A program made the translations under genes and the position numbers. This document shows, piece after piece, positions 1-64,000 of a stretch of DNA of 64,000 nucleotides (positions within the stretch are counted from its first letter, which is position 1; every line of letters begins with the position of its first letter). The stretch is from Natrarchaeobius halalkaliphilus (GTDB lineage: Archaea > Halobacteriota > Halobacteria > Halobacteriales > Natrialbaceae), in assembly GCF_003841485.1 (NCBI RefSeq), contig NZ_REFY01000004.1:434001-498000 (forward strand), given 5' to 3'. The notes under the pieces were generated by a model, which was not told the origin of the DNA, made no database searches, and worked only from the letters and a program-made list of their open reading frames with translations.

Positions 1-111
1 CCGTCCGATCGGTCGCGCAACTGCGTCGTGAATGACTCGAGGTGACAGCCAGCTGTTCTGATCAGTAATGTTTTATACACGCTCCGTCCCAACAGTTGCA
101 CGTACCGTCTC

Positions 112-648
112 ATGAACACCGCACCGACCGAAGAAACCACGGGGCTGCTGGAGCAACTGGAAGCCGAGGCGAACGATCGAAACGTATCGACGGAGGCGTA
201 CGTCCACGAGATCCTGACCAACAGACATGCGGTGCGCGAGGCGAACGAGTCCGAATCGGAGCTTCGAAAGCAACTCGAGCGACGAGAGAACCGTATCGAG
301 GAACTCGAGGCCGAACTCGCACAGTATTCGACGACGGAACAGGAGCTTCGAGGGGAGATCGCTCAGCTACGCGAGCGAACCGACGAACTCTCGACGGCGC
401 TGAGCGAGGCGAACGACGAACTCGTCGACAAGCGCGAGTACATCGAGGGACTGGAAGAGGACGTCTCGTCGCTCCGGGAGCGACTCGAGAGTCGAGAAGA
501 GCGGATAACCCAGCTCGAGACGCAACTCGCGCGACGGTCCCAGATCGAAGACAAGGTGAGCGAGCTCTCGATGGTCGTTCGAGAGGAGCGCACCGCGAGG
601 GACGCGCCGTTTTTCGTTCGGTGGTGGCGGTGGATGCGAGGGAAGTGA
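112..648 (+). CDS. Coiled-coil protein of unknown function
   Basis: I do not recognise a characterised family. The 178-residue product is very Glu/Arg-rich and is almost entirely predicted coiled coil between about residues 40 and 150, with heptad-like runs of Leu and Glu (for example EELEAELAQ and ERITQLETQLARR). The first 40 residues look like a small ribbon-helix-helix or helical cap (NVSTEAYVHEILTNR). The tail contains FFVRWWRWMRGK, an aromatic/basic amphipathic end that could touch the membrane. A TATA-like tttataca at 73-80 lies about 32-39 nt upstream of the ATG. It converges on the regulator-like gene that ends at 677. The role, perhaps scaffolding, is not shown by the sequence. Confidence 0.7.
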   Translation: MNTAPTEETTGLLEQLEAEANDRNVSTEAYVHEILTNRHAVREANESESELRKQLERRENRIEELEAELAQYSTTEQELRGEIAQLRERTDELSTALSEANDELVDKREYIEGLEEDVSSLRERLESREERITQLETQLARRSQIEDKVSELSMVVREERTARDAPFFVRWWRWMRGK

Positions 649-676
649 GAGAACCACCGACACGGTCTCGGACCGA

Positions 677-2683
677 TCACTCGCTCTCGAGGGAGGTCCC
701 GACCGAGTCGATCGTGATGACGCGGTCGAACAGCGGCTTGAGCGTGTTGATCTCGTGTGGATCGCCGGCGGAGGGATCGACGTGGAAGTGTGAGACCGCG
801 TCGACGGTCTGGAGCTTGCTGAGAAAGAGGTGCAAAAATCGGAACGTTCCCTGGACGCTTTTGTACTGCAACAAGACGTCGAGCGGATCGTAACAGACGA
901 CGATGTCAGCCACGCCGGAAGTAGCCCACTCGTCGACCGTCCCCGTAACGACGATCCCCAGCCGGGTGACGTCGTTTGGATTGTTGATCCTGACGTTTTC
1001 GACGGTCCCCTGAATCGGGTCGGGGATCGGCTGACTGTAGCCGATCGAGATGATCTTGACGCGAGCTGCGTCCGAGGCGATCCGCTCGAGTCGTTTCCCG
1101 TCTATCTGGGTGTATCTGATGAGCAAGACGTGGCTGTCCGTCACGTCGTCCAGTCCGAGGAGGTCCGTACAACAGGCGGTCTTGCGGTCGTCGTGAGAGC
1201 CACACTGGACCAGGACGCTCGTCCCGTGCTCGAGATCGAGGCTATCGGGTCTGTGGTATGCATCCGGAGTGCCGAACAGCGCGTCCGCAGAGTCAGCGTT
1301 CGGCTCGTCCGGCGATGTCGCAGGGTCGGACGAGTCGGCCGACTGTCCGACAGCGTCAGCCGAATCCGCGGCATCCGGATCCGGATCCGGTTCCCTCGAA
1401 GCTGTCTCGTCCGCAGTCACATCCTCGAAACCACCGATATCGTCGCGAAGATCGTCGATATCGCTCTCGAGTTCGTCGGTATCGCTCTCGGGATCGTCCG
1501 TGGCTTGGTCTTCGGACTCGTCGGCGGCATCCTCCTCGAGATGATCTCTGAGCAGGACGAGTAACTCGTCCTTCGACAGCTGTTCCAGACGGTCCGGGTC
1601 GTCGTTATCTCGATCCGTCTCGTCGCGTTCGTGAGCGAGTAGCTGTTCGATTTCGCCGCGGTCCGCACTCGAGAGCGCAACGGTAGAACCGATCGAGTCC
1701 GCGGCTGTCCGGGTAGAGTCAGCCGTGTCCCCTTCTGTCGACTCGGTGTGGGTGGGGACGGCGGAGGAAAGCGGCAGAGAGTCGTCGGGACGACCCTCGA
1801 GTTCGCCGCCGGACTCCGTGTCCGCAGTCGATCCGGTCCCCTCGGACTCGATCGGTTCGGGTTCGCCAGCGTCGGTCGGCGCTGATTTCTCGACGTCGAT
1901 TTCCCCGGACTCTGCGGCTTCGATCGCAGACCGTGCGAGCTGGAACGCCGCGTCCGATTCAGCGGTATCGTCGTCCGACGTCGGGGGGCCATCGTTCGTC
2001 TCCGTGGACCCTCCGGACCGTTCGTCGCTGGGTTCCGAGGGGGTGGACGATCCGTCGGCGGACGACGACCCCGTTCGGAGCCGACTGTGATAGACTGGGC
2101 CGAGGATCCGATCGAGCAGCCGAGTTAGCCGTCCGGAAACGGTCGGGGACAGCTTCGTCGCGACCGAACGAAGTATCCCGTTCGTCTCGGCTCGATCCCG
2201 GACCACGAGTTCGTTCGTTCCTCGAGACGACGCGTCACTCCCGATCGGTTCGATTACGATGCCTTCGTCTGGATCGGTGATGTCCTCGGTCCGGGACTGG
2301 GAGACGAGCTGCTCGACGTGGCGAGCCAGCGGCCAGTAGGCGTTTTCGAACGCGGCAGTGGTCACGCATCGAGTTACGCCGGCTTCGACGGCCGCGTCGA
2401 CGGGTGGGTCGGAATCGGGGTTCGCGAAAAGAACGACCGGGAGCTCGGGCTGCTCCTCGCGAATCCAGCGGACGAGTTCGAAGTCGCGCCGTGCGAGCAG
2501 CGTGCACTCGCCCAGAACACAGTCGATCCGAGAGGTCTCTATCAGTTCCTTTCCGGTCTCGAGATCGCTCGCCGTAAGAACGTCAAACCCGTGAACGGTC
2601 TCGAGGACGTACGCGTGACGGTCGAGGGAAGCAGCGTCGTCGAGAGAGAGTATCGTCAGGTCGATATTTTCGTAGTCTGCCAT
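677..2683 (-). CDS. Receiver-like plus DUF7504-type regulator protein
   Basis: Haloarchaeal regulator-like protein of 668 residues. The N-terminal 130 residues have a response-regulator fold pattern (LTILSLDD..., VLETVHGFDVLTASD, ELPVVLFAN), but the usual phospho-acceptor Asp position reads VLGECTLL, so phosphorylation is doubtful. A long acidic, low-complexity linker of about 300 residues follows. The last 180 residues (from GTSVLVQCGSHDD) match my memory of the haloarchaeal DUF7504 family, a RecA/KaiC-like fold, here without a Walker A lysine. The ATG at 2683 is preferred over one 45 nt upstream because the homologous region starts at MADYENIDL. The family name is recalled, not searched; function unknown, probably signal integration. 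Confidence 0.75.
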   Translation of the reverse strand: MADYENIDLTILSLDDAASLDRHAYVLETVHGFDVLTASDLETGKELIETSRIDCVLGECTLLARRDFELVRWIREEQPELPVVLFANPDSDPPVDAAVEAGVTRCVTTAAFENAYWPLARHVEQLVSQSRTEDITDPDEGIVIEPIGSDASSRGTNELVVRDRAETNGILRSVATKLSPTVSGRLTRLLDRILGPVYHSRLRTGSSSADGSSTPSEPSDERSGGSTETNDGPPTSDDDTAESDAAFQLARSAIEAAESGEIDVEKSAPTDAGEPEPIESEGTGSTADTESGGELEGRPDDSLPLSSAVPTHTESTEGDTADSTRTAADSIGSTVALSSADRGEIEQLLAHERDETDRDNDDPDRLEQLSKDELLVLLRDHLEEDAADESEDQATDDPESDTDELESDIDDLRDDIGGFEDVTADETASREPDPDPDAADSADAVGQSADSSDPATSPDEPNADSADALFGTPDAYHRPDSLDLEHGTSVLVQCGSHDDRKTACCTDLLGLDDVTDSHVLLIRYTQIDGKRLERIASDAARVKIISIGYSQPIPDPIQGTVENVRINNPNDVTRLGIVVTGTVDEWATSGVADIVVCYDPLDVLLQYKSVQGTFRFLHLFLSKLQTVDAVSHFHVDPSAGDPHEINTLKPLFDRVITIDSVGTSLESE

Positions 2684-3019
2684 GTTCCCCCAGTCACTGT
2701 TCGAACGTCGCGGACCTGTATCGATCAACTCGAGCGGTGCTCTCCCGTTCCCCGCTCACGAATTCAATCAATGAGTTGTATAGGTTTCTAGCAGTTATTA
2801 AGTCTTTTCGCTCAGAGTTAAGGTTCCCGCGTCACTGCATTCTCCTAATGAGCGAGTTGGGGAACTGTATCGATACTCGACCGGTGATCGGATCCGTCGA
2901 CGGCCCGACGGTCGGCTCGGAGAGTCCGATTCCGACGAGTCGAGGGGGAACGGAAAAGGGGGAACGAACCCGTCGTGGTCGGCACACGTGAGTCGGTCAC
3001 TCCGGGAGCCGAGTGACTG

Positions 3020-4156
3020 ATGGCGGCGATCGATCGGGGAGTGCGGATACGAGCGTTCGTACAGACGTGGTTCGCCGTCGGCGTCGTCGTGCTCTTGCTC
3101 GCGACGCTGGTTGGCGGATGGTGGGCGTATCAGGTCAACGTCGTCCCAGACGTCGCGGAAGAAGAGCGGCTGGTCGAACAGTGGGACGAATCCACCGCCT
3201 ACGACCACAGCGCCAGTATCGAACAGGATTCGGTTCCGTTCGAGGAGGGTGAAGTCGTGTCGAACCGACCGATCTACTACACGAACCTCTCGAGCGGGCT
3301 CAACGGGACGTACACCTACGGGTATAGCGCCGAGGACGGGGACGTCTCCGTCACGACCGAGACGCTCTTGCTGATCCGTGCGGGCGAACTCGAGGATCAG
3401 CGCGTCGTCGAAACGTACTGGGAGGTCGCGGAGCCCCTCGAATCGACCAGTGCCGACTCGGTCGGGCCGAGCGACGAACACGCGGTCGAGTTCAGCGTCA
3501 ACGTAACCGACGTACTCGAGACGATCGAGACGGTCGAACGGCAAGTCGGTGCGACGGAAGGGCTGGTCGATGTCCGCGTCGTCTCGGTCACAGATGTGGA
3601 CGGAACCGTCGAGGGCGAGTCACACGCTGACACGTACGAGAGCGAGATGATCATGGTGGTCGATCCCGCGACGTTCAGGGTGATCGAGACGGATACGATC
3701 ACCGAAGATCACCCCTCGTTCGAGACGGTTCAACTCATCGCAGAGCCGTCGCCACACGAGGTGTACGGTTCGATCCTCCTGTTTACCGCAGCGTTCGTCT
3801 TGCTCGTCGCGCTGTCGTTCGCGCGGATCGGCGGATACACCGATCTCTCGGAGAACGAACAGGAGCTGTTACGCCTCGAGCGCGACCGGGCGCAGTACGA
3901 CGACTGGATCACGACCGGGAAGTTCCCATCGGAGCGCGAGTACGAACAGACGGTCCTCGTCGACGATCTCGAGGGTCTGACGGACGTCGCGATCGATACG
4001 AACAAGCGGGTCATCGAGGACACCCAGCTCGGCGTCAGCACCGTGTTGGACGACGAGTACATCTACCTCTACGTCCATCCGAACTCGCCGGCCCGGGACT
4101 GGCTGGTGAACTACGCCGACACGACCCTCGAAGAGTTCGAAGCCAATGCGTTCTGA
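3020..4156 (+). CDS. DUF5305-type membrane protein
   Basis: A 378-residue membrane protein with one N-terminal transmembrane helix (about residues 15-40, FAVGVVVLLLATLVGGWWAY), a roughly 200-residue extracytoplasmic beta-rich domain, a second transmembrane helix (about 250-272, ILLFTAAFVLLVALSFARIG) and a cytoplasmic tail of about 100 residues. This layout fits the haloarchaeal DUF5305 family, which is often encoded next to signal peptidase I genes, and here it lies 81 nt upstream of one. The outer domain may hold or present substrates of the neighbouring peptidase; that is inference from context. Family assignment is from memory of sequence style and neighbourhood. Confidence 0.78.
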   Translation: MAAIDRGVRIRAFVQTWFAVGVVVLLLATLVGGWWAYQVNVVPDVAEEERLVEQWDESTAYDHSASIEQDSVPFEEGEVVSNRPIYYTNLSSGLNGTYTYGYSAEDGDVSVTTETLLLIRAGELEDQRVVETYWEVAEPLESTSADSVGPSDEHAVEFSVNVTDVLETIETVERQVGATEGLVDVRVVSVTDVDGTVEGESHADTYESEMIMVVDPATFRVIETDTITEDHPSFETVQLIAEPSPHEVYGSILLFTAAFVLLVALSFARIGGYTDLSENEQELLRLERDRAQYDDWITTGKFPSEREYEQTVLVDDLEGLTDVAIDTNKRVIEDTQLGVSTVLDDEYIYLYVHPNSPARDWLVNYADTTLEEFEANAF

Positions 4157-4237
4157 AACGCGACCACTGCGTTCTGAACCACGCGTTCACGTCGGGAAAG
4201 CGTGGCGAACCGTCCCACCCGCGACACCTGTCCAGCC

Positions 4238-5377
4238 ATGAAAGTGAGCGATCTCGGCCAGTACACACTCGCGTTGCTGATCGTCCTGATGATCGTCCTC
4301 TTGTTGTTCGGACAGCTGCTGGGACAGCCGTTTATCGTGTTCGTCGAGACGGGAAGCATGGAGCCGACGCTCGAGCCGAACGACGGCTTCATCGCTATTC
4401 CGGCGTTGTTCGCGGGCGAGATCGAAGAAGGCGACGTGGTTCTGTTCGACGCACAGGAACTCGGCGGCGGGGAGCTGACCACGCACCGGGTCGAGGAGGT
4501 GACGGACGAAGGGTATCTGACGAAAGGAGACGCCAATCCGTTCATCGATCAGGACGGCGACGAGCCACCGGTGGCGGAGGGACAGGTCCGATCGGTCGCC
4601 GTTCAGATGAACGGAAACATGGTCGTGATTCCGGGTCTGGGTGCCTCGGTTACATCGATAACGACCACGGTCGAGTCGGTACAGGACCGGGTTTTCTCGC
4701 CGTTCGGGATCGATCCGCCCGACATCGGCACGTTTTCGACCGGCGTCCTCGTGCTGGGCCTCGTCCTGTACATCGTCAGTACGATCCGAGCAACCGGCGA
4801 CAAGCGCGCACGCGATCGCTCCGAGGGGAGTCTGCTCCAGAACGCGGTACTCATCATCGTCATCTTGACGCTGGTGGTGATCATCCCGGTCAACTTCTCG
4901 ATGTTGCTCCCCTCTGGAACCTACCAGTACGAAATCGTTAGCTCGACGGATCCGACGTCGGACGAGCAGGTGATCGGCGTCGGAGAGTCGAGCGAGGTCA
5001 CGTACTTCATGCAAAACAGCGGTCACCTGCCCGTCGTCACGATTTTAGAACCGGCCAGCGACGGCGTCGACGTGCCCGAGGGCTACACGTACGTACCGAG
5101 GGTCTCGGCAGAGAACGTGTCAGTGACGATGCATGCACCCGAGGAAACCGGAGTTCACTTCCGATTCGTCCGCGAGTATCGGTACCTGGTGGTGTTACCG
5201 CCGTCGTTGATCGCGACCCTGCACGCGATACATCCGGTCGTCGCACTCGCCGCGATCAACGTCACGGTCGCGGCCGTCGTCGTTACCGTGTCGGTCGCGA
5301 CGATCGGCACGAACCGGATTCGAACGCGCTCGAAGGGACGCGAGTTGACGATCTGGGAACAACTTCGACGCCGGTAG
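4238..5377 (+). CDS. Signal peptidase I, extended archaeal (S26B) type
   Basis: Membrane signal peptidase that removes signal peptides from exported proteins. After a first transmembrane helix (residues 9-30) comes the catalytic box FVETGSMEPTL with Ser40; TTHRVEEV gives His83, the archaeal/eukaryotic replacement for the bacterial Lys; GDANPFIDQDG supplies the conserved Asp region. At 379 residues it is much longer than a minimal archaeal enzyme: two more helices (about 165-187 and 197-222) are followed by a beta-rich outer domain and a final hydrophobic pair near the C terminus. The ATG at 4238 is chosen; a GTG at 4202 would add 12 unremarkable residues. It sits between a DUF5305 gene and several exported proteins, suggesting a dedicated SipW-like peptidase. 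Confidence 0.9.
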   Translation: MKVSDLGQYTLALLIVLMIVLLLFGQLLGQPFIVFVETGSMEPTLEPNDGFIAIPALFAGEIEEGDVVLFDAQELGGGELTTHRVEEVTDEGYLTKGDANPFIDQDGDEPPVAEGQVRSVAVQMNGNMVVIPGLGASVTSITTTVESVQDRVFSPFGIDPPDIGTFSTGVLVLGLVLYIVSTIRATGDKRARDRSEGSLLQNAVLIIVILTLVVIIPVNFSMLLPSGTYQYEIVSSTDPTSDEQVIGVGESSEVTYFMQNSGHLPVVTILEPASDGVDVPEGYTYVPRVSAENVSVTMHAPEETGVHFRFVREYRYLVVLPPSLIATLHAIHPVVALAAINVTVAAVVVTVSVATIGTNRIRTRSKGRELTIWEQLRRR

Positions 5378-5505
5378 TCGATCGTGGGAGTCACTCGAGT
5401 GGACACTGCGTCCCCTCGTTCCTGTCCGAAGAGACATCGAGAAAGTGTTAAGTCTCGAGGGTTAATATTCCGTAACAGACGACCGGAACTCCGGGGGGAG
5501 ACAGC

Positions 5506-6057
5506 ATGAGTACAATCGTCAGATCTGAATCTAGAGAGGAGAAAAACGCGCTTTTTACCGCACTGGGGAATCATCGACGCAGGTACGTGCTGTACGCCTG
5601 CAATCAGGCGAACGGGCGAACGAAGCTATCGGACGTGGCCGAACAGGTCGCCGCCTGGGAGTACGGAAAGCCCATCGACGAGATCACGTCGACCGAACGA
5701 AAGCGCGTCTACACGTCGATTCAGCAACACCACCTCTCGAAACTCGAGGACGCGGGATTGCTGGAAGTCGCGAACGGAAACATCCGCATCACGGATAAGG
5801 CCGAAAATCTCGACGTCTACCTCGAGATCGTGCCGGAAAAGAACATTCCGTGGGCGACGTACTACCTGGGGCTCGCCGCCATCGGTGCGTTCTCGGTCGG
5901 GATCGCCCACGTCGGCTGGCTTCCGGACGCAGTCTCCGTATCCGTGGTCGCCGCACTGTTCGCGTCGGTCCTCGCCGTCTCGGCGGCGATCCACAGCATC
6001 GAATCCCGACAGATGACGTTCAGCGCGGCGGACGTTCCGCCGGAGGTCAGCCGATGA
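5506..6057 (+). CDS. DUF7344-type winged-helix regulator with two membrane helices
   Basis: A 183-residue protein. Residues 12-105 form an HTH domain of the haloarchaeal DUF7344/ArsR-like kind: FTALGNHRRRYVLYAC, then TSTERKRVYTSIQQHHLSKLEDAGLLEV, then a wing with NGNIRITDKAE. Two hydrophobic helices follow (about 118-137 and 143-162), so it is probably membrane-tethered. A strong Shine-Dalgarno-like ggggggag lies 6 nt before the ATG, and an AT-rich box (gttaatattc) about 40 nt upstream is a likely promoter. Its position between the signal peptidase and the exported proteins makes it the best local candidate regulator of this island. Family name is from memory. Confidence 0.82.
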   Translation: MSTIVRSESREEKNALFTALGNHRRRYVLYACNQANGRTKLSDVAEQVAAWEYGKPIDEITSTERKRVYTSIQQHHLSKLEDAGLLEVANGNIRITDKAENLDVYLEIVPEKNIPWATYYLGLAAIGAFSVGIAHVGWLPDAVSVSVVAALFASVLAVSAAIHSIESRQMTFSAADVPPEVSR

Positions 6058-6124
6058 GACACGGAGAAGACGAAAGCGTAACCGACGGGATCGATCCACG
6101 GGTCGATTCGCGCTCGGAGAACCG

Positions 6125-6616
6125 ATGAACCGACGCGTGTTCGGTCGCACGGTTGCAGTCGGTATCGGATCCGTGATCGCGGGGGGATGTCTCGGCGGAG
6201 GAGCCGACGGGGGCTCCACGTCGGATCCGGATTCCGCTCAGACGGACGACGACGCCGCGTCGAGTTCCGACGAGGGGTCACCAGCGGACGACGGACGCGA
6301 ATCGGCGCAGGCGCTGGAAGCGGGGTTCGACTCGCGAGGGCTCGACGTCCTCGAGAGCGAGGTCGACGGCTCCGACCGAATCGTGATGACGATACAGACG
6401 AGCGGGAACCTCGATGAGGACATCAGGATCGCGGGGGGTGCCTACGCAACGGAGGCACAACAGATAGAGCGCGATCTCACCGTTCGGACCGAGGATCGAG
6501 GTTTGCACCAGGAAACGTTCACGATCGAACGGGACTGGGCCGTCCGGGTCGCAACTGACCGGATGAGTGACGAGGAGTACCTAGAGCGGATCGAGGAGAC
6601 GCGAACGAACAACTGA
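6125..6616 (+). CDS. Tat-type lipoprotein, unknown function
   Basis: A 163-residue exported lipoprotein. The N terminus NRRVFGRTVAVGIGSVIAGGC has twin Arg, a hydrophobic stretch and a lipobox ending in Cys21, followed by the Gly/Asp/Ser-rich linker typical of haloarchaeal lipoproteins. The remaining 100 residues (GFDSRGLDVLESEVDGSDRIVM onward) look like a small mixed alpha/beta domain that I cannot place. The gene starts 67 nt after the DUF7344-type regulator and is probably cotranscribed with it. It could be an envelope partner of the exported proteins further downstream. Confidence 0.75.
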   Translation: MNRRVFGRTVAVGIGSVIAGGCLGGGADGGSTSDPDSAQTDDDAASSSDEGSPADDGRESAQALEAGFDSRGLDVLESEVDGSDRIVMTIQTSGNLDEDIRIAGGAYATEAQQIERDLTVRTEDRGLHQETFTIERDWAVRVATDRMSDEEYLERIEETRTNN

Positions 6617-6944
6617 TACGGGTCGTCGTACTGTTTTACTGGTGATCCGCTGCTCCGCTCGAGAGGTCACTGATACCGAATCACAACAGACCGTACGAGT
6701 GGGTGTAACTCGGTGGGTTACGGTGAGGCTCGACTCCTCGGAGATCGAATGTGGACGAAAACGATAGATAGAGGGATCTGGCACAGCCTGAACGACAACA
6801 GTAGTCCTCCGGGGCGATTGAACGGTATAAACGATCGTCTGGCTCAGCCTGAACCGGTTCTGGGGGTCGGATCCCGAATTATCGGGTTCGCCTTGAACCC
6901 TTCTGGCAGCACAATACAAAGGGGACAGACACGAATGGTGATAT
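6617..6944 (+). promoter_or_regulatory. Intergenic control region of the exported-protein operon
   Basis: This 328-nt gap holds no convincing gene. It contains a near-perfect 17-bp direct repeat, tctggcacagcctgaac at 6777-6793 and tctggctcagcctgaac at 6838-6854 (16 of 17 identical), spaced about 61 bp or nearly six helical turns. A TATA-like aatacaaa lies near 6913-6920, about 28 nt before the ATG at 6945. A ggtga match just before that ATG could serve as a ribosome binding site. The repeats look like paired operator sites for a regulator such as the DUF7344-type protein upstream. Confidence 0.45.
6777..6854 (+). repeat. Pair of 17-bp direct repeats, candidate operators
   Basis: Copies at 6777-6793 and 6838-6854 differ at one base. 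Both lie upstream of the first gene of the exported-protein operon. No transposon or coding explanation is visible, so a protein binding role is the simplest reading. Confidence 0.5.
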
Positions 6945-7508
6945 ATGGGAATTACACGTCGAAACACGATTATTGGACTTGGAGTACTGGCTGGCGGAGC
7001 GGGACTCATCGGCGGCTCCGGCGCGTTCGACAGCGTCGAGGCAAACCGGAGCTTCGACGTCAGCGTCGAAGGGGACGCGGGCGGACTGCTTGGCCTCGCG
7101 GTCACCGACTCGATCATCGCGACGACCGAAAGCGCCGGTGCAGGCGAGAACGACGTCATCGCGTTTGACCTGGAGGACGCCGACGACGGATCCGACCGGG
7201 CGCTCAACGAGAACGCCGTCACGGATTTCTACTCGGTGTTCGATATGACGAACAACGGCTCGCAGACCGTCGAGGTCAGTGTGGACACCGGCGAGGCGAA
7301 CGGCGTCTCGTTCGTCGTCGTAGAGGAGCGAGCTGACAACGGGAGCGTCGTCGGCGAAGACGTCGATCTGGAAGGTGACACGGTCGAGCTCGAGCCCGGA
7401 GAGACGGTCAGCGTCGATATTTCGATCGACACGACCGACGGTGGGTACACCGAATCGGAGGACGAAGACCCCTACCAGATGACCATTACCGCTGAATCGA
7501 CGGAATGA
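6945..7508 (+). CDS. Exported DUF1102-like protein 1
   Basis: A 187-residue exported protein. The signal region has RRN followed by a hydrophobic stretch (IIGLGVLAGGAGLIGG) ending in SGAFDSVEANRSF. That ending closely resembles haloarchaeal DUF1102 proteins (typically GAF-x-SVEADR) and loosely resembles the TasA/camelysin substrates of SipW peptidases (AYFSDTE). The mature part is acidic and beta-rich, without Cys, and ends with a short strand-rich tail. Its stop overlaps the start of the next gene by ATGA, implying translational coupling. Likely an extracellular or cell-surface structural protein; no enzymatic motif is visible. Confidence 0.8.
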   Translation: MGITRRNTIIGLGVLAGGAGLIGGSGAFDSVEANRSFDVSVEGDAGGLLGLAVTDSIIATTESAGAGENDVIAFDLEDADDGSDRALNENAVTDFYSVFDMTNNGSQTVEVSVDTGEANGVSFVVVEERADNGSVVGEDVDLEGDTVELEPGETVSVDISIDTTDGGYTESEDEDPYQMTITAESTE

Positions 7509-8011
7509 TCCAACGGCGACAGGTGGTTCTCGGGCTGGGTGCACTCGCGGCGGGAGCGGGACTCATCGGCGGCTCCGGCGCGTTCGACAGCGTCGAGGCG
7601 GACCGTGACGTCTCCGTCGAGTTCAGCGGCGACGGGGACGCCGTCCTTGGGATGAGCTCGGCAGACGCCGATCGGGAGTTCGTTACGGTCGAGGCCGACG
7701 ACGACGGCGTCGTCGGAATGACGATCGAACGGCTGAACCAGAACGCACGCACGGCCGTGAGCAACCTGATCGCGTTTACCAACAACGGAAGTCGACCGAT
7801 CGAGACGATTACGGCGACGATCGACGACCGGAGCGAAAACGCCGCAGTCGTCGTCCACGACGATCTATCTGGGATTCCATCGATCGGCGTCGGGGAAACG
7901 GTCGTCGGCCTCGGACTCACGATCGATACGCGCGAGGAGAACGGTCACGCGGGAAGTCCGGATGTCATGGGAGAAATACGGATTCACGCGTCGACGCTCT
8001 CGGAGGAGTAA
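7505..8011 (+). CDS. Exported DUF1102-like protein 2
   Basis: A 168-residue paralogue of the gene before it, starting in a 4-nt ATGA overlap. The signal peptide (QRRQVVLGLGALAAGAGLIGG) is followed by SGAFDSVEADRDVSV, almost identical at the predicted processing region to its neighbour, including at the DNA level around 7010-7040 and 7560-7600, which suggests local duplication. The mature region is a compact acidic beta-type domain (AVLGMSSADA..., LIAFTNNGSRPIETI). Probably secreted and processed by the signal peptidase encoded 2 kb upstream. Function unknown beyond family resemblance. Confidence 0.8.
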   Translation: MIQRRQVVLGLGALAAGAGLIGGSGAFDSVEADRDVSVEFSGDGDAVLGMSSADADREFVTVEADDDGVVGMTIERLNQNARTAVSNLIAFTNNGSRPIETITATIDDRSENAAVVVHDDLSGIPSIGVGETVVGLGLTIDTREENGHAGSPDVMGEIRIHASTLSEE

Positions 8012-8032
8012 CACCAGAGGAGGTAACACGAT

Positions 8033-9013
8033 ATGGCACCAATACGGCGTCGGAGTACGCTCATCGGGATGGGAACGATCGTATTCGGAGCCAGCGGCTT
8101 CATCGCCAGTGGTGCGTTCGAACTCGGCTCTCAGGAGAGTACCGGGAGCGACTGGGTTCGCGTCGCCAGCATCGACAACCCGGTCGAGGCAGAGGAAACC
8201 GAAATCGACGGCGGTGATACGAGCGAGTCGGACGGCGAAGACGACGAGGAAGACGAAGAAGACGACGACGACTCGGTAGGAAGCGGGGGATCCGATGACG
8301 ACGAAACGGACGAAGACGGTGGGTCGGACGACGAAGAGGAAGAAGAACTCGAAGAAGAACTCGAGGAAGAAGAACTCGAGGAAGAAGAACTCGAGGAAGA
8401 AACAAAGGAAGAGGAAGCGCTAGAGGAAGAGGACGACGAAGACGACGACGGATCGAGCGGCGGCGGATCGGGCGGCGGACCGAGCGACGATCCGGATCCG
8501 GTCGAAACCCGGATTCAGGTCGTTACCGACCCGAGCAACGAGAACAATCTCGTCGGTCAGATCGACTGGAGCGGTCGAATGACCGAATCCGATTCCGTCG
8601 TGGGGAACGAGGACGGATTCCTCGAGCGGTTTTCGGTCGCGAACGCGAACAAGGGGGCGGTATCGCGCGTCGGGTTCGTCGACGAGAACGGCTATCCGAC
8701 GGATCGAATCGCCTTTCTCGTCTCGAACGTTGGGAATCCGGACACGCCGGGCAACGGCGGCTTCCCCGTCGAACTCGAGCTCGAGCTGTACGACGAGGAC
8801 GGATCTGCGGTCGATCCGGCCGGACAGATCAGGTTCCCATACCGCGTCGTCACTCCCGGCGGTGGCGTCACCGCACGGGGAACCGATCTGCGCGAAGCGA
8901 CGGTCGATCTCCCGGTGGCCCACGTCGTCGAGACAGTCATCGAGATCGATTCACGCCAGGGAACGGACGCACTCGAGCGAGTTGCGTACGTCGACTTCCC
9001 GGCGGCGGAATAA
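8033..9013 (+). CDS. Exported protein with long poly-acidic tract
   Basis: A 326-residue exported protein with the same signal layout (RRRSTLIGMGTIVFGASGFIASGAFELGS). Residues about 62-145 form an extreme Asp/Glu tract including repeated EEELE units, then a Ser/Gly linker, then a folded domain of about 170 residues (IQVVTDPSNENNLVGQIDW to the end). A very good ribosome binding site, gaggaggt at 8017-8024, lies 8 nt before the ATG. The acidic tract could act as a flexible surface spacer or bind cations such as calcium. It belongs to the same operon as the flanking exported proteins. No characterised domain recognised in the C-terminal part. Confidence 0.78.
   Translation: MAPIRRRSTLIGMGTIVFGASGFIASGAFELGSQESTGSDWVRVASIDNPVEAEETEIDGGDTSESDGEDDEEDEEDDDDSVGSGGSDDDETDEDGGSDDEEEEELEEELEEEELEEEELEEETKEEEALEEEDDEDDDGSSGGGSGGGPSDDPDPVETRIQVVTDPSNENNLVGQIDWSGRMTESDSVVGNEDGFLERFSVANANKGAVSRVGFVDENGYPTDRIAFLVSNVGNPDTPGNGGFPVELELELYDEDGSAVDPAGQIRFPYRVVTPGGGVTARGTDLREATVDLPVAHVVETVIEIDSRQGTDALERVAYVDFPAAE
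8323..8405 (+). repeat. In-frame 15-bp repeat coding for EEELE units
   Basis: Tandem near-identical units of the type gaagaagaactcgag encode the Glu/Leu core of the acidic tract in the surrounding gene. The array looks able to expand or shrink in 15-nt steps without changing frame. Confidence 0.7.
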
Positions 9014-9020
9014 GAGCACG

Positions 9021-10547
9021 ATGGCCAGAAAGAACCGACGAAATCGAACGGGATCGAGCGGACTGAGCCGTCGCTCTGCGCTCGCGCTGATCGGCGGCGG
9101 CGGGCTGATCGGCGTCGGTGCCTCCGGTGCGTTCGATGCTGCGAGCGTCAACCGTCCGTTCGGCCTGCCGGTTCGAAGCGACGACGAGGCGCTCCTCGGT
9201 ATCGATCTCTACGATCCGACCGCATCGAGCGGATCGGAAGTTCGGATACTCCAGCTATACAACGGCTTTTCGGAGACCTTGACGACGGTCTCGGTATCGA
9301 CCCTTTCGACGGGCGGGATCACGCTCGATATCGACGATCCGCTCGTCTCGGGCGCGTTCGAACCGAACCAGCGGATTCCGGTGTACGCGACGATCTCGTG
9401 TGGCGAAGAGCGAACGGAGTCGGTCGATCTCGAGATCGTGGTCGAAGGCGAAACCGAACGGGTCGCGGCGACGCGTTCCATCGATGTGACGTGCCAGCGA
9501 GCCGAGTCGGATCCGATTCCGGCCTGCGATCTGGGTCCCACCGGCGGCGAAACGGCGGTCTCGCTGCGGGGGAACGACTCCGAAGACGAGCTTTCGGGTG
9601 AACTTGACGTCACGATGTCGGGGAGTACAAGCGTCGCCGGCAACGTCGACGTCACCGGGGACGTGGACCTCGATGGCAATTCTCAGATCGCCGGCGATCT
9701 GATCGCCGGTGGCTCCGTGACGCTGGAGGGGAGCGCCACGGTCGACGGGGACGTCGTCGTCGGCGGCTCACTCGAGATGTCCGGTGGCGCGCAAGTGGGC
9801 GACGGAGCCGCAGCGATCGAGGTCTGTGGTGATGCGTCGTTCAGTGGTGGCGGCGGTTCGAATCTCGGAATCGATACCCTCACCGTCGGCGACGATCTCG
9901 ACGTATCGGGCGGCTACCGGATCGATGCAGAAGGCGACATCGTCGTCAACGGATCGGTCCACTGGAACGCAAATCAACTGACGACGACGGGAGGCGATCT
10001 CTCCGTCGGCGGCGATCTCTCCGTCTCCGAGGGCGCAAAGCTCGAGATCGACGGTGACATTCTCGTCGACGAATCGGTCGCCATGAACGGCAACCGACTC
10101 GAGACGACGGCGGGAGACCTTTCTGTCGGCGACGACCTCGAGGTGTCGAACGGACGAACCGAGATCGACGGTGACGTCCTCGTCGACGGCGCACTCGAGA
10201 TGAACGGAAACCGACTCGAGTCGACGAGCGGGGACATCGTCGTCGAAGACGACGTAGCCGCAAACGGCGGAACGCTCGCGGTCGGTGAGACGGGACTGAT
10301 CGACGTGAGTGGAGCGTTCGGGATGACCGACGGATGGGCGGTTACCGTCGGTGACGTGACGGTGGGCGAATCGCTCGATATCGATACCGGTGAAATGACC
10401 GCGTCGGGCGATACGGTGACGGTCGCTGGAGACCTCAACATGGGTCACGGGCAGGGCTACCCGGAGATCGAAGCCGACGTGGTGATCGGCGGTTCGTTGA
10501 ACAAAGATCGGGGATCCATTCAGGGAACGATCACGTACGAGGACTAG
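9021..10547 (+). CDS. Exported DUF1102-like head fused to bactofilin-like beta-solenoid
   Basis: A 508-residue exported protein. The start at 9021 (MARKNRRNRTGSS) is chosen because it follows the previous stop by 7 nt and gives a twin-Arg signal (LSRRSALALIGGGGLIGVGASGAFDAAS). Residues about 35-170 are a DUF1102-like beta domain with two Cys. From about residue 190 on, the sequence is a regular beta-helix of GDL-x-V and GSV-x-L steps like bactofilins (polymer-forming proteins), including three roughly 40-residue repeats at about 313-352, 353-391 and 392-431 (MNGNRLE-T-GDLSVGDDL). Bactofilins are normally cytoplasmic; this copy is predicted to be outside. It may polymerise as an extracellular fibre or surface scaffold. 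Confidence 0.82.
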   Translation: MARKNRRNRTGSSGLSRRSALALIGGGGLIGVGASGAFDAASVNRPFGLPVRSDDEALLGIDLYDPTASSGSEVRILQLYNGFSETLTTVSVSTLSTGGITLDIDDPLVSGAFEPNQRIPVYATISCGEERTESVDLEIVVEGETERVAATRSIDVTCQRAESDPIPACDLGPTGGETAVSLRGNDSEDELSGELDVTMSGSTSVAGNVDVTGDVDLDGNSQIAGDLIAGGSVTLEGSATVDGDVVVGGSLEMSGGAQVGDGAAAIEVCGDASFSGGGGSNLGIDTLTVGDDLDVSGGYRIDAEGDIVVNGSVHWNANQLTTTGGDLSVGGDLSVSEGAKLEIDGDILVDESVAMNGNRLETTAGDLSVGDDLEVSNGRTEIDGDVLVDGALEMNGNRLESTSGDIVVEDDVAANGGTLAVGETGLIDVSGAFGMTDGWAVTVGDVTVGESLDIDTGEMTASGDTVTVAGDLNMGHGQGYPEIEADVVIGGSLNKDRGSIQGTITYED

Positions 10548-10741
10548 TCGTCGCCGGCAGGGGCGAGAGAACGGATCGGAATACGTCGACGGAACTCGAA
10601 CGCACCGGTTGAAGCTATGTTGTCCGTGTGAGGAAACCCGAAGACGCCGTATACTGGCGTTAAAAAGTGTTTCTGCCTATACTTCGATTTTCGAAGTACC
10701 GAGTGACGTCTCGGATACCTCACGCGTACCCTCGAGAGAAG

Positions 10742-10781
10742 TCACATGAAGTCCTCGATTCCCGATTGTTTATTCTTGTCG
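10742..10781 (-). pseudogene. Displaced original 3' end of polC
   Basis: On the minus strand this short stretch reads DKNKQSGIEDFM followed by a stop. It is the expected C terminus of a haloarchaeal PolD large subunit, and it is now separated from polC by the integrase-bearing insertion. QSGIEDFM fits a PCNA-interacting (PIP) box, Q-x-x-hydrophobic-x-x-F-hydrophobic. The first 14 bases are the left copy of the direct repeat found again inside the intact polC gene. The sequence to its left is GC-rich host DNA and that to its right is AT-rich element DNA, so this is the old gene end left outside after integration. Confidence 0.85.
10768..10781 (-). repeat. att site, left copy (14-bp direct repeat)
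   Basis: gtttattcttgtcg, identical to the copy at 12188-12201. On the minus strand it codes DKNK in both places. Outside these 14 bases the two sites diverge immediately, which fits a site-specific recombination core. Confidence 0.82.
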
Positions 10782-10816
10782 AACGAATTATGACCTTTGC
10801 TAAATTCCCGACAGAG

Positions 10817-10825
10817 ATATAAATA
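10817..10825 (+). promoter_or_regulatory. TATA box of the integrase gene
   Basis: atataaata centred about 24 nt before the integrase ATG at 10845, which fits a leaderless archaeal transcript. It lies inside the element, so expression does not depend on the host site. Confidence 0.65.
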
Positions 10826-10844
10826 GAGAGAATGAAGGTCAATT

Positions 10845-12026
10845 ATGGCGAACAGTCCAAGGGCGAAATTAAAAGTAAGGCGAGAAAAATTAGAAGGGCA
10901 TATTGAGAAAGGTGAAATCGATCCTGATACGGGTAATGCAATCCGAGAATTGCTTGATGCATACGACGAAAACAAGGTGATGGTAACTAAGCCAAAGGGT
11001 GAGAGTCATCGAACACCACAGACCTTAATGGCGTGGTTGTATCGATTGATGGTTTTTGCCCAGTATCGGAATCTCACTGAATCTGAAGCAGACGATATCA
11101 ACCGTGATGTGCAAAAGATGCATTCAGGGGATCATCCCCATGTCCAAGATAAAGGACTGAAGAAAGGGACATTAAGAGCATATCAAGCGGCTGTTCGGAA
11201 ATTCTATGGTTTTTATGATTTTGGGGTTGATCCAAACGATATCCCGCTATTCGACAAGGAAGAAACGTCGGTTGAGCCAAACGATATGCTCACAAAAGAC
11301 GAGATTCATGAAGCACGGGAAGTGATTGATAATCCTCGAGACTTACTGGTTTATGATCTACTTCTATACACCGGCCAAAGGCGCGAAGCTTTGCGTACAA
11401 TCCGAATCAAGGATGTGAAACCTCAAGAGGGAACATATCGGCTTAATCCTGAAGTAGACGGTCTGAAGGGCGCAACGGAACGAAATGGGAATCGTCCACT
11501 GCTTGGAGCAAAAGCAACAGTCCAAGATTGGATCAATAATTATCACCCGGACCCTTCCAATCCTGAAAACTACCTGATTACAGCTAGACCGGGATATTCT
11601 CGACCGGACCCTACAAAACCAGTTAGCGGGGAGACTATCAGACAAGTCATGCTAAAGGTCAAGGAAAAAACAAATATTACAAAACCGATGCATCCCCACG
11701 CCATGCGTCATAATCACGTTACAATTGCCAAGCGTGATTATAATATCCCTGACGATACGATCAAATATCTAATCGGACACTCGGCTGATTCAACAGTGAT
11801 GGAATCAACCTATGCACATCTATCGGGTGACGACCACGTTCAACGTGCGGAGGAAGCTTTTGGAATCAGAGAACCAGAGGAAGAATCAGCATTCACACCT
11901 GAAGTGTGTCACGTTTGTAATCAACCACTCGAGCCGAATGCTAAGGCTTGCTCCAATTGTGGAACAGTCTATACACCCGATGCACAAGCTACTCAAGAGC
12001 AAATACAGGAAGATATGTATGAATAG
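10845..12026 (+). CDS. Tyrosine recombinase (integrase) with C-terminal zinc ribbon
   Basis: Site-specific recombinase of 393 residues, predicted to catalyse integration and excision of the element. The N-terminal 140 residues form a SAM-like core-binding domain (LKKGTLRAYQAAVRKFYGFY). The catalytic set is visible: Arg179 or Arg180 (YTGQRREAL), His285-x-x-Arg288 (HAMRHNH), Gly311-His312 (LIGHSADS) and nucleophile Tyr323 (ESTYAHL). A zinc ribbon follows with Cys355, Cys358, Cys369 and Cys372. Codon use is AT-rich (many aaa, aat, tta), unlike every neighbour, so it is recently acquired. A second ATG 13 nt upstream is out of frame. The gene is intact, not split by integration. Confidence 0.92.
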   Translation: MANSPRAKLKVRREKLEGHIEKGEIDPDTGNAIRELLDAYDENKVMVTKPKGESHRTPQTLMAWLYRLMVFAQYRNLTESEADDINRDVQKMHSGDHPHVQDKGLKKGTLRAYQAAVRKFYGFYDFGVDPNDIPLFDKEETSVEPNDMLTKDEIHEAREVIDNPRDLLVYDLLLYTGQRREALRTIRIKDVKPQEGTYRLNPEVDGLKGATERNGNRPLLGAKATVQDWINNYHPDPSNPENYLITARPGYSRPDPTKPVSGETIRQVMLKVKEKTNITKPMHPHAMRHNHVTIAKRDYNIPDDTIKYLIGHSADSTVMESTYAHLSGDDHVQRAEEAFGIREPEEESAFTPEVCHVCNQPLEPNAKACSNCGTVYTPDAQATQEQIQEDMYE

Positions 12027-12134
12027 TAATCTTAGACTGTGGACCTATATCGTATTGTGTCCCTTAGCAAGCGACAGACTCTCTCAAACCCATAGTAGAA
12101 ATAAATAATATCCACTAATACTAATCTATATTCA

Positions 12135-15100
12135 TCATTTGTCGTTGCTATCGGGGCTACCACCCATGAAATCCGCAAGACTTGTGGGTTTATTCTTGTC
12201 GTTTTCGAATATACTCTCGAGGGCCTGTTCCAGGACCTCTAGACGCTGTTTCGTGTAGTCGCGACAGTCGTACTCGTCTGCGACCTGAATCGCCGTCTGC
12301 ATGTACTTGTTCACCGAGCCCTTGTGGACCGTGAGATTGACCCGACCGCCACACTCTCGACAGTCGCCGGTCAGGGGCATCCGCCTGAACTTCTCGCCGC
12401 AGTCGAGACACCGGGTTTCCTGGCGCGAGAAGGCCCGCAGATTGCCGATCAGGTCCGGCAGGAAGTGGTACTCGATAACCCGCTCGGCGACGTCGGTCTC
12501 GTCGACCGCCGCGAGTTTCCGCGAGAGCTCGAGTTGAGCGTCCATCTTGTCCATCATGGATCCGAGCGTCTTGTACGCCGAGAGGTCGGGTCCCATCGCG
12601 ATGTCGGTGGTGTCGTGGGTGTGCCGAAAGCCGGTGTACTCGCCGTCGGTCCCGAGGGTGTCCTCCCCGGTCTGAATGTCGATCGATTCGGGGTCGGCCT
12701 GTTCCAGGGTCGCTTCGTAGAACTCCCGGGAGTACTGCGAGACGATATCCATGTTGTGCGCCTCGTCGTCGATTTCGGACGGATCGATGCGAGAGGACAT
12801 GACCAGCGGCGCGTCCATCGAGTTATGGGCGTAGAGCCAGTTAGCGGTGAAGATCGGCTCGCCGCCGACCTGCAGATCGTATAGGTAACCGTCGTACTCG
12901 ACGCGTTCGATGGACGTGATCCGGAGGTACGAGAGATCACCGTCGACCAGCGGACGGATTGCCTCGAGTTTCTCTTCGGCTTCTTCTGGAAGGTCTCGCT
13001 CGTCGAATTCCGTGACTATTTCCTCGAGTTTCTCGAGCGAGATGTTGTCGCGTCGTTTCAGATATTTTGGAACGAGTCGGGTGATCCCCGTGATGTCCAT
13101 CTCACGAATCTCCATCAGTTCGTCGGGGATAGAAACCACGAGACTCTTGGGTTGGTACGGCTCTTTGTCCTGAAGGATTTGTTCGAGCGGATTCCGAGTT
13201 GCGCCGCCGGAAACGGAAACCGTATAGATCGGCTGTCGTGAAGCGCCGCGTTCGCGCCGCGAGACGTTCGCGACGAGTCCGAGGCGATGACAGAGGTAAA
13301 CGATCCCGTCTTTGACGTCCTCGCTCGTCGTGTGGAAGTTGATTCCGGTGTAGTTGTCGTCGCTCGGCTCTGAACCGTCCCCCGCGATGAACCCGCGGAG
13401 AAACGCGAGTACGACGTCGTTCTCCGCACGAAGGATGCAGTCGGGAACGATCTTTTCGCTCGAGTTGTACGAGTCGCAGTCTTCGAACCCGAGTTCGTAC
13501 AGCACGTCGAAGAATACGGCCGGGAACGCGACCTCGTAGGCCTTGTTCGACCAGCGAACGCTCGGTTCACACCCGAACGAAGCTTCACCCGTTTCGACGA
13601 CTCGGTCGACGAGTTTTTCGTCCCCGTTGTGAATCACGGGTCGAGTACCGGAGAGCGATCCTTCGGCGACGAACATCCCAAGGAGCCACGCGAAGTCTTC
13701 GTCAACGTCGAGATGTCGGTGGATACAATCGGACGAACCCGTCCACCCGACCGAACAGTCGTCGGGGAGCGGTTGTTCACCGTGCTCTGTCTCGATATCC
13801 TCGAGCGTCGATCGGCAGACTTTCTTCTTCGAGAGCCGGTAAGAGATCCCACCGTCGAACGCGACTCGCGTCTCGCTTCCTCGTTTCGACTCGTCCCAGA
13901 CGTCGGTCAGCCACGCTTCGTGTTCGTCGTCGAGCAGCACGTAGGGATCTTCGACGCACTCGAGCACGTCGATCGTCGTCTCGATCGGTTCGACCTCGAG
14001 CGTTTGCGGTGCGACGATCAGGTCGCCCTCTTCCAGATCAGAACCGGCGATCTCCTCGATACCGTCGTCGTACCGGAAGAGACTGTGATCGGTCGTGATC
14101 TCAAGTTCGCGTCCGAACTGGGTCGAGACTCGCAGCAGTTCCTCGCTGTCGTCGGCCTCGTACCGAATCGCCTTCTCGATGGGTTTCGGCTCGGCTTCGT
14201 GGTTCTCGTCGAACGCGTAGGTCGTCCAGCCCTCGAGCGCAGCGGTCTTCTTTTGGAACTTGCCGTCGATCTCGATCGGCACCTCGAGTTCGTCCCAGAA
14301 CTCGTCGAAGGTCATGAACCGGAGGTTACCCTGAGGATCGAAGGCGATCAGTCGCGAGTCCTCCGCGACGCTGCCGCCGCGCTTGTCCGGGAGATACGAC
14401 CGCGAGAAGTTCAACAGTCCGTCCATGAGCAACATCACGCAATCCTCGTCTCCGTCACACTGGGCCGTATGCAGGCCGTTCGCAATGAGCGTGTGTGTCT
14501 CCGCAACCGTGAGACAGTACGTGTAGTCGACATCTGACGGGACGAACTGGACTCGTTCTACTATATCAACCTCCGGACTGCCACCATCGACAACTCCGGA
14601 TACAGCGTCGATCGATCCGTCTCGAGCGGTGTCGGTCGGTAACGGTATCCGATCCCCAGTTTCGAGTTCACTCGCGGCGATCCGTTCGAGGCCGTCGTCC
14701 CAGGCGACCATCGTGTGGTCCGGCGTTACGGTCAGCGATCGACCATTGCAAGTCTCGATCCGAACGAGGTGGTTGGGCGCAGGATGCTTCGAAATCGACT
14801 CGACCGGCCGTTCGATCGCTCGTCCGGAGTCCTCGATCGACGGAACAGTGATCGTCCCTTCGAGATCCTGAATCAGCGTCCCGAAGTCGTCTTCACGTGG
14901 ATTCGTGAGCCGAGATTCGACGAATTCCTCGATCGGCTCCTCGCGACGGTTACCCGATTCATCGTTGTAGCGGATTGTCGTCTCCGGGTGGAAACAATTC
15001 CGCCGTTTCGCGGCGTGAAAGTACGGATGAGCGTATCCGACTGCGGCGCTCGTGAAACCAATCACCCTTCCGACAGTTGCCGCGCTCGTGTGCGGAGCCA

Positions 15101-17900
15101 TCCCGAACACTAACTCGCCAACGAGTTCCTGCCGGTCGTCGATTTCATAGAAGGGATCGAGACCGTAGTACTGCTCGAGGAGGTCGTCGATGAAGTCGGC
15201 CGTCTGCATCATGTGCTCGGCTGCGCCGTCGGAGAGGACGATATCCTGAACCTTGAGTTCGACCAGCTGGTCGTCGTGGGTCAGCGGATCGTCGTGGATA
15301 TCCGCCTCGTAGCCGAGAGCCTGAAGCTGGCCGACGTCGACGTCGAGTTCGCTCGCCCGGACGGACGTCACCGGGAGATCGGTCATGTCGTAGCGAACGG
15401 TGCCGTCCTTGAACGAGGAGACGTCGTGTTTCGCACGCAGGATCCCCTTTTCGATCGGCTCGGGGATCTTCGTTTCCGAGGTCAGTCCCTTGACGCCTTT
15501 GAGGATCTCGAAGGCGTTCTCGCGTTCCCCGACGGACTCGAGTGCGTCGCGGTACTCCTCGTGGATGTCGATTTCGCGGTTCTCGACGCAGGTGGCCTCG
15601 CGTTCGCAGTGGCCACACTCGACGCGTCCGGCCTCGTCCGGCTCGATGCGCTGGTCGCAGTCGGGACAGCGGTAGTCGGGCGTCGTCCGTTCGTCGCAAT
15701 CTGGACAGCGGTTCTTGAACGTCTCCGTTCCACAGCTCTCACAGCGCTTTCGGCCGATCTGGACCTCGACGACGCCGGGCGTATCGGACATCGTCTCGGC
15801 GTGCGTAGCCGCATCGGCAACGTTTCGCTGTTGGCCGCCGGCTTCACCGATCGGAAACAGGGTGTGAACCGGCGGGCTCAGGTCCCGTCGCTCGGATTTC
15901 TCCGGGCGCCCCATCCGATTTCCAACGCGAGTTGGGGCTCGCTCGCGGACCGCGAAGGGAGCGATCTCGTTGACCGCCTCGGTGGCGTTGTCGCCGGCCG
16001 TTTCGTGGCCCCAGTTTCGCGCGCGCTCGGAGAGATCGTCACGACACCAGGTTCGTTCGAGTTCGATGATCGATCCTCGAGTTCGATCGTCGGAGCCGGC
16101 GGCTGCGCCGTCGGTCACCGCCTCCCGTGGCTCACAGCCGAGCGCTCGAACGAACGCCTGCCAGTCGTCGATCTCGATCCGGTTTTCGTCCGGTCGCTGG
16201 CGGTGTTCGATCGCGATCGCCTCGAGAGAGTCGCGCGTCCGTTCTTCGTACTCGAGGACGAGCGTCTCGTCGTCGTCTTCGATCCGGCCGGCAGCGGTCG
16301 CATCCGCGAGGTCACAGAACGCCTCGACCGAAAGGTCGTGCCAGAGGTAGGTGTACTGGGGATGAAGCGGCGCGTCGTAGCTCGTCGCCCACTCGAGAGC
16401 GTCCTCGACGTCGGGGAACTCGAGGTCGATGCGAGGGTCGTCCTCGAGGGCCTGGACGTCCGCTCCGGCGGCCGCGACGTCCTGGATCCACCACTCGTAG
16501 ACGTACGACGCCGGCGAGAGCGGACGGTTGTTCTCGACGAACTCGCCGTAGTTGACCAGGTACTCCCCCGCGTCGAGGATCTTCTCGACGCCGTTTCTGA
16601 TCTCGAGTGCCTCCTCCGGGTCGTCGATCCGACGAACGTCGCCGTTCGCCAGCTTGACCGTGGGACCGTCGATGCTGTCGACGGGGACGATTCCGTGGGC
16701 CTTTCCCGGCCGCTCGGTCTTGATCTGGGTCCCGGTCGCGAGGAAGTCATCGACCAGATGCATCGTGGCGGGATGGACGCCACCGGTCGCAAAGCCGTGG
16801 TTTCGAGCGCGGCCGTAGCGGAGACGAAAGCCGCCCTTCGCGCTGGGATGTGAGAAAACCGGACGGCCGGCGATCAGGTCTCGAAGGAACTTCGTCGAGG
16901 ACTCGGCTCGTGGCGGGCCAGCGGAGTCGTCGACCGGTTCGGAGTCGACGTCGACCGGTGCGGACGATTCGTCCTCGTCTACGGTCTCCTCGCCGGCTGC
17001 GTCTTCCTCGCCGACTTCGGTTTCGCCCTCGTCGGCCGCGTCCTCCGCGTCGGCACCGTCGGCGTAGTTGCCGTCGATGAGATCCTGTAGCCAGGGCCAG
17101 TCGATCTCGTCGAGATTTCGGGTGTAGCGCTGAATTTTGGGCGCTTTCAGCGCGATACCCTCACCGAGGACGAGACACATGCCGCCGCGGGCGCTGTTCG
17201 TATCCACCCGATCTAGGTCCCGAAAGCCCGAAACTTCCTCGTCACCGGTCGCCTCCCCGTCGAGCATGATCGGGAGGTGTTTGGCGATGAACTTCGCCTC
17301 TTTCGCCTTGGGCGTATACTGGAGACCGGTCTCGTTGTCGTACAGGGCGATCTCCTCCGCGTAGCGTTCGACTTCCTCCTGGCGGACGCTGTATTGCTCG
17401 ATTCCCACGAGCGCACGCGTGTAATCCGCGACCAGCACCGAGAGCGCCTGTGCGGTCCCGCCCGCAGAGCGAATCGGACCCGCGTAGTAGACGTTGACGA
17501 ACTCCGTCCCGTCGTCGTTCGTCAGAATTTCGACCCGATCGATCCCCTCGATCGGCGCGGCGACGACCCCCTCGGTCAGCAGCGCGACCGCGGTTCGGAC
17601 GGCCCCTTCGACCTTGCCGGCTTTCGACTCGTAGTCCCCGACGCGACCCTCCGCGAAATCCTCCGCCAACTCGAGGGCGGCCTCCTCGCGTGACATCTCA
17701 CCCTCGAGTTCGCGAACGCGCTCTGCGACGCCGTCGATGCCGAGAATGTTCTCGACGCGGTCGGCCATGTCCTTTGCGACCGGAATCTCGACGTCGGGTT
17801 CGGGATCGCCGCCGCGTTCTTTGGCCCGCTCTGCGACGTCGAACGCCTCCTCGAGTCCGGATTCGAGCCGATCGAAGTACCGTTCGTCTTCTTCGCGCAT
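12135..17900 (-). CDS. polC: DNA polymerase D large subunit (DP2) with two inteins
   Basis: Catalytic subunit of the archaeal replicative polymerase PolD. The 1921-residue precursor holds two inteins (residues 969-1147 and 1177-1693); removing them leaves 1225 residues, normal for haloarchaeal DP2. Visible family features: the N-terminal block YYAGPIRSAGGTAQALSVLVADY, a poly-acidic insert near residues 280-330, a zinc cluster near 725-790 (CESCGTETFKNRCPDC, CPDCDQ, CGHCE), the catalytic region around HPYFHAAKRRN / CDGDEDCVMLLMDG, and a C-terminal zinc finger CLDCGEKFRRM...CRECGG. The last residues (KPTSLADFMGGSPDSNDK) come from the integrated element rather than the original gene end at 10742. 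It starts 1 nt after the PPC-domain gene stop, so the two form an operon. Confidence 0.96.
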   Translation of the reverse strand: MREEDERYFDRLESGLEEAFDVAERAKERGGDPEPDVEIPVAKDMADRVENILGIDGVAERVRELEGEMSREEAALELAEDFAEGRVGDYESKAGKVEGAVRTAVALLTEGVVAAPIEGIDRVEILTNDDGTEFVNVYYAGPIRSAGGTAQALSVLVADYTRALVGIEQYSVRQEEVERYAEEIALYDNETGLQYTPKAKEAKFIAKHLPIMLDGEATGDEEVSGFRDLDRVDTNSARGGMCLVLGEGIALKAPKIQRYTRNLDEIDWPWLQDLIDGNYADGADAEDAADEGETEVGEEDAAGEETVDEDESSAPVDVDSEPVDDSAGPPRAESSTKFLRDLIAGRPVFSHPSAKGGFRLRYGRARNHGFATGGVHPATMHLVDDFLATGTQIKTERPGKAHGIVPVDSIDGPTVKLANGDVRRIDDPEEALEIRNGVEKILDAGEYLVNYGEFVENNRPLSPASYVYEWWIQDVAAAGADVQALEDDPRIDLEFPDVEDALEWATSYDAPLHPQYTYLWHDLSVEAFCDLADATAAGRIEDDDETLVLEYEERTRDSLEAIAIEHRQRPDENRIEIDDWQAFVRALGCEPREAVTDGAAAGSDDRTRGSIIELERTWCRDDLSERARNWGHETAGDNATEAVNEIAPFAVRERAPTRVGNRMGRPEKSERRDLSPPVHTLFPIGEAGGQQRNVADAATHAETMSDTPGVVEVQIGRKRCESCGTETFKNRCPDCDERTTPDYRCPDCDQRIEPDEAGRVECGHCEREATCVENREIDIHEEYRDALESVGERENAFEILKGVKGLTSETKIPEPIEKGILRAKHDVSSFKDGTVRYDMTDLPVTSVRASELDVDVGQLQALGYEADIHDDPLTHDDQLVELKVQDIVLSDGAAEHMMQTADFIDDLLEQYYGLDPFYEIDDRQELVGELVFGMAPHTSAATVGRVIGFTSAAVGYAHPYFHAAKRRNCFHPETTIRYNDESGNRREEPIEEFVESRLTNPREDDFGTLIQDLEGTITVPSIEDSGRAIERPVESISKHPAPNHLVRIETCNGRSLTVTPDHTMVAWDDGLERIAASELETGDRIPLPTDTARDGSIDAVSGVVDGGSPEVDIVERVQFVPSDVDYTYCLTVAETHTLIANGLHTAQCDGDEDCVMLLMDGLLNFSRSYLPDKRGGSVAEDSRLIAFDPQGNLRFMTFDEFWDELEVPIEIDGKFQKKTAALEGWTTYAFDENHEAEPKPIEKAIRYEADDSEELLRVSTQFGRELEITTDHSLFRYDDGIEEIAGSDLEEGDLIVAPQTLEVEPIETTIDVLECVEDPYVLLDDEHEAWLTDVWDESKRGSETRVAFDGGISYRLSKKKVCRSTLEDIETEHGEQPLPDDCSVGWTGSSDCIHRHLDVDEDFAWLLGMFVAEGSLSGTRPVIHNGDEKLVDRVVETGEASFGCEPSVRWSNKAYEVAFPAVFFDVLYELGFEDCDSYNSSEKIVPDCILRAENDVVLAFLRGFIAGDGSEPSDDNYTGINFHTTSEDVKDGIVYLCHRLGLVANVSRRERGASRQPIYTVSVSGGATRNPLEQILQDKEPYQPKSLVVSIPDELMEIREMDITGITRLVPKYLKRRDNISLEKLEEIVTEFDERDLPEEAEEKLEAIRPLVDGDLSYLRITSIERVEYDGYLYDLQVGGEPIFTANWLYAHNSMDAPLVMSSRIDPSEIDDEAHNMDIVSQYSREFYEATLEQADPESIDIQTGEDTLGTDGEYTGFRHTHDTTDIAMGPDLSAYKTLGSMMDKMDAQLELSRKLAAVDETDVAERVIEYHFLPDLIGNLRAFSRQETRCLDCGEKFRRMPLTGDCRECGGRVNLTVHKGSVNKYMQTAIQVADEYDCRDYTKQRLEVLEQALESIFENDKNKPTSLADFMGGSPDSNDK
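12188..12201 (-). repeat. att site, right copy (14-bp direct repeat) inside polC
   Basis: gtttattcttgtcg, the second copy of the element boundary repeat. It lies in frame near the end of the polC reading frame and codes DKNK. Everything downstream of it in polC (down to 12135) is element-derived. Confidence 0.82.
12822..14372 (-). other. Intein 2 in PolD DP2 with LAGLIDADG endonuclease
   Basis: Residues 1177-1693 (517 residues) interrupt LPDKRGG / SMDAPLV. Block A begins with Ser1 (SVAEDSRLIAF), block B is LEITTDHSLFRY, and the end is FTANWLYAHN with canonical His-Asn and Ser+1. Two LAGLIDADG motifs are visible, LLGMFVAEGSL (acidic residue Glu1413) and FLRGFIAGDGS (Asp1508), so the homing endonuclease may be active. 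Intein 1 lies only 29 extein residues away. Confidence 0.93.
14460..14996 (-). other. Intein 1 in PolD DP2 (mini-intein, Cys1, C-terminal Gln)
   Basis: Residues 969-1147 (179 residues) interrupt AAKRRN / CDGDED. Block A starts with Cys1 (CFHPETTIRY), block B is LTVTPDHTMVAW with the conserved T-x-x-H, and blocks F/G are YTYCLTVAETHTLIANGLHTAQ's parts ending in Gln instead of Asn and Ala instead of the usual penultimate His; the next extein residue is Cys1148. Its size leaves no room for a homing endonuclease. A C-terminal Gln with Cys+1 at this polymerase site is known from the Pyrococcus abyssi PolII intein. Splicing is therefore plausible but with a noncanonical last step. Confidence 0.9.
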
Positions 17901-17901
17901 C

Positions 17902-18321
17902 TCAGAGCCAGAGGTCGAGTTCGGTCGTCTCGTCGTACTCGCGCTCGAGAGCCTCTTCGAAGACGCGCATGTAGACTTCGCCGGCCCAGACCGTCGCCTC
18001 GTTCAGGTGGCCTGCGACCGCGTTGCCCTCGGGATCGGAGAGCACGGCGTGGGTGTGTGCGAACCGGTCGCCGTCGAGCCAGGAGACGTTCCCGACGCAG
18101 CTTGCGACCTCGAGCGGTTCGTCGAACTCGATGGCGTCGTACTCGCAGTCGTCCTGATCGTAGAACCAACACTCCGCGTCCTGGACGGCCCCCAGCGCGC
18201 TGAACCACGCGGCGTCGGCCTCGACCGCCGCGGCAAGCGACTCGATCTCCGCGCGCCAGTCAGCACCCGTCTCGAGACGAGCGACGTACTCGCCCGTGGT
18301 TTCGACGGCTCGATAGTTCAT
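17902..18321 (-). CDS. PPC (DUF296) domain protein
   Basis: A 139-residue single-domain protein of the PPC/DUF296 family: GEYVARLETGADW at the start, the core WFSALGAVQDAE, and the C-terminal HTHAVLSDPEGNAVAGHLNEATVWAGEVYMRVFE. The His-rich HTHAVLSDP segment is the usual metal-site region in this fold. In plants the domain accompanies AT-hooks; archaeal stand-alone copies are thought to bind DNA or small ligands, without settled function. The ATG at 18321 (MNYRAVETTG) is preferred over one 36 nt upstream because homology begins there. It sits 1 nt before polC on the same strand and is likely cotranscribed with it. Confidence 0.85.
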   Translation of the reverse strand: MNYRAVETTGEYVARLETGADWRAEIESLAAAVEADAAWFSALGAVQDAECWFYDQDDCEYDAIEFDEPLEVASCVGNVSWLDGDRFAHTHAVLSDPEGNAVAGHLNEATVWAGEVYMRVFEEALEREYDETTELDLWL

Positions 18322-18478
18322 ACTGTTGCTACTGTGTGCGCGAGAAGAAAAAGTCACCGTCGAGCGGACGCCGCAATGGAAGTCGACAGTTCGAGCACGA
18401 AGCGGACGGTGCTCCCCGGGAGGAACGCGAGGGGAGTCGAAAGCGCTCGAACGAGATCGATTGGTACGATTTCGCCGT

Positions 18479-18778
18479 TCACCAGGGCTGGTAGTACGCT
18501 ATCACGAACGGCCGATCTCGGTGCTCGAAGTACCAGTCCGTCGGCTGCTCGCTATCGCGGTCGTCGTAGGACGGGAGGTCCTCGAGCGGCGTCGCGGCGA
18601 ACGTCGGTCCCCTCGAGTCGACGATTCGTGCGTCGTCGGTCGACGCTGCGGTCAGTTCGCCCGACGCATCAGCCGATCCGTTCACCTCCGTCGACTGTTC
18701 CGACCGCGTCGGGAGTGTACATCCCGCGAGGCCGAGACACGCGGCGACCATCTCGGAACAGAGCGTTCGTCGAATCAT
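18479..18778 (-). CDS. Small lipoprotein, unknown function
   Basis: A 99-residue exported lipoprotein. The start at 18778 gives IRRTLCSEMVAACLGLAGC, a short signal with a lipobox cysteine at about residue 20; longer upstream starts would add a Cys/Arg-rich stretch with no signal. The mature 75 residues are Ser/Asp-rich and end in a Tyr/Trp-rich tail (DWYFEHRDRPFVIAYYQPW), which looks like a folded hydrophobic end. No family recognised. It lies 98 nt downstream of another envelope protein gene on the same strand. Confidence 0.62.
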   Translation of the reverse strand: MIRRTLCSEMVAACLGLAGCTLPTRSEQSTEVNGSADASGELTAASTDDARIVDSRGPTFAATPLEDLPSYDDRDSEQPTDWYFEHRDRPFVIAYYQPW

Positions 18779-18876
18779 AATTTCAAGCCGGTTGTGGGCG
18801 CATATTACAAACGAATATACTTCACTCTCGAGCCGAAACGACGGCGCTCGGTAGGCTCCGAACGCGCTCTCGCTCG

Positions 18877-19599
18877 TCAAAACCAGAGAAGCGGTCCCCA
18901 CGCGGCGAACGCAACGAACGCACCGAGAACGACGGCAGCCATCAGTCCGCGAGCGAGCCACGGCTCGAGGCGCTCGCGCCGAGTTGTCACGCGGACCCGT
19001 GGCACGCGCTCGACCTGCCTGATCCCGCTGTCGGAGCGGTAGGTGAACACCACCGGAATCACGTACTCGCCCGGCGGGGTCGCCTTCCGCGTGTTGATCT
19101 CGAGGAGGTATGCCGGTTCACCGGTCCGGTTTCCGTCGAGGGGTTTCCACCGTAGTGCCCCGCCGGCGTCGCTCGAGTCGCGTCGAAACAGGGTCGACCG
19201 GCGGCCGTCGATCCGTCTTCCAGTCTGCCCCGCTCGAACGGCCTCGATGCCCGCGTCGGCCGTTGCCTCCGTTGACTCGGCCGATCCGGGTCCCGAATTT
19301 CGGCGAACGACGCCCGGGTCCTCGAGATCGATCAGTTCGTCACCGTCGTAGAACACGCTCAGGTCGTTCTCGGTGACGCGACCGGTGCCGGAGACGAACA
19401 CCCCCAGTTCGATCCGCCCGCCGGGATCGACGCGATCCGTTCCGAGAAAGACGTCGAGTTCGTTCTCCTCGATGTCGGCGGTTCCGGAGACGGAGACGGC
19501 GATCTCGAGTTCGGCGTCGGAATCGATCCGGGATCGCTCGAGAAGCGGCGCGATCGGATGGTCGCCGTCGTGACTCGCGTCGTCTGGCGAGAAACACAT
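18877..19599 (-). CDS. Membrane-anchored beta-rich protein, unknown function
   Basis: A 240-residue protein with repeated beta-strand phrases (ELEIAVSVSGTADIEENELDVF and IELGVFVSGTGRVTENDLSVF form an internal duplication of about 35 residues), a linker, then a CARDB/NEW3-like segment (KATPPGEYVIPVVFTYRSDSG) and one C-terminal transmembrane helix (ARGLMAAVVLGAFVAFAAW). There is no N-terminal signal peptide, so the C-terminal anchor with an N-terminal domain is either cytoplasmic or exported by another route. The start at 19599 (MCFSPDDAS) is preferred. It may belong with the downstream lipoprotein. Function unknown. Confidence 0.65.
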   Translation of the reverse strand: MCFSPDDASHDGDHPIAPLLERSRIDSDAELEIAVSVSGTADIEENELDVFLGTDRVDPGGRIELGVFVSGTGRVTENDLSVFYDGDELIDLEDPGVVRRNSGPGSAESTEATADAGIEAVRAGQTGRRIDGRRSTLFRRDSSDAGGALRWKPLDGNRTGEPAYLLEINTRKATPPGEYVIPVVFTYRSDSGIRQVERVPRVRVTTRRERLEPWLARGLMAAVVLGAFVAFAAWGPLLWF

Positions 19600-19687
19600 T
19601 GAATACCCGACTATTACGGCCGCTCGAGTTGAGCGTAACGGCCGATTCGCCGTCAATCGGTACTGACGACGGCCGTTCGTTTTCGTC

Positions 19688-20977
19688 CTACGTTCCGTGA
19701 TCCCAGCTACCCATGTACTCGCGCTGGGTCTCGGTCAACGAATCGAACTCGACGCCCTCGGCTGCGAGTTTGATCTCGGCGATCTCCTCGTCGAGTTCGT
19801 CCGGGACGTCGTGGACGCCCGCGTCGTACGCGTCGCTGTTCTCGAGCATCTCGCGCACGCAGACGGCCTGAACGCCGAAGGACTGGTCCATCACCTCGAC
19901 GGGATGGCCGAGCGAGACGGGGGCGGCGAGATTGACCAGTCGACCCTCGGCAACGACGTTGAGCCGTCGGCCGTCGGCCATCTCGTAGGCTTCGACACCG
20001 TCGCGGGCCTCGTAGCGGTCGACCGCGAGGTCGTCGAGGGCCTCCAGATCGATCTCGATGTCGAAGTGGCCCGCGTTCGCGAGCAGGACGCCGTCTTGCA
20101 TCTCCTCGAAGTGCTCGCGGACGACGACGTCGCGGTTGCCCGTCGTCGTGAGGAAGACGTCGCCGATCTCGGCGGCCTCGGCCATCGGCATCACGTCGTA
20201 GCCCTCCATGTGTGCCTCGAGCGCTCGTCGCGGCTCGACCTCGGTGACGACGACGTTCGCGTTCTGACCCGACGCCTTCCGGGCGACACCCTTGCCGCAG
20301 TAGCCAAAGCCGGCGACGACGACGTTCTTGCCGGCCCACGAGAGGTTCGTAGTCATGGCGATCGACGCCAGCGAGGATTCGCCGGTGCCGTGAACGTTGT
20401 CGAACAGTCGTTTCATCGGTGTGTCGTTGACCGCGAAGACGGGATACTCGAGTGCGCCGTCGTCGTCCATCGCGCGCAGTCGGTGAACGCCGGTCGTGGT
20501 CTCCTCTGCACCCCCGACGATGCCGTCGATCAGCTCGGGGTACTCCTCGTGGATCGCCGCGACGAGGTCCATCCCGTCGTCGACCGTTACGGTCGGCTCG
20601 TGGGCGATGACGGCCTCGATGGCGTCGTAGTACGCTTCGTCGTTGACGCCGCGTTTGGCGTAACTGGTGATACTCTCGTGTGTGTCGAGGGCCGCGCTCA
20701 CGTCGTCGTGCGTCGACAGTGGGTTGCAGCCGGTGACGGCGACTTCCGCGCCGCCCTCCGCAAGCGTTTCGACGAGGATCGCGGTCTTCGCTTCGACGTG
20801 CATCGCCATCGCGATCCGCTCGCCCTCGAAGGGCTGGTCCGCGAGGAACTCCTCGCGAACGTGTTCCAGGATCGGCATGTGCTGGGCAGCCCAGTCCATC
20901 TTCCGGCGGCCCTTCGTTCGAGCCTCGTCCAGATCGTCCAGCTGTTCGCTGATCGGTGGATACGAACTGTCGGTCAT
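19688..20977 (-). CDS. ahcY: Adenosylhomocysteinase (archaeal SahH)
   Basis: Converts S-adenosylhomocysteine to adenosine and homocysteine (reversibly), removing the product inhibitor of methyltransferases. The 429-residue length fits the archaeal type, which lacks the eukaryotic insert. Visible are the substrate region AVTGCNPLSTHDDVSAAL, the conserved DDGMDL, the NAD-binding VVVAGFGYCGKGVARKA, and the C-terminal VMDQSFGVQA. The start at 20977 (MTDSSYPPISEQLDDL) is chosen; a 24-residue upstream extension does not look like the family. An amidohydrolase acting on related purine nucleosides is encoded about 1.2 kb upstream on the same strand. Confidence 0.96.
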   Translation of the reverse strand: MTDSSYPPISEQLDDLDEARTKGRRKMDWAAQHMPILEHVREEFLADQPFEGERIAMAMHVEAKTAILVETLAEGGAEVAVTGCNPLSTHDDVSAALDTHESITSYAKRGVNDEAYYDAIEAVIAHEPTVTVDDGMDLVAAIHEEYPELIDGIVGGAEETTTGVHRLRAMDDDGALEYPVFAVNDTPMKRLFDNVHGTGESSLASIAMTTNLSWAGKNVVVAGFGYCGKGVARKASGQNANVVVTEVEPRRALEAHMEGYDVMPMAEAAEIGDVFLTTTGNRDVVVREHFEEMQDGVLLANAGHFDIEIDLEALDDLAVDRYEARDGVEAYEMADGRRLNVVAEGRLVNLAAPVSLGHPVEVMDQSFGVQAVCVREMLENSDAYDAGVHDVPDELDEEIAEIKLAAEGVEFDSLTETQREYMGSWDHGT

Positions 20978-21354
20978 ACATCGATAGAGAGGGACCGCCG
21001 CCAAAACGCTACCGAAGCGATCCCACAGTGCCCACCGCACCGAACCCACAGGCTACCGAACCGGTGTCGAGAAAAGCCGCTCACGCCTCGAGTTCGGGCC
21101 CCGAGAACGCGGTGGTTCGTCGTCCGAACTGTCCATCGATTCGAGTGGACCCGCGAATTCCCGCCGGGGATCGATCGTCGCGACGATCGTTCGGCCGATT
21201 CGAGAGAATGCGCCAGCGGAGTCCGAGCGGCCGGTTCGGGGTGGTTCGTGGGGTCTCGTCTTCGACGCCGGGGACGGTCCGTGCCTCTGACACACGTCGT
21301 TCGTCGCGTCCACCGGCGTCGACCCTCGAGACGTGGGATGAGAGGTCGTCGGTG
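20978..21354 (-). other. Intergenic region upstream of ahcY
   Basis: A 377-nt stretch without a convincing gene. An 86-codon reading frame (21053-21313, minus) exists but is Arg/Pro/Ser-rich with no homology I recognise, so I do not call it. The promoter of ahcY should lie within the last 60 nt before 20977, but no clear TATA box is visible there. Confidence 0.5.
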
Positions 21355-22038
21355 CTACGGTGGGCCGGCCTGACCGGGCGGTCCGCCGTCGTCGTCATCG
21401 GACGGACCACCAGCGTGGTCCGGTGGTCCCCGATCGTGTTCGTCGTCATCGGACGGACCACCAGCGTGATCCGGTGGTCCCTGATCGTGTTCGTCATCGC
21501 TCGACTGACCACCAGCGTGGTCCGGCGGACCGGCGTGATCGGACGCGTTTCCGGGGTTGTTCTCGAGAACGAAGTTCGCGACCAGCACGCCGAGCGGGCC
21601 GCTCGATTCGTTTCGCTGTTCGTCGACGTAGGCGGAGACGAGCGATCCGAACGGAGCGTCGTCTCCGTCGTCGATCTCATCGTTCTCGTCGGCCGGCTCG
21701 AGCGTGGCCGTCGCCTCGACGGTATCGGTCGAGGTCGAAGCGGTGATCGTCACCGTAACCGACTCGTTCGACTCGGGGAGTTCGACCGTTCCGTTCACGT
21801 CGGTCGAGTACTCGCCCGTTCCCGCGTAAGATTCGTTGTCATCTGTCGAGACTCCGACGGTCACGTTTTCGATCGGACTCTCGTTTGCCGTTACCGTGAC
21901 GACTCCGTCCCCGGAGACCACCAGCGACAGCTCGTCGGTGGGTTCGTCACTGTTCGCTGCCGCGACGCCCAGCGGGGCGAACGCGGACAGGATCATCGCT
22001 GCGGCCAGTATCGCCGCGAGTAGTGTCTTCCTCGTCAT
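21355..22038 (-). CDS. Secreted protein with C-terminal GPPDHAGG repeats
   Basis: A 227-residue secreted protein. The start at 22038 gives a Sec signal (RKTLLAAILAAAMILSAFAPLGVAAA). Residues 30-110 form a small beta-sandwich of Ig-like or invasin-like appearance (VVTVTANESPIENVTVGV, TVELPESNESVTVTITAS). The C terminus holds about four GPPDHAGG units separated by Ser/Asp/Glu/His stretches, ending GGPPGQAGPP. The repeated DNA (about 21360-21540) is highly similar between units, so copy number may vary. His plus Asp suggests cation binding. Similar GPP-x-HAG tails occur in other haloarchaeal secreted proteins, in my recollection. Function unknown. Confidence 0.75.
   Translation of the reverse strand: MTRKTLLAAILAAAMILSAFAPLGVAAANSDEPTDELSLVVSGDGVVTVTANESPIENVTVGVSTDDNESYAGTGEYSTDVNGTVELPESNESVTVTITASTSTDTVEATATLEPADENDEIDDGDDAPFGSLVSAYVDEQRNESSGPLGVLVANFVLENNPGNASDHAGPPDHAGGQSSDDEHDQGPPDHAGGPSDDDEHDRGPPDHAGGPSDDDDGGPPGQAGPP
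21360..21540 (-). repeat. Tandem repeats coding GPPDHAGG units
   Basis: About four imperfect units of 45-50 nt, each coding GPPDHAGG plus an acidic spacer with EHD. They form the 3' end of the secreted protein gene. Confidence 0.7.
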
Positions 22039-22187
22039 CCGGTCGAGACATTCAGAATACGGTGAATAAACCCCGGCAGCAGTTCTCGACGGTTTGTTCA
22101 CAGAGAAACGGTGCCAGAATCGTTTTTACGGTTTACCGACCGTACAGAGCGTTTAGGAATCGTTCATCCGGCACGGAAATAGCGTCT

Positions 22188-23480
22188 TCAATCGTCGGCG
22201 CGGTCGACGAGTGACGCCGCCGTCCGACTCGCTCGTTCGAGAACCGACGGCTCATCGAGCGTTTTGACCTCGCGATCGCGCATGAGGACTCGTCCGTCAC
22301 AGACGGTGTGTCGTACGTCGGCCGCCGCCGCGGCGTACGCGAGGTGGCTCACGAGGTCGTGATGCGGCGTCAGATGCGGCCGGTCGACGTCGATCACCGC
22401 GAGATCGGCGGGAGCACCCGCCTCGAGTCGACCGGAATCGAGGCCGATCGCCTCGGCGCTTCCCCGAGTCATCATCTCGACGACGGCGCTCGCGGGAACG
22501 GCGCTCGCGTCATCGGCCGCCAGCTTGCCGATCATCGCGGCGTCGCGGGCCTCGTCGAGCATCGAGAGATCGTTGTTCGAGGCTGCGCCGTCGGTTCCCA
22601 GCCCGACGGTGACGCCGGCCTCGAGCAGCCGCTGGACGGGTGTCATCCCGCTCGCGAGCTTCATGTTCGATGCGGGACAGTGGATCACGCTGGTCCCCGC
22701 CTCGGCCAGGGCGGTGATCTCGCTTTCGTCGAGGTGGACGCCGTGGGCAACGAAATCCCCGGGCTCGAGCATCCCCTTCTCTGCGGCGTAGGCGAGCGGA
22801 CGAACGCCGTGTTCGTCGACGATCGGATCGACCTCGTCGGTCGTCTCGTTTGCGTGGTAGTGGACCGGAACGTCGAGTTCGCGCGCCTCCGGGACGAACT
22901 CCGCGAGGTACTCGCCGTCGACGGTCGTCAGCGAGTGGGGCATAAACGCCGTCGAGATTCGCCCGTCGGCCGCGCCGTCGTACTCTCGAGCCACCTCGAG
23001 GCCCGTCCGTGCGTCCTCGCGCGCGGCCTCGTCGTCTTTCGCGACGGAGATCACGCCGTGGCCGAGTCGTGCGCGAAGTCCCGCTTGCTCGACCGCGGCG
23101 GCGATCTCCGGAACCTCGAAGTACATGTCCGCGAACGCCGTCGTGCCGGATTTGATCATCTCGAGCAAGCCGAGTTCGGTGCCGACGCGGATATCTCCCG
23201 GATTCAGTTCGGCCTCGGCGGGCCAGATATCCTCGCGGAGCCAGGACTCGAGGGGTTTGTCGTCGGCGTAGCCGCGCAACAGCGTCATCGCGACGTGGCA
23301 GTGGCCGTTAACGAAGCCGGGCGTGACGAGCGACCCCGAGGCGTCGAGCGGTTCGTCGCCCGCGAGGTCGTCCCCGATCTCGAGGATCAGACCGCTGTCC
23401 TGGTCGACCAGTACGTCCGCGTTCGTGACCGTCCCGGAGGGAAGTAACACCCGTCCGCCGGTGATCGAAAGCGTCGTCAT
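22188..23480 (-). CDS. Amidohydrolase, 5'-deoxyadenosine / SAH deaminase type
   Basis: Metal-dependent deaminase of the MtaD/DadD (TrzN-like) amidohydrolase family, predicted to deaminate S-adenosylhomocysteine, methylthioadenosine, 5'-deoxyadenosine or adenosine. The 430-residue protein has the metal site pattern GHCHVAMTLLRG, then YHANETTDE, AHGVHLDESE and GTDGAASNNDLSMLDE, as in that family. The start at 23480 (MTTLSITGGRVLLPSG) is the family start; upstream codons are spurious. Downstream on the same strand lies ahcY, which makes adenosine from SAH, supporting a role in recycling methylation by-products. The exact substrate cannot be told from sequence. Confidence 0.9.
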   Translation of the reverse strand: MTTLSITGGRVLLPSGTVTNADVLVDQDSGLILEIGDDLAGDEPLDASGSLVTPGFVNGHCHVAMTLLRGYADDKPLESWLREDIWPAEAELNPGDIRVGTELGLLEMIKSGTTAFADMYFEVPEIAAAVEQAGLRARLGHGVISVAKDDEAAREDARTGLEVAREYDGAADGRISTAFMPHSLTTVDGEYLAEFVPEARELDVPVHYHANETTDEVDPIVDEHGVRPLAYAAEKGMLEPGDFVAHGVHLDESEITALAEAGTSVIHCPASNMKLASGMTPVQRLLEAGVTVGLGTDGAASNNDLSMLDEARDAAMIGKLAADDASAVPASAVVEMMTRGSAEAIGLDSGRLEAGAPADLAVIDVDRPHLTPHHDLVSHLAYAAAAADVRHTVCDGRVLMRDREVKTLDEPSVLERASRTAASLVDRADD

Positions 23481-23566
23481 CGAACGAGGGTTCTCACCGC
23501 GTGGACTTATATACTGCCGGAGCGTCGGCCGGATCCGTCTCTCCGTTTGGCGTCGGTGACGACGGA

Positions 23567-24835
23567 CTATCGTCGCGTCCCTGTCGAAGCGGTCTCGTCT
23601 TCGAGAACGGTCACGCCGGAAAGGTCGGACAGCGACTCGCGGATTCGCTCGAGGTGCTCCGGACCGCTGCCTTCGAACGCGATCGTCATCGGAACGCGGT
23701 TCGGGTGATCGAGTCCACGCCGCCGAGCCCGCTCGAGGACGTCGAGCTCGCCACCCTGTGACTCGATCACCGCGACGACGTCCCCGACGGTCGACGGCCA
23801 TCCGGCGATCTCCAGTCGAAGCTCGGTGTAGCGACCGAGACACTCGAGTCCGGTCCGGGTCAGTTCCGCGTGCTCGGTGAGGTCGACGTTGCCACCGGAA
23901 ACGAGGACCGCGACGCGCTCGCCCGCCAGATCGAGGTCCGTCGTCTCCGAGAGTGCGGCCGCGAGCGGGGCCGCCCCCGCGCCCTCGGAGACGGTTTTGG
24001 CACGCTCTGCAAGCAGCGTGACGGCCGTCGCGATCTCTCGATCGGTGACGCCGACGACGTCGTCGACGACCTCGCGAGCGACAGCGAACGTCGTCTCGAG
24101 CAGTCGGGTGTCCGCGATTCCCTCAGCGACGGTGTCGACGTCTTCGAGTTCGACGATTTCGTCGCGCTCGAGAGACGGTTTCGCGTGGAGTGCACCCGCC
24201 GGTTGGACGCCGATGACCCGTCTATCGGAATCGCGGGCCTCGAGGGCGGTTCCGATCCCCGAAATGAGCCCGCCGCCGCCGATCGAGACGAGGACGGTAT
24301 CGAGGTCTGGGTACTGCTCTACGAGTTCGAGCCCGATCGTACCCTGACCGGCGACGATCGCCTCGTCGTCGAAGGGGTGGACGAACGTCTCTCCGGTGTT
24401 CTTTGCCCGCTCGAGGGCGTACTCGTAGGACCGCTCGTAGATGTCGCCCTCGACGACGACCTCGGCACCGTACCCGCGAGTCGCCTCGATCTTCGCCGCC
24501 GGCGTCACCTCGGGGACGACGATGGTCGTCTCGATTCTCAGAAGATCGCCCGCGAGCGCGACGCCCTGTGCGTGATTGCCCGCACTCGAGGCGATAACGC
24601 CCGCGTCGCGTTCCGAATCGGACAGCTGAGCCATCCGGTTATACGCGCCGCGGATTTTGAACGATCCCGTTCGCTGGAGGTTCTCGAGTTTGAGCCCCAC
24701 GGAGGTCGCACCGGTCAGTTCCGCGAACGTACGCGACGTCTCGAGTGGCGTCCGGTGGACCACGCCGTCGAGTCGCTCGCGCGCGCGTTCGACGTCCGAA
24801 AGCGTGACGGGGGCGGCCGTGGCGTTCCCGCTCAT
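23567..24835 (-). CDS. ilvA: Threonine ammonia-lyase (threonine dehydratase)
   Basis: PLP enzyme that deaminates threonine (and serine) to 2-oxobutyrate, first step to isoleucine. At 422 residues it has the catalytic domain with PLP lysine in RTGSFKIRGAYN (Lys60), the phosphate-binding glycine loop SIGGGGLISGIG, and a C-terminal ACT-like regulatory domain of about 90 residues (LRLEIAGWPSTVGDVVAVIESQGGE). Its start overlaps the end of the upstream M20 amidohydrolase by 4 nt (ATGA), so the pair is translated together. I considered the hydroxyectoine dehydratase EutB, but the ACT domain favours ordinary IlvA. Confidence 0.92.
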   Translation of the reverse strand: MSGNATAAPVTLSDVERARERLDGVVHRTPLETSRTFAELTGATSVGLKLENLQRTGSFKIRGAYNRMAQLSDSERDAGVIASSAGNHAQGVALAGDLLRIETTIVVPEVTPAAKIEATRGYGAEVVVEGDIYERSYEYALERAKNTGETFVHPFDDEAIVAGQGTIGLELVEQYPDLDTVLVSIGGGGLISGIGTALEARDSDRRVIGVQPAGALHAKPSLERDEIVELEDVDTVAEGIADTRLLETTFAVAREVVDDVVGVTDREIATAVTLLAERAKTVSEGAGAAPLAAALSETTDLDLAGERVAVLVSGGNVDLTEHAELTRTGLECLGRYTELRLEIAGWPSTVGDVVAVIESQGGELDVLERARRRGLDHPNRVPMTIAFEGSGPEHLERIRESLSDLSGVTVLEDETASTGTRR

Positions 24836-26145
24836 CCGTCCTCCGCCGCGTTTTCGGCGTTCGAAACGGGGTGACGGCGCTCGAGCTCTCCGATCGTCTC
24901 GACGAGCACCGAGACGCCGTGATCGAGAGCGTCCTCGTCGACGTCGAACGTCGGCGTGTGGTGGCTGGTCGGGTGATCGGTGCCAACGATCAGGTACGAA
25001 GCGAGTCCGCCCGACTCCTGGACGCGGTTCATCAGGAACGTGGCGTCCTCGCTCGCGCCGAAGTCGGCCGTCGGTACGACCCGATCGGTTCCGTGGAGGC
25101 CGGTGGCGACGTCGACGACGACGTCCACCAGTTCCGGATCGCTGTCGGCCCGAGGCGACTCGCTTATCACGTCGAAGACGGCGTCACAGCCGTGCATCCG
25201 CGCGGCCGACCGAACGACGCGCTCGAGTCGCCCCTTTACGTACTCCATCAGTTCGGTCGTCTCGCCGCGGGCTTCGGCCTCCAGGTGGGCGCGCTCTGCG
25301 ATGACGTTGCTCGCGGTTCCGGCCTCCGCTCGGCCGACGTTGACGCGAGTCATCCCGTCGGCGTGACGCGGAATACCGTAGGCGTTCTCGATCGCGGTTC
25401 CCATCGCGTGCATCGCGTTGTCGCCCTCGTTCGGTGATTTTCCGGCGTGGGCGGAGGTTCCCTCGATGGTCACGTCGACGTGACACATCGCCAGCGGTTT
25501 CTCGATGCCGGCGACGACCTCGCCGCTCGGATGATCGAGGCCGACGTGTACCGCCAGCAGGTAATCGAGATCGTCGACGAAGCGACTCCTCGCCATCGGA
25601 CAACCGCCGCCGCCGACTTCCTCTGCGGGCTGGAAGAAAACGACCAGCCGTCCCGCGAAGTCGGATTCGGCGATGGCTTCGAGGACGGCGAGCCCCCAGG
25701 TCATGTGGACGTCGTGGCCACAGGCGTGCATCGTTCCCTCGATTTCCGATCGGAACCCCTCCGCGTCGGGCACGTGGCCATCACCCGTCGCCTCCTCGAC
25801 GAACAGGCCGTCGATGTCGACCCGCAGGCCGATCGCCGGCCCGTCTCCACGCTCGAGGACGGCAACGGCACCCGTATTGCCGCCGCTCATTCGCTCGAGG
25901 AGCGCGTCGTCGGCTCCACGATCGCGGGCTCGCTCGAGCCAAAAGTCGATCTCGTCGTCGGACGGAACGGCCATCCGATCGGCCGGATCGTAGGCGTCGG
26001 GGCCGACAGCGAGTTCGTTGACGCCGATCGCGCGAATTTCTTCGACGAGTCGGGCGGTCGTGTAGAACTCACGCCAGGCGGGCTCGGGGTGACGGTGGAG
26101 GTGTCGTCGGACCGTCACGAGGCGATCGCGTATCGGTTCGGTCAT
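24832..26145 (-). CDS. M20 family amidohydrolase (first of two paralogues)
   Basis: Zinc-dependent peptidase/deacylase of the M20D group (HipO, AbgB and auxin-conjugate hydrolase relatives), 437 residues. Typical motifs: HRHPEPAWREFYTT, GLRVDIDGL, MHACGHDVHM, FFQPAEEVGGGG and, at the C terminus, GTDHPTSHHTPTFDVDED. It has a long insertion between TTARLVEEI and GLRVD (residues about 40-95) shared with the paralogue at 38296-39573; the two are clearly homologous over their whole length. It is coupled to ilvA. Substrates are probably N-acyl amino acids. Divergent from the dehydrogenase gene at 26255 across a 109-nt promoter region that contains two tacaca words. Confidence 0.88.
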   Translation of the reverse strand: MTEPIRDRLVTVRRHLHRHPEPAWREFYTTARLVEEIRAIGVNELAVGPDAYDPADRMAVPSDDEIDFWLERARDRGADDALLERMSGGNTGAVAVLERGDGPAIGLRVDIDGLFVEEATGDGHVPDAEGFRSEIEGTMHACGHDVHMTWGLAVLEAIAESDFAGRLVVFFQPAEEVGGGGCPMARSRFVDDLDYLLAVHVGLDHPSGEVVAGIEKPLAMCHVDVTIEGTSAHAGKSPNEGDNAMHAMGTAIENAYGIPRHADGMTRVNVGRAEAGTASNVIAERAHLEAEARGETTELMEYVKGRLERVVRSAARMHGCDAVFDVISESPRADSDPELVDVVVDVATGLHGTDRVVPTADFGASEDATFLMNRVQESGGLASYLIVGTDHPTSHHTPTFDVDEDALDHGVSVLVETIGELERRHPVSNAENAAEDG

Positions 26146-26254
26146 GCGAGTTACTGACGCACTCCACCGACTTAATTATACACAATTGCCGTTTACGACG
26201 GGTACACAAAAGGGATAAGTCATCCCGTGACAATCGTCGATCAACGATCGAGAG

Positions 26255-27223
26255 ATGACCGATCCAGACGTCGTCGTCCTCCGAGAGGGGACGGAAGGGC
26301 TGTCGATGGAATCGTACGCCGAAACCCTCCGCGAGCGCCTCCCCGACGCGACCGTCGAACTCGCGCGGACCCCGCAGGACGAACGCGAACTCGCGTCCAG
26401 CGCTCGCGTCGTCACCGGTATCACGATCGACGAAGACCTCATAGAGCGCGCCGGTCGCCTCGAGCTGTTCGCCTGTACCTTCGCGGGGACGGATCACGTT
26501 CCGATGGACGCTCTGGCCGATCACGGCGTTATGGTGACCAACGCCGGCGGCATTCACGCCCCCGGCATCGCTGAACAGGCGATCGGCAACATGCTCGTCT
26601 TCGCGCGTCGCCTCCACGAAGGGTGGCGCCGCAAGCAAAACGACGAATGGCGTCACTTCCCTTCGTTCGAGTTTACCGACAGCACCGTCACGATCGTCGG
26701 TCTCGGCTCGATCGGTCGGGCGACCGCCCAGCGACTCGCGGGCTTCGAGGTCGAGACGATCGGTATCCGTTACACTCCATCGAAAGGCGGTCCGACCGAC
26801 GAGGTGCTCGGGTTCGACGACGAAGACATCCACGAGGCGTTCTCCCGGAGCGATTACGTCGTCCTCGCCTGTCCGCTCACCGACCTCACCCGCGGTCTCG
26901 TCGGTGAAGCCGAACTCGCGACGCTGCCACCGAACGCGGTGGTTGTCAACGCCGCCCGCGGCGGTATTATCGACACCGACGCGCTCGTCTCCGCGCTACA
27001 GTTCGAGGGGATTCGCGGTGCCGCCCTCGACGTCAGCGACCCCGAACCGCTCCCCGCGGATCACCCGCTCTGGGATCTCGAGAACTGCCTGATTACGCCA
27101 CACACCGGCGGATACACCCCAAATCACTGGGATCGGCTCGCCGATATCGTCGCCCACAACGTCGATGTCCTCGGAAGCGGCGGCGACCTCGAAAACGTCG
27201 TCCTCACACCCGACTCGAGCTGA
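26255..27223 (+). CDS. D-isomer-specific 2-hydroxyacid dehydrogenase
   Basis: NAD(P)-dependent reductase or dehydrogenase of 2-oxo/2-hydroxy acids (phosphoglycerate, glyoxylate or hydroxypyruvate reductase superfamily), 322 residues. The Rossmann motif is VTIVGLGSIGRATAQRL, the substrate Arg lies in NAARGGIIDTDAL, the acidic partner in DVSDPEPLP and the catalytic His in ITPHTGGYTPNH. Instead of the common His-adjacent tail it ends soon after VLTPDSS. It precedes the FAD/Fe-S oxidoreductase gene by 8 nt and is probably cotranscribed, suggesting that the pair interconverts the same 2-hydroxyacid. Substrate unknown. Confidence 0.9.
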   Translation: MTDPDVVVLREGTEGLSMESYAETLRERLPDATVELARTPQDERELASSARVVTGITIDEDLIERAGRLELFACTFAGTDHVPMDALADHGVMVTNAGGIHAPGIAEQAIGNMLVFARRLHEGWRRKQNDEWRHFPSFEFTDSTVTIVGLGSIGRATAQRLAGFEVETIGIRYTPSKGGPTDEVLGFDDEDIHEAFSRSDYVVLACPLTDLTRGLVGEAELATLPPNAVVVNAARGGIIDTDALVSALQFEGIRGAALDVSDPEPLPADHPLWDLENCLITPHTGGYTPNHWDRLADIVAHNVDVLGSGGDLENVVLTPDSS

Positions 27224-27231
27224 TCTCGACG

Positions 27232-30200
27232 ATGACAACCAACGACGCTCCCGCCGACGGAGCCGATTCGGCCGCCGCCGATCGATCCCCGAGCGATCCG
27301 CCGGCGGCCGACCCTGCAGTCGATCCGCGGACGGACTACGACTACGTCGGCGGCGACGTCGACCGACCCGACCTCGTCGACGACCTCCGGACGCGCATCG
27401 ACGGCGAGGTTCGCTTCGATTCGTACTCGAGACAGCTGTACGCGACGGACGCAAGCGCCTACGAGGTGACGCCGATCGGCGTCGTCCTGCCGCGGTCGAC
27501 CGCGGACGTCGTCGCTGTCGTCAGCTACTGCGCCGAAAACGACGTTCCGGTGCTCCCGCGGGGTGGCGGAACGAGTCTGGCGGGACAGGCGGTCAACGAA
27601 GCGGTCGTGCTCGATTTTACCGCCCACATGGACGACGTCGTCGAAATCGACCCCGATGCCGGGCTCGCGACGGTGCAGGCCGGAGCCGTTCTCGCGGACC
27701 TGAACGCCGCGGCCGATTCGCACGATCTGAAGTTCGCGCCCGACCCAGCGGCGGGCGACCGCAGCACCGTCGGCGGCGCGATCGGCAACAACTCGACGGG
27801 TGCACACTCGCTGGCCTACGGTAAGACCGACGCCTACATCGACTCCTGCGAGGTCGTCCTCGCGGACGGAACCGTCGCCCAGTTCGGCGAGACGACCGTT
27901 GCCGAAATGCGCGAACGCGTCGATCCCGACGGCGATCGCCTCGAGCGAATTCACGAGGCGCTTCGACGGGTGATCGACGAGAACGCGAAGTCGATTCGCG
28001 AGGCGTATCCCCAGCTCAAGCGAAACGTCTCGGGCTACAACTTAGACCGGCTGGTCGCGGAAGCGTCCGGCGATCCGGACGCGTTCGACAAGAGCGCCGG
28101 GAGCCCCGTGACGGTCGAGGCCGAACCGGATCCGGAGGCGACGGTCAACCTCGCACGCGTTCTCGCCGGCAGCGAGGGTACTCTCGGGATCGTCACCGAA
28201 GCCACCGTCTCGCTCGAGCCCGTTCCCGAGACGAAAGCGGTCGCGCTGTTGACCTACGACGACCTGCTCGAGGCGATGGCCGACGTGGACACGATCGTTC
28301 GTCACCACGATCCGGCGGCGATCGAGGCCATCGACGACGTCCTGCTGGCGCTGGCGCGTGACACCGAGGAGTTTGCCGACGTCGCGGCGATGTTACCCGA
28401 CGGAACGGAAACGGCACTGTTGGTCGAGTTCTACGCCGACGGCGAAGACGACGCCCGGGAACAGGTCGAGACGCTGGTGGCGGATCGGCTCCCCTCGAGC
28501 GAGCCGGATCACGACGGTGAAGTCGATTGGGTCGACGGAGCGGACGGCTCGAGTGGTAACGATCCGATCCGCGCGTTCGACGCCCTCGAAGCGTACGACC
28601 CGGACGAGCGCGCCCGGCTCTGGAAGCTACGCAAGAGCGCCGCGCCGATCCTCCTCTCGCGAACCAGCGACGTAAAGCACATCTCGTTCATCGAGGATAC
28701 GGCCGTCCCGACCGAACACCTCGCGGACTACGTCGCGGACTTTCGGGAGGTTCTCGAGTCCTACGACACGTTCGCGAGCTTTTACGCCCACGCAGGACCG
28801 GGCTGTATGCACATGCGGCCGCTGGTCGACACGAAGACGGCCGGCGGCCTCGCGGCGTTCGAGGGGATCGCAGACGCGGTAACGGACCTCGTCGTCGAGT
28901 ACGGCGGCTCGGTCTCCGGCGAGCACGGCGACGGACGCGCGCGAACTCAGTGGAACCGCAAGCTCTACGGCGAGGACGTCTGGTCGCTCTTTCGCGAGGT
29001 CAAGACCGCGTTCGATCCCGACTGGGTGCTCAACCCGGGAACGGTCTGTGGCGATCACGACATGACCGAAGGGCTGCGGTTCGATCCCGACTATCACCAC
29101 GACCCCGGTTTCGAGCCCGCTCTCGAGTGGGAAAACGAGAACGGCTTTCAGGGAATGGTCGAGCTCTGTCACGGCTGTGGCGGCTGTCGCGGCTCCCAGG
29201 AGACCACCGGCGGCGTTATGTGTCCGACCTATCGGGCGGCCGGCGAGGAGAGTACCGCCACTCGAGGCCGGGCGAACATGCTCCGGGCCGCGATGGCCGG
29301 CGACCTCGAGGCCGACGCCCTCGAGACGGAGTTCATGGCGGAGGTGCTCGAGCTCTGTATCGGCTGCAAGGGCTGTGCGCGGGACTGTCCGAGCGAGGTG
29401 GACGTGGCGAAACTGAAAGCCGAAGTCGAGCATGCACACCATCGAGAACACGGTGCGACCCTCCGGGATCGGCTCTTTGCGAACGTCGACCGACTGAACG
29501 CGATCGGTTCGGCGCTCGCACCTGTCTCGAACTGGATGGCCTCCCTGCCGGGATCCGGACTGCTCGCGGAGAAAACCATCGGCATCGCTCGCGAGCGCGA
29601 CCTTCCGACGTTCGCAGGCGAGAGCTTCGAAGACTGGTTCGACTCCCGCGGCTCGCGCATCCCGCTCGGAGAATCCACCCGACAGGTCCTGCTCGTACCG
29701 GATACGTCGACGAACTACAATCATCCGCGGGCGGGGAAAGCCACGGTTCAGGTGCTCGAGACGGCCGGCGTCCACGTCCGGATTCCCGACGGCGTGACGT
29801 CGACGGGGCGGCCGGCGCACTCGAAGGGCTTTCTCGACGTCTCGCGCGAGCGTGCGCGAACGAACGTCGAAGCGCTGGCTCCGTCCGTCGACGACGGCTG
29901 GGACGTCGTCCTGGTCGAGCCCTCCGACGCGGTCATGTTCCAGTCCGACTATCTGGACCTGCTGACCGGCGACGATGTCGAATCGGTCGCCGCGAACACC
30001 TACGGAGTCATGGAGTACCTCGACCGATTCGATCTGACCTCGAAACTCCCGCTGTCGGCCCCGGACGAGCGACTGACGTATCACGGCCACTGCCACCAGA
30101 AAGCGACGAAGAAGGAGGGCCACGCGGCCACCGTACTCGAGGCGGCGGGGTACGAGGTCGATGCGCTCGACTCCGGCTGTTGTGGGATGGCCGGCTCCTT

Positions 30201-30390
30201 TGGCTACGAGGCGGAACACCACTCGTTGAGCCGGGCGATCGGACGACTCCTCTTCGAGCAGGTCGAAGCGAGCAACGGCGAAACGGTCGTGGCACCGGGT
30301 GCCTCCTGTCGGGCGCAGCTCTCGGAGTACGACGGCTGTGGAGCGCCGCCACATCCAATCGAGAGCGTCGCCGCCGCGCTCTCGAAATAA
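27232..30390 (+). CDS. GlcD-type FAD oxidase fused to Fe-S / CCG-domain protein
   Basis: A 1052-residue oxidoreductase for a D-2-hydroxyacid such as D-lactate, glycolate or 2-hydroxyglutarate. Order of domains: a PCMH FAD-binding domain (about 60-290, with LPRGGGTSLAGQA near 108-117), an FAD-linked C-terminal domain (about 300-600, including GSVSGEHGDGRARTQW), two 4Fe-4S motifs (CHGCGGC at 646-652 with a later CP, and CIGCKGCARDCP at 709-719), and two CCG domains (TYHGHCHQKA and DSGCCGMAGSFGYE). It joins in one chain what bacteria split into GlcD and GlcF. Electrons probably go to the quinone pool at the membrane. It follows the 2-hydroxyacid dehydrogenase by 8 nt. Confidence 0.93.
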   Translation: MTTNDAPADGADSAAADRSPSDPPAADPAVDPRTDYDYVGGDVDRPDLVDDLRTRIDGEVRFDSYSRQLYATDASAYEVTPIGVVLPRSTADVVAVVSYCAENDVPVLPRGGGTSLAGQAVNEAVVLDFTAHMDDVVEIDPDAGLATVQAGAVLADLNAAADSHDLKFAPDPAAGDRSTVGGAIGNNSTGAHSLAYGKTDAYIDSCEVVLADGTVAQFGETTVAEMRERVDPDGDRLERIHEALRRVIDENAKSIREAYPQLKRNVSGYNLDRLVAEASGDPDAFDKSAGSPVTVEAEPDPEATVNLARVLAGSEGTLGIVTEATVSLEPVPETKAVALLTYDDLLEAMADVDTIVRHHDPAAIEAIDDVLLALARDTEEFADVAAMLPDGTETALLVEFYADGEDDAREQVETLVADRLPSSEPDHDGEVDWVDGADGSSGNDPIRAFDALEAYDPDERARLWKLRKSAAPILLSRTSDVKHISFIEDTAVPTEHLADYVADFREVLESYDTFASFYAHAGPGCMHMRPLVDTKTAGGLAAFEGIADAVTDLVVEYGGSVSGEHGDGRARTQWNRKLYGEDVWSLFREVKTAFDPDWVLNPGTVCGDHDMTEGLRFDPDYHHDPGFEPALEWENENGFQGMVELCHGCGGCRGSQETTGGVMCPTYRAAGEESTATRGRANMLRAAMAGDLEADALETEFMAEVLELCIGCKGCARDCPSEVDVAKLKAEVEHAHHREHGATLRDRLFANVDRLNAIGSALAPVSNWMASLPGSGLLAEKTIGIARERDLPTFAGESFEDWFDSRGSRIPLGESTRQVLLVPDTSTNYNHPRAGKATVQVLETAGVHVRIPDGVTSTGRPAHSKGFLDVSRERARTNVEALAPSVDDGWDVVLVEPSDAVMFQSDYLDLLTGDDVESVAANTYGVMEYLDRFDLTSKLPLSAPDERLTYHGHCHQKATKKEGHAATVLEAAGYEVDALDSGCCGMAGSFGYEAEHHSLSRAIGRLLFEQVEASNGETVVAPGASCRAQLSEYDGCGAPPHPIESVAAALSK

Positions 30391-30421
30391 CCTCTTCGCC
30401 ATCTCGTTTCTTCTCGCCGAT

Positions 30422-30708
30422 ATGTCCGAGAAAATCCACGGCTCGCTGTTCGAGGACGGTCGCCGGGCAGTCGCGGACGCGGCGGACCGTGCCGAGCGGT
30501 CCGGACTGGACGACGTCGGGACGTCGATCGATCGCGGCGTTCCTCACGAAGAAGTCCTCGAGTATGTCGTCGAACCGACGTGGACATGATCGTCATGGCA
30601 ACCGCCGGCCGGACGGGGACGTCTCGAGAACTGATCGGAAGCGTTGCCGAGCGAGTCGTCCGATCGTCGCCGGTTCCGGTCGTCACGATCAACGCGGACG
30701 AGTATTGA
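30422..30708 (+). pseudogene. Decayed universal stress protein (UspA)
   Basis: A remnant of a UspA-family gene. It begins MSEKIHGSLFEDGRRAVADAADRAERSGL, aligning to the middle of the family, so about 50 N-terminal residues including the ATP-binding start are missing. At about 30573 the frame is lost: EEVLEYVVE runs into a stop at 30589, while another frame continues DMIVMATAGRTGTSRELIGSVAERVVRSSPVPVV to the stop at 30706-30708, the family's ATP-binding C terminus. Both deletion and frameshift indicate a pseudogene. It lies 31 nt after the Fe-S oxidoreductase gene. Confidence 0.82.
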
Positions 30709-30732
30709 TCCGAGACGACGCACCCGGCAGTT

Positions 30733-32046
30733 TCAGGGCCAGAGGCCGCGAACCGCCTTCGCCTCGGCAATGCGAGAGAGCGCGACAACGTAGGCCGCAT
30801 CGCGCCACGACAGGTCCTTCGATTCGACCTCGGACCGAACGTCGTTCCAGGCGTCGAGCATCTTCGATTCGAGTTCGTCGTTGACCTCCTCGAGCGTCCA
30901 CTGGCGGCGGTTGATGTCCTGGAGCCACTCGAAGTAGCTGACCGTCACGCCGCCGGCGTTGGCGAGGATGTCCGGAATCACCGGAACCCCGCGCTCCTCG
31001 AAGATCGCATCCGCGGCGAAGGTGGTCGGACCGTTCGCGCCCTCGACGACGAGATCCGCGCCGACGTCGTCGGCGTTGTCGGCGGTGAGAACGTTCCCGA
31101 TCGCGGCCGGAATGAGGACGTCGACGTCGAGTTCGAGGATCTCGTCGTTGGAAAGCGTCTCGGGTGCGTCCTGTTCGAGGACGGCCTCGGGTTCTTCGTC
31201 GTGCGTCGGGATCGACTGGACGTCGAGCCCGTCGGGGTCGTAGATCGCGCCGTTGACGTCGCTGACGGAGACGACGGTTGCACCCCAGTCCTCGAGCAGC
31301 CGGGCGGCGTTTGCACCCACGCTGCCGAAGCCCTGAATTGCGACGGTCGTCTCGGAGAGGTCACGACCGTAGTGATCGACGGCCTCGCGGGTGATGATCG
31401 CCGTGGATCGACCGGGTGCCTCCTCGCGTCCGAAACTGCCCCCGATGACGGGTGGCTTTCCGGTGACCACGCCGGGGATCGTCTCGCCCTGTTGCATCGA
31501 GTAGGCGTCCATGAACCAGGCCATCGTCTGGGCGTCGGTCCCCATGTCCGGTGCGGGGACGTCCCGCGTCGGACCGACGATGTCACGAAGTTCCTCGGCG
31601 AACCGGCGGGTGAGGCGCTCGATCTCGTCGGCGCTCAGCGCCTTCGGATCGACCGCGATCCCGCCCTTACCGCCGCCGAAGGGGAGGTCCATGACGGCAC
31701 ACTTCCAGGTCATCCACATCGAGAGACCGATACACTCCTCGGCGTTGACGTGAGGATGATAGCGGAGGCCGCCTTTGTATGGGCCGCGAACGTCGTCGTG
31801 CTGTGAGCGGTAGCCGGTAAACACCTCGACAGTCCCGTCGTCTCGCTCGAGCGGGACCGACACCCGCTGGACGCGCGTCGGATGCTTGAGTCGCTCGACG
31901 ACGCCCGAATCGACGTCCGCGTGGGTCGCGGCACGCTCGAGCTGGCGACGGGCGGTGACGAGCGCCGAGTCGACGTCGGCGGTGTCGGTCGTTGCTTCGG
32001 TCGGTGCGTCAGTACCGGTCGCGTCGTCCGTCGAATTCGTTGTCAT
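30733..32046 (-). CDS. gdhB: Glutamate dehydrogenase
   Basis: Converts glutamate to 2-oxoglutarate and ammonia (or the reverse) with NAD(P). The 437-residue protein shows [32 protein letters not shown] with the catalytic lysines, [14 protein letters not shown], and the Rossmann motif [16 protein letters not shown]. The first 30 residues are a Thr/Asp-rich extension typical of haloarchaea. It lies 30 nt downstream of the DoeA-like gene on the same strand, so the two are probably cotranscribed. In that setting a catabolic job is likely: regenerating 2-oxoglutarate for the diaminobutyrate aminotransferase step. Coenzyme preference is not evident. Confidence 0.95.
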
Positions 32047-32076
32047 GGAAAGGGTAAATCGTCGTCACAGTGGAAC

Positions 32077-33255
32077 TCAACTGGTGAACAGTCGACGAGG
32101 AACGTCAGCGAGTGGCTCCGCCCCACGCCCGGTTACGTGAAACGTTTCGCTGATCTCGACGCCGATGTCTTCCGTCCAGATACCGGGTATCATGTGGAAC
32201 GTCATATTCTCTTCGAGAACGGTCTCGTCGCCGGGTCGAATACTCGCGGTGTGCTCGCCCCAGTCGGGCGGATAGCCGAGTCCCATCGAGTAGCCGATGC
32301 GATCTTCCTTCTCGAGGCCGTACTGTGCGATCGTCTCGCGCCAGGCCTCCTCGACCGCTTCGCAGGTGACGCCCGGCTCTACGGCCTCGAGTGCGGCCTC
32401 GATCCCCTCGACGACGATCTCGGCGTTTCGCTCGAGTTCGGCGGGCGGGTCACCGACGAACGTCGTGCGCGCCAGCGGGGAGTGATACCGGTTTCGACAG
32501 CCCGACAGCTCGATGATGACCGGGTCGCCCGCTTCGAATGGACGGTCCGTCCACGTCAGGTGGGGAGTGCCGGTGTGATCGCCGGAGGGCATCAACGGAA
32601 CTATCGCGGGGTAATCCCCGCCGTACTCGTCGGTTCCGGTGATGAGGGCGTCGTAAATCGCGGCCGCGGCCTCGTACTCCGGCACGCCCTCCTCGATCGC
32701 CTCGAGACCTGCTCGCATGGCGTTCTCGGAGATTCGGGCGGCCTGGCGCATGTACTCGAGTTCCGCGTCCGACTTCTCGATGCGAACCCAGTTGACGAGC
32801 AGCGTCGCGTCCTCGAAGTCTGCCTCGGGAAGGTTCCGTTGCAGTCGCGTATAGGATTTGGCGGTGAAATAAGAGGCGTCCATCTCGAGACCGATCCGGC
32901 CGTCCGCGACGTCGAGTTCCTCGAGAACGCCCGCGACGTAGTCCATCGGATGCAGATCGTACGGCGAGTGAACGTGATCGTCGCTGTACGATCGGATGCT
33001 CGCGTCCTCGAGTCGAGTCGTTGCCCGCGCGCCGTTTGCGTCCATCTCCCGACCGATCCAGACCGGTTCGTCGCGCTCTGCGGTGACGACGACGGCCTGG
33101 TGGACGTAAAACGACCAGCCGTCGTACCCCGTCAGGTAGTTCATGTTCGCCGGATCGGCAACGACGATCGCGTCGAGTTCCGCCTCGCGCAACCGTTCTG
33201 TCGTCCTGCGAACCCGCCGTTCGTACTCCGCCTCGTCGAAGACGTGTCGTGACAT
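32077..33255 (-). CDS. doeA: Ectoine hydrolase, DoeA/EutD-like (M24 fold)
   Basis: Predicted to open the ectoine ring to N-acetyl-diaminobutyrate. The 392-residue creatinase/aminopeptidase-fold protein carries phrases I associate with DoeA/EutD: DPANMNYLTGYDGWSFYVHQ, GREMDANGAR, GGDYPAIVPL, GYPPDWGEHT and a LADVPRRLF tail. The usual M24 metal-ligand Asp pair is absent (the region reads VIIELSGCRNRYHSPLAR), as in DoeA and creatinase rather than true Xaa-Pro peptidases. The ATG at 33255 (MSRHVFDEAEYERR) is chosen, with ggaggt about 11 nt upstream. It is followed by gdhB. The alternative is a generic Xaa-Pro dipeptidase, which the missing metal ligands argue against. Confidence 0.82.
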   Translation of the reverse strand: MSRHVFDEAEYERRVRRTTERLREAELDAIVVADPANMNYLTGYDGWSFYVHQAVVVTAERDEPVWIGREMDANGARATTRLEDASIRSYSDDHVHSPYDLHPMDYVAGVLEELDVADGRIGLEMDASYFTAKSYTRLQRNLPEADFEDATLLVNWVRIEKSDAELEYMRQAARISENAMRAGLEAIEEGVPEYEAAAAIYDALITGTDEYGGDYPAIVPLMPSGDHTGTPHLTWTDRPFEAGDPVIIELSGCRNRYHSPLARTTFVGDPPAELERNAEIVVEGIEAALEAVEPGVTCEAVEEAWRETIAQYGLEKEDRIGYSMGLGYPPDWGEHTASIRPGDETVLEENMTFHMIPGIWTEDIGVEISETFHVTGRGAEPLADVPRRLFTS

Positions 33256-33292
33256 GATACCAGGACCTCCGTGGAAACGATCGGTCACCAGT

Positions 33293-33334
33293 TGCAAAAA
33301 TCTTCGTATACAATGATAACAGATAGTGTGTATC
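33293..33334 (-). promoter_or_regulatory. Promoter region of doeA with ATACACA-type motif
   Basis: On the minus strand atacaca (33327-33333) is followed by a degenerate second half, and a T-rich TATA-like tract lies near 33293-33300. The ATACACA word recurs upstream of the two aminotransferase genes and the BCCT gene. Confidence 0.4.
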
Positions 33335-33389
33335 ACCACGGCGACCGCGAACCCGCGCGGTTAAGAGACGCCGGTCCGTTCGGGCCGAT

Positions 33390-33935
33390 ATGGCAGTACT
33401 CGAGACAGTCGTGATCGCGTTCTGGGCGATGTTACCGGCGTACGTCCCCAACAACGCGGCGGTGCTGGCCGGGGGCGGACGGCCGATCGACGGCGGTCGC
33501 ACGTGGGGCGGTTCGCGGCTCCTCGGTGATGGAAAGACCTGGCGAGGAACGGCCGCCGGGATCGCGGCCGGCCTCGCGCTCGCGGCCGTCCTGACGCTGG
33601 TGGCCGACGACGTCAGCGCCGCTATCGGGATCGACGTTCCCGCGTTCACGCCGCTCGCCGCGCTCGGGCTCGCGGCCGGGGCGATGCTCGGTGACATCTT
33701 CGCGTCGTTTCTCAAACGCAGAACGGGGAGACAGCGCGGTGCGATGTTCCCCGGCCTCGATCAACTCGATTTCGTCGTCGTCTCGCTTCCGCTGACCGCG
33801 CTGATCGCCACCGGCTGGTTCCTCGAGGTGTTCACCTGGGGCGTGATCCTCGTCGTCGTCGTGCTCACGCCGATCCTGCACGTGACGACGAACGTAATCG
33901 CGTACAAGTTGGGATTGAAAAACGAGCCCTGGTAA
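33390..33935 (+). CDS. carS: CDP-archaeol synthase
   Basis: Integral membrane enzyme that joins CTP and unsaturated archaetidic acid (DGGGP) to make CDP-archaeol, the precursor of archaeal phospholipids. The 181-residue protein has the DUF46/CarS layout: about five transmembrane helices, with PAYVPNNAAVLAGGG and LGDGKTWRGT near the N terminus and a cytoplasmic loop GDIFASFLKRRTGRQRG followed by FPGLDQLDF, both conserved. It is transcribed opposite to its neighbours and has no functional link with the surrounding amino acid and ectoine genes. Confidence 0.94.
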   Translation: MAVLETVVIAFWAMLPAYVPNNAAVLAGGGRPIDGGRTWGGSRLLGDGKTWRGTAAGIAAGLALAAVLTLVADDVSAAIGIDVPAFTPLAALGLAAGAMLGDIFASFLKRRTGRQRGAMFPGLDQLDFVVVSLPLTALIATGWFLEVFTWGVILVVVVLTPILHVTTNVIAYKLGLKNEPW

Positions 33936-34007
33936 GCGGATCAGGACGACGCGGTTTTCGATCCCGGTTCGGCCCGGATAACGGCACCACCGTCGAGATG
34001 GCCGGCG

Positions 34008-35378
34008 TCACCGAGGAGTGCGCTGAGTCGCAGTCGTGATCGCCGCTTCGATCGCCTCGAGGAAGATTCCGACGCCGAGTTCGATCTCGCGCTCGCTCGA
34101 GTCGAGCGGCGGGAGCAAGCGAATCGTTTTCGCGCCACAACCCAGCGTGAGCAGGCCGCGATCGATCGATTCCGCCACGACGGCGTCGCGTCGCTCGGCC
34201 GTGTCGAACGTGACCGCGAGCATCAGCCCCTTTCCGCGAACGTCCTCGACGTACTCGGGTGCGTCGTCTCTGAGGAGCTCTTTTGCCTGCGTACCACGGC
34301 TCGTCGCGTTCTCGAGCAGGTCGTACTCCTGAATCGCCTCGAGCGTGAACGCGCCGATCATCGATCCGAGCAGATCGCCGCCGCCGAACGTCGATCCCAG
34401 CCGGTTCTTTTCGGTCGGGAACACCTCCGAACGCGAGATGGTCGCACCGACTCGAAGCGCCTTGGCGCTGGCGATGACGTCGGGTTCGATCGGGTAGTGG
34501 TCCGACGCCCAGATCTCTCCCGTTCGTCCGACTCCGGCCTGAATCTCGTCGACGACCAGCGGAATGTCGTACTCGTCGGCGACGTCCCCGACTTCCCGCA
34601 TGAACGCCTCGCTCGGGAACCGGTAGCCGCCGACGCCCTGGATCGGCTCGAGGACGACGAACGCGATTTCGTCGGGGTCGACGTAGCCGCCCTCCGGTGA
34701 GAGCGCGTTTCGAAGCTGCGAGCCGCCGCTCGCGAAGAATCCGCAGTCACAGCTGCCGGGATCGCACGTCCGATCCGCACAGAACGGAACCGTCTCGATT
34801 CCGCTGATTTCGGGGTAGCGTCGAGTGTAGACCTCCTTCGATTTCGTCACCGAGAGCGTTCCGAGCGTGCGGCCGTGAAAGCTCCCCGAGAAGGCGACGC
34901 CGTACTTCGCCGGTGCCCGGTGGTCGTTGGTGATCTTCATCGCGTTCTCGACGGCTTCCGCGCCGGAGTTCGAGAGAAAGACCGTATCCATGCCGTACTG
35001 ACTCGAGACCGAGACCAGTTTCTCCATCAGGTGACTCGAGCCGGGAACGGACGATTCCTCGGGCGTCGGTCCGGCCCCGAAGTACATGTCCTGACCGGCG
35101 ATCTTCATCGGCTCGACGAGGTCGAACTCCCGAAGCTTACCGAGGATCTTCTCGTTGTTGTAACCGAGCGGTGCCGCACCGATGTGACAGGTGAAATCGA
35201 GGAGAACGTTGCCGTCGACGTCGGTGACGAACGGTCCGTCGGCTTCGCGGGTGATGTCCCAGACGAACTCGTGAGAGTATTCGCTGGGTGCCGCGTTGGC
35301 CCCGTGGAACTCGACCCACTCGCGCCCGTTCGGGCCGGGAAACGTCCCCACGTCGGGTTCCGCCGTGTCCCTATCCAT
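34008..35378 (-). CDS. Class III aminotransferase (ectoine/amino acid catabolism candidate)
   Basis: PLP-dependent omega-aminotransferase of the GABA/ornithine/lysine group, 456 residues. Visible: the PLP-pocket FLSNSGAEAVENAMK, SGSFHGRTLGTLSVT, the Asp of VVDEIQAGVGRTG, and the PLP lysine in VIASAKALRVGATIS. A Cys-rich insert FCADRTCDPGSCDCGF near residues 200-215 is unusual; such inserts occur in lysine 6-aminotransferase-like haloarchaeal proteins and might bind metal. It lies between carS and the BCCT carrier gene and shares its upstream motif with doeA and the second aminotransferase. Substrate could be diaminobutyrate, GABA or another omega-amino acid. Confidence 0.85.
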   Translation of the reverse strand: MDRDTAEPDVGTFPGPNGREWVEFHGANAAPSEYSHEFVWDITREADGPFVTDVDGNVLLDFTCHIGAAPLGYNNEKILGKLREFDLVEPMKIAGQDMYFGAGPTPEESSVPGSSHLMEKLVSVSSQYGMDTVFLSNSGAEAVENAMKITNDHRAPAKYGVAFSGSFHGRTLGTLSVTKSKEVYTRRYPEISGIETVPFCADRTCDPGSCDCGFFASGGSQLRNALSPEGGYVDPDEIAFVVLEPIQGVGGYRFPSEAFMREVGDVADEYDIPLVVDEIQAGVGRTGEIWASDHYPIEPDVIASAKALRVGATISRSEVFPTEKNRLGSTFGGGDLLGSMIGAFTLEAIQEYDLLENATSRGTQAKELLRDDAPEYVEDVRGKGLMLAVTFDTAERRDAVVAESIDRGLLTLGCGAKTIRLLPPLDSSEREIELGVGIFLEAIEAAITTATQRTPR

Positions 35379-35409
35379 ACACAGATAATGTATACGTTGT
35401 ACATTAAAA
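35377..35409 (-). promoter_or_regulatory. Leaderless promoter with overlapping palindromes
   Basis: On the minus strand a TATA-like ttttaa (35403-35409) lies about 28 nt before the ATG at 35378. The ATACACA motif (plus strand atacacagataatgtatac, 35377-35395) overlaps the start codon, and an inverted repeat aatgta-7-tacatt spans 35387-35405. A protein bound here would cover the transcription start. Confidence 0.5.
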
Positions 35410-35506
35410 CTTGTTATAGATGGGCGTTCCGTACGGAAATCGGACGCGAAAAACGAGGGGGAGGGTGGTTCTCGGAATAGAGACCGGGACCGACGATCGG
35501 AACCGA

Positions 35507-37144
35507 TCAGTCGTCGCCCGGATCGACGGCGGCAGTCGGTTCGTCGTCGGTTGGTCCGTCGCTCGAGCCGATGAGCACCGTCTCGTCCTGGAGCAACACC
35601 TTGCCGTGGTCTACGCCGAACCGTCGAATAAGCGAGAGCATAGCGAAGAGACAGACGAACGCGAACGGTGCGCCGGTAATGATGACCGCTTGCTGGAGTG
35701 CGTCGGTCCCGCCTTCGCCGCCGAGGATCATGAGGATCGCGGCGGTCAGTCCGAGGACGATCCCCCAGAAGAGGCGGTTGATCGTCGAGGGACTCTCCTT
35801 GCCCCCGGTAGTCATCATCGAGACGGCGAGCGTCGAGGAGTCGGCCGACGTGATGAAGAACGTCGTCACGAGGACGAGGAACGCGAGCATGAATACCGTT
35901 CCGCCGGGGAAGGCATCGAAGAGGATGAAGCCGGTCACCTCGGCACCGACCTCGAACGCGATGACCTCACCGAAGTCTGCGACCCCGTTGTGCTGTGCCC
36001 AGATGGCGGATCCGCCGACGAAGGTAAACCACGGAATGGTCGCAGCGGAGGTAGCCACGATTCCGGTGAAAGCGACCTCCCGAACGGTGCGCCCCTTCGA
36101 GATTCGGGCGATGAACAGGCCGGCGAACGGGGACCACGAGAGGGCCCACGCCCAGTAGAAGACCGTCCAGCCTTCGACCCACGCGGTTCCACCTTCGTCA
36201 CCCGCGCCGGTGTAGAGGCTCATCGAGACGAAATCGCTTATCATGCCGCCCATCGCCTGTGAGCCGAGCAACAACAGGAACATCGTGGGACCCACGATGA
36301 ACGTCGCGAGCATGAGGACGACGAACAGCCCCATGTTGAAGTTCGAAAGTCGGCGAATTCCCTTGTCGATTCCGAGTACCATCGATATCGTAAACAGGAT
36401 CGTCATCGTCGTCACGACCAGCAGGATACCGGTATCACCGAAGTCGATCCCCCACTGGTAGTTGAGTCCGGTAACGAACTGACTTCCGATGAAGCCGAGC
36501 GACGTCGCGACGCCGCCGATGGTCGCAAAGACCGCGAGGATGTCGATCACCTTCGCGACCGGTCCGTCCAGGTTCTCCGCGCCGAGAATCGGCGTCAGTG
36601 CCGAGGACACGCGCAACGGAACGTTATCGTAGTTGTACGCGAAGTAGCCGATCGCCAGCCCCATGATCGTAAACACCGCCAGCTGGGGCAGCGCCCAGTG
36701 AAACAGCGTCTGCTGGACGGCGATCGACATCGCCTCGCTCGAGCCGCCAGCCACGCCGAACAGAGGATTCGGGTCGTCGTAGTAGAACAACCCCTCCGTT
36801 GGTCCCCAGAACACGACACCGGCGGCGAATCCGGCCGAATATAGCATCGCGAAAAACGAGAGGAAGCTGTACTCGGGATCCTCGTCGCCCAGTTTGATCT
36901 TGCCCCAGGGCCCGACGATCAGGAACAACAGGAAGACGACGATCAGGAACACGATCACCAGTAACGCCCAGCTCAGATAGCTGAGCGTCTGGTCGTGAAC
37001 GGTGCTGATTCCGCTCGCCACGGCCTGGCGGTCGACGAAGAACGCCACGATCACGCCGACCGACAGCAACGCCCCGAACAGGAAAACCACGGGATCCAGT
37101 TCGTCGAAAAATCGCTCGACCATTCCGTGTTCGCCGTCGCTCAC
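35507..37144 (-). CDS. BCCT family transporter (betaine/ectoine carrier)
   Basis: Sodium-coupled uptake carrier for betaine-like compatible solutes, 545 residues with about 12 transmembrane helices. Family signatures: YSAGFAAGVVFWGPTEGLFYY near residues 97-118, and WTVFYWAWALSWSPFAGLFIARISKGRT, the BCCT signature with the Trp box. The C-terminal tail is short and acidic, with none of the long basic osmosensing tail of BetP, so it may be a nutrient rather than stress carrier. Surrounding aminotransferase and DoeA-like genes suggest that the substrate is ectoine, but choline or betaine cannot be excluded. The long leader (about 140 nt) follows an AT-rich promoter with a palindrome at 37308-37326. 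Confidence 0.92.
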   Translation of the reverse strand: MSDGEHGMVERFFDELDPVVFLFGALLSVGVIVAFFVDRQAVASGISTVHDQTLSYLSWALLVIVFLIVVFLLFLIVGPWGKIKLGDEDPEYSFLSFFAMLYSAGFAAGVVFWGPTEGLFYYDDPNPLFGVAGGSSEAMSIAVQQTLFHWALPQLAVFTIMGLAIGYFAYNYDNVPLRVSSALTPILGAENLDGPVAKVIDILAVFATIGGVATSLGFIGSQFVTGLNYQWGIDFGDTGILLVVTTMTILFTISMVLGIDKGIRRLSNFNMGLFVVLMLATFIVGPTMFLLLLGSQAMGGMISDFVSMSLYTGAGDEGGTAWVEGWTVFYWAWALSWSPFAGLFIARISKGRTVREVAFTGIVATSAATIPWFTFVGGSAIWAQHNGVADFGEVIAFEVGAEVTGFILFDAFPGGTVFMLAFLVLVTTFFITSADSSTLAVSMMTTGGKESPSTINRLFWGIVLGLTAAILMILGGEGGTDALQQAVIITGAPFAFVCLFAMLSLIRRFGVDHGKVLLQDETVLIGSSDGPTDDEPTAAVDPGDD

Positions 37145-37527
37145 GAGCGAACACCACCGTTGATCGAAGATTGCGTATCGATTTCAGTGCTCGACCGTTC
37201 GAACGTTTTCTGACTACACCAACCCCGTCCGTCTTCTGCCATGCGTTGCAATGGCATACCGAACTCGTTGTGAGGAACCAGTATAAATATTTCTTTTTCG
37301 TAACCGATATACACAGATTGTGTTTATAGGTTCTCGATGGATGGTGACACGACACATATGTACATAAACCATTATATTTGGATATTATAGGATAAGGTCC
37401 AAATACAAATGGAAAACATAGACTGTGTTCAACTTCTATCAGGTAATAGATTTTCCCTGACAGGTCGTTCGGATATCGGCGCAGTCGGCCGAGAGCGACG
37501 GGAGAAGAGGACGACTGGATGGAGCCG
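37145..37527 (-). promoter_or_regulatory. AT-rich promoter region of the BCCT gene with palindrome
   Basis: This 383-nt gap has no gene. It is strikingly AT-rich between 37260 and 37430. A near-perfect palindrome tatacaca-gat-tgtgttta spans 37308-37326, and a TATA-like tttatac (minus strand, 37281-37289) sits about 20 nt downstream of it, leaving a leader of about 120 nt. The palindrome half-site equals that near doeA and the two aminotransferase genes. Confidence 0.55.
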
Positions 37528-38175
37528 TCAGTTCGTCAGTTCCTCGAGTTTACGATCGCGAGTCGCTTCGCTTTCGGTGACGCGCTCCGTGTATTCGTCG
37601 ACTCGGTCTTTGATCTCCTCGCGACTGGCTTCGGGCGAGAACTCGTCGGACATCGTGAGCAGCCGAACGAACGCTCGGAGTTCTTCGTCGGTGAGCTGTG
37701 CGAACTCCTCGTTCTCGAGTTTCGCGACGACCTCGTCGACGTCGATCTGGCCGACGGGATCGACGTTGAACTCGACGTTGACCATCCGGTAGTTCGAGCC
37801 CGCGAGTCGCTGTTCGGCCTTGCCGACGCCTTCCGAAAGCATGTCCTTGAACGGCGTGTGATAGCCCATCGTCCCGAGATGGAGAAAAGCGAGCATGTCG
37901 GTGATCCCCTGAGTGTAGGCGTCGCGTTCGTCGTCGTCAGGGTCGAAAACGGTGTTTCGGTCCCGTTCTTCCATGTACTCAAAGAGGATACTGAAATCGA
38001 GGACCGCGTTTCGAACGCGACGACGGATGCGATTTCGCTTTTGCTTTTTCGAGTGATCGGTGTAGTCCGTCTTCCGACCGAGCAGAAAGTCGCGATCGGA
38101 GGGTGTCAAAATTCCGCGCGGCCGGTCAGCGTCCGCTGCGGCGCGAAGGGACTCCGGCACGTCGTCCTGGCTCAT
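37528..38175 (-). CDS. Conserved haloarchaeal protein (DUF5806-type)
   Basis: A 215-residue soluble protein that I recall as a haloarchaeal family of unknown function (DUF5806; name not checked). It is rich in Arg/Lys and Asp/Glu, with a basic stretch SKKQKRNRIRRRVRNAV near residues 42-58 that could contact nucleic acid, and a helical C-terminal third. The phrases RGILTPSDRDFLLGRKTDY and FLHLGTMGYHTPFKDML look like conserved motifs. The gene lies 120 nt after the M20 gene on the same strand but seems functionally unrelated to the amino acid genes around it. Confidence 0.8.
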   Translation of the reverse strand: MSQDDVPESLRAAADADRPRGILTPSDRDFLLGRKTDYTDHSKKQKRNRIRRRVRNAVLDFSILFEYMEERDRNTVFDPDDDERDAYTQGITDMLAFLHLGTMGYHTPFKDMLSEGVGKAEQRLAGSNYRMVNVEFNVDPVGQIDVDEVVAKLENEEFAQLTDEELRAFVRLLTMSDEFSPEASREEIKDRVDEYTERVTESEATRDRKLEELTN

Positions 38176-38295
38176 ACAGGGTACACGGGGAGCCCCGAAA
38201 TTAACGCTTCTGATCCGGAAGACGTGATTTCGTTCTGGTAATTGGTCCGTCGGAATAGCGTCCCGAGGGACCGCGAACGAACGCCGGCGAGCGAT

Positions 38296-39573
38296 TTACG
38301 GTCGTCGCCGGGAGCACTCGAGGACGGCATCGCTCAACACGGAGACACCGATCTCGAGGCTCTCGTCGTCGATGTCGAACGTCGGAGTGTGGTGATTGGT
38401 CGGGTGATCGGTGCCGACGAGGAGGTACGACGCCAGGCCGCCGTCCTCCTGGACGCGCTCCATGAGGTAGGTGACGTCCTCGCTGACGCCGAACTCGACG
38501 CTTTCGACGACGCTGTCGACGCCGTTGAGACCTCGTGCGACCGCTCCGACGAGATCTCTGAGTGCGGGATCGCTGTCGACGCGCGGGGATTCGCTGATGA
38601 CTCGCGGCGTGACGTCGCAGTCGTGCATCTCCGCTGCGGCGTAGAGTACGCGCTCGAGTTCGGTTCGCGTGTACTCCATGAGCGCCGTCGTCTCGCCGCG
38701 AACCTCGCCCTCGAGCGTGATCTCCTCGGCGATGACGTTGCTGGCGGTTCCGCCCTCGATGCGTCCGACGTTGACGCGAGTCATTCCGTCGCTGTGGCGA
38801 GGGATCGCGTAGGCGTTCTGTATCGCGGTCGCGGCCGCCTGCATCGCGTTTGCTCCCTCGTTCGGCGCTTTTCCCGCGTGCGCGCTTGCGCCCTCGAACG
38901 TCACCGTCAGGTGCGCCATCGCGAGTGGTTTCTCGATGCCGGCGACGACGGTCCCGGTCGGGTTATCTAACCCGAGGTGTGCGGCGAACAGGTAGTCGAC
39001 GCCGTCGAGATAACCACCCTCGGCCATCGCCTTCCCGCCACCGGAAATTTCTTCTGCGGGCTGGAAGAAGACGACGAACGTTCCCGTGAACTCGCTGTTT
39101 TTGATCGCCTCGAGCGTTCCGAGACCGATCGCGATGTGACCGTCGTGACCGCAGGCGTGCATGTAGCCGTCGTGTTCCGATCGGAACCCCTCGGCTGTCG
39201 GTCGGTGGTCTGGGTCCGCAGATTCGCGCATCGAGATACCGTCCATATCGACGCGCAGACCGACACGGGGACCTTCACCGCGTTCGAGGACGGCGACGAC
39301 ACCCGTGTGGCCGTCCGCGGTTTTCTCGAGGACGTCCGGTCGAACGCCCGCCTCGCGTGCGCGATTGAGCCACGGATCGAGTTCCTCGGGGTCGGGGACG
39401 GCCATTCGCGCGTCGGTCTCGAGTGCGTCCCGACCGATCGCGATCTCGTCGACGCCGATACGCTCGAGTTCGGAGACGATTCGGCCGGTCGTCCGAAACT
39501 CGCGCCAACCTGGTTCGGGATGGCGGTGAAATTCCCGTCTGAGCTCGCTCAACCTGTGTCGGACGTCGGACAT
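38296..39573 (-). CDS. M20 amidohydrolase (second paralogue), candidate N-acetyl-diaminobutyrate deacetylase
   Basis: Zinc-dependent deacylase of the M20D group, 425 residues, closely similar to the paralogue at 24832-26145. Motifs: HRHPEPGWREFRTTGRI, GLRVDMDGISM, MHACGHDGHIAIGLG, FFQPAEEISGGGKAMAEGG, and the C-terminal GTDHPTNHHTPTFDIDDE. It lies downstream of the RidA and diaminobutyrate-type aminotransferase genes on the same strand. In known ectoine breakdown the deacetylase DoeB is of a different (AstE/aspartoacylase) family and none is seen here, so this M20 enzyme is the best local candidate to deacetylate N-acetyl-diaminobutyrate. That role is inference. Confidence 0.86.
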   Translation of the reverse strand: MSDVRHRLSELRREFHRHPEPGWREFRTTGRIVSELERIGVDEIAIGRDALETDARMAVPDPEELDPWLNRAREAGVRPDVLEKTADGHTGVVAVLERGEGPRVGLRVDMDGISMRESADPDHRPTAEGFRSEHDGYMHACGHDGHIAIGLGTLEAIKNSEFTGTFVVFFQPAEEISGGGKAMAEGGYLDGVDYLFAAHLGLDNPTGTVVAGIEKPLAMAHLTVTFEGASAHAGKAPNEGANAMQAAATAIQNAYAIPRHSDGMTRVNVGRIEGGTASNVIAEEITLEGEVRGETTALMEYTRTELERVLYAAAEMHDCDVTPRVISESPRVDSDPALRDLVGAVARGLNGVDSVVESVEFGVSEDVTYLMERVQEDGGLASYLLVGTDHPTNHHTPTFDIDDESLEIGVSVLSDAVLECSRRRP

Positions 39574-39693
39574 TCGTCCCGGAGCTATGGAGAGGAACTA
39601 CTTAACGATGGTCGATATTCGTGTATTCGACGGTCACGATCGGTTTATTTTCGCGCCGAAGGAACGGTCGGACCAGGATAGAGACGGGTCGAA

Positions 39694-40083
39694 TTAATCG
39701 AGAGAGGCGATGGCGTCCATTTCCACGCGGACGTCTCCGGGAAGCCTCGAGACCTCGACGCAGACGCGGGCCGGTGGGTCGTCCTCGAAGCACTCACCGT
39801 AGGCCTCGTTAACCCGATCGTACGTCTCGAGGTCGGTGAGATAGACGGTTACCTTGACGACGTCCGTCAGCCCGTCACCGCCGGCCGCCGCGACGACGGC
39901 GGCGACGTTCTCGAGGACCTGCTCGGTCTGAGATCGAATATCGCCGTCGACGGGCTCGTCGGTTTTGGGATCGACCGGTCCGTAGCCGGACACGTAGAGC
40001 GTACCGTCGGTCCGAACTCCCTGAGAGTAGGGGTTGTCGCCGCTCGGTGCGTCGTCGGTTTCGATAGGATGCGTATCTGACAT
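39694..40083 (-). CDS. ridA: RidA family enamine/imine deaminase
   Basis: Hydrolyses reactive enamine/imine intermediates released by PLP enzymes (such as 2-aminoacrylate) and so protects other PLP enzymes. The 129-residue protein has the RidA core: NPYSQGVRTDGTLYVSGYGPVDP, QTEQVLENVAAVVAAAGG, VKVTVYLTDLETYDRVNEAY, and the active-site Arg in PPARVCVEVSRLPGDVRVEMDAIA. It lies 15 nt downstream of the second aminotransferase gene and upstream of the M20 gene, which suggests an operon of PLP metabolism plus its repair enzyme. Confidence 0.92.
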   Translation of the reverse strand: MSDTHPIETDDAPSGDNPYSQGVRTDGTLYVSGYGPVDPKTDEPVDGDIRSQTEQVLENVAAVVAAAGGDGLTDVVKVTVYLTDLETYDRVNEAYGECFEDDPPARVCVEVSRLPGDVRVEMDAIASLD

Positions 40084-40098
40084 GAGTCTCGCGAGTCG

Positions 40099-41463
40099 TT
40101 ATACCGCACCGTCAGCGTGCTCGATCGCCTCGAGGACGACGTCCAGAGCCGTCTCCGCGAGGTCGTGGGTGAGCACGAGCGGAGGGAGGAATCGAAGGAC
40201 GTTGCCGTGACGGCCGGCGGTCCAGACGAGGACGCCGTGCTCGAAGCAATACTGTTGGACGGCGTCGACGAAGTCACCGCCCGGTTCGCCGTCCTCGTCG
40301 ACGAACTCGGCACCGATGAACAGGCCGGTTCCGCGAACGTCGCCCAGCCGGTCGGTGGGTGCCTCCCGGAGTCGCCGCCGGATGTACTCACCGAGATCCC
40401 GGGCGTGAGCGAGCAGGTCGTGTTCCTGGATGTACTCGATGGCCCGGGTTCCCGCGCGCATGCCGACGACGTGACCGCGATAGGTTCCGGCGTGATCGCC
40501 CGGTCCCCAGGTGTCGAGATCCTCGTGATAGATTGTCGCTGAGAGCGGAAAGCCAATACCGCCGAGCGCCTTCGCGGAGGTCATGATATCCGGCGTGACG
40601 CCCGCCCAATCCGCCGCCCACCACTCGCCGGTGCGGCCGAGCCCGCTCTGGATCTCGTCGAAGACGAGCGGAACGTCGTTGTCGTCCGCGATGTCGCGAA
40701 GTCCCTGCAGAAAGCCCTCCGGTGGCGTGACGATTCCCCCCTCGCCCTGAATCGGCTCGACGACGATTCCGGCCGGATTGGCCAGCCCGCCGTAGGGGTC
40801 CTCGAGGATCGCCTGCACTTCCTCGAGTGCGTGATCGACGGCGTCCGCGGGCGATTTATCCTGTCGGAACGGGTGCGGGTACGGCGCGTGGACGACGTCG
40901 GGCAGTAACGGCGTGTAGTGTTCCTTGAAGCTCTTGTTCGAGGTGAGACTCATCGCACCCGACGTCGGGCCGTGGTAGCCGCCCCGGAAGGCGACGAGGC
41001 CGGTTCCGCCGGTGTTGTACTTCGCGAGTTTGATGGACGCCTCGATCGCGTCGCTGCCGGTCGGGCCGCCGAAGACGACGCGGTTTTCGCCCGCGAGTCC
41101 GTCGGGTGCGATCTCGTCGAGTTTCTCGATCAATTCGAGACGGGCTTCGGTCGGAAAGTCCACGGAGTGGACGAACTTATCCGCCTGCTCGTGAACGGCC
41201 TCGAGAACGTATGGGTTGGCGTGTCCGACGTTCAGAACACCGATACCGGCGAACATGTCGATGAACGTGTTGCCGTCCGCGTCCCGGACGGTCGCACCCT
41301 TGCCCTCATCGAACGCGATCGGAATGTCCTCCGGATAGGCAACGGCGCTGCTGTCGATCTCGCGCTGTTTCTCGAGCAGCGCTCGGGTGTTCGGTCCGGG
41401 AACGGAGTCGACGTTCGGTGCATCCTCGTAGTGGAGTTCCGCTATCGGCGGTCCTGCCGTCAT
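40099..41463 (-). CDS. Class III aminotransferase, diaminobutyrate (DoeD/EctB/Dat) type
   Basis: PLP enzyme predicted to move the 4-amino group between L-2,4-diaminobutyrate and 2-oxoglutarate. The 454-residue protein has [23 protein letters not shown], a phrase close to EctB/Dat enzymes, then [17 protein letters not shown], the Asp in [18 protein letters not shown] and the PLP lysine in [17 protein letters not shown]. It is the first gene of a likely operon with ridA and the M20 deacylase. With DoeA present and no ectA or ectC in the window, the catabolic direction (DoeD: diaminobutyrate to aspartate semialdehyde) is favoured over synthesis. Substrate remains inferred. Confidence 0.87.
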
Positions 41464-41486
41464 GACTAGGCCCAGGCGAAACAGAT

Positions 41487-41530
41487 ACTAATAACTTGTC
41501 CACAGTATCCATACACAGAATATACAGATA
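41487..41530 (-). promoter_or_regulatory. Promoter of the aminotransferase-ridA-M20 operon
   Basis: A TATA-like ttattagt (minus strand, 41487-41494) lies about 27 nt before the ATG at 41463, so the transcript is probably leaderless. About 20 nt further upstream is atacacagaa (41511-41520) followed by tatacagata, the same ATACACA word seen at doeA, the other aminotransferase and BCCT promoters. Confidence 0.45.
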
Positions 41531-41687
41531 TTGAACTCGCATCGGGCGGGAGAACCGGGCGAATCGAATATCCGCGTACGTCTACGGGCGTGCGACGGAA
41601 CGGACGGCTACCCCTCGGTTCACCCTGCGTGCCGTTCTCGGACGGTAAAGGGAAGGGCTCATTAGCCCATAGTGTGAGTCACTGAAT

Positions 41688-42398
41688 ATGGCATCGTGGA
41701 AGCGGGATTTCGCCAGCGGGCTGATCGTCCTCGGCCCGATTCTCATTACTCTCTACGTCATCTACTGGATCTACGGGCTCGTCGCCGGAGTCACGCCAGG
41801 GCTGATCCTCGAGGCCGAAGCGCTCGAGCCGTTCGTTCCGGGCGACAGCGACCAGGCCCAACAGACCCGCGTACAGCTCGCGCAGTTCCTCCGGGTCGTC
41901 GTCACGCTGACCGTCTTTACGATCCTCACGCTCTCGGTCGGTTACCTCATGCGGACGACGGTCGGCGGCCTGGTCGAACGGCTGGTCGACAACGTCGCGA
42001 ACCGCGTTCCCGTGATGCGGGTGGTCTACAACGCCTCCAAGATGGCCGCCGAAACCGCCTTCGGTGAACAGGAATCGCTCCAGACGCCCGTCAAACTCGA
42101 GGTCTGGGAGGGGCTTCGGATGACGGCGTTCAAAACGGGGAAAGTCACGGAGGACGGCCGGGAGGTTCTGTTCTTACCGACGTCACCGAATATCACGACG
42201 GGGTTCGTCATCGAAGTGGAGTCGGACCGGGTCGAAGAGCTGGATGAAGACGTCGAAGACGCACTCACGCGCGTCCTGAGCGCCGGGTTCGGCGACGCGG
42301 ACAGACAGCGTGGAATGGACGCGGGCGTCTCCATCGACGTCATCGACGAGGCGACCGCCGGAACGAAAAGCGAGAAGGCGGACGCCGACGACGACTGA
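41688..42398 (+). CDS. DUF502 family membrane protein
   Basis: A 236-residue membrane protein of the widespread DUF502 family. It begins ASWKRDFASGLIVLGPILITLYVIYWIYGLV (first transmembrane helix) and has a second helix at about 65-88 (VVVTLTVFTILTLSVGYLM), followed by the conserved cytoplasmic part VPVMRVVYNASKMAAETAFGEQESLQTPVKLEVWEG and LFLPTSPNITTGFVIEVESDRVEELD. Family members are uncharacterised membrane proteins; no enzymatic motif is evident. The gene stands alone, with a 224-nt region before it. Confidence 0.9.
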   Translation: MASWKRDFASGLIVLGPILITLYVIYWIYGLVAGVTPGLILEAEALEPFVPGDSDQAQQTRVQLAQFLRVVVTLTVFTILTLSVGYLMRTTVGGLVERLVDNVANRVPVMRVVYNASKMAAETAFGEQESLQTPVKLEVWEGLRMTAFKTGKVTEDGREVLFLPTSPNITTGFVIEVESDRVEELDEDVEDALTRVLSAGFGDADRQRGMDAGVSIDVIDEATAGTKSEKADADDD

Positions 42399-42539
42399 GG
42401 CGAATCGCTCGGGGGACGGTGATCGCCACCGGTTGGGTCGACGGAACTGACAGACAGTCGCTCGGTTGACGTGAACGCGGACTCGAGCGGCGCTGAACCG
42501 GGATTGGAATCGGAGTGAGCGTTCGCTCGAAAGGAGCGA

Positions 42540-43469
42540 CTAGACGTAGGTGAACCACTCGTCGTACTCGTCGGTCTGGCGCTCGACGACCTCGAAAAAG
42601 CGTGACTGAACGTCTTCGGTGATCGGTCCGCGAGAGCCGTCACCGATGACGACGTTATTGATCTTGCGAATCGGCGTCACCTCCGCGGCGGAGCCGGTAA
42701 AGAACAACTCGTCGGCCGTGTTGAGTTCTCCTCGAGAGATAGACACGTTGTCGTGAACCGTATAGCCGAGATCTTCAGCGAGCGTGATCACGGTGTCGCG
42801 CGTGATGCCGTCGAGGATCGATTCGGAGAGACCGGGGGTGTAGATCTCGCCGTCGCGCACGAGAAAGATGTTCTCGCCGGGACCCTCCGCGACGTTGCCC
42901 TCCTTGTTCAACACGATCGCCTCGGCGTAGCCGTTCCGACGAGCTTCCTCGCCCGCGAGCATGCTGTTGACGTAGAGCCCCGTCGTCTTCGCGTTCGTCG
43001 GAATCTGGCTCGAGGCGTGCTTGCGCCACGAGGAGATCATCACGTCGATCCCCTGCTCTAAGGCCTCCTCACCGAGGTACGCGCCCCACGGCCAGACGGC
43101 GATCACGGTTTTCGTCGGACAGTCGGCGGGACTCACGCCGAGGCTGTTGTAGCCGTAGAACGCGATCGGCCGGATGTAACACGAGGGGAGCTCCTGGCGG
43201 TGGATGAGCTCGAGCGTGGCGTCGGTGAGCTCTGCCATGGTGTGATCGATCTCCATCTCGTAGGGCTTTGCCGACTGGTAGAGCCGCTCTAGGTGTTCTT
43301 CCCAGCGGAAGATCGCAGGGCCCTGCTCGGTGTCGTAACAGCGTGCACCTTCGAAGACGCCGCTTCCGTAGTGTAGTCCGTGTGTGAGAACGTGGACCTG
43401 CGCGTCGTCCCAGTCGACGAACTCGCCGTCCATCCAGATCGTGTCGACGTCCATCTCGTCGAATCCCAT
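42540..43469 (-). CDS. ilvE: Branched-chain amino acid aminotransferase
   Basis: Class IV PLP aminotransferase for the last step of valine, leucine and isoleucine synthesis, also usable in their breakdown. The 309-residue protein has VHVLTHGLHYGSGVFEGARCY at the N terminus, IRPIAFYGYNSLGVSP, the PLP lysine in NAKTTGLYVNSMLAGEEA, EAIVLNKEGNVAEGPGENIFLV and ELFFTGSAAEVTPIRKIN. The start at 43469 (MGFDEMDVDTIWMDG) fits the family; a longer upstream frame is an Arg-rich artefact. It is transcribed alone. Together with ilvA it represents isoleucine synthesis in the window. Confidence 0.95.
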   Translation of the reverse strand: MGFDEMDVDTIWMDGEFVDWDDAQVHVLTHGLHYGSGVFEGARCYDTEQGPAIFRWEEHLERLYQSAKPYEMEIDHTMAELTDATLELIHRQELPSCYIRPIAFYGYNSLGVSPADCPTKTVIAVWPWGAYLGEEALEQGIDVMISSWRKHASSQIPTNAKTTGLYVNSMLAGEEARRNGYAEAIVLNKEGNVAEGPGENIFLVRDGEIYTPGLSESILDGITRDTVITLAEDLGYTVHDNVSISRGELNTADELFFTGSAAEVTPIRKINNVVIGDGSRGPITEDVQSRFFEVVERQTDEYDEWFTYV

Positions 43470-43549
43470 TATCGAGTGTGTTGCAATCCACCATACTAAG
43501 TTTTCGCGATTTTCGGGTCCGATTCGAAGGAACGGCGGTCGAGTTCGCG

Positions 43550-45595
43550 TCAGTCGGACCGACCGAAACGAGTAGCCTCGACGGCGACGGCGACGGAGCC
43601 AACGACCGCCACCGCGACGGCACCGAACTGGAGGAACACGGCGAACGGTGAATCGGGGTCCGTCTCGTGATCGTCGTGGCCGTGACCATCGCCGTGATCG
43701 TGGTCGTCGTGGTCGTGATCGGCGCTTTCGGCCGGAACGACCGTCGCATCGAACCACTCGCTGAGGAAGCTTCCGTCGGGCGAACCCGTCACCCGAAGCT
43801 CCCACGGGCCGTCTTCGGGCAGCGTCTGGACCGTCGCGTACGTCCCGTCCGCGGTTTCCTCGAGTTCGAACTCGATCGTCGTGTCACCGTCGACGGCGGT
43901 CGCGAGTATCCGAACCGTCCGCTCGGAAGCGATCCGATCGCCGGTGTCTTCGCCGGCTGTGGACTCACTCGAGAAGCCGACTTCGAAAACGATCGGATCA
44001 CCCTCACTGACGAGCAAGCGGTCATCGTCGGCCGTTTCCGCCGTTTCGGCCGGGATCGCGAACAGTTCGACGGTCGGGTCGCCCTCGCGTTCGATCGACG
44101 CGACTCCGGGCCCGTCGTCGCCTCCGCCCCCGACTACTGCGGCCGTCGGAACGGACGTGAGCAGTCCGGAGAGAAGCACAACCACGACGAGGAGGGCGAC
44201 CTCGAGACGGACCGCACGGACGAACGTCGAGACCGAGTCGTCGGACGGCTCGTCTCGGTCACTACCGTTGGACCGCTCATTTCGATCTCCCGGCTCAGAC
44301 TCGAGACGGCGCAGGAGGGCGAACCGGGTGAGCCCGCCGAGGCCGAGCGCCAGCAAGACCAGTAGCGTCTTCGCGGAGAGCGACACACCGTAGAGCGTCT
44401 CGGAGAGGGCCGACAGCGTGGGCACGTGCCAGGCCGCGAGAAGGAGGCCGGTCGCGCCGGCGAGCGTAGCCCCGGCGAGTGCGAGAAACGAGTACCGGCG
44501 GACGACGCCGGCTGCGACCGCGGATCGCGCTGCCGGATCGGTCCGACGGAGTGCGGCCGGAACGACGACCGCGAGGACGAGCAAGCCGCCGATCCAGAGA
44601 CCGGCCCCGGCGATGTGGCCGAAGTCGACGATGACGCCCCGAAGTCGGTCGATCGCGGTCGCGGAGTGACTGGTCCAGCTCACGCTACCGGCGACGGCGA
44701 TCGATCCAAGAACGACCCCAGCCAGCCAGAGCCGGCGGGAGAGAATACCCAGACGGCGGACGGCGAGAACGCCGCCGAGAAGCGAAACGAGGACAATCTG
44801 GACGAGCCACGCGCGCCCGAGCGGGGTCTCTGCGTACTGGGCCAGTGTCTCGGCCGAGAGCCGCCCGAGCGACGCTGCTCGGGCCAGGCCGAGCGCGATG
44901 ACCGCACCGACGAGGAGGAGAGTCGCACCGACGAGCAGTCGACTCAGGCACCTGTCGACCGACCGCGTGTCCGGACCGGTACGACCCACGGGCGGATAAA
45001 CGGCGACTGCGGCCGTCACCGGCGCGCCGACGAGTGCAACGAGTGCGACGAGCACCAGCCCCTTGGCGATCGTTTCGATCGGTGGGATTTCCTCGTCGGG
45101 TTCGTCGGTTCCGTCCTCGTACGCCTCGAGAACCGCGTCTCTGTCGAGCGGTTCGTCTCCGACGCTGAAGAAAAAGGACCCGCTCGTCGTGTGACCGTCG
45201 TCGGCAAGCACCTCCCAGTCGACGCTGTACATGCCGTCGCTTCCGTCGGCCGTCTCCTCCAGCGGAATCCGGACGGTTCGTGTGTCGTCGGGATCGATCT
45301 CTGACTCACCGCTGACGACCTCGCCGTCGGGATTCGTGACGGTCACGTCGGCGACCTGTACCCCATCACCGGAGAACGAGAGCGTAACCTGCTCGGGACG
45401 GTCCTCGAGTTGTTCGGCGTTCGACGGATCCGAGTCGCTCAGATAGGCGTGTGCGTCGACCGGCGTCGCGAGCGCGCCGAGGACGAGTCCGGCAGCAGCG
45501 ACGATGAGAACGAGCCAAAACGCCAGTCGTACCGCTCGGGACCGGGTGGGCGTCTCGGGGCGACGATCCGTCGATCGAGGCGCACGCGCGGTCAT
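43550..45595 (-). CDS. CopC-CopD fusion protein, copper handling
   Basis: A 681-residue membrane protein for copper binding or import. After a signal helix (residues 25-48) comes a CopC domain starting at the processing site DAHAYLSDSDPSNAEQL, in which the N-terminal His is a copper ligand, ending about residue 150 (DDGHTTSGSFFFSV). Then follow about eight CopD-type helices (180-430), a beta domain of about 110 residues resembling YtkA-like modules (WELRVTGSPDGSFLSEWF), a His/Asp-rich stretch (DHDHDDHDHGDGHGHDDHE), and a last transmembrane helix. It starts 4 nt after the His-rich propeller gene, so they form an operon. Copper is inferred from the family; zinc is also possible for the His tract. 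Confidence 0.87.
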   Translation of the reverse strand: MTARAPRSTDRRPETPTRSRAVRLAFWLVLIVAAAGLVLGALATPVDAHAYLSDSDPSNAEQLEDRPEQVTLSFSGDGVQVADVTVTNPDGEVVSGESEIDPDDTRTVRIPLEETADGSDGMYSVDWEVLADDGHTTSGSFFFSVGDEPLDRDAVLEAYEDGTDEPDEEIPPIETIAKGLVLVALVALVGAPVTAAVAVYPPVGRTGPDTRSVDRCLSRLLVGATLLLVGAVIALGLARAASLGRLSAETLAQYAETPLGRAWLVQIVLVSLLGGVLAVRRLGILSRRLWLAGVVLGSIAVAGSVSWTSHSATAIDRLRGVIVDFGHIAGAGLWIGGLLVLAVVVPAALRRTDPAARSAVAAGVVRRYSFLALAGATLAGATGLLLAAWHVPTLSALSETLYGVSLSAKTLLVLLALGLGGLTRFALLRRLESEPGDRNERSNGSDRDEPSDDSVSTFVRAVRLEVALLVVVVLLSGLLTSVPTAAVVGGGGDDGPGVASIEREGDPTVELFAIPAETAETADDDRLLVSEGDPIVFEVGFSSESTAGEDTGDRIASERTVRILATAVDGDTTIEFELEETADGTYATVQTLPEDGPWELRVTGSPDGSFLSEWFDATVVPAESADHDHDDHDHGDGHGHDDHETDPDSPFAVFLQFGAVAVAVVGSVAVAVEATRFGRSD

Positions 45596-45599
45596 AGGA

Positions 45600-46859
45600 C
45601 TATCTGATGCCGCCGGTGTAGCCGGTTCCGGTATCGCCGACGTACTGGACCGTACCGACGCCGTCTTCGACTTCGACGGTTCCGATCAGCTCCCGTTCGG
45701 CCATATCGATCACCGCAACGGTTCCGTCCGCTTCGGCGGGAGTAAAGAAGTACTCGTCGCCCGAGACGCCCGAGCGATGGAGGTGGTGTGCACCGTCCGG
45801 GCGTTCGATATCGCCCGCGTCGAGTCGACCGACCTCCTCGAGTTCGTCGACGTCGATGACGACCGACTCGGGCGTCATCGTGTTGGCCGTGAAACCGTAG
45901 AGGGTTCCGTCGGATTCGTAGTAGCGCAAAGCGTCGGGACCGCCGTCGACCGTGACGGAACCGATCTCTTCGTTCTCCTCGTCGGTGACGTCGATGAACC
46001 GGATCTCGTCGCCGTCCAATACGCCCATTCGCTCTTCGTCGGGCGTGAGATACATGCCGCCGGAGAACTCGAGTTCGTCGACGACCTCGTCGGCGTCGAC
46101 GTCGACGGCCGCGGTCACGTCACTGTACTCGAAGTACGCGAGACCGTTTTGCGGGGCGTAGGCTTTGTAGTGCGTCCCGCCGTCCTCACCGAGTTCGATC
46201 GAGTCGGGTCGGTCGTACTCCCCGAGATCGATGACGTGTGCCACGGGGTCGTTGACGTTCGTCGCATAGCCCATTGAGCCGAAGTCCTCGTGATAGAGGA
46301 GCTTTCCGTGACCCTCTCCCTCGAGCCCGGCCTCGACCGTCTCGACGACGTCGTGGGAGTCGGTATCGATGACATAGAAGGTTCCCTCGTCGTCCGCGTG
46401 GGCCCAGATTTCGTCGTCGTTCGGATGGTAGATGTGGGTCGCACCGGGTCCGATATCCACCTCGGAGACGATCTCGCGCGAGTCGGTGTCGATAACGAGC
46501 ACCTGATTGAGCGATCCCTCGATGACGAAGATCTGTGTGAGGTCGTGGGTGATCTGTGGATCGCCCCACTCGTTACCGTCGATTCCGTCGGTTATCTCGT
46601 CGACGACGTCGCCCGTTTCCGGATCGATGATCGCAATCGTATTCGGAGCGAACGCGTAGGCGAGTCCCTCGCTTCCCTCGGCATCTCCCTCCGGGTCGTC
46701 GTCTCCGTTCTCGTGATCGCCGTGATCGTGGTCGTCGTTTCCGTTCCCGTTACCGTCTCCGTTGCCGTCTCCGCTTCCACCGAGACAGCCAGCACCGGCG
46801 ATGACGGTCCCGGTACCGAGAGTCTGTACGAAACGCCGTCGTTTGACGGGTGTGGTCAC
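45600..46859 (-). CDS. His-rich beta-propeller lipoprotein
   Basis: An exported lipoprotein of 419 residues. A Tat-type signal with lipobox (KRRRFVQTLGTGTVIAGAGC) is followed by a Gly/Asn/Asp/His linker (NDDHDHGDHENGDD) that could bind metal. The rest is a YncE-like beta-propeller, with blades such as NTIAIIDPETGDVVDEI, QVLVIDTDSREIVSEV and GTVAVIDMAERELIGTVEV. It is followed within 4 nt by the CopC-CopD fusion and preceded by a winged-helix regulator. A role as an extracytoplasmic metal-binding partner of the CopCD protein is a reasonable inference; the propeller may instead bind a redox partner. Confidence 0.83.
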   Translation of the reverse strand: MTTPVKRRRFVQTLGTGTVIAGAGCLGGSGDGNGDGNGNGNDDHDHGDHENGDDDPEGDAEGSEGLAYAFAPNTIAIIDPETGDVVDEITDGIDGNEWGDPQITHDLTQIFVIEGSLNQVLVIDTDSREIVSEVDIGPGATHIYHPNDDEIWAHADDEGTFYVIDTDSHDVVETVEAGLEGEGHGKLLYHEDFGSMGYATNVNDPVAHVIDLGEYDRPDSIELGEDGGTHYKAYAPQNGLAYFEYSDVTAAVDVDADEVVDELEFSGGMYLTPDEERMGVLDGDEIRFIDVTDEENEEIGSVTVDGGPDALRYYESDGTLYGFTANTMTPESVVIDVDELEEVGRLDAGDIERPDGAHHLHRSGVSGDEYFFTPAEADGTVAVIDMAERELIGTVEVEDGVGTVQYVGDTGTGYTGGIR

Positions 46860-46959
46860 GTTCTGATCGACGTTTTTCCCACGCTTTATATTTCTGGTTC
46901 ATTCGTCGAAAAGATATTCAGGACGCTCCGCAGTCACCCGGGTTCGGTACCAGAATCGA

Positions 46960-47487
46960 TCAGTCGGGATCCGGACTGCTCTCGAGAACGCTGTCGACGA
47001 GTCGGGTAAATCGATCGACCAACCGATCGGGAACGGTCGGCTCGACGACGGACAACAGCGTCGCCGTTCGTTCGGGGGCCACGAGCCGGAGCGAGACGCG
47101 ATTTCGGTCGTCGTACGATTTTTCGACGATTTCCTGTCCGACCAGTCGCTCGAGGTGGTACTCGAGCGTGCTGCGAGCGATACCGAGGTCGGCGGAGATC
47201 GATCCGGGGTCGCTCGAGGGTGACTCGAGCAAGTAAACCACGATTTCGCGAGCGGTTTCACGGCGAAACAACGCGAGTGCGGCTCGTTCCCACTCGTCGT
47301 ACGTCGGCGGATAGTAGTGCGTTCGTCCGTAGAACTCGCGCCGCACGAGATCGTCGTCGTCGATCAATCGACGGACGTGATACTGAATCTGTCCCGGTGC
47401 GAACTCCGACTCCCTGACCAGTTCGTTGAAGTGAATGCCGGCGTTCGCCCGGACGTGAGCTCTGATCTGTCCTCGAGTGTCGTTCAT
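46960..47487 (-). CDS. Winged-helix regulator with two HTH domains
   Basis: A 175-residue transcription regulator. The first HTH spans about residues 5-60 (IRAHVRANAGIHFNELVRESEFAPGQIQYHVRRLIDDDDLVRREF with a wing), and the second about 78-130 (ETAREIVVYLLESPSSDPGSISADLGIARSTLEYHLERLVGQEIVEKSY). Such tandem winged-helix proteins occur widely in haloarchaea. It lies 100 nt upstream of the propeller/CopCD genes on the same strand and may control them. No metal-binding Cys motif is visible, so how it would sense copper is unclear. Confidence 0.85.
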   Translation of the reverse strand: MNDTRGQIRAHVRANAGIHFNELVRESEFAPGQIQYHVRRLIDDDDLVRREFYGRTHYYPPTYDEWERAALALFRRETAREIVVYLLESPSSDPGSISADLGIARSTLEYHLERLVGQEIVEKSYDDRNRVSLRLVAPERTATLLSVVEPTVPDRLVDRFTRLVDSVLESSPDPD

Positions 47488-47837
47488 GTGAGATCGTTCG
47501 GTGAAACCGACCGCGTCGTCGATTTCGAAGGCCAGTCTCAGCTAGTGAGTCGGGGCTGATAACGGCTTCCGATCGTTCCCGGGCGGTGAGAACGGTTTTT
47601 CGATCCACCCGCTCACCAGTCAACGCCACGCGCGGGCTTCGCCCCGAACTTCTCGTAATTCCAAACGAGTAGCAATAGTAGTTATATATCCGACATTTTG
47701 CGTGCTATCGTACCCCAGTGTGAGTATTTTCTTAGATTCGGGCTATATCTGTTCAATTACATCCCTATCTTTTAATAAAAATACCTATGTAAATATAAGA
47801 TAATTATATTACTAATGGGTACATCCATTGGATTGTG
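47488..47837 (+). promoter_or_regulatory. Intergenic region before the small membrane peptide gene
   Basis: A 350-nt region without a convincing gene. The part from about 47640 to 47825 is strongly AT-rich (runs such as tttaataaaaat and aattatatta), unlike the surroundings. TATA-like words near 47795-47812 could drive the peptide gene at 47838. The compositional break could mark a recombination edge of the CHAT locus. Confidence 0.45.
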
Positions 47838-47972
47838 ATGTCCGACAAAGACAGCATGAAAGATTACCTCGCAAAGCACCCACGAATGATCGGCGTCCTG
47901 TTCACCATGTTCGTCCTGCTCAGTCAGGCGGGCACGGCGGCGGCAGGAATCAACAGTCAGATGGGACCGTGA
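47838..47972 (+). CDS. 44-residue membrane peptide (DUF7503-type)
   Basis: A tiny gene for a 44-residue peptide. It has a charged N terminus (SDKDSMKDYLAKHPRM), one hydrophobic helix (IGVLFTMFVLLSQAGTAAAG) and a short tail ending QMGP. It closely fits a haloarchaeal small-protein family that I recall as DUF7503, with the pattern YL-x-x-HPRM-x-GVLFT-x-LLLSQAG-x-x-AAG and a final GP; the number is from memory. It is either a single-span membrane peptide or a processed secreted peptide cut after AAG. It faces the CHAT protease gene convergently, 88 nt away, so the protease could act on it; that is inference. Confidence 0.8.
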   Translation: MSDKDSMKDYLAKHPRMIGVLFTMFVLLSQAGTAAAGINSQMGP

Positions 47973-48060
47973 ACGACGCGGCAGAATCCACGCGATAGTT
48001 CGACGCGAAAATTCGACGCGAAACAACACTGTTCTTCTCGCTGGCGTATCCGAACTCCGA

Positions 48061-50136
48061 CTACTCGAGGATAGCGGGGCCGATGCCGTCGTTCCAGTGA
48101 AGGCCGTCGTCGATCAGTATCGGAAGCTCCGTCCACGTCAAGTACTCCTGAATCGACTCCCCGTCGACGAACGAGGACGGGGTGACTCCCGGTGAGAGAT
48201 GGCGGTCCGCAACACATTCGAGGTTCGACGCGCTTGCTGTTCCGAGTTTGTACTCCTTGGTGGAATATGTTCGAACGGAGAACCCGTACTCACCGTCCGG
48301 GCACGGATCGAGTTCGACGACGCCGGGTGCGCCGCCGTCCGACTGGGCGATATCCGCGGATCCGTCACCGACGATGAGGTACTGGTCACCGAGTGCGGTG
48401 TTCTCCTGGGCGATCTCGAGCGCTCCCCGGAGCGGGAAGCCGCGGTTGAGTAACCTGGCGATCGTCTCACCGGCTTCGACGGCGTCCTCGTTGACGACGT
48501 CGCTGTACGTGCCGACGCCGCCGAACGCTCCGAGACGAGTAAGCGCGAGACCTTGCTCGTAGGACCGACAGGCGTTCAGGAAGAAGACGCCAAGGTCGAC
48601 CGACTCGAGCGTGCGGACGTCGAGATCGCCGTCGGGACAGCGGATGCCGTCTTCGGTCGCGTGGCCGATGTAATGGAGGAAGTCGTAGCCGCCGTCGGTG
48701 AGCAACGAGGCGAACTGATCCGTCTCGACGCCGAACTCGGAGTGGATCTCGAAGGGGAGTTGGTCGCGATTCCCGTACGTCTCGTCGAGCAGGTCGTGTT
48801 CGTCGATCATCCGGACGTCGTTACAGACGAGCAGGATCTCGATCGATTCGTTCCGGGCGTCGCGGTCGAGTTGGCTCCGGTAGGCCTCGATCGTCGCCTT
48901 GGACGCCTTCTGTGGAACGGAGTCTCCGAACCAGGCGTGTTCGACCGACTCGTCGGTGACGTCGGGGACGACGAACGCCGACTCGCTCCGGATCGACGAC
49001 GACGAACGGTACTCCGTTGCCGATCGAACGAGTTGTGCGCCGCCAGTGTTCGGTTGCGGAACCGACGTCGGGGACCGTCCGCGTGACTCGCGAACGATAC
49101 CGAGTTCGTTGACGACGAACGGGACCACCTCGATTCCCTCCGATTCGTCGGGAACGTGTGCGGTCAACGGCCACCGCGGAACGTGGGGTTCCAGGCGCTC
49201 GTACGGGACGGAGAGATACTGTTCCAGTCGGGCGGAGAGCGGCTCGTCGTAGATCGTTTCGAGATCGAACGGGAGCGTCCGCTCCAGTACCGAACGCTCG
49301 AGCAAGTCGTACTGAAAGATGCCCTCCGTTCGGGCCAGACAATCGAGCAAGAAAAATCGCTTCAACAGGCTGGCGACCTCGTTGCTGAACCCGCCGCGAT
49401 CCGTCAACGATCGTTCGAATCGCGGCGTCTCGAGCGTCGGTTCCCGGCCGAGACGGATCGTCCCTCCGAGGAAGAACGCGAGCGGCGCAGCCTGATAGAG
49501 AGAGCGGTACGTCGGCGGGACGGTGAGCGTGACGTCGCTGTCCGGCGGATCGATCTCCGAGGGAACGTCGAAGCTGTCACCCAGTTCGATCAGGGGCGGG
49601 TGTCCCCGTAGCGTCGGCCACGTTCGTTCCGGAGAGGTCGTCTTCAGCGCCGACGGAAGCATCGAGACGGCCTCGGCCATCGATTCGATGTCTGGCGGCG
49701 TCGTGATCGTTCCGACCGGTCGGTCGTGCGGGGATCGAGCGCCGAGCTGGACCGTCGTCTCCTCCTCGAGCGAGATCCGGACGGAGGTGAGCCCGATGTC
49801 GATCGTTCCCGCCGAGTCGATTCGAAAGTAGAGTTTGATCGGGGCGCTCAGTCCGACGAACTGGGTTCCGTCCTCGAGCGTCGCCGTCTCGCCCACGTCG
49901 AAGTTGGCGGCCGCCTGTCCCGTGCTGTCGTGGAGGGTCACGGCGTAGTGCTGATCGAAGCGCAGTTCGGCCGTTTCGATCGGAGACGACGTGTCGACCG
50001 GGAACGGGAACTCGTCAGTGTCGGTCGGATCGAGCGAGACCGGTCCCGACGTGCCGACGTGGAGGTGTCGTTGCTCGATCGAGTCGTGAACCTCGAATCC
50101 GGTGGGGGTGGTCGTTGCTTGGAGTTCGATCGTCAT
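48061..50136 (-). CDS. CHAT-domain caspase-like protease
   Basis: A 691-residue protein whose C-terminal 260 residues form a CHAT (caspase-HetF) peptidase domain. The catalytic dyad is visible: His492 in FLHYIGHATEDG and Cys523 in VFFLNACRSYEQG. The first 430 residues are a beta-rich region unique to this protein type (for example LYFRIDSAGTIDIGLTSVRISL, and GIEVVPFVVNELGIVRE) and may sense a signal or bind a partner. There is no signal peptide. CHAT proteases act in programmed cell death and antiphage defence in bacteria. The start at 50136 (MTIELQATTTP) is chosen over an Arg-rich extension. Neighbours are an Orc1/Cdc6-like ATPase upstream and a membrane peptide gene downstream. Confidence 0.88.
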   Translation of the reverse strand: MTIELQATTTPTGFEVHDSIEQRHLHVGTSGPVSLDPTDTDEFPFPVDTSSPIETAELRFDQHYAVTLHDSTGQAAANFDVGETATLEDGTQFVGLSAPIKLYFRIDSAGTIDIGLTSVRISLEEETTVQLGARSPHDRPVGTITTPPDIESMAEAVSMLPSALKTTSPERTWPTLRGHPPLIELGDSFDVPSEIDPPDSDVTLTVPPTYRSLYQAAPLAFFLGGTIRLGREPTLETPRFERSLTDRGGFSNEVASLLKRFFLLDCLARTEGIFQYDLLERSVLERTLPFDLETIYDEPLSARLEQYLSVPYERLEPHVPRWPLTAHVPDESEGIEVVPFVVNELGIVRESRGRSPTSVPQPNTGGAQLVRSATEYRSSSSIRSESAFVVPDVTDESVEHAWFGDSVPQKASKATIEAYRSQLDRDARNESIEILLVCNDVRMIDEHDLLDETYGNRDQLPFEIHSEFGVETDQFASLLTDGGYDFLHYIGHATEDGIRCPDGDLDVRTLESVDLGVFFLNACRSYEQGLALTRLGAFGGVGTYSDVVNEDAVEAGETIARLLNRGFPLRGALEIAQENTALGDQYLIVGDGSADIAQSDGGAPGVVELDPCPDGEYGFSVRTYSTKEYKLGTASASNLECVADRHLSPGVTPSSFVDGESIQEYLTWTELPILIDDGLHWNDGIGPAILE

Positions 50137-50297
50137 GTCTCCTCGCGTCGCTGACTGTCCAATACGGTTCCATTGACTAAAAGGATCGCATCGAATCGTC
50201 CGCCGATGCGGGTCGTTGCCGGTTAGTTCGGTACACCAGCGACTGCCCGGCGGTTGTGCCGCTACAGTGGTACGACACATCGTACGAAGCGAGAGTT

Positions 50298-51461
50298 TCA
50301 GGAGAGGTCCACATCGGTCGTCGAGGAGAGCGACTGGAACGTGATCGGCGGGAACCGGGCTTCGATCGCACTGGGCCGACGGCCGGTTCCGTTCGCGGGT
50401 AACGGAACCCGCTCGATCACGCCCCTGTCAGCGAGTTCGTAGAGGAACCGCTTGACCGTTCCCGCCGTCAGCGACGAATGAGTCGCGATCTCTTCGGCGA
50501 CGTCGCGAATCGGCTGTCCGTCCGACTCGAGAGAGACGAGGTGCGAGAGGACTTGCTGGCGCGTCTCCGAGAGGGCGAGAGCTCGGTCGACGTGAACCCC
50601 GTCTTCGGGAACGTCCGCTTTGGCGCGCTCTAGGTGCTGGTGGTCGATCCGGTCGCTTTCGTCCTGACGGGCGTAGGCCGCCGCCTCGAACAGCGCCGCG
50701 AGCGCGTCGTGTGCGTTTCCGTCGGCCCACATCGCCAGATCTCTCAGGGACTCGTGATCGATGACGCCCGGCGCGAGAGCGGTCGACGTTCGGTCCGTAA
50801 TGACGTCGACGAGTTCGTGATGTCGATAGGGCGGGACGGAAACCGTCGTGCCGGCCCAGTCAGTCGGCGCAGCGCTTCCAACGGCCACGGTGGAGACGCT
50901 CGAGTCGACGGGTTCGAGCAACTCGCAGACTCGCTCGTACTCGAGCGTCTCCGGCTCGTGGTGGTGGTCGATCGCGACGACAGCCTGGCGATCGTGACGA
51001 GCGAGACGGTCTCGAAGCCGATCGTGAAGCGCTCCGGTTCCGATACCGCTCTCGGGAACGGATTCCGATGAGAGTACCGAGAGCACGGCCCGGTAGAACG
51101 CGAACTCGCTCTGGACGCGGCGAGCATCGACGTAGACGAACCACGTCGTCGGTTCGGTACTGCCCGCTCGCGTCGTCGTCCGGATCGACTGACTCGATTC
51201 ACCGAGGCGGTCGTTCATCGCATCGAAGAGGGCGACGACGATAGCCGACGTGCCCGAACCGGGGGGACCGACCACCGCGACGGGCGAGGGCAGGTCACCG
51301 TCGAACACCGGTTCGAGGGCATCGAGCAACTGCTCGAGAACGGGGCCGCGGCCAACCGGTTCCGGCCGGTGGACGACGGGGCTGAGGTGATCGTGGTCGA
51401 CGACGATTCCCTGTCCCTTGTGGGCGGACCGCCGTCGAGCGATTCGTTCGTGTAAGTTCAT
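50298..51461 (-). CDS. Orc1/Cdc6-like AAA protein with degenerate Walker motifs and winged helix
   Basis: A 387-residue protein laid out like archaeal Orc1/Cdc6: an N-terminal strap (LSPVVHRPEPVGRGPVLEQLLDAL), an AAA core, and a C-terminal winged helix (about 296-375, TRQQVLSHLVSLESDGQPIRDVAEEIA). Walker A reads GPPGSGTS, with Thr71 where Lys is required, and Walker B reads AVVAIDHH, with His166 in place of Glu. It therefore probably neither binds nor hydrolyses ATP normally, and a replication initiator role is unlikely; a DNA-binding regulator or signal partner for the CHAT protease is more plausible. It starts 28 nt after the glpC stop and could be read through from the glp operon. Confidence 0.82.
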   Translation of the reverse strand: MNLHERIARRRSAHKGQGIVVDHDHLSPVVHRPEPVGRGPVLEQLLDALEPVFDGDLPSPVAVVGPPGSGTSAIVVALFDAMNDRLGESSQSIRTTTRAGSTEPTTWFVYVDARRVQSEFAFYRAVLSVLSSESVPESGIGTGALHDRLRDRLARHDRQAVVAIDHHHEPETLEYERVCELLEPVDSSVSTVAVGSAAPTDWAGTTVSVPPYRHHELVDVITDRTSTALAPGVIDHESLRDLAMWADGNAHDALAALFEAAAYARQDESDRIDHQHLERAKADVPEDGVHVDRALALSETRQQVLSHLVSLESDGQPIRDVAEEIATHSSLTAGTVKRFLYELADRGVIERVPLPANGTGRRPSAIEARFPPITFQSLSSTTDVDLS

Positions 51462-51489
51462 TCGTTCGTCTCCGAAATCGTGGCTGCGG

Positions 51490-52956
51490 TCATCCGTCCG
51501 TTTCCGAGGAGTCCCCGACGAGTGCCGCCTCGAGGACCTCGAGAGTGTGTGTGATCTCGTATCCCGTCCCGTGTTCCATCTGCATGGAACAGGTCGGACA
51601 CTCGGTGAGACCGGTTCGAGCGTCGGCGTCGGCCATGTGTTCGAACATCTCCTCGCCGATCTTCATGGACGTTTCGTAGTTCTCCGCCTTCCAGCCGTAG
51701 GTCCCCGAAATGCCGGAACAGGAGTCCCCCACGTCGTGTACGTCGATCCCGTCGATTGCGTCCATCACTTCGATCGTCTGTCCATTGAGACCCTGATTAC
51801 GTGAATGACACGGTGCGTGATAGACGAAGTCGTCGAACTCCGCTCCGACGGACGTTCCCTCGAGTTCGGCCTCGAGATCCTCGTGAACGCGGAGGTACTC
51901 GACTGCGTCCCAGGTGTTCGCGGAGACGTCCTCGGTTCCCTCGAAGTCGAACAGTTCGGGATACTCCTGGCGAATCGACATCGAACAGGAGCTACAGGAG
52001 GCGATGATATCTGCGCCGTTCTCGATCGCGTCCGCGAGTTCCGCGACGTTGGTCTCTGCGGCCCGTCGAGCGTCCTCCAGCATGCCGTTTGCGAACATCG
52101 GCGTGCCCGAACAGTGCTGGTCCGGGACCAACACCTCGTAGCCGAAGCGTTCGTAGACGCGCACGAGCGCTTTTCCGACCTCGGGCGTGTTGTAGTTCGA
52201 GTAACAGCCGTGGAAGTACGCGATTCGTTTGTCTTCGCTCGGTTGGTTCGACTCGCCTCGCCGTTTCGAGGCCGCGTTGTCGCCTCGCTTTTCTCGCGCA
52301 TCCTGCGCTCTCCGTTTCGAGGCCGCGTTGCCGCCTCGCTTTTCCCGCGCATCCTGCGCTCTCCGTTTCGAGGCCGCGTTGCCGCCTCGCTTTTCCCACC
52401 ACTCACGGAACGTTTCCGTCGCGAACGCGGGCAACTCGCGCTCGCTCGTGATCCCGAGGGTCTTCTCACCGAGCCACTTGGTTATCGACAGCCCCAGTAC
52501 GAAGTTCGCCGTTCGGGGGAACGTGGCACCGAGTGGAGCGAACCGCCGGTAGTTCGCCAGCATCCGATTTCGAAGGTACTCCCGGGAAAGTTTGCTCATG
52601 GTCTGCTCGACGTACTCGCCTCGAGCCGTGTTGTGCATCTGTGAAAGGGGCACGGAAGACGGGCAGGCGCTATCACAGCGCATACAGTTCGAACACTTCA
52701 TCACCGAGTCGTCGATGTCGTGGTCGTCCTGGCGCTTGAGCCGCCACTGTTCGGGTCCCTGGAACTTCGGTCCGGGAAACTCGTCGTCGACCGCGGCGAC
52801 CGGGCAGTTCGTATCGCACGTCGAACACTTGTAACAGTCGTCCGCACCCGGCCTGAGATCCATCTCCTCGGCTTCGGGGAAGACCTGGATCGGCTCGAAC
52901 TCGTCGTCTCCCTCGTCCGGTGCGCCGCCGTCGATCGGTTGCTCTGCGTCACTCAT
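51490..52956 (-). CDS. glpC: Anaerobic-type glycerol-3-phosphate dehydrogenase, subunit C
   Basis: Iron-sulfur, membrane-associated subunit that passes electrons from GlpAB to quinone. The 488-residue protein has two 4Fe-4S motifs (CYKCSTCDTNCP near residue 41, CSNCMRCDSACP near 88) and two CCG domains (YFHGCYSNYN, DQHCSGTPMF; YHAPCHSRNQG, DSCSGISGTYG). Between them lies an insertion of about 50 residues made of three EKRGGNAASKRRAQDAR-like units, absent from the usual family. The start at 52956 (MSDAEQPIDGG) is chosen; it overlaps the stop of a small ORF by ATGA. Haloarchaea use this GlpABC complex in aerobic glycerol use despite its bacterial name. Confidence 0.95.
   Translation of the reverse strand: MSDAEQPIDGGAPDEGDDEFEPIQVFPEAEEMDLRPGADDCYKCSTCDTNCPVAAVDDEFPGPKFQGPEQWRLKRQDDHDIDDSVMKCSNCMRCDSACPSSVPLSQMHNTARGEYVEQTMSKLSREYLRNRMLANYRRFAPLGATFPRTANFVLGLSITKWLGEKTLGITSERELPAFATETFREWWEKRGGNAASKRRAQDAREKRGGNAASKRRAQDAREKRGDNAASKRRGESNQPSEDKRIAYFHGCYSNYNTPEVGKALVRVYERFGYEVLVPDQHCSGTPMFANGMLEDARRAAETNVAELADAIENGADIIASCSSCSMSIRQEYPELFDFEGTEDVSANTWDAVEYLRVHEDLEAELEGTSVGAEFDDFVYHAPCHSRNQGLNGQTIEVMDAIDGIDVHDVGDSCSGISGTYGWKAENYETSMKIGEEMFEHMADADARTGLTECPTCSMQMEHGTGYEITHTLEVLEAALVGDSSETDG
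52261..52397 (-). repeat. 51-bp tandem minisatellite inside glpC (2.7 copies)
   Basis: Units at 52261-52311, 52312-52362 and a partial third to about 52397. Each full unit codes a 17-residue basic, hydrophilic EKRGGNAASKRRAQDAR-like segment, so copy number can change without frameshift. Units 2 and 3 are almost identical, which points to recent expansion. Confidence 0.9.
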
Positions 52957-53051
52957 GATATCACCCGTAACAGTCGCTTGCCCGCGAGTTCGTGCGTCGT
53001 CGAATCGACGCTCGCCGGCAGTTCGTCGCTCATCGGCGAGTCGTCGCTCAT
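52953..53051 (-). CDS. Hidden 32-codon ORF coupled between glpB and glpC
   Basis: A complete reading frame of 32 residues fills exactly the space between glpB and glpC. Its ATG (53051) overlaps the glpB stop as ATGA, and its TGA overlaps the glpC ATG as ATGA. It begins MSDDSPMSDELPAS and ends HELAGKRLLRVIS. The start contains an 18-bp tandem duplication (exact 15-bp core at 53023-53037 and 53041-53055) and resembles the start of glpC (MSDAEQP). It may be a translated microprotein, a coupling device that keeps ribosomes loaded between the two subunits, or a decayed duplicated gene start. No homology recognised. Confidence 0.5.
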   Translation of the reverse strand: MSDDSPMSDELPASVDSTTHELAGKRLLRVIS

Positions 53052-54358
53052 CGGCCACCCACCTCGGCCGCACGCGTTCCGGCGACGTAGCCGGTCGCAA
53101 GCGAGACGCCGGATCCCGACTTCTCGGCCGCGAAGTCGTAGCCACCGAGGACGGCACCGGCGGCGGACAGGTTCGAGAACTCCGGGACACCGTCCGCCGC
53201 GAGCGGACGAAGGTCACGGTCGACTTCCAGTCCGAACCGTGCGTAGGGCTGGTCACCGAAAACGTCGTCGACGAACCAGTCGTAGCGGTCCGCGGGATGT
53301 GAGACGTGACAGTCGAAGATCGGTTCGTAGACCCGCTCTCGATTCGAGTCGACACCCTTGCCGACCAGCCCGCCCGTCGCGAGGACGTACTGGTCCGCCC
53401 GATGAGGGACCTCGGCCCCGTTCCGATCGACGACGACGTGGTCGATCCGATCGGTCGTCCCGCCCGCCGTTTCGGCCGTCGTCTCGTAGTCGACCACCGG
53501 AACGCCAGACGTCAGCCGAACGCCGGCGTCCTCGAGTGCGTCGTACAGCAGCCCCTCGAGTCGCATTCCGGGGAGACTCGGCGGTCCCATCGGCACCTCG
53601 AAGACGTCGACGCCGAGCGCCTCCGCGAGTTCCTCACGGACCGTCTCGACGCGGTCGTCTCCCAGTATCGCGGGGAATCCGACCCGGGATTCGTCCTCGA
53701 GATGAGTATCGACGCTCGCGGCGAGCGCGTCGCGTGCGGACCGCTCTCCGGAATCCGCGTCGACGACCTCGTCTCGGTCGAGCAGGTGGGCGTACCGCGT
53801 GATCTTCGCATCGTCTCTGCGGATTCCGGGGAACGAGAGCGTCACGCCGCGAGCGTCGAAGGGGACGCCGGCTGCCTCGAGGTGACGCGCGGCGAGCGGT
53901 GCGTCGAAGTCGGGCAGCGTTTCGAAGCCGACCAACAGCGTCTCGCGGGTATCGCTCGCAAGTCCCGGTGCCGTCGAGGCGGGATATCTGGCCGTCGGTT
54001 TGACGGTCCCGCCGTAGGTCGGAACGAGCGCGTTGCGGTCGGTGTGGCCGCCCTCGTACGCCCCGTCGACGACGCGATCGAAAAACGCGAGCGCCTCGCG
54101 GACGGCGTCGGTGCCGACGCGCTCGTACGGATGACCCGTCGGGAGCGCCTCGAGCGCGTCGAACGGGTCTGCGAGCGGTCCCTCTCCCGCCGGCGTATAA
54201 CCGAGCACGTCGATCAACCCGCTCGCGTGACGGAGCGTGCTCTGTCTGTGCGTAACCAGTCGAACCCGCGCGTCGGGATCGGTCTCGAGGGCGGCGAGTG
54301 CAGCGGTCGCTCCCGCGATCCCGCCGCCGACGACGAGGACGTCGTCCTCGATTGCCAT
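53048..54358 (-). CDS. glpB: Anaerobic-type glycerol-3-phosphate dehydrogenase, subunit B
   Basis: Flavoprotein partner of GlpA that links the catalytic subunit to GlpC. The 436-residue protein starts with an FAD-binding motif (DDVLVVGGGIAGATAALAAL), has GLIDVLGYTPAG and VGFPAILGDDRVE typical of GlpB, and ends with FSNLSAAGAVLGGYDFAAEKSGSGVSLATGYVAG, the second part of the dinucleotide site. Its ATG directly follows the glpA stop (no spacer), and its stop overlaps the small ORF before glpC, so the operon is glpA-glpB-small ORF-glpC. Confidence 0.95.
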   Translation of the reverse strand: MAIEDDVLVVGGGIAGATAALAALETDPDARVRLVTHRQSTLRHASGLIDVLGYTPAGEGPLADPFDALEALPTGHPYERVGTDAVREALAFFDRVVDGAYEGGHTDRNALVPTYGGTVKPTARYPASTAPGLASDTRETLLVGFETLPDFDAPLAARHLEAAGVPFDARGVTLSFPGIRRDDAKITRYAHLLDRDEVVDADSGERSARDALAASVDTHLEDESRVGFPAILGDDRVETVREELAEALGVDVFEVPMGPPSLPGMRLEGLLYDALEDAGVRLTSGVPVVDYETTAETAGGTTDRIDHVVVDRNGAEVPHRADQYVLATGGLVGKGVDSNRERVYEPIFDCHVSHPADRYDWFVDDVFGDQPYARFGLEVDRDLRPLAADGVPEFSNLSAAGAVLGGYDFAAEKSGSGVSLATGYVAGTRAAEVGGR

Positions 54359-56080
54359 CTATCGATCCCCCTGGTCGAATGCGTCGTACTCGAGGTCGGC
54401 TGCGGTCGATCCCGACCCGATCGCTCCGGGACGGACGTCCCGATCGGCTTCCGACCTCGCGGGATCGTAATCCCGGTTCATCGTCGTCGCGTGCAACGCG
54501 TAGTTGAGCATCGCTTGCGAGAGTTGCTCCCCCCAGAGGGCGTGTCGTTGCCCCTTCCAGCGCTCCTGAAACAGTTCGTCGAGCGCCGCTCGAGCCGTCG
54601 CTTCGTCGTGGTCGGGGTGGAGTTCGTTCGCCATCCCGACGCAACAAAAGCCGCCCTGGCAGTTGCCCATCGACGCGCGCGTTCGGATTCGGACCGCGTT
54701 CAGGTCCGAGCCGGACTGCGAGACGGCGTCGCGAACCTCCGCGCGGGTGACCCCTTCACACGCACAGATAACGGGATTCGGATCGTCGGTCTCGAGGACC
54801 TCTCGAGAGCGACTCCCCAGTCGCTTCGTGCTGCGACGGGCGACCGGGGAGCGAAGACCGAACCGGTCCATTCCCTCCTCGAGCGCGGCGATGTTCTCGC
54901 TCCCCGGCAGCGGTCGATCGGCGGTCGAACAGTGAGCGGTCACACCGAGTTTCTCACAGACGTGATCCGAAATCTCCTCGGCCATCGCGCGATACGTGGT
55001 GAACTTGCCGCCGACGATACTGCTCACGCCGGTGACGCCGTCGCGGTCTTCGTGATCGATCAAGAAGAAATCCCGCGTGATGTCCGTCGGATCCCGAGTG
55101 CCCGTTTCGGGGGGTTCATACAGCGGCCTGACGCCCCAGAACGACCGAATCGTGCGTGCGTCCTCGAGAATCGGAACGAGATCGGAGAGGGTATCGATCA
55201 TCATATCGACCTCCCACTCGGCTTCCGGGTAGTCGTCCGGGTCGGTGACCTCCTCGTCGGTGGTACCGAGGATCGCCGTCGTTTCGTGCGGGACGATGAT
55301 GTCGGCGTCGCCCTTCGGCCGACAGCGATTGATGACGGTGTCGACCTGCCGGACGTTCATGATCGTCATAACTCCCTTCGACGGGCGAACTGCGACGTCG
55401 AGGTCGGCCATCGCTCCGATCTGGCCGGCCCAGGCCCCCGTCGCGTTGACGACGTACTCGGCGGTGATCGCTTCGGTACTGCCGGGCGATTGATGGACGC
55501 GTTTTCCGGGCCCGGAGTCGTGTCGAACCCGGACACCGTAGACGTCCTCGCCCTCGCGCAACAGGTCGATCACCTCGGCGTGCGTCTCGATTCGTGCGCC
55601 GTGGTTCTCGGCGTCGATCGCGTTCGCGACGCAGAGTCGGAACGGATCGACAGCGCCGTCGGGAACGGAGATTGCGCGCTCGATGTCGCTGGCGAGATAC
55701 GGCTCGCGTTCCCGCGCCTCCCGTCCGGAGAGAACGCGAGCCGGGATGTCACACGCGCGACACCCCTCGAGTTTCTCCCGGAAGTACTCGTCGCTGTCCT
55801 CGGGTCGCTGGACGAACAGCCCCCCGGTCATCTCGACGCAGTGACCGGCGATCTCCCGGAGGATCTCGTTCTCCTCGATACACTCGGTTGCACTCGCCCG
55901 ATCGGATACCGCATATCGTCCCCCGCTGTGCAAGAGGCCGTGCATTCGGCCAGTAGTTCCATCAGTTAGATTGCCCCGCTCGACGAGGGTTACCTCGAGG
56001 CCGCGCATCGCCAGATCACGGGCGATACCGCAGCCGGTGGAGCCGCCGCCGAGGACGAGGACGTCCGTGTCGGTTGCCAT
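54359..56080 (-). CDS. glpA: Anaerobic-type glycerol-3-phosphate dehydrogenase, subunit A
   Basis: Catalytic subunit oxidising sn-glycerol-3-phosphate to dihydroxyacetone phosphate. The 573-residue protein has the FAD motif [22 protein letters not shown], then [25 protein letters not shown] typical of GlpA/GlpD, and a C-terminal BFD-like [2Fe-2S] domain ([13 protein letters not shown] ... [10 protein letters not shown]). First gene of the glp operon. On the minus strand an ataaaataaa TATA-like box (56110-56119) lies about 35 nt upstream. It is divergent from glpK, the kinase that supplies its substrate. Confidence 0.96.
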
Positions 56081-56379
56081 CCCGTTATCGATACCTGGAT
56101 GCCCCCGTCCTTTATTTTATCGGTGGTGGACGACCACCCATAATAATTAACTGGAACGGGTGGATCAGTGGTCGAGTTCGGACGACCGGTCGGTTGGTCG
56201 GTCAGGTACAGGTACGATCGGCCCGAGTGACGGATAGTGGACGACATCGGCGTCTTCGCTCGAGTCAGGACATCCGGGTCGCCAGTATGCCAACGTTTAT
56301 AACGATCGTAGAAGTCATTTACCAGTAATATGGGACCGATAGTAACTATACCTCGAGTCGACTCCAGGGGTGATCGGGG
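56081..56379. promoter_or_regulatory. Divergent glpA/glpK control region with inverted repeat
   Basis: A 299-nt divergent promoter region. An inverted repeat ggtggt-ggacg-accacc spans 56122-56138 just upstream of the glpA TATA-like box (56110-56119), placed well for a regulator such as GlpR. AT-rich words (ataataatta, 56140-56150) follow. Toward glpK, ataactatac (56340-56350) lies about 30-40 nt before its ATG. Confidence 0.5.
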
Positions 56380-57918
56380 ATGACGGACCGGACGTACGTC
56401 GGTGCCGTCGACCAGGGGACGACCGGCACCCGGTTCATCGTGTTCGACCACGGCGGCCGGGTCGTTTCCAACGCCTACGAGAAACACGAGCAGTACTATC
56501 CGGAACCCGGCTGGGTCGAACACGATCCCATCGAGATCTGGGAGAACACGAAAACGGCAATCACTCGAGCGCTCGGTCAGGCGAGCATCGGTCCCGAACA
56601 GCTCGAGGCGATCGGCGTGACGAACCAGCGCGAGACGACGGTGCTGTGGGACGCGGAGTCCGGAACGCCAGTCTACAACGCGATCGTCTGGCAGGACCGA
56701 CGAACGACCGATCGGATCGAACAGCTCGAGCGAAACGGTGCGATCGAAACCATTCGCGAAAAGACCGGCCTCGAGCCCGACGCGTACTTCTCCGCGACCA
56801 AAGCGGAGTGGTTGCTCGAAGAGGCCGATCCGATCAAGATGGAGCGCGCTCGTCCCGCAGACGTCCGCGACCGTGCCGAACGTGGCGAGATTCGGTTCGG
56901 AACGATCGACAGCTGGCTCATCGATAACCTCACCGGCGAGCACGTCACCGAAGTCACGAACGCCTCGCGGACGATGCTCTACAACATCCACGACCTCGAG
57001 TGGGACGACGACCTCCTCGAGACGTTCTCGGTCCCACGGGCAATGCTGCCCGAAGTCCGCCCCTCGAGCGACGACGAGACCTACGGAACGACCGATCCCG
57101 ACGGATTTCTCGGTGCCGAGGTCCCCATCGCGGGAGCTCTCGGTGACCAGCAGGCCGCACTCTTCGGCCAGACCTGTTTCGACGCCGGCGACGCCAAGAA
57201 CACCTACGGAACCGGATCGTTCTTCCTGATGAACACCGGCGACGAGGCGGTCACGTCGGATCACGGCCTGCTCACCACGATCGGCTTCCAGCGGTCGGGT
57301 GAAGACGTTCAGTACGCCCTCGAGGGGTCGATTTTCGTCACCGGAGCCGCCATCGAATGGCTCGAGGACGTCTCACTGATCGAAAGCCCAGCGCAGACGG
57401 CCGAGCTCGCCAGAAGCGTCGAGTCGACCGACGGCGTCTACGTCGTTCCCGCGTTCACCGGACTCGGCGCACCCCACTGGGATCAGCGCGCACGCGGCAC
57501 GATCGTCGGCATGACGCGTGGCACTCGTCGAGAGCACATCGTCCGGGCGACGCTCGAGTCGATCGCGTTCCAGACAAGAGACGTCGCGGAGGCCATGGAG
57601 GGCGACTCGGGAATCGAGATGACCGCTCTGAGAGTCGACGGCGGTGCCGTCAAGAACAACTTCCTCTGTCAGCTCCAGTCCGATATTATCGGCACGCGGA
57701 TCGTCCGACCGGTCGTCGACGAAACGACCGCACTGGGATCGGCCTACGCCGCCGGCCTCGCCGTCGGCTACTGGGACGACCTCGAGGAACTACGAAGCAA
57801 CTGGCGTGTCGACCGCGAGTTCGATCCGGAACTGGATGCTGTCGCCGCCGACGAGCGTCACGAGCGCTGGACGGACGCCGTCGACCGATCGCGCGACTGG
57901 GCTCGAGACGAGCGCTGA
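56380..57918 (+). CDS. glpK: Glycerol kinase
   Basis: Phosphorylates glycerol to sn-glycerol-3-phosphate with ATP, the entry step of glycerol catabolism. The 512-residue FGGY-family enzyme has YVGAVDQGTTGTRFIVFD (ATP site; the usual T-S-T-R reads T-G-T-R), NQRETTVLWDAESG, YNAIVWQDRRT, the Asp in GALGDQQAALFGQ, and the FGGY signature GAPHWDQRARGTIVGMTRGTRREHIVRATLESIAFQTRDV. It is divergent from glpABC, and the product feeds that complex. Its end is 7 nt from the convergent katG. Confidence 0.97.
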   Translation: MTDRTYVGAVDQGTTGTRFIVFDHGGRVVSNAYEKHEQYYPEPGWVEHDPIEIWENTKTAITRALGQASIGPEQLEAIGVTNQRETTVLWDAESGTPVYNAIVWQDRRTTDRIEQLERNGAIETIREKTGLEPDAYFSATKAEWLLEEADPIKMERARPADVRDRAERGEIRFGTIDSWLIDNLTGEHVTEVTNASRTMLYNIHDLEWDDDLLETFSVPRAMLPEVRPSSDDETYGTTDPDGFLGAEVPIAGALGDQQAALFGQTCFDAGDAKNTYGTGSFFLMNTGDEAVTSDHGLLTTIGFQRSGEDVQYALEGSIFVTGAAIEWLEDVSLIESPAQTAELARSVESTDGVYVVPAFTGLGAPHWDQRARGTIVGMTRGTRREHIVRATLESIAFQTRDVAEAMEGDSGIEMTALRVDGGAVKNNFLCQLQSDIIGTRIVRPVVDETTALGSAYAAGLAVGYWDDLEELRSNWRVDREFDPELDAVAADERHERWTDAVDRSRDWARDER

Positions 57919-57925
57919 CGGATTT

Positions 57926-60398
<2,473 letters not shown>

Positions 60399-61085
60399 AT
60401 GAGTTCCGATCCGCCGATCGTCCTCGACATCGATGGAACGCTGACTCGCCCGGATCGCTGGGGGCTCGATCCGAGAGTTCTCGATCCGATTCGCGAGTGG
60501 GATAGCCCGGTCGTAATCGCAACCGGCAAAGCGTTTCCCTATCCGGTCGCACTCTGTCACTTTACCGGGATTCCGGAACTGGTCGTCGCTGAAAACGGCG
60601 GCGTCGTCTACACCGGCGAGAACGTCTTCGTTACCGCCGACCGGGACGCAGCCAGGGCCGTGACAGACGAGTACCGCGCGGCCGGCTACTCGCTCGGCTG
60701 GCCCGCGGACGATACCGTAAACCGCTGGCGCGAGAGCGAAGTCGCCGTCAATCGCGACCAGCCCCTCGAGCCCCTCCGTGCGATCGCGGCCGAGTACGGA
60801 CTCGAGGTCGTCGACACCGGCTACGCCTACCACGTCAAGGAACCGGAACCCAACAAAGGCGACGGCGTCTCCCGGCTCGCCGCCCACGTCGGGTTCGAAC
60901 TGGGCGACGCCGTGGCCGTCGGGGATTCGATCAACGACGTCTCGACGTTCGAGGTGGTCGGCAGTAGTTTCGCCGTTTCGAACGCCGACGAGGACGCCCG
61001 GGCCGGTGCCGACGAGGTCGTCGAGCAGTCCCACGCAGACGGGACGCTCGCGGTCCTCGAGCGTGTTCGAGGGACGAACGAATAA
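60399..61085 (+). CDS. Phosphoglycolate phosphatase (archaeal HAD type)
   Basis: HAD-superfamily phosphatase of 228 residues, predicted to dephosphorylate 2-phosphoglycolate. The nucleophile motif is VLDIDGTLT, motif II lies in VVIATGKAFPYP, the lysine in EPNKGDGVSRL, and motif IV reads AVGDSINDVSTFEVVG. The cap (residues about 80-150) is of the type C2b/Cof family seen in archaeal TA0175-like enzymes. It stands between katG and a Nudix gene and is likely leaderless. Confidence 0.88.
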   Translation: MSSDPPIVLDIDGTLTRPDRWGLDPRVLDPIREWDSPVVIATGKAFPYPVALCHFTGIPELVVAENGGVVYTGENVFVTADRDAARAVTDEYRAAGYSLGWPADDTVNRWRESEVAVNRDQPLEPLRAIAAEYGLEVVDTGYAYHVKEPEPNKGDGVSRLAAHVGFELGDAVAVGDSINDVSTFEVVGSSFAVSNADEDARAGADEVVEQSHADGTLAVLERVRGTNE

Positions 61086-61112
61086 GCGGTCTGACACCGG
61101 GGTGATCGACGG

Positions 61113-61715
61113 CTACACGTCCAGCAGCCCGTCCTCTTTTGCGAGTAACAGTGCCGAGAGCGTCGAGTCGTTCGCCGGCAGCGCTCGAGCGCGCTCGAGC
61201 GCCTCCGCGACCGGAACAGTGGTCACGTCGAGGAACTCGTTCGAATCAAGTTGCCGCTGACCGGGTCCGAGATCCTCGGCGTAGACGACTCCCCGGTCGT
61301 GACGAAGCACGCCGGTTGCGACGGCATACTCCTGTAACAGCGCGGTGCTCGAGGGACGAAAGCCGGTTTCTTCCTCGAGTTCGCGCGCCGCAGCCGTCGT
61401 GTAGGACTCGCCGTCCTCGACGATGCCAGCGGGGAGTTCGAGGTGAGTTTCCCGGATCGGCGGACGATACTGCTCGACGAACAGGAGACGGTCGCCGTCC
61501 ACCGGGTCGCCGCTGTCTTTCACAGCACCGTCGACCGACGGAACGAGATCACCATCGACGCGGGCAACGACGACGACCGCGGGCGGTAACGACGCCCAGT
61601 AGTAGCGTTTCTCCGTTCCGTCGGGCTGTTCCAGCAGGTCGTAGCCGCCGTCGTACCAGCCCGTCTCGTACTCGGTCACTTCCTCGAGGAGGGTCCACTC
61701 CGTCGACTCGGTCAT
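61113..61715 (-). CDS. Nudix hydrolase, ADP-ribose pyrophosphatase-like
   Basis: Hydrolyses a nucleoside diphosphate linked to another moiety, probably ADP-ribose. The 200-residue protein carries the Nudix box GIVEDGESYTTAAARELEEETGF, preceded by LLFVEQYRPPIRETHLELPAG, the phrase typical of ADP-ribose pyrophosphatases. An N-terminal strand region (EVTEYETGWYDGGYDLLEQPDG) has haloarchaeal character. It converges on the phosphatase gene. Exact substrate not determined from sequence. Confidence 0.88.
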   Translation of the reverse strand: MTESTEWTLLEEVTEYETGWYDGGYDLLEQPDGTEKRYYWASLPPAVVVVARVDGDLVPSVDGAVKDSGDPVDGDRLLFVEQYRPPIRETHLELPAGIVEDGESYTTAAARELEEETGFRPSSTALLQEYAVATGVLRHDRGVVYAEDLGPGQRQLDSNEFLDVTTVPVAEALERARALPANDSTLSALLLAKEDGLLDV

Positions 61716-61772
61716 ACCGGAATGCTGGACGCGCGGGTCGATAATAGCTGGCGTTTTGCTCGAGCGCGGACT

Positions 61773-62183
61773 CTACAGAACGTCCCGATACAGTCGTCCG
61801 AACGCTTGCCGGCGAAGCGTCGCCACCGCCGCGTCTTCCTCGTCCTGAAACGTTGCCGCGACCCCCCGTTCGTCGGGCCCGGCGTGCCAGACGACGTTGT
61901 CGACGTTCTCGTTGCCGACCTCGGTGATATCGTGATCGGTGGACTCGAGCCAGGACTCGTACTCCGCGCGGCTTCCCACCGTCACTTCGAGCAGGCTGGC
62001 AAAGAGCGCGTCTCGAGCGGTCTCGACGACGTCGCTCGTCACTCGCTCGTCGTACTCTTCTCGGTCGAACTCCATCGTCCGCGCGACCTCCCGAACGACC
62101 GTCTGGGCCGCGGGTCCGATCGATTCGTAGGCGGCGCGTGCGTCTTCGGGCGACTCGAAATCGAACGTTCCCACCGTATGCAT
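61773..62183 (-). CDS. Conserved haloarchaeal small protein (DUF5809-type)
   Basis: A 136-residue protein that I recall as haloarchaeal DUF5809 (number from memory). Start at 62183 (MHTVGTFDFESPEDARAAY) is chosen because upstream codons are Arg-rich and noncoding in appearance. Conserved-looking phrases are GPAAQTVVREVARTMEFDREEY and DNVVWHAGPDERGVAATFQDEEDAAVATLRRQAFGRLYRDVL. It is highly acidic, soluble and helical. It follows a zinc-ribbon-like gene by 25 nt on the same strand, so the two are probably cotranscribed. Function unknown. Confidence 0.78.
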   Translation of the reverse strand: MHTVGTFDFESPEDARAAYESIGPAAQTVVREVARTMEFDREEYDERVTSDVVETARDALFASLLEVTVGSRAEYESWLESTDHDITEVGNENVDNVVWHAGPDERGVAATFQDEEDAAVATLRRQAFGRLYRDVL

Positions 62184-62208
62184 ACGGAGACGCTCGAGGG
62201 GCGGATAG

Positions 62209-62670
62209 TTACGCGTTTTCGTTTCCGTCCCCCTCGCTGGGCTCGTCCGTCGATCGGCCCGTCTCCGACTCGCCGTGATCGCCATCGTCGGATCCACTCG
62301 AAGCCGCCATCCGTCGAGTCAGCCGTCGAGCCTCCTCGAGGACACCGGCGGCCTCCGTCGTCAGATCGCCGCGTTCGGTCGCGCGGCGCTGACCGGCGAG
62401 CCCGTCCTCGAAGCCGGACGGTCGACCAGGCTCGTGAGTAGCTCCGTGAGCGTGGCCGGAGTCGTCGAACGACGGCGTCTCGATTTCGGGTGCCTCGGCG
62501 CTGACGATCGCTCCGAGCTCCGCTGGGCTACGATCAGCCCAGTCCGGGGCGTGGTCGTCGAGCCACTCGAGGTGATCCTCTCGACCGACCGAGGCGGTGA
62601 CTGCGAGGTGGTTCGCGAGGTGAACAGCGTCGGCCTGTTCGGCGTCACAGACCGGGCAGGCGTATCCCAT
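62209..62670 (-). CDS. Zinc-ribbon-like haloarchaeal protein (DUF5810-type)
   Basis: A 153-residue protein beginning GYACPVCDAEQADAVHLANHLAVTASVGREDHLEWLDDH, with Cys-x-x-Cys and a His pair (His17, His21) forming a probable zinc-binding site like a C2H2 finger. The rest is acidic and low-complexity, ending in a Ser/Asp/Glu-rich tail. The start at 62670 is chosen since the metal motif begins at residue 4. I recall this as haloarchaeal DUF5810, next to DUF5809 in many genomes. Function unknown. Confidence 0.78.
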   Translation of the reverse strand: MGYACPVCDAEQADAVHLANHLAVTASVGREDHLEWLDDHAPDWADRSPAELGAIVSAEAPEIETPSFDDSGHAHGATHEPGRPSGFEDGLAGQRRATERGDLTTEAAGVLEEARRLTRRMAASSGSDDGDHGESETGRSTDEPSEGDGNENA

Positions 62671-62749
62671 GTGTAGTGGTAGGCGGCCCCCGATAAAACG
62701 TCCACGCAACGGACACCGGATATCACAGAAGCGTGGCCGCCGTCGCGGG

Positions 62750-63226
62750 CTACTCGAGTTTTCGGACCATGACGATCGCGTCCTCGCCGTCGTCGTAGTA
62801 GCCAGAGACGCGCCGGAGCGGTTCGAAGCCGAACTGACGATAGAGACGTTTGGCATCGTCGTTCGAACGCCGGACCTCAAGTCGAATCGAATCGGCACCC
62901 TGGGCTGCGAGCACGGCGGTCACTCGAGACAGTAACGTGGAACCGACGCCAGCACCTCGGCGGTCCGGGTGAACGGCGATATCCTTGACGTGACCGAGCC
63001 GTCGGCCGAACCGGTGGCTCACGTCAGCGACGACGTAGCCGGCGATCTCGCCGCCGTGTTCGGCGACGAGAAAACCGGGATCACCCAGAAACCGATCGAA
63101 CGCGTCGTACGGCCAGGGCTGGGAGAACGACTCGTCTTCGATACGGACGACCGCCAGCAGATCGACACGCTCTGCGCGTCGGATCGATACGTCGCGCTTG
63201 CGGTCCGGTGACGCGTCCGTCGTCAC
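62750..63226 (-). CDS. rimI: RimI-type protein N-terminal acetyltransferase
   Basis: GNAT-family acetyltransferase that transfers acetyl from acetyl-CoA to protein N termini (RimI/Ard1 type). The 158-residue product has SIRRAERVDLLAVVRIEDESFSQPWPYDAF at the start, the acetyl-CoA motif HPDRRGAGVGSTLLSRV, and the C-terminal LEVRRSNDDAKRLYRQFGFEPLRRVSGYYDDGEDAIVM. The GTG at 63226 is chosen: a TATA-like cttttagc (minus strand, 63249-63256) lies about 26 nt upstream, which fits a leaderless transcript and the usual N terminus. An ATG at 63280 would start upstream of that box. Confidence 0.88.
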   Translation of the reverse strand: MTTDASPDRKRDVSIRRAERVDLLAVVRIEDESFSQPWPYDAFDRFLGDPGFLVAEHGGEIAGYVVADVSHRFGRRLGHVKDIAVHPDRRGAGVGSTLLSRVTAVLAAQGADSIRLEVRRSNDDAKRLYRQFGFEPLRRVSGYYDDGEDAIVMVRKLE

Positions 63227-63245
63227 ACCGTAGGATTGGTCACCG

Positions 63246-63578
63246 ATGCTAAAAGGAGTACCGTCGTTGCATTCGAACACGAGGAGGCGATGGCGTGCAC
63301 CATGTACCGGCTATTTTTGCAGGATCTCCGGCGAGAGACGATCGGTTATCTTCGACCTATCCACCGAATTTGGCAATCTCGAGCGAGTGAACGTCGCCGA
63401 CAGCGAACGGATCGGTGTCGATCGAATCGCATTGTCCGACGCGATTTTTGTGCGCGATGAACGTCAGTGGCGCTCAGACGACGGGACAGACCCGATTTCA
63501 GGTCGACTCGTGGTCATCGCACAACTGCACGCGGACGCACTTCGAGCCGAGGCTCGACGTTCGACCGGTGTTTCGTGA
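63246..63578 (+). CDS. Uncertain small ORF, possibly broken
   Basis: A 110-codon frame. From about codon 33 on (VIFDLSTEFGNLERVNVADSERIGV) it has the acidic, GC3-rich character of real haloarchaeal coding DNA, but the first 30 codons look noncoding. A different frame just upstream (from the ATG at 63302, MYRLFLQDLRRETIGYL) looks better for the start, so either a frameshift has joined two pieces or the true start lies inside. No family recognised. It overlaps the rimI promoter region on the other strand. Confidence 0.3.
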   Translation: MLKGVPSLHSNTRRRWRAPCTGYFCRISGERRSVIFDLSTEFGNLERVNVADSERIGVDRIALSDAIFVRDERQWRSDDGTDPISGRLVVIAQLHADALRAEARRSTGVS

Positions 63579-63728
63579 CACACGTTTTGCGTGAAATCGT
63601 CCGACGGAGGGACGATCATCCGATATTCGTTCGTCAGAGATGTCGGAGACACTATCCGGTAAAACAGAGCAGTGGTAGCCATTGCAGCCGAAGCGGTACT
63701 TATACAGATAGGGTTCAAAGGCAGGATA

Positions 63729-63866
63729 ATGACCGACTCGGCCAAGTGTAGAGCCACGACGAACGAGCAGGACGACGAACGGGACGACGCACACTTCGAC
63801 GACATCGAGGAGGGTGCGGGCTGTACGGAAATCTGGGAGCACCTCGCTGAACAGCGCGAGGAGTGA
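63729..63866 (+). CDS. Small acidic conserved protein
   Basis: A 45-residue acidic protein ending AHFDDIEEGAGCTEIWEHLAEQREE. The phrase DGAGCTEIWEHLSE is one I recall from small haloarchaeal proteins of unknown function. The ATG at 63729 is preferred: a TATA-like acttatac (63697-63704) is about 28 nt upstream, which fits leaderless transcription. The single Cys in GAGCTEIW may be functional. A t-run (63918-63923) about 50 nt after the stop could be a terminator. Confidence 0.65.
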   Translation: MTDSAKCRATTNEQDDERDDAHFDDIEEGAGCTEIWEHLAEQREE

Positions 63867-63948
63867 GACGGAACTGACGTGTTGTTGTCCGTATGAATGT
63901 GATCGCTCAGTAGCGAGTTTTTTCATACCGAGGCCCCTATCGGGTGCC

Positions 63949-64000
63949 ATGACGGACAATCGATCGATCCCGACGGATCGTGAATCCCCCGTCGGTGCGC
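63949..64000 (+). CDS. Start of a further gene, cut by the window end
   Basis: An ATG at 63949 opens a frame (MTDNRSIPTDRESPVGA) that runs off the window. Amino acid use is typical of a haloarchaeal N terminus. Nothing about the product can be said. Confidence 0.35.
   Translation, partial: MTDNRSIPTDRESPVGA

Follow-up and report, generated by a model that had tools for sequence, protein, structure and literature searches.

The region from 3020 to 10547 of the window (the whole 64-kb stretch of DNA analysed, C4:434001-498000 of a haloarchaeal genome of 3.5 Mb) carries a signal peptidase gene, two associated membrane protein genes and a structural operon, all on one strand (Table 1). Every gene named in an earlier note on this DNA, made from the sequence alone, is found where that note placed it, including the poly-acidic protein and the beta-solenoid, while the lipoprotein-like gene that opens the structural operon was omitted from it. 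The label "DUF1102-like", given there to two of the exported proteins, is not borne out: a Pfam search of the locus proteins returned no DUF1102 match at E values up to 1. The DUF7344 protein is membrane-tethered as described, with two hydrophobic spans near residues 121-166, and is presumed to be a regulator. The last exported protein is listed as an ORF from 8730, and its signal peptide fits the ATG start at 9021; for the signal peptidase, the ATG at 4238 (residue 13 of the listed ORF) is the probable conserved start.

Table 1. Genes of the locus, with positions counted from the first nucleotide of the window.
Feature	Position	Strand	Basis
DUF5305 membrane protein, 378 aa	3020..4156	+	PF17231 E 2.4e-48; hydrophobic spans near 8-39, 246-273
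Taf-type signal peptidase (SPase)	4202..5377	+	TIGR02228 archaeal signal peptidase I, SEC11A profile, model, tree
DUF7344 winged-helix protein, two C-terminal TM spans	5506..6057	+	PF24035 E 8.9e-23
Tat-type lipoprotein-like gene, RR signal, GGCLGG lipobox	6125..6616	+	homologues in other loci
Pilin/adapter-like protein 1, TafE-like	6945..7508	+	TafE E 3.4e-22 (below cut-off), PDB 9p0a
Pilin/adapter-like protein 2, TafE/TafA-like	7505..8011	+	TafE E 7e-21, TafA E 3.7e-9 (below cut-off)
Exported poly-acidic-linker protein	8033..9013	+	C-terminal domain conserved in subtype; homologues in the same position in L092, L161, L182-L185
TafC-like N-terminal domain + bactofilin-like beta-solenoid	9021..10547	+	TafC E 9.1e-19 (residues 18-161), below cut-off

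Directly after the island (10547-12026) is an AT-rich tyrosine recombinase gene (45% G+C vs. about 62%). No tRNA genes were found in the 64-kb window. A phage origin was considered and rejected: among the proteins tried, the only PHROGs match is this downstream integrase. Further along, at 12135-17900, is a 1921-aa ORF that by eye resembles the large subunit of archaeal DNA polymerase D, with putative intein-like insertions.

The two pilin/adapter-like proteins match the "Pilin" of PDB entry 9p0a ("Structure of Natrinema sp. J7-2 Tafi pilus") at E values of 1.7e-9 (protein 1) and 5.2e-10 (protein 2), and a profile search gives E 7e-40. An AlphaFold model of 6945-7505 (mean pLDDT 76) also has 9p0a as its best fold match (Z 9.2, rmsd 2.6 over 116 residues). 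Next in rank are the bundling pilus of Pyrobaculum at Z 8.0 and, at Z 7.0, the Sulfolobus 0406 filament. The Pyrobaculum pili (7ueg) and the Sulfolobus threads (7pnb) have a similar beta-sandwich subunit fold; they are filaments of distant archaea, and sequence identity is low (7-12%). Tat-fimbriae (tafi) are a kind of system already described in haloarchaea (Galeva et al., iScience 2025 28:111793, as cited in PMC12687288); the details of tafi used here are those given by the NCBIfam names, the PDB title and that one citing paper. The matches of the locus proteins to the NCBIfam Taf equivalogs fall below the cut-offs (TafE, 79 of 155 bits; TafA, 36.9 of 190; TafC, 67.8 of 410), as do those of a close homologue of the 9p0a Natrinema tafi pilin (L060), and none is a strict TafA.

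As read from the sequence, each of the four exported proteins has a twin-arginine motif followed by [GA]SGAF. Their processing regions, in gene order, are GGSGAFDSVEAN, GGSGAFDSVEAD, IASGAFELGS and GASGAFDAAS, and the signal of pilin-like protein 1 is MGITRRNTIIGLGVLAGGAGLIGGSGA|F. That these regions are nearly identical had been pointed out in the earlier note, and the motifs are exact; it did not mention that each of these signals is of the twin-arginine (Tat) type. Codon patterns for [GA][ST]GAF, which also let in Cys, Trp or Arg at the second position, occur at 32 sites (18 + 14) across the 3.5 Mb genome. Just six of these follow a twin-arginine signal: besides the four of this locus, a second island contributes one and the sixth is an orphan, so the four motifs are not a chance occurrence. 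We likewise rejected the idea of a general haloarchaeal Tat motif, as the twin-arginine-linked sites are limited to the two islands and the orphan. [GA][ST]GAF after a twin-arginine signal offers a simple rule for predicting substrates. An orphan TafE-like gene (L013:9250-9810) has an ATGAF signal and no peptidase nearby.

The position of the cut can be estimated from 9p0a, the chain of which comprises 188 residues in the fold library, the last aligned one being numbered 215; residue 28 by phmmer numbering is the F of GTGAF. If the 9p0a model is contiguous, the resolved pilin starts at F28 of ..GTGAF, and cleavage probably falls at A|F or a residue earlier. TasA, which is cut by an ER-type peptidase, has Phe at P2' (PMC10269814).

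The SPase scores 52.9 bits against TIGR02228 (cut-off 51.85), and residues S52, H95 and D116 are invariant among 49 aligned sequences, with T94-H95-R96 and G109-D110 also invariant; S52, H95 and D116 align with human SEC11A in a profile match. Family score and Ser-His-Asp residues identify it as having a Sec11/S26B catalytic domain. It resembles Sec11/S26B signal peptidases in catalytic pattern and fold but differs from them in having further TM spans and an Ig/PapD-like domain; the earlier note had called the peptidase extended. In the structural model (pLDDT 81), TM1 is followed by the catalytic domain, the further TM spans, the beta-domain (residues ~239-330) and a last TM, a layout that would put both the catalytic domain and the beta-domain outside. 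The closest folds to the beta-domain are MSP/PapD-like Ig folds, including usher-pathway chaperones (rmsd 2.3-2.6), with Z about 6, a value at which the likeness to chaperones may mean just a common fold. The beta-domain is conserved in this extended SPase type; the only Sec11 outside both islands of the genome (C1:661141) is without the C-terminal half, i.e., has no beta-domain. In the tree, the window SPase belongs to a fully supported set of seven from at least three families, together with those of Halonotius, Halostagnicola, a Salinarchaeum MAG, a Haloferacaceae MAG and archaeon A07HN63. The Ig/PapD-like domain (window 4916-5192) is unannotated in Taf-type signal peptidases. Those of Halonotius (L094-L097) have long acidic C-terminal tails, with ORFs of 684-765 aa.

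Profile searches with the SPase and the pilin-like family, run over 41 related whole genomes, found 57 extended SPases and listed 150 pilin-like matches. A pilin-like match lies within 15 kb of an extended SPase in 128 of the 150 listed (about 1.4% expected), figures that tilt somewhat to islands since the profiles were made from island members. The remaining 22 listed matches lie away from any extended SPase, some of them on short contigs, and diverged orphans may be undercounted. None of the 150 is near another type of Sec11. Conversely, 54 of the 57 extended SPases have a pilin-like match within 10 kb, and all 33 genomes having pilin-like matches also carry an extended SPase. DUF5305, present in 33 of the 41 genomes, neighbours an extended SPase in almost every locus inspected. 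Among named loci longer than 14 kb (n = 67), DUF5305 is found in 65, DUF7344 in 62 and TAF genes in 63, motif counts being partly circular here because TAF genes were detected by homology plus motif. The four loci without TAF genes are those of Halonotius, in which the structural operon lies elsewhere in the genome and includes TafE-like proteins, an acidic-linker protein, a TafC-like protein and, in three of the four, the lipoprotein, whose gene stands first. Co-occurrence in other haloarchaea, which the earlier note had proposed as a check, is seen in this proximity, in a gene order shared with two MAGs and, without linkage, in Halonotius.

This linkage supports well the idea of a dedicated peptidase, and the four exported proteins beside it would be its substrates. 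The linkage is not absolute: the Halonotius modules are apart, and the window genome has an orphan substrate candidate. These two exceptions, together with the ordinary Sec11 catalytic domain, would suit a second general signal peptidase that has no dedicated substrates and is linked to the pilin-like genes by operon co-inheritance. However, the genome retains another, distant Sec11 without a beta-domain, this SPase type is rarely found in the absence of TAF genes and accompanies them even when unlinked, and its extra domain is conserved; we consider a general role unlikely.

The remaining exported proteins vary between loci. The acidic linker is missing in L098, and L161 has another segment, not acidic, in its place. 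The tail of the TafC-like protein is a solenoid in the window, in L092 and in Halonotius, and another domain in L161. In the window, this tail scores 20.4 bits against Bactofilin PF04519 (cut-off 27.9) and has a weak PF18886 match; it can be described as having solenoid-like repeats only. A signal and head that stay constant while the tail changes would be in keeping with a tip or anchor protein, which is the role we infer for the TafC-like protein. The earlier note had instead suggested that the four products could form an extracellular matrix or sheath, which would be an amorphous surface layer rather than a fimbria. A coating role would agree with a beta-solenoid and a poly-acidic protein, and related TasA fibres serve as matrix scaffolds, but the nearest solved relative is a pilus (9p0a), and neither the acidic linker nor the solenoid tail is a conserved core, both being decorations that vary. 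With a Tat-fimbria of solved filament structure as the closest known system, a matrix or sheath is less likely than fimbriae, and we give it a low probability.

The parallel drawn earlier with Bacillus tapA-sipW-tasA holds in part. Both loci have an ER-type peptidase beside, and linked to, its cognate exported proteins, with Ala-Phe in the cleavage region, and the model of the window pilin matches an archaeal bundling pilin described as TasA-like. In contrast, the window has a different regulator and no TasA sequence match was found; TasA is a Sec substrate, the unprocessed precursor of which blocks Sec in E. coli (PMC10269814). We rejected membership of the SipW-TasA system on the basis of the SipW score (NF046067, 27.4 bits against a cut-off of 190) and of the Tat signals. 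TasA and CalY are not among the PDB profile matches or fold matches listed, and the connection runs via 7ueg alone: archaeal bundling pili have been termed TasA-like, and such archaeal filaments are donor-strand assembled (PMC9715654, PMC9674648). TasA is thus a fair analogy, one step removed.

Tafi (NCBIfam NF052520-NF052523, 9p0a) is closer. The window shares with it twin-arginine signals, TafE- and TafC-like subunits and a related pilin fold, and the pilin genes of its relatives adjoin the same kind of SPase, DUF5305 and DUF7344. The window differs in its scores below the equivalog cut-offs, in having two TafE-like proteins and no strict TafA, in the solenoid on the TafC-like protein, in the extra lipoprotein and acidic-linker protein, and in its own SPase clade. 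The gene order of the window recurs in two MAGs (L092 and L161), each with a further TafE-like gene that is missing from the window, and a homologue of the lipoprotein-like gene is present in L161. It is very improbable that the window holds a reduced cluster no longer making fimbriae, as the lack of a strict TafA and of a pilin-like gene between 6616 and 6945 (where L092, L161 and Halonotius have the extra TafE-like gene) might suggest, given that no reading frame is broken, the peptidase retains its catalytic residues and the same gene order is found in different families.

We conclude that the locus is very probably a divergent Tat-fimbria (tafi-like) locus of two modules: a machinery module of DUF5305, the dedicated Sec11-type signal peptidase and DUF7344, and a structural module of the lipoprotein, two pilin-like subunits, the acidic-linker subunit and the TafC-like protein with its beta-solenoid tail. 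In the mechanism proposed, subunits would be exported by the Tat route and cut at or next to A|F of [GA]SGAF by the membrane-bound SPase. The freed N-terminal segment would act as a donor strand that fills in the beta-sandwich of the following subunit, and a thin fimbria would result; the TafC-like and acidic proteins may cap, tip or anchor it. DUF5305, the presumed assembly partner of the SPase, and the outer Ig-like domain of the SPase would hold subunits before assembly, and DUF7344 would regulate the system. What is new is the subtype, with its lipoprotein, acidic-linker protein and beta-solenoid-tailed TafC-like protein, and the extra SPase domain that in the model resembles pilus chaperones. 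The subtype extends Tat-fimbriae, in patchy distribution, over at least three haloarchaeal families, and the Halonotius genomes show that machinery and structural modules are separable.

We tentatively suggest, as a possibility rather than an expectation, that the SPase does two jobs, cutting the pilin precursor and then holding the subunit in its outer PapD-like domain until the next donor strand arrives. Support for this comes from the conservation of the domain, its absence from the third Sec11, its predicted outward position and its likeness, at Z values that may mean just a common fold, to usher-pathway chaperones among other Ig folds. If true, a single membrane protein would serve as both chaperone and peptidase in this assembly route. 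This domain may explain the usher-free assembly of such pili.

Other islands of this kind were also observed. A second island in the same genome (L012:6113-12054; C4, about 61-67 kb) comprises DUF7344, SPase, DUF5305 and several TAF-like genes, its SPase belonging to another SPase clade. Further copies are present in plasmid records of Halostagnicola larsenii and Natrialba magadii; on the N. magadii plasmid pNMAG01, a solenoid protein annotated as "polymer-forming cytoskeletal" (L205:1880-2698) lies beside a pilin-SPase-DUF5305 cluster.

Follow-up and report, generated by a model that had tools for sequence, protein, structure and literature searches.

Integration at the 3' end of a conserved gene is generally viewed as a neutral camouflage for mobile elements, and one of the genes occupied in this way, by phage 21 as well as by the prophage e14, is icd. 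In E. coli, e14 supplies the 3' coding end of icd and displaces the original end, which persists as a pseudo-fragment (PMC6379469). Among thaumarchaeal elements (NitEve-E2; casposons in EF-2), a short 13-bp att site is used and the last codons of a conserved gene are replaced together with its stop codon (PMC6563490). In streptococcal ICEs the tyrosine integrases cluster according to their target genes, the sites being the 3' ends of rplL, rpsI, lysS and guaA (PMC4701971).

The gene considered here, polC, encodes DP2, the large subunit of the replicative polymerase PolD. In P. abyssi, DP2 possesses an internal PIP box (iPIP) with Q1198, which is needed for PCNA-stimulated full-length synthesis; the Gln of this motif reaches the PCNA pocket, and the motif supports processive synthesis (PMC7101311). 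A second, C-terminal PIP box (cPIP, approximately residues 1258-1264) has no Gln; it recruits PCNA and is also bound to primase (PMC7101311). Both PolB and PolD were reported to be essential in haloarchaea (PMC7776575), so an element that ruins DP2 is expected to be lethal.

Integrated element at the 3' end of polC

In the window (the whole stretch of 64,000 nucleotides of Natrarchaeobius halalkaliphilus DNA that was analysed) polC occupies positions 12135..17900 of the minus strand and encodes a protein of 1921 aa with intein insertions (PF03833, PF24844, PF24846; the intein models PF14890 and TIGR01445 also match). As was originally predicted, its 3' end harbors an integrative element: an insertion of 1.42 kb (1420 bp, 10782..12201, no strand assigned) that carries a single tyrosine integrase gene, is bounded by an att repeat and consists of foreign, low-GC DNA (43-46% vs 55-67% in the surrounding DNA) placed between two polC ends. 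The att core GTTTATTCTTGTCG is an exact 14-bp direct repeat, found on the side of the displaced tail (10768..10781, plus strand) and on the side of the intact polC (12188..12201, plus strand); in the polC sense it reads CGACAAGAATAAAC and lies inside the DKNKQ codons. Both ends of the element are thus provided with an att site, one of which is within the target gene. The two copies, 1420 bp apart, are the only exact ones in the window and in the whole genome (3.5 Mb), and shuffled sequence yields 0.14 matches to the core even with two mismatches allowed. Comparison with the other elements described below places the crossover, with some probability, around the GACAAGAA positions.

The intact polC ends with ENDKNK-PTSLADFM-GGSPDSNDK and a stop, the codons of PTSLADFM and of the nine residues after it (12135..12188, minus strand) being supplied by the element. 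The displaced native end, FDKNK-QSGIEDFM and a stop (native NKQSGIEDFM), is a PIP box encoded at 10742..10768 of the minus strand. Both endings had been read correctly in the original prediction, which described the swap as a change of Gln to Pro with DFM retained. This holds true, with the refinement that Ile at position 4 of the motif is changed to Leu as well.

The integrase (10845..12026, plus strand, 393 aa; PF00589, E 3.6e-16) bears a zinc-ribbon-like segment at its C terminus, the match to which is weak (PF13240, E 1e-4, below the gathering score). The catalytic R..H-x-x-R..H..Y positions are present and are invariant across nine aligned sequences; approximately 35-40 C-terminal residues, found in all eight aligned relatives, are missing from the window protein. 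Because of this shortening and of its small size, compared with the approximately 16 kb reached by related elements elsewhere, the window element is regarded as a deletion remnant, and it may have lost the capacity for excision.

Distribution of polC insertions in haloarchaea

Relatives of the integrase were searched for in 391 genomes sampled across the class, and the DNA around the matches was read. Each of the nine closest integrases (62-100% identity) starts beside a displaced native polC end, and on the other side of each of these insertions lies an intact polC whose tail is not the native one; two further integrases, with 64% and 58% identity, retrieved by a search of one family, exhibit the same polC arrangement. 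Altogether, 11 of the 11 integrases of the clade, which extends to approximately 58% identity, adjoin the displaced polC end, and their orientation relative to it is identical in all 11 genomes. Upstream of three integrases with approximately 46-51% identity (L013, L014 and L129) a polC tail was looked for and was not there. A scan of viral contigs with the integrase alignment gave no relative, searches of plasmids and phages gave only distant integrases (the best 33% and 46%), and no free or excised form of the element was found in the viral, phage or plasmid collections. The integrase of Halorubrum tailed virus 27 is a relative (46% identity over 72% of the query) that falls outside the polC-targeting clade.

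Fourteen polC insertions were found in at least four haloarchaeal families, including those in Haloferax massiliensis, Halapricum hydrolyticum, Halovenus salina, Halorubrum sp. 48-1-W and Halomicroarcula sp. SYNS111. Eleven of them contain an integrase of the above clade (58-100% identical to that of the window), and three are decayed, with the integrase absent. The expectation that the end of polC would offer a conserved integration site is borne out by this distribution, and the sequences support the view that polC is the dedicated target of this integrase clade. The family also makes available an integrase together with a chromosomal att site that is conserved among haloarchaea. Where complete, the elements are of approximately 2-16 kb; the sizes recorded are 1.4 (window), 1.9, 6.7, 7.5, 8.3, ~9.4, 13.2, 14.1, ~15 and 16.2 kb. 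The two ends of the Halorubrum copy lie on separate contigs, and for G108 the contigs break within the element. The larger members carry Prim-Pol and D5-type replication proteins, a UvrD-like helicase, a second recombinase, or type I restriction-modification genes, a cargo that fits the expectation for mobile elements. As for the insertions that keep both tails without an integrase, their contents, judged from the translations, include PAS-kinase/response-regulator-like genes (G003), a helix-turn-helix-regulator-like gene (G012) and a membrane-protein-like gene (G311); since their attP-side arms look different, these three may belong to other element families.

Could the two ends be explained without an element, by polC tails that vary on their own and by a tandem duplication or an assembly error? 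Haloferax genomes do contain the end of polC in short tandem duplicates, and a few lineages possess other tails, such as KASKISDFM. However, in 11 genomes the two ends are separated by an integrase that belongs to a single clade and never differs in orientation relative to the displaced tail, the repeats of the window flank foreign low-GC DNA, and a syntenic empty site exists (see below), which makes natural polymorphism or artefact hardly credible. An assembly artefact or a simple duplication was rejected as the origin of these structures, as the insertions recur across at least four families.

The arrangement has probably arisen as follows. The tyrosine integrase would recombine attP of a circular element with attB, represented by the DKNKQ codons at the 3' end of polC. 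The attP would hold, directly after the shared core, a short polC ending of its own with a stop codon, so that after integration the polymerase gene would again be intact, though with a different C terminus, and the original ending of the host would come to lie beyond the element.

Empty sites and probable retention of element tails

In the family to which the host of the window element belongs, all six element-free relatives examined, three of them of the same genus, end polC with ENDKNKQSGIEDFM and a stop straight after the shared DP2 sequence, and this is the same peptide as the displaced end of the window. When the DP2 C termini of these relatives were compared, the native tail was thus present in 6/6, and no insertion-free relative with PTSLADFM and an extension was encountered among them, in agreement with the original prediction. 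Beyond the polC end, no synteny with the downstream flank of the window was detected in three genomes of the same genus and three of the same family, and the proof of a syntenic empty site was therefore taken from Haloferax. There, in the genome G189, the native polC is closely followed by DNA that is 91% identical to the sequence beyond the displaced tail of H. massiliensis (G266), in which the matching flank stands 6.7 kb from polC. By this comparison, G189 is a syntenic empty site with respect to the G266 copy.

The class-wide scans retrieved a recognisable polC tail in 370 of the 391 genomes, and in 22 of them it is the Pro tail. These 22 comprise nine tails of integrase-bearing insertions, three of integrase-less insertions with a displaced tail, two extended tails, and eight tails with no displaced copy. 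For the extended tails, the displaced copy is absent within 19.8 kb in G356 and none is in reach in G377, where the contig ends; for the eight further genomes, a displaced native copy was searched for within 19.8 kb and was not found. Several of the latter eight tails are composed of GC-rich codons resembling those of the host genes. The eight Pro tails seem to have been fixed after loss of the element, though they could also represent independent host variants or elements longer than 19.8 kb. The simplest order of events that we infer begins with integration; the integrase would be lost next and the old end after it, while the element tail would be retained as the tail of the host polymerase. 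The swap itself is real and repeated and, apparently, heritable; in several lineages the tail of the element seems to have become permanent.

Properties of the exchanged C terminus

The displaced and the supplied tails differ consistently. The Gln of the PIP box is present in 14 of the 14 displaced native tails (Q-SG-I-[AE]-DFM, Q-GS-I-A-DFM and the like) and in none of the 14 supplied by elements, where its place is taken by Pro in 13 and by Ala in one (Halovenus salina); the contrast is significant by the Fisher test (5e-8, uncorrected for relatedness). All the 14 element tails conform to the pattern [PA][TS][ST][LI][AG][DE]FM, in which [LI]-x-[DE]-F-M is kept. Measured against the PIP-box definition Q-x-x-[ILMV]-x-x-aromatic-aromatic, they fail at the Gln of position 1 and keep, in 14/14, the aliphatic I/L at position 4 and the F at position 7, whereas position 8 is Met, not an aromatic residue, in native and element tails alike.

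It had also been claimed that the motif is buried by the residues added after it. This is correct for the window genome (G000; GGSPDSNDK) and for three other genomes of one and the same family, G119, G356 and G377, with the extensions GGGPKNGD, GGGPGSDT and GGGPGDG, respectively. As a general trait burial was rejected, since the extension is restricted to these four genomes, and in 12 of the 14 insertions with both ends polC stops at FM.

Among the element tails, 13 distinct nucleotide changes were counted, of which seven are synonymous, five conservative and one radical; random changes would give as few radical ones with P ~0.009 and as many synonymous ones with P ~0.006, in a test that covers 24 nucleotides and ignores phylogeny. 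As the changes are mostly synonymous or conservative and the likeness among the element tails stops at the stop codon, these data suggest that selection acts on the tail peptide. Since the test is so short and disregards phylogeny, binding of the integrase to attP could constrain the tail DNA too. Taken to its limit, this would mean that the tail is conserved purely by att mechanics, the loss of Gln following from the attP half-site and the peptide being merely tolerated by the host. The nucleotides right after the core, which are alike from element to element and depart from attB at one and the same place, speak in favor of such an origin, as does the opinion that the targets of streptococcal ICEs are chosen for minimal effect on the host (PMC4701971). 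However, the variation is concentrated mainly in third codon positions and is conservative, and the similarity ends exactly where the coding sequence does, so that we consider pure att mechanics unlikely.

We find it highly probable that the insertion in the window belongs, in decayed form, to a family of polC-targeting elements, the tail of which functionally replaces the PIP box, spares the essential gene and may outlive the element itself. The supplied ending never has Gln at position 1 but retains the residues expected to dock into PCNA, namely the aliphatic one at position 4 and the F-M pair at positions 7-8, and such a stand-in would most likely allow an essential conserved gene to be occupied without death of the host. 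When PCNA-binding peptides were surveyed, position 1 proved the most permissive and admitted Pro as well (PMC6881253), and for this reason the replacement tail probably still binds PCNA.

Haloarchaeal DP2 aligns to that of P. abyssi up to FEN1192, and the terminal Gln follows five residues later, which would put the haloarchaeal motif within one residue of the P. abyssi iPIP, with the linker and the distal PIP box absent. If so, no other PIP-type motif is seen at the C terminus of DP2 than the one that the element exchanges. In both groups a PIP-type motif is situated in the C-terminal region, and the P. abyssi cPIP, like the element tails, is devoid of Gln (PMC7101311); unlike the P. abyssi protein, haloarchaeal DP2 ends about where the iPIP sits and has neither linker nor cPIP.

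This placement bears on a further explanation, namely active modulation, in which the tail without Gln would weaken or redirect the contact of the polymerase with the clamp or with primase and thereby slow the replication of the host or favor that of the element. The Gln, present in nearly all native tails listed for the class, is lost in every element tail, elements of the polC family encode Prim-Pol/D5-type replication proteins, and the motif lies next to the counterpart of the very PIP box whose Gln enters the PCNA pocket. Nevertheless, the docking residues are conserved, a pattern that argues first for keeping the clamp contact, known PCNA binders accept Pro in the first position, and the tails appear fixed in element-free lineages, hence no strong cost is visible; we regard modulation as very unlikely. 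The broader proposition that the elements edit the clamp-docking peptide of their hosts, altering PolD-PCNA or PolD-primase traffic for their own benefit by an edit that outlives the element, is distinctly unlikely in our opinion. If it were true, horizontal elements would have repeatedly rewritten a core replisome contact during haloarchaeal evolution.

Whatever the effect on replication, these genomes represent natural PolD tail-swap variants across haloarchaeal families, including the genetically tractable Haloferax, and can be useful for testing the in vivo weight of the PIP Gln and of the DP2-PCNA contact.

Relation to described systems

It is a known kind of event that conserved genes have their 3' coding ends replaced by an integrating element. 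In agreement with the original prediction, which knew of no such case, the literature searched, which left out most subscription papers, contained no description of polC as an integration target in haloarchaea, though priority is not certain. New within this literature appear to be the clamp motif as a target, a dedicated integrase clade across at least four families, the uniform loss of Gln while the docking residues are kept, and the apparent fixation of the element tail. Thaumarchaeal elements have other targets, and neither a clade-wide dedication to a replicative polymerase nor a conserved motif mimic has been described for them (PMC6563490). Streptococcal ICEs have no polymerase target and are reported to leave the product nearly unaltered, whereas the polC elements give a signature substitution (PMC4701971). 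With the e14 prophage, too, a conserved gene receives its 3' coding end from the element and its original end is displaced (PMC6379469), but e14 is bacterial, affects a metabolic enzyme (isocitrate dehydrogenase), leaves a displaced fragment of 163 bp and provides a long homologous replacement with a near-identical product. In the polC elements, by contrast, a docking peptide of an archaeal polymerase is exchanged for a consistently different one, and what changes hands is the motif by which an essential replicative enzyme is predicted to dock to its clamp.

The polC gene of the window (12135-17900, minus strand), encoding the large PolD subunit DP2, also contains two inteins, of which one is short, begins CFHPETTIRYN and has no recognised endonuclease, and the other is of the LAGLIDADG type; with the 3'-end element, three selfish insertions are thus present in one essential gene.

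The PIP-box glutamine is absent not only from the element-supplied, Pro-type polC ending, but also from the tail KASKISDFM, classed as native, in three genomes of one genus (G355, G124, and G070). Three further genomes (G003, G012, and G311) carry integrase-less insertions (loci L085, L086, and L088, respectively), with a Pro-type polC end on one side and a native end on the other. These insertions, whose attP-side arms are different, hint at members of the family that have decayed, or at a second family of elements with this polC site as its target. In Haloferax genomes without the element (L111-L119), one to several extra polC 3'-end copies lie in tandem directly past the polC stop (for example, VENEQSGIADFM-stop followed by about 45 nt), with a period of about 98-110 nt. 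In most of them the DKNK crossover codons are missing. The tandem copies may represent slippage duplications or scars left by past events.

As to related integrases, in the sister clade (about 46-51% identical to the window integrase; L013, L014, and L129) a glutathione-S-transferase-like coding sequence (YHTHF[MK]CNR, likeness judged by eye only) adjoins the integrase in all three genomes (G268, G259, and G431), which suggests another protein-gene target. One more integrase, 46% identical (L015, genome G055), adjoins the start of a replication protein A-like gene (MGAIEDIYEDLETDVPEEEF...), possibly another replication-gene neighbourhood.

Follow-up and report, generated by a model that had tools for sequence, protein, structure and literature searches.

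CHAT proteases commonly have their substrates encoded nearby, and in Craspase (TPR-CHAT/Csx29) the substrate gene lies next door to that of the protease (PMC9729208). Strong caspase-type activity with a preference for Asp at P1 has been described in extracts of Haloferax volcanii, and archaeal genomes have been reported to be without clear caspase homologues (PMC3615174). Here we analyse a window of 64,000 nucleotides from the haloarchaeon Natrarchaeobius halalkaliphilus, in which a predicted CHAT protease faces a small membrane peptide. Like SAVED-CHAT (8tl0, a type III CRISPR protease) and TPR-CHAT/Csx29, the protease is predicted here to have a caspase-fold core with a His-Cys dyad, and as in Craspase its gene stands beside that of a candidate substrate; unlike SAVED-CHAT and TPR-CHAT, it carries an N-terminal beta-sandwich, is partnered by a convergent 44-residue membrane peptide and is a core gene of haloarchaea. 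In the bacterial CHAT-gasdermin systems a CHAT protease stands beside its membrane-acting substrate; the present locus shows conserved adjacency and a membrane helix in the candidate substrate, but the peptide is far too small for a gasdermin.

Three open reading frames, for the peptide, the protease and an Orc1/Cdc6-like protein, are present where a preliminary description of this DNA had placed them. The features to which we refer are as follows.

47797..47809, + strand: AT-rich promoter element AAGATAATTATAT of the DUF7503 gene
47812..47831, + strand: putative operator CTAATGGGTACATCCATTGG, between the TATA-like box and the DUF7503 start codon
47838..47972, + strand: DUF7503 (PF24335) membrane peptide, 44 aa, MSDKDSMKDYLAKHPRMIGVLFTMFVLLSQAGTAAAGINSQMGP
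48061..50136, - strand: predicted CHAT-type caspase-fold cysteine protease, 691 aa, ATG at 50136
48568..48570, - strand: predicted catalytic Cys523 codon (motif FFLNAC)
48661..48663, - strand: predicted catalytic His492 codon (motif DFLHYIGH)
48817..48819, - strand: Asp440 codon of the CHAT gene; the residue follows strand beta-1 in the caspase core
50298..51461, - strand: degenerate Orc1/Cdc6-like AAA+ protein with a C-terminal winged helix, 387 aa
51490..56080, - strand: glpC, glpB and glpA (anaerobic glycerol-3-phosphate dehydrogenase; the names glpA and glpB are inferred from gene order and sequence)
680..2755, - strand: protein combining DUF7504 with a response-regulator receiver domain in one fusion, unlinked to CHAT here

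The CHAT reading frame stays open further upstream, up to 50280.

Because no Pfam or NCBIfam model names the 691-residue protein in profile searches, its assignment as a CHAT-type caspase-fold protease is a prediction that rests on a structure model. The Pfam CHAT family (PF12770) does not match the window protein; of 28 relatives it picks up 8, none at an E better than 0.0066, and a profile of the CHAT sequences retrieved nothing meaningful among PDB sequences. The AlphaFold model (pLDDT 85.5, pTM 0.86) is divided into a beta-sandwich (residues 1-138), an alpha/beta domain (150-320), a pseudo-caspase plus caspase core (321-598) and a C-terminal domain (600-691), and places the predicted catalytic His and Cys of a caspase-like fold at the ends of adjacent strands. 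Foldseek gives SAVED-CHAT (8tl0) as its best match at 2.1e-7, with separase at 5e-7, and over residues 321-598 the VIA Z scores are 20.2 for gingipain RgpB, 18.6 for SAVED-CHAT and 16.9 for separase. The two-domain core is thus like that of separase and the gingipains (clan CD, VIA Z 13-20), from which the protein differs in that sequence identity is just 10-18%, with no partner in common and no process known to be shared. The position of His492 is His in 142 of 147 CHAT sequences and that of Cys523 is Cys in 141 of 147, so that a caspase-like protease with this dyad, as first proposed from the letters of the DNA, agrees with both the model and the conservation. No SAVED or TPR part is recognised, the N-terminal beta-sandwich standing in that place; searched alone, this domain has no Foldseek match under 1e-3 (the best, at 1.0e-3, being a GH31-type beta-sandwich) and a best VIA Z of 7.9, a level that can reflect no more than a common arrangement, and we draw no function from it.

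The peptide is an ordinary member of its family, matching PF24335 at E = 5.8e-22 (77.4 bits against a curated cut-off of 27) and containing a single hydrophobic stretch (residues 17-35, Kyte-Doolittle mean 1.72), and the 44-residue membrane peptide that had been read opposite the protease is therefore real. Conserved positions include P15, R16 (Arg or Lys in relatives), G19 and a C-terminal Gly-Pro, and the P-[R/K] pair is invariant within DUF7503 peptides as part of an HP[R/K] motif. With a pN/pS of 0.28 among relatives, the peptide is under purifying selection at the protein level. The Gly-Pro tail ends 92 of 113 DUF7503 peptides (81%, against a background of 0.9%), and since every Gly and Pro codon is in use there, an artefact at the DNA level can be dismissed. 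PF24335 (DUF7503) and PF24336 (DUF7504) are consecutive Pfam families of unknown function; the Pfam output gives neither a function nor a CHAT link for either.

The distribution of the two genes supports that they belong together. Among 292 Halobacteria genomes CHAT is found in 271 (93%) and DUF7503 in 250, while none of the 20 CHAT-negative genomes listed carries DUF7503 (chance probability 1e-19, uncorrected for kinship). A DUF7503 gene lies convergently, tail to tail, within 400 nt of 108 of 126 distinct CHAT genes, and reciprocally 118 of 126 peptide genes have a CHAT gene tail to tail within 500 nt. The set of loci was partly chosen by DUF7503, and in the subset of 80 loci chosen by CHAT alone the peptide gene is missing at just 8. 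Another five of the 126 CHAT genes face a small ORF of unrelated appearance, and all five of these ORFs end in Gly-Pro, as do small ORFs facing several CHATs of a second clade; six tandemly paired CHAT genes, and a small number besides, have no peptide of their own. Paralogous pairs remain together (one genome holds five), and the distance trees of CHAT and DUF7503 correlate at r = 0.69 against a permuted maximum of 0.13, a value to which linkage alone contributes. That CHAT and DUF7503 are partners is well supported, and the pairing is very old. Our search of openly available literature found no paper on DUF7503 and none on the CHAT domain together with haloarchaea, and the pairing did not appear in the papers covered.

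The third gene fares differently. Its product has an AAA+ core with a Cdc6 lid (Pfam AAA_16 3e-13 and Cdc6_lid 2.7e-8, both above cut-off) and a C-terminal winged helix, for which the matches are weak and below cut-off; TIGR02928 matches at 1e-22 and 80.5 bits, below the model cut-off of 181.3. The Walker A motif reads GPPGSGTS, with the lysine replaced by threonine, and 42 of the 45 relatives that were aligned lack this lysine. Walker B carries DH, and with both the Walker A lysine and the Walker B acidic pair lacking, the protein is best read as a conserved degenerate ATPase. It had been suggested as the sensor or regulator of the protease, and for 35 of 126 CHAT genes the next gene upstream is indeed the Orc-like one, at loci that also carry glpABC. 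Across the class, however, it accompanies glpABC or glpK whether CHAT is there, elsewhere or absent, and an Orc gene is absent from most CHAT/DUF7503 pairs, so that it is not the sensor of the protease and a single three-gene system is scarcely credible. The expected co-occurrence of three families thus holds for CHAT and peptide and breaks down for the Orc-like gene, which belongs to the glycerol-use glp locus, outside the CHAT module. Its true conserved neighbours are glpC, glpB and glpA, and its product is likely a glycerol-locus regulator.

The AT-rich flank of the peptide gene, which had been taken as a hint of acquisition, is real and has another origin. Class-wide, the 100 nt before DUF7503 genes have a median AT content of 66% against 36% for the loci, and the element AAGATAATTATAT recurs ahead of DUF7503 genes; it stands some 30 nt from the ATG, a spacing that suggests a leaderless transcript. 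The flank is hence a conserved promoter of these genes and does not support acquisition; together with the gene order kept around the locus in a congeneric relative, it leads us to reject a recent one. The putative operator CTAATGGGTACATCCATTGG, with the consensus CCANTGG-N6-CCANTGG, is conserved in Natrialbaceae orthologues and is the only site in the genome with at most one mismatch.

Bacterial CHAT proteases act in defence (PMC9729208), and one rival reading is an antiviral abortive-infection device in which CHAT would turn the peptide into an active pore, the pore being a role that the preliminary description had suggested. We consider this very improbable. A patchy, mobile or defence-island distribution is not what we see: CHAT is present in 93% of the Halobacteria sampled and in all of the 125 genomes from the family, and the locus is syntenic with the glp genes in the host's clade. 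A PADLOC search matched neither CHAT nor the peptide, and no relative was found in the viral contigs searched. Genes that are so nearly universal, and that were not seen on viral contigs, look like core genes more than like a specialised defence system. One CHAT copy is located on a plasmid.

The reading that we prefer, and to which we give about an even chance of being right, is an ancestral signalling module of two core haloarchaeal genes, with the DUF7503 membrane peptide as the dedicated substrate of CHAT. The peptide would have a repressible, AT-rich promoter to itself and, judging from its charges, would be inserted in the membrane with the N-terminal segment in the cytosol. Cytosolic CHAT would be switched on by a signal, with two-component or DUF7504 input at many loci: a DUF7504 gene, whose product can include fused response-regulator or HalOD1 domains, is directly upstream of 33 of 126 CHAT genes, at loci other than the present one, where it is not beside CHAT. 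Activated CHAT would then cut the peptide at the inner membrane face, most probably after the conserved Arg/Lys of HP[R/K], and the cut would alter its membrane activity or free its N-terminal part, with stress signalling or regulated death as the possible outcome. For such a cut we count two features, the invariant P-[R/K] of the peptide and Asp440, which is Asp or Glu in 144 of 147 CHATs and which motif and secondary structure assign to the position of S1 Asp163 in the Arg-specific gingipain R. This acidic residue, shared with the gingipains, predicts, if anything, a preference for basic P1; against it, the equivalent of the separase S1 Asp2151 appears to be Asn549 in most CHATs.

The HP[R/K] cut cannot be universal, since Asp440 is retained in CHATs whose facing peptides lack P[R/K] or the membrane helix: the Halorubellus peptide has PQ instead, and those of Halococcus and Haloplanus have no membrane helix. 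Nor does it account for the C-terminal Gly-Pro, the most constant feature of the peptide even in these versions. The peptide may be no substrate at all and instead bind CHAT as a ligand, with the Gly-Pro for recognition and a function as membrane tether, inhibitor or activator, a possibility we regard as unlikely. The doubled unit ADGNGGAVSGP of the Haloplanus peptide fits such recognition, but if the peptide is oriented N-in, as its charges suggest, the tail would be extracellular, on the far side of the membrane from a cytosolic protease, and the CHAT tree shows some five changes in which Gly-Pro was lost with the pairing kept. The architecture of the 44 residues, a hydrophobic core followed by small residues (VAA/AAA), a variable hydrophilic tail and a fixed end, would also suit the precursor of a secreted peptide signal, with a Sec-like signal, an AxA site and a mature tail of 6-8 residues ending in Gly-Pro, CHAT serving in processing or response; HalX or receiver-PAS regulators, which occur near 26 loci of the neighbour survey, would fit as well, though relatives among these loci share gene order. 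Signal sequences do not usually have so long and acidic an N-terminal region or an invariant HP[R/K], however, non-membrane versions exist, and CHAT has no obvious export signal, which together make this quite improbable.

We are doubtful of a broader reading, a signalling system that Halobacteria share by ancestry and in which a caspase-fold protease recognises its partner peptides, including otherwise dissimilar ones, through the fixed C-terminal Gly-Pro. Regulated death or stress signalling would be based on this system, and the protease would possibly be the long-sought gene behind the caspase-like activity of haloarchaea. The activity in Haloferax volcanii is likewise haloarchaeal, and Haloferax species carry CHAT, but its preference for Asp at P1 (PMC3615174) differs from the basic P1 predicted, if anything, here.

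Removing the Orc-like protein takes away a false lead on the sensor of CHAT. What is left, a predicted caspase-fold protease in most of the Halobacteria sampled with a near-obligate tiny membrane partner, is a concrete pair for genetics in a tractable archaeon. With the pairing, DUF7503, a Pfam family so far of unknown function, would find an explanation, and the two genes would open regulated proteolysis or death in archaea to testing.

The preliminary description had proposed a single system in which an Orc1/Cdc6-like protein senses for or regulates a CHAT protease and a membrane peptide is its substrate or pore, and the three genes are indeed present and real:

47838-47972, + strand: DUF7503 peptide, 44 aa, its 3' end facing the 3' end of the CHAT gene
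48061-50136, - strand: ORF of the CHAT-type protease, 691 aa
50298-51461, - strand: Orc1/Cdc6-like protein, 387 aa, just upstream of CHAT

Neither Pfam nor NCBIfam has a model that identifies the 691-aa protein, and the CHAT model gives only weak matches, in 8 of 28 relatives, so it is the predicted fold, rather than sequence models, that makes it a CHAT-type protease. The AlphaFold model, built from 71 haloarchaeal sequences (mean pLDDT 85.5, pTM 0.86), finds the SAVED-CHAT filament 8tl0 as its top Foldseek match (2.1e-7), with separase and gingipain next, and VIA-align of residues 321-598 gives Z 20.2 for RgpB (241 residues, 2.8 A), 18.6 for SAVED-CHAT (170 residues, 2.3 A) and 16.9 for separase. 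The beta-sandwich that begins the N-terminal part (residues 1-138) resembles carbohydrate-enzyme and YidC sandwich domains at Z < 8 only, from which we draw no conclusion. The predicted catalytic dyad is kept across 147 CHAT sequences (His492 in 142, Cys523 in 141), the exceptions falling mostly in a divergent third clade (L208-L211) in which the His and Cys motifs are not recognisable and whose members, the dyad seemingly lost, are probably inactive homologues. Distant relatives (L204-L207; E 1e-60 to 1e-70) occur in four genomes of one non-Halobacteria family, some missing the His or the Cys motif.

The 44-aa peptide belongs to PF24335, DUF7503, which like DUF7504 is already known as a Pfam family with no function assigned there. 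Across Halobacteria its members share a polar N-terminal helix, a single hydrophobic helix immediately preceded by an almost invariant Pro-Arg/Lys, and a short variable tail. C-terminal Gly-Pro is found in 92 of 113 distinct peptides, compared with 0.9% of similar-length ORFs, and every Gly and Pro codon, four of each, is used to encode it; together with a pN/pS of 0.28 among relatives, this argues that DUF7503 is a protein under selection and excludes a spurious ORF.

Every one of 125 genomes in the family carries CHAT and 121 carry DUF7503, while in an even sample of 292 Halobacteria genomes the counts are 271 and 250. Among the 20 CHAT-negative genomes listed from that sample DUF7503 was found in none, the chance of which is 1e-19 if relatedness of the genomes is ignored. 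Gene maps place 118 of 126 DUF7503 genes tail to tail with a CHAT gene no more than 500 nt away, the median gap between the ORFs being 45 nt; the others converge over 0.7-4.5 kb, apart from one genome in which the distance is 34 kb. Conversely, 108 of 126 distinct CHAT genes have DUF7503 opposite within 400 nt. Because this locus set was selected partly by DUF7503, most weight falls on the 80 loci selected by CHAT alone, all except eight of which contain the peptide. CHAT duplicates are mostly accompanied by their own peptide (five pairs in one genome), loss of the GP tail takes five changes on a tree of 107 CHATs versus 18.5 with shuffled labels, and CHAT and DUF7503 distances correlate (r = 0.69), partly as a consequence of linkage. 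A role in virus defence is disfavoured by the near-universality of the pair in Halobacteria, its conserved synteny and its absence from viral contigs. One CHAT gene is faced by two tandem DUF7503 copies (L082, 2670-2979, - strand), and six loci (L046, L062, L068, L073, L084, L085) hold CHAT-DUF7503-CHAT tandems whose second CHAT lacks a separate peptide gene within 400 nt.

Where DUF7503 is missing, another small GP-ending ORF often occupies the same tail-to-tail spot, no more than about 10 nt off:

Halorubellus: ends in GP, membrane helix
Halomarina: ends in GP, HPK plus helix
Halococcus: ends in GP, no helix
Haloplanus: ends in GP, no helix, ADGNGGAVSGP unit doubled

GP-ending small ORFs also lie opposite members of a second, near-universal CHAT clade in several genomes (L193-L197), though none lies opposite the source genome's own member (L192, G000:C3:600852-602885), which has a DUF7504 gene 8 kb away (C3:610802). 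These substitute and second-clade partners suggest that the partner's oldest shared features are its location and C-terminal GP, not the membrane helix.

The AT-rich flank of the peptide gene is a promoter common to DUF7503 genes across the class, in which the last 100 nt before the gene are 66% AT versus 36% for the loci. In Natrialbaceae it holds a dyad, CCANTGG-N6-CCANTGG, at constant distance from the peptide gene, present with at most two mismatches in 26 of 112 flanks and 0 times in shuffled sequence; the peptide's own copy is the sole site in the source genome with at most one mismatch. Placed between a TATA-like box and the start codon, the dyad is most likely a repressor site.

Where the input to the protease might come from is suggested by DUF7504 (PF24336, the Pfam number following that of DUF7503), which lies directly upstream of, and on the same strand as, 33 of 126 CHAT genes, outside the glp-linked clade. 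The window has a member of that family:

680-2755, - strand: DUF7504-response-regulator receiver fusion, of the same family as the gene upstream of many haloarchaeal CHATs

A DUF7504-HalOD1 fusion occurs at L045, and HalX or receiver-PAS genes lie close to a further share of loci, a proximity that is suggestive only, since related genomes share gene order. Two-component input to CHAT would be the most economical reading.

The Orc-like protein, by contrast, does not belong to the CHAT system as had been proposed: it stays at glycerol-3-phosphate dehydrogenase (glp) loci with CHAT elsewhere or absent. In the family its place is immediately after glpC, also where the genome has CHAT elsewhere (L043, L047, L052, L055, L065, L069, L074), and it occurs in 216 of 292 class genomes, several of them without CHAT. 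Among 20 Orc-like loci, nearly all of those of sufficient length keep the linkage, the gene either following glpC or sharing a unit with glycerol kinase and a membrane protein gene that lies a few kb from glpA; it looks like a regulator of the glycerol locus. Such winged-helix proteins are conserved in haloarchaeal glycerol loci with glpABC and glpK (L172-L191). The ATPase, called dead beforehand, is indeed degenerate in this Natrialbaceae clade, the Walker A lysine being absent in 42 of 45 aligned relatives; distant proteins (L035, L041) retain it. Within glpC itself, an in-frame 51-nt tandem repeat (52257-52397, - strand; 2.8 copies, 96% match) encodes RGGNAASKRRAQDAREK; single related copies occur at the same place in scattered carriers (L032, L097, L138, L065, L113, L111, L044, L075) and are missing from most other relatives, like a small in-frame insertion element.

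How CHAT might treat its partner can be approached through gingipain R, in which Asp163 follows strand beta-1 (PMC4626109). CHAT Asp440 takes that place, 144 of 147 CHATs have D or E there, and DUF7503 conserves an Arg/Lys where the membrane presumably meets the cytosol, which together make a basic P1 preference plausible. Against a cut at P[R/K] stand partners that have no such motif while their CHATs retain Asp440, and a GP tail that such a cut leaves unexplained; for these reasons a model in which the peptide is a ligand of CHAT, as tether, inhibitor or activator, is a serious rival. In bacteria, CHAT proteases are known whose substrates are encoded next to them (PMC9729208), and the haloarchaeal system likewise has a neighbouring partner but differs in being archaeal and class-wide, its membrane partner being a convergently encoded 44-aa peptide whose C-terminal GP is fixed, a combination for which the literature searched, of limited coverage, contained no report. 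The best-supported chain is one in which a signal would switch on CHAT, which would then act upon its own membrane peptide.
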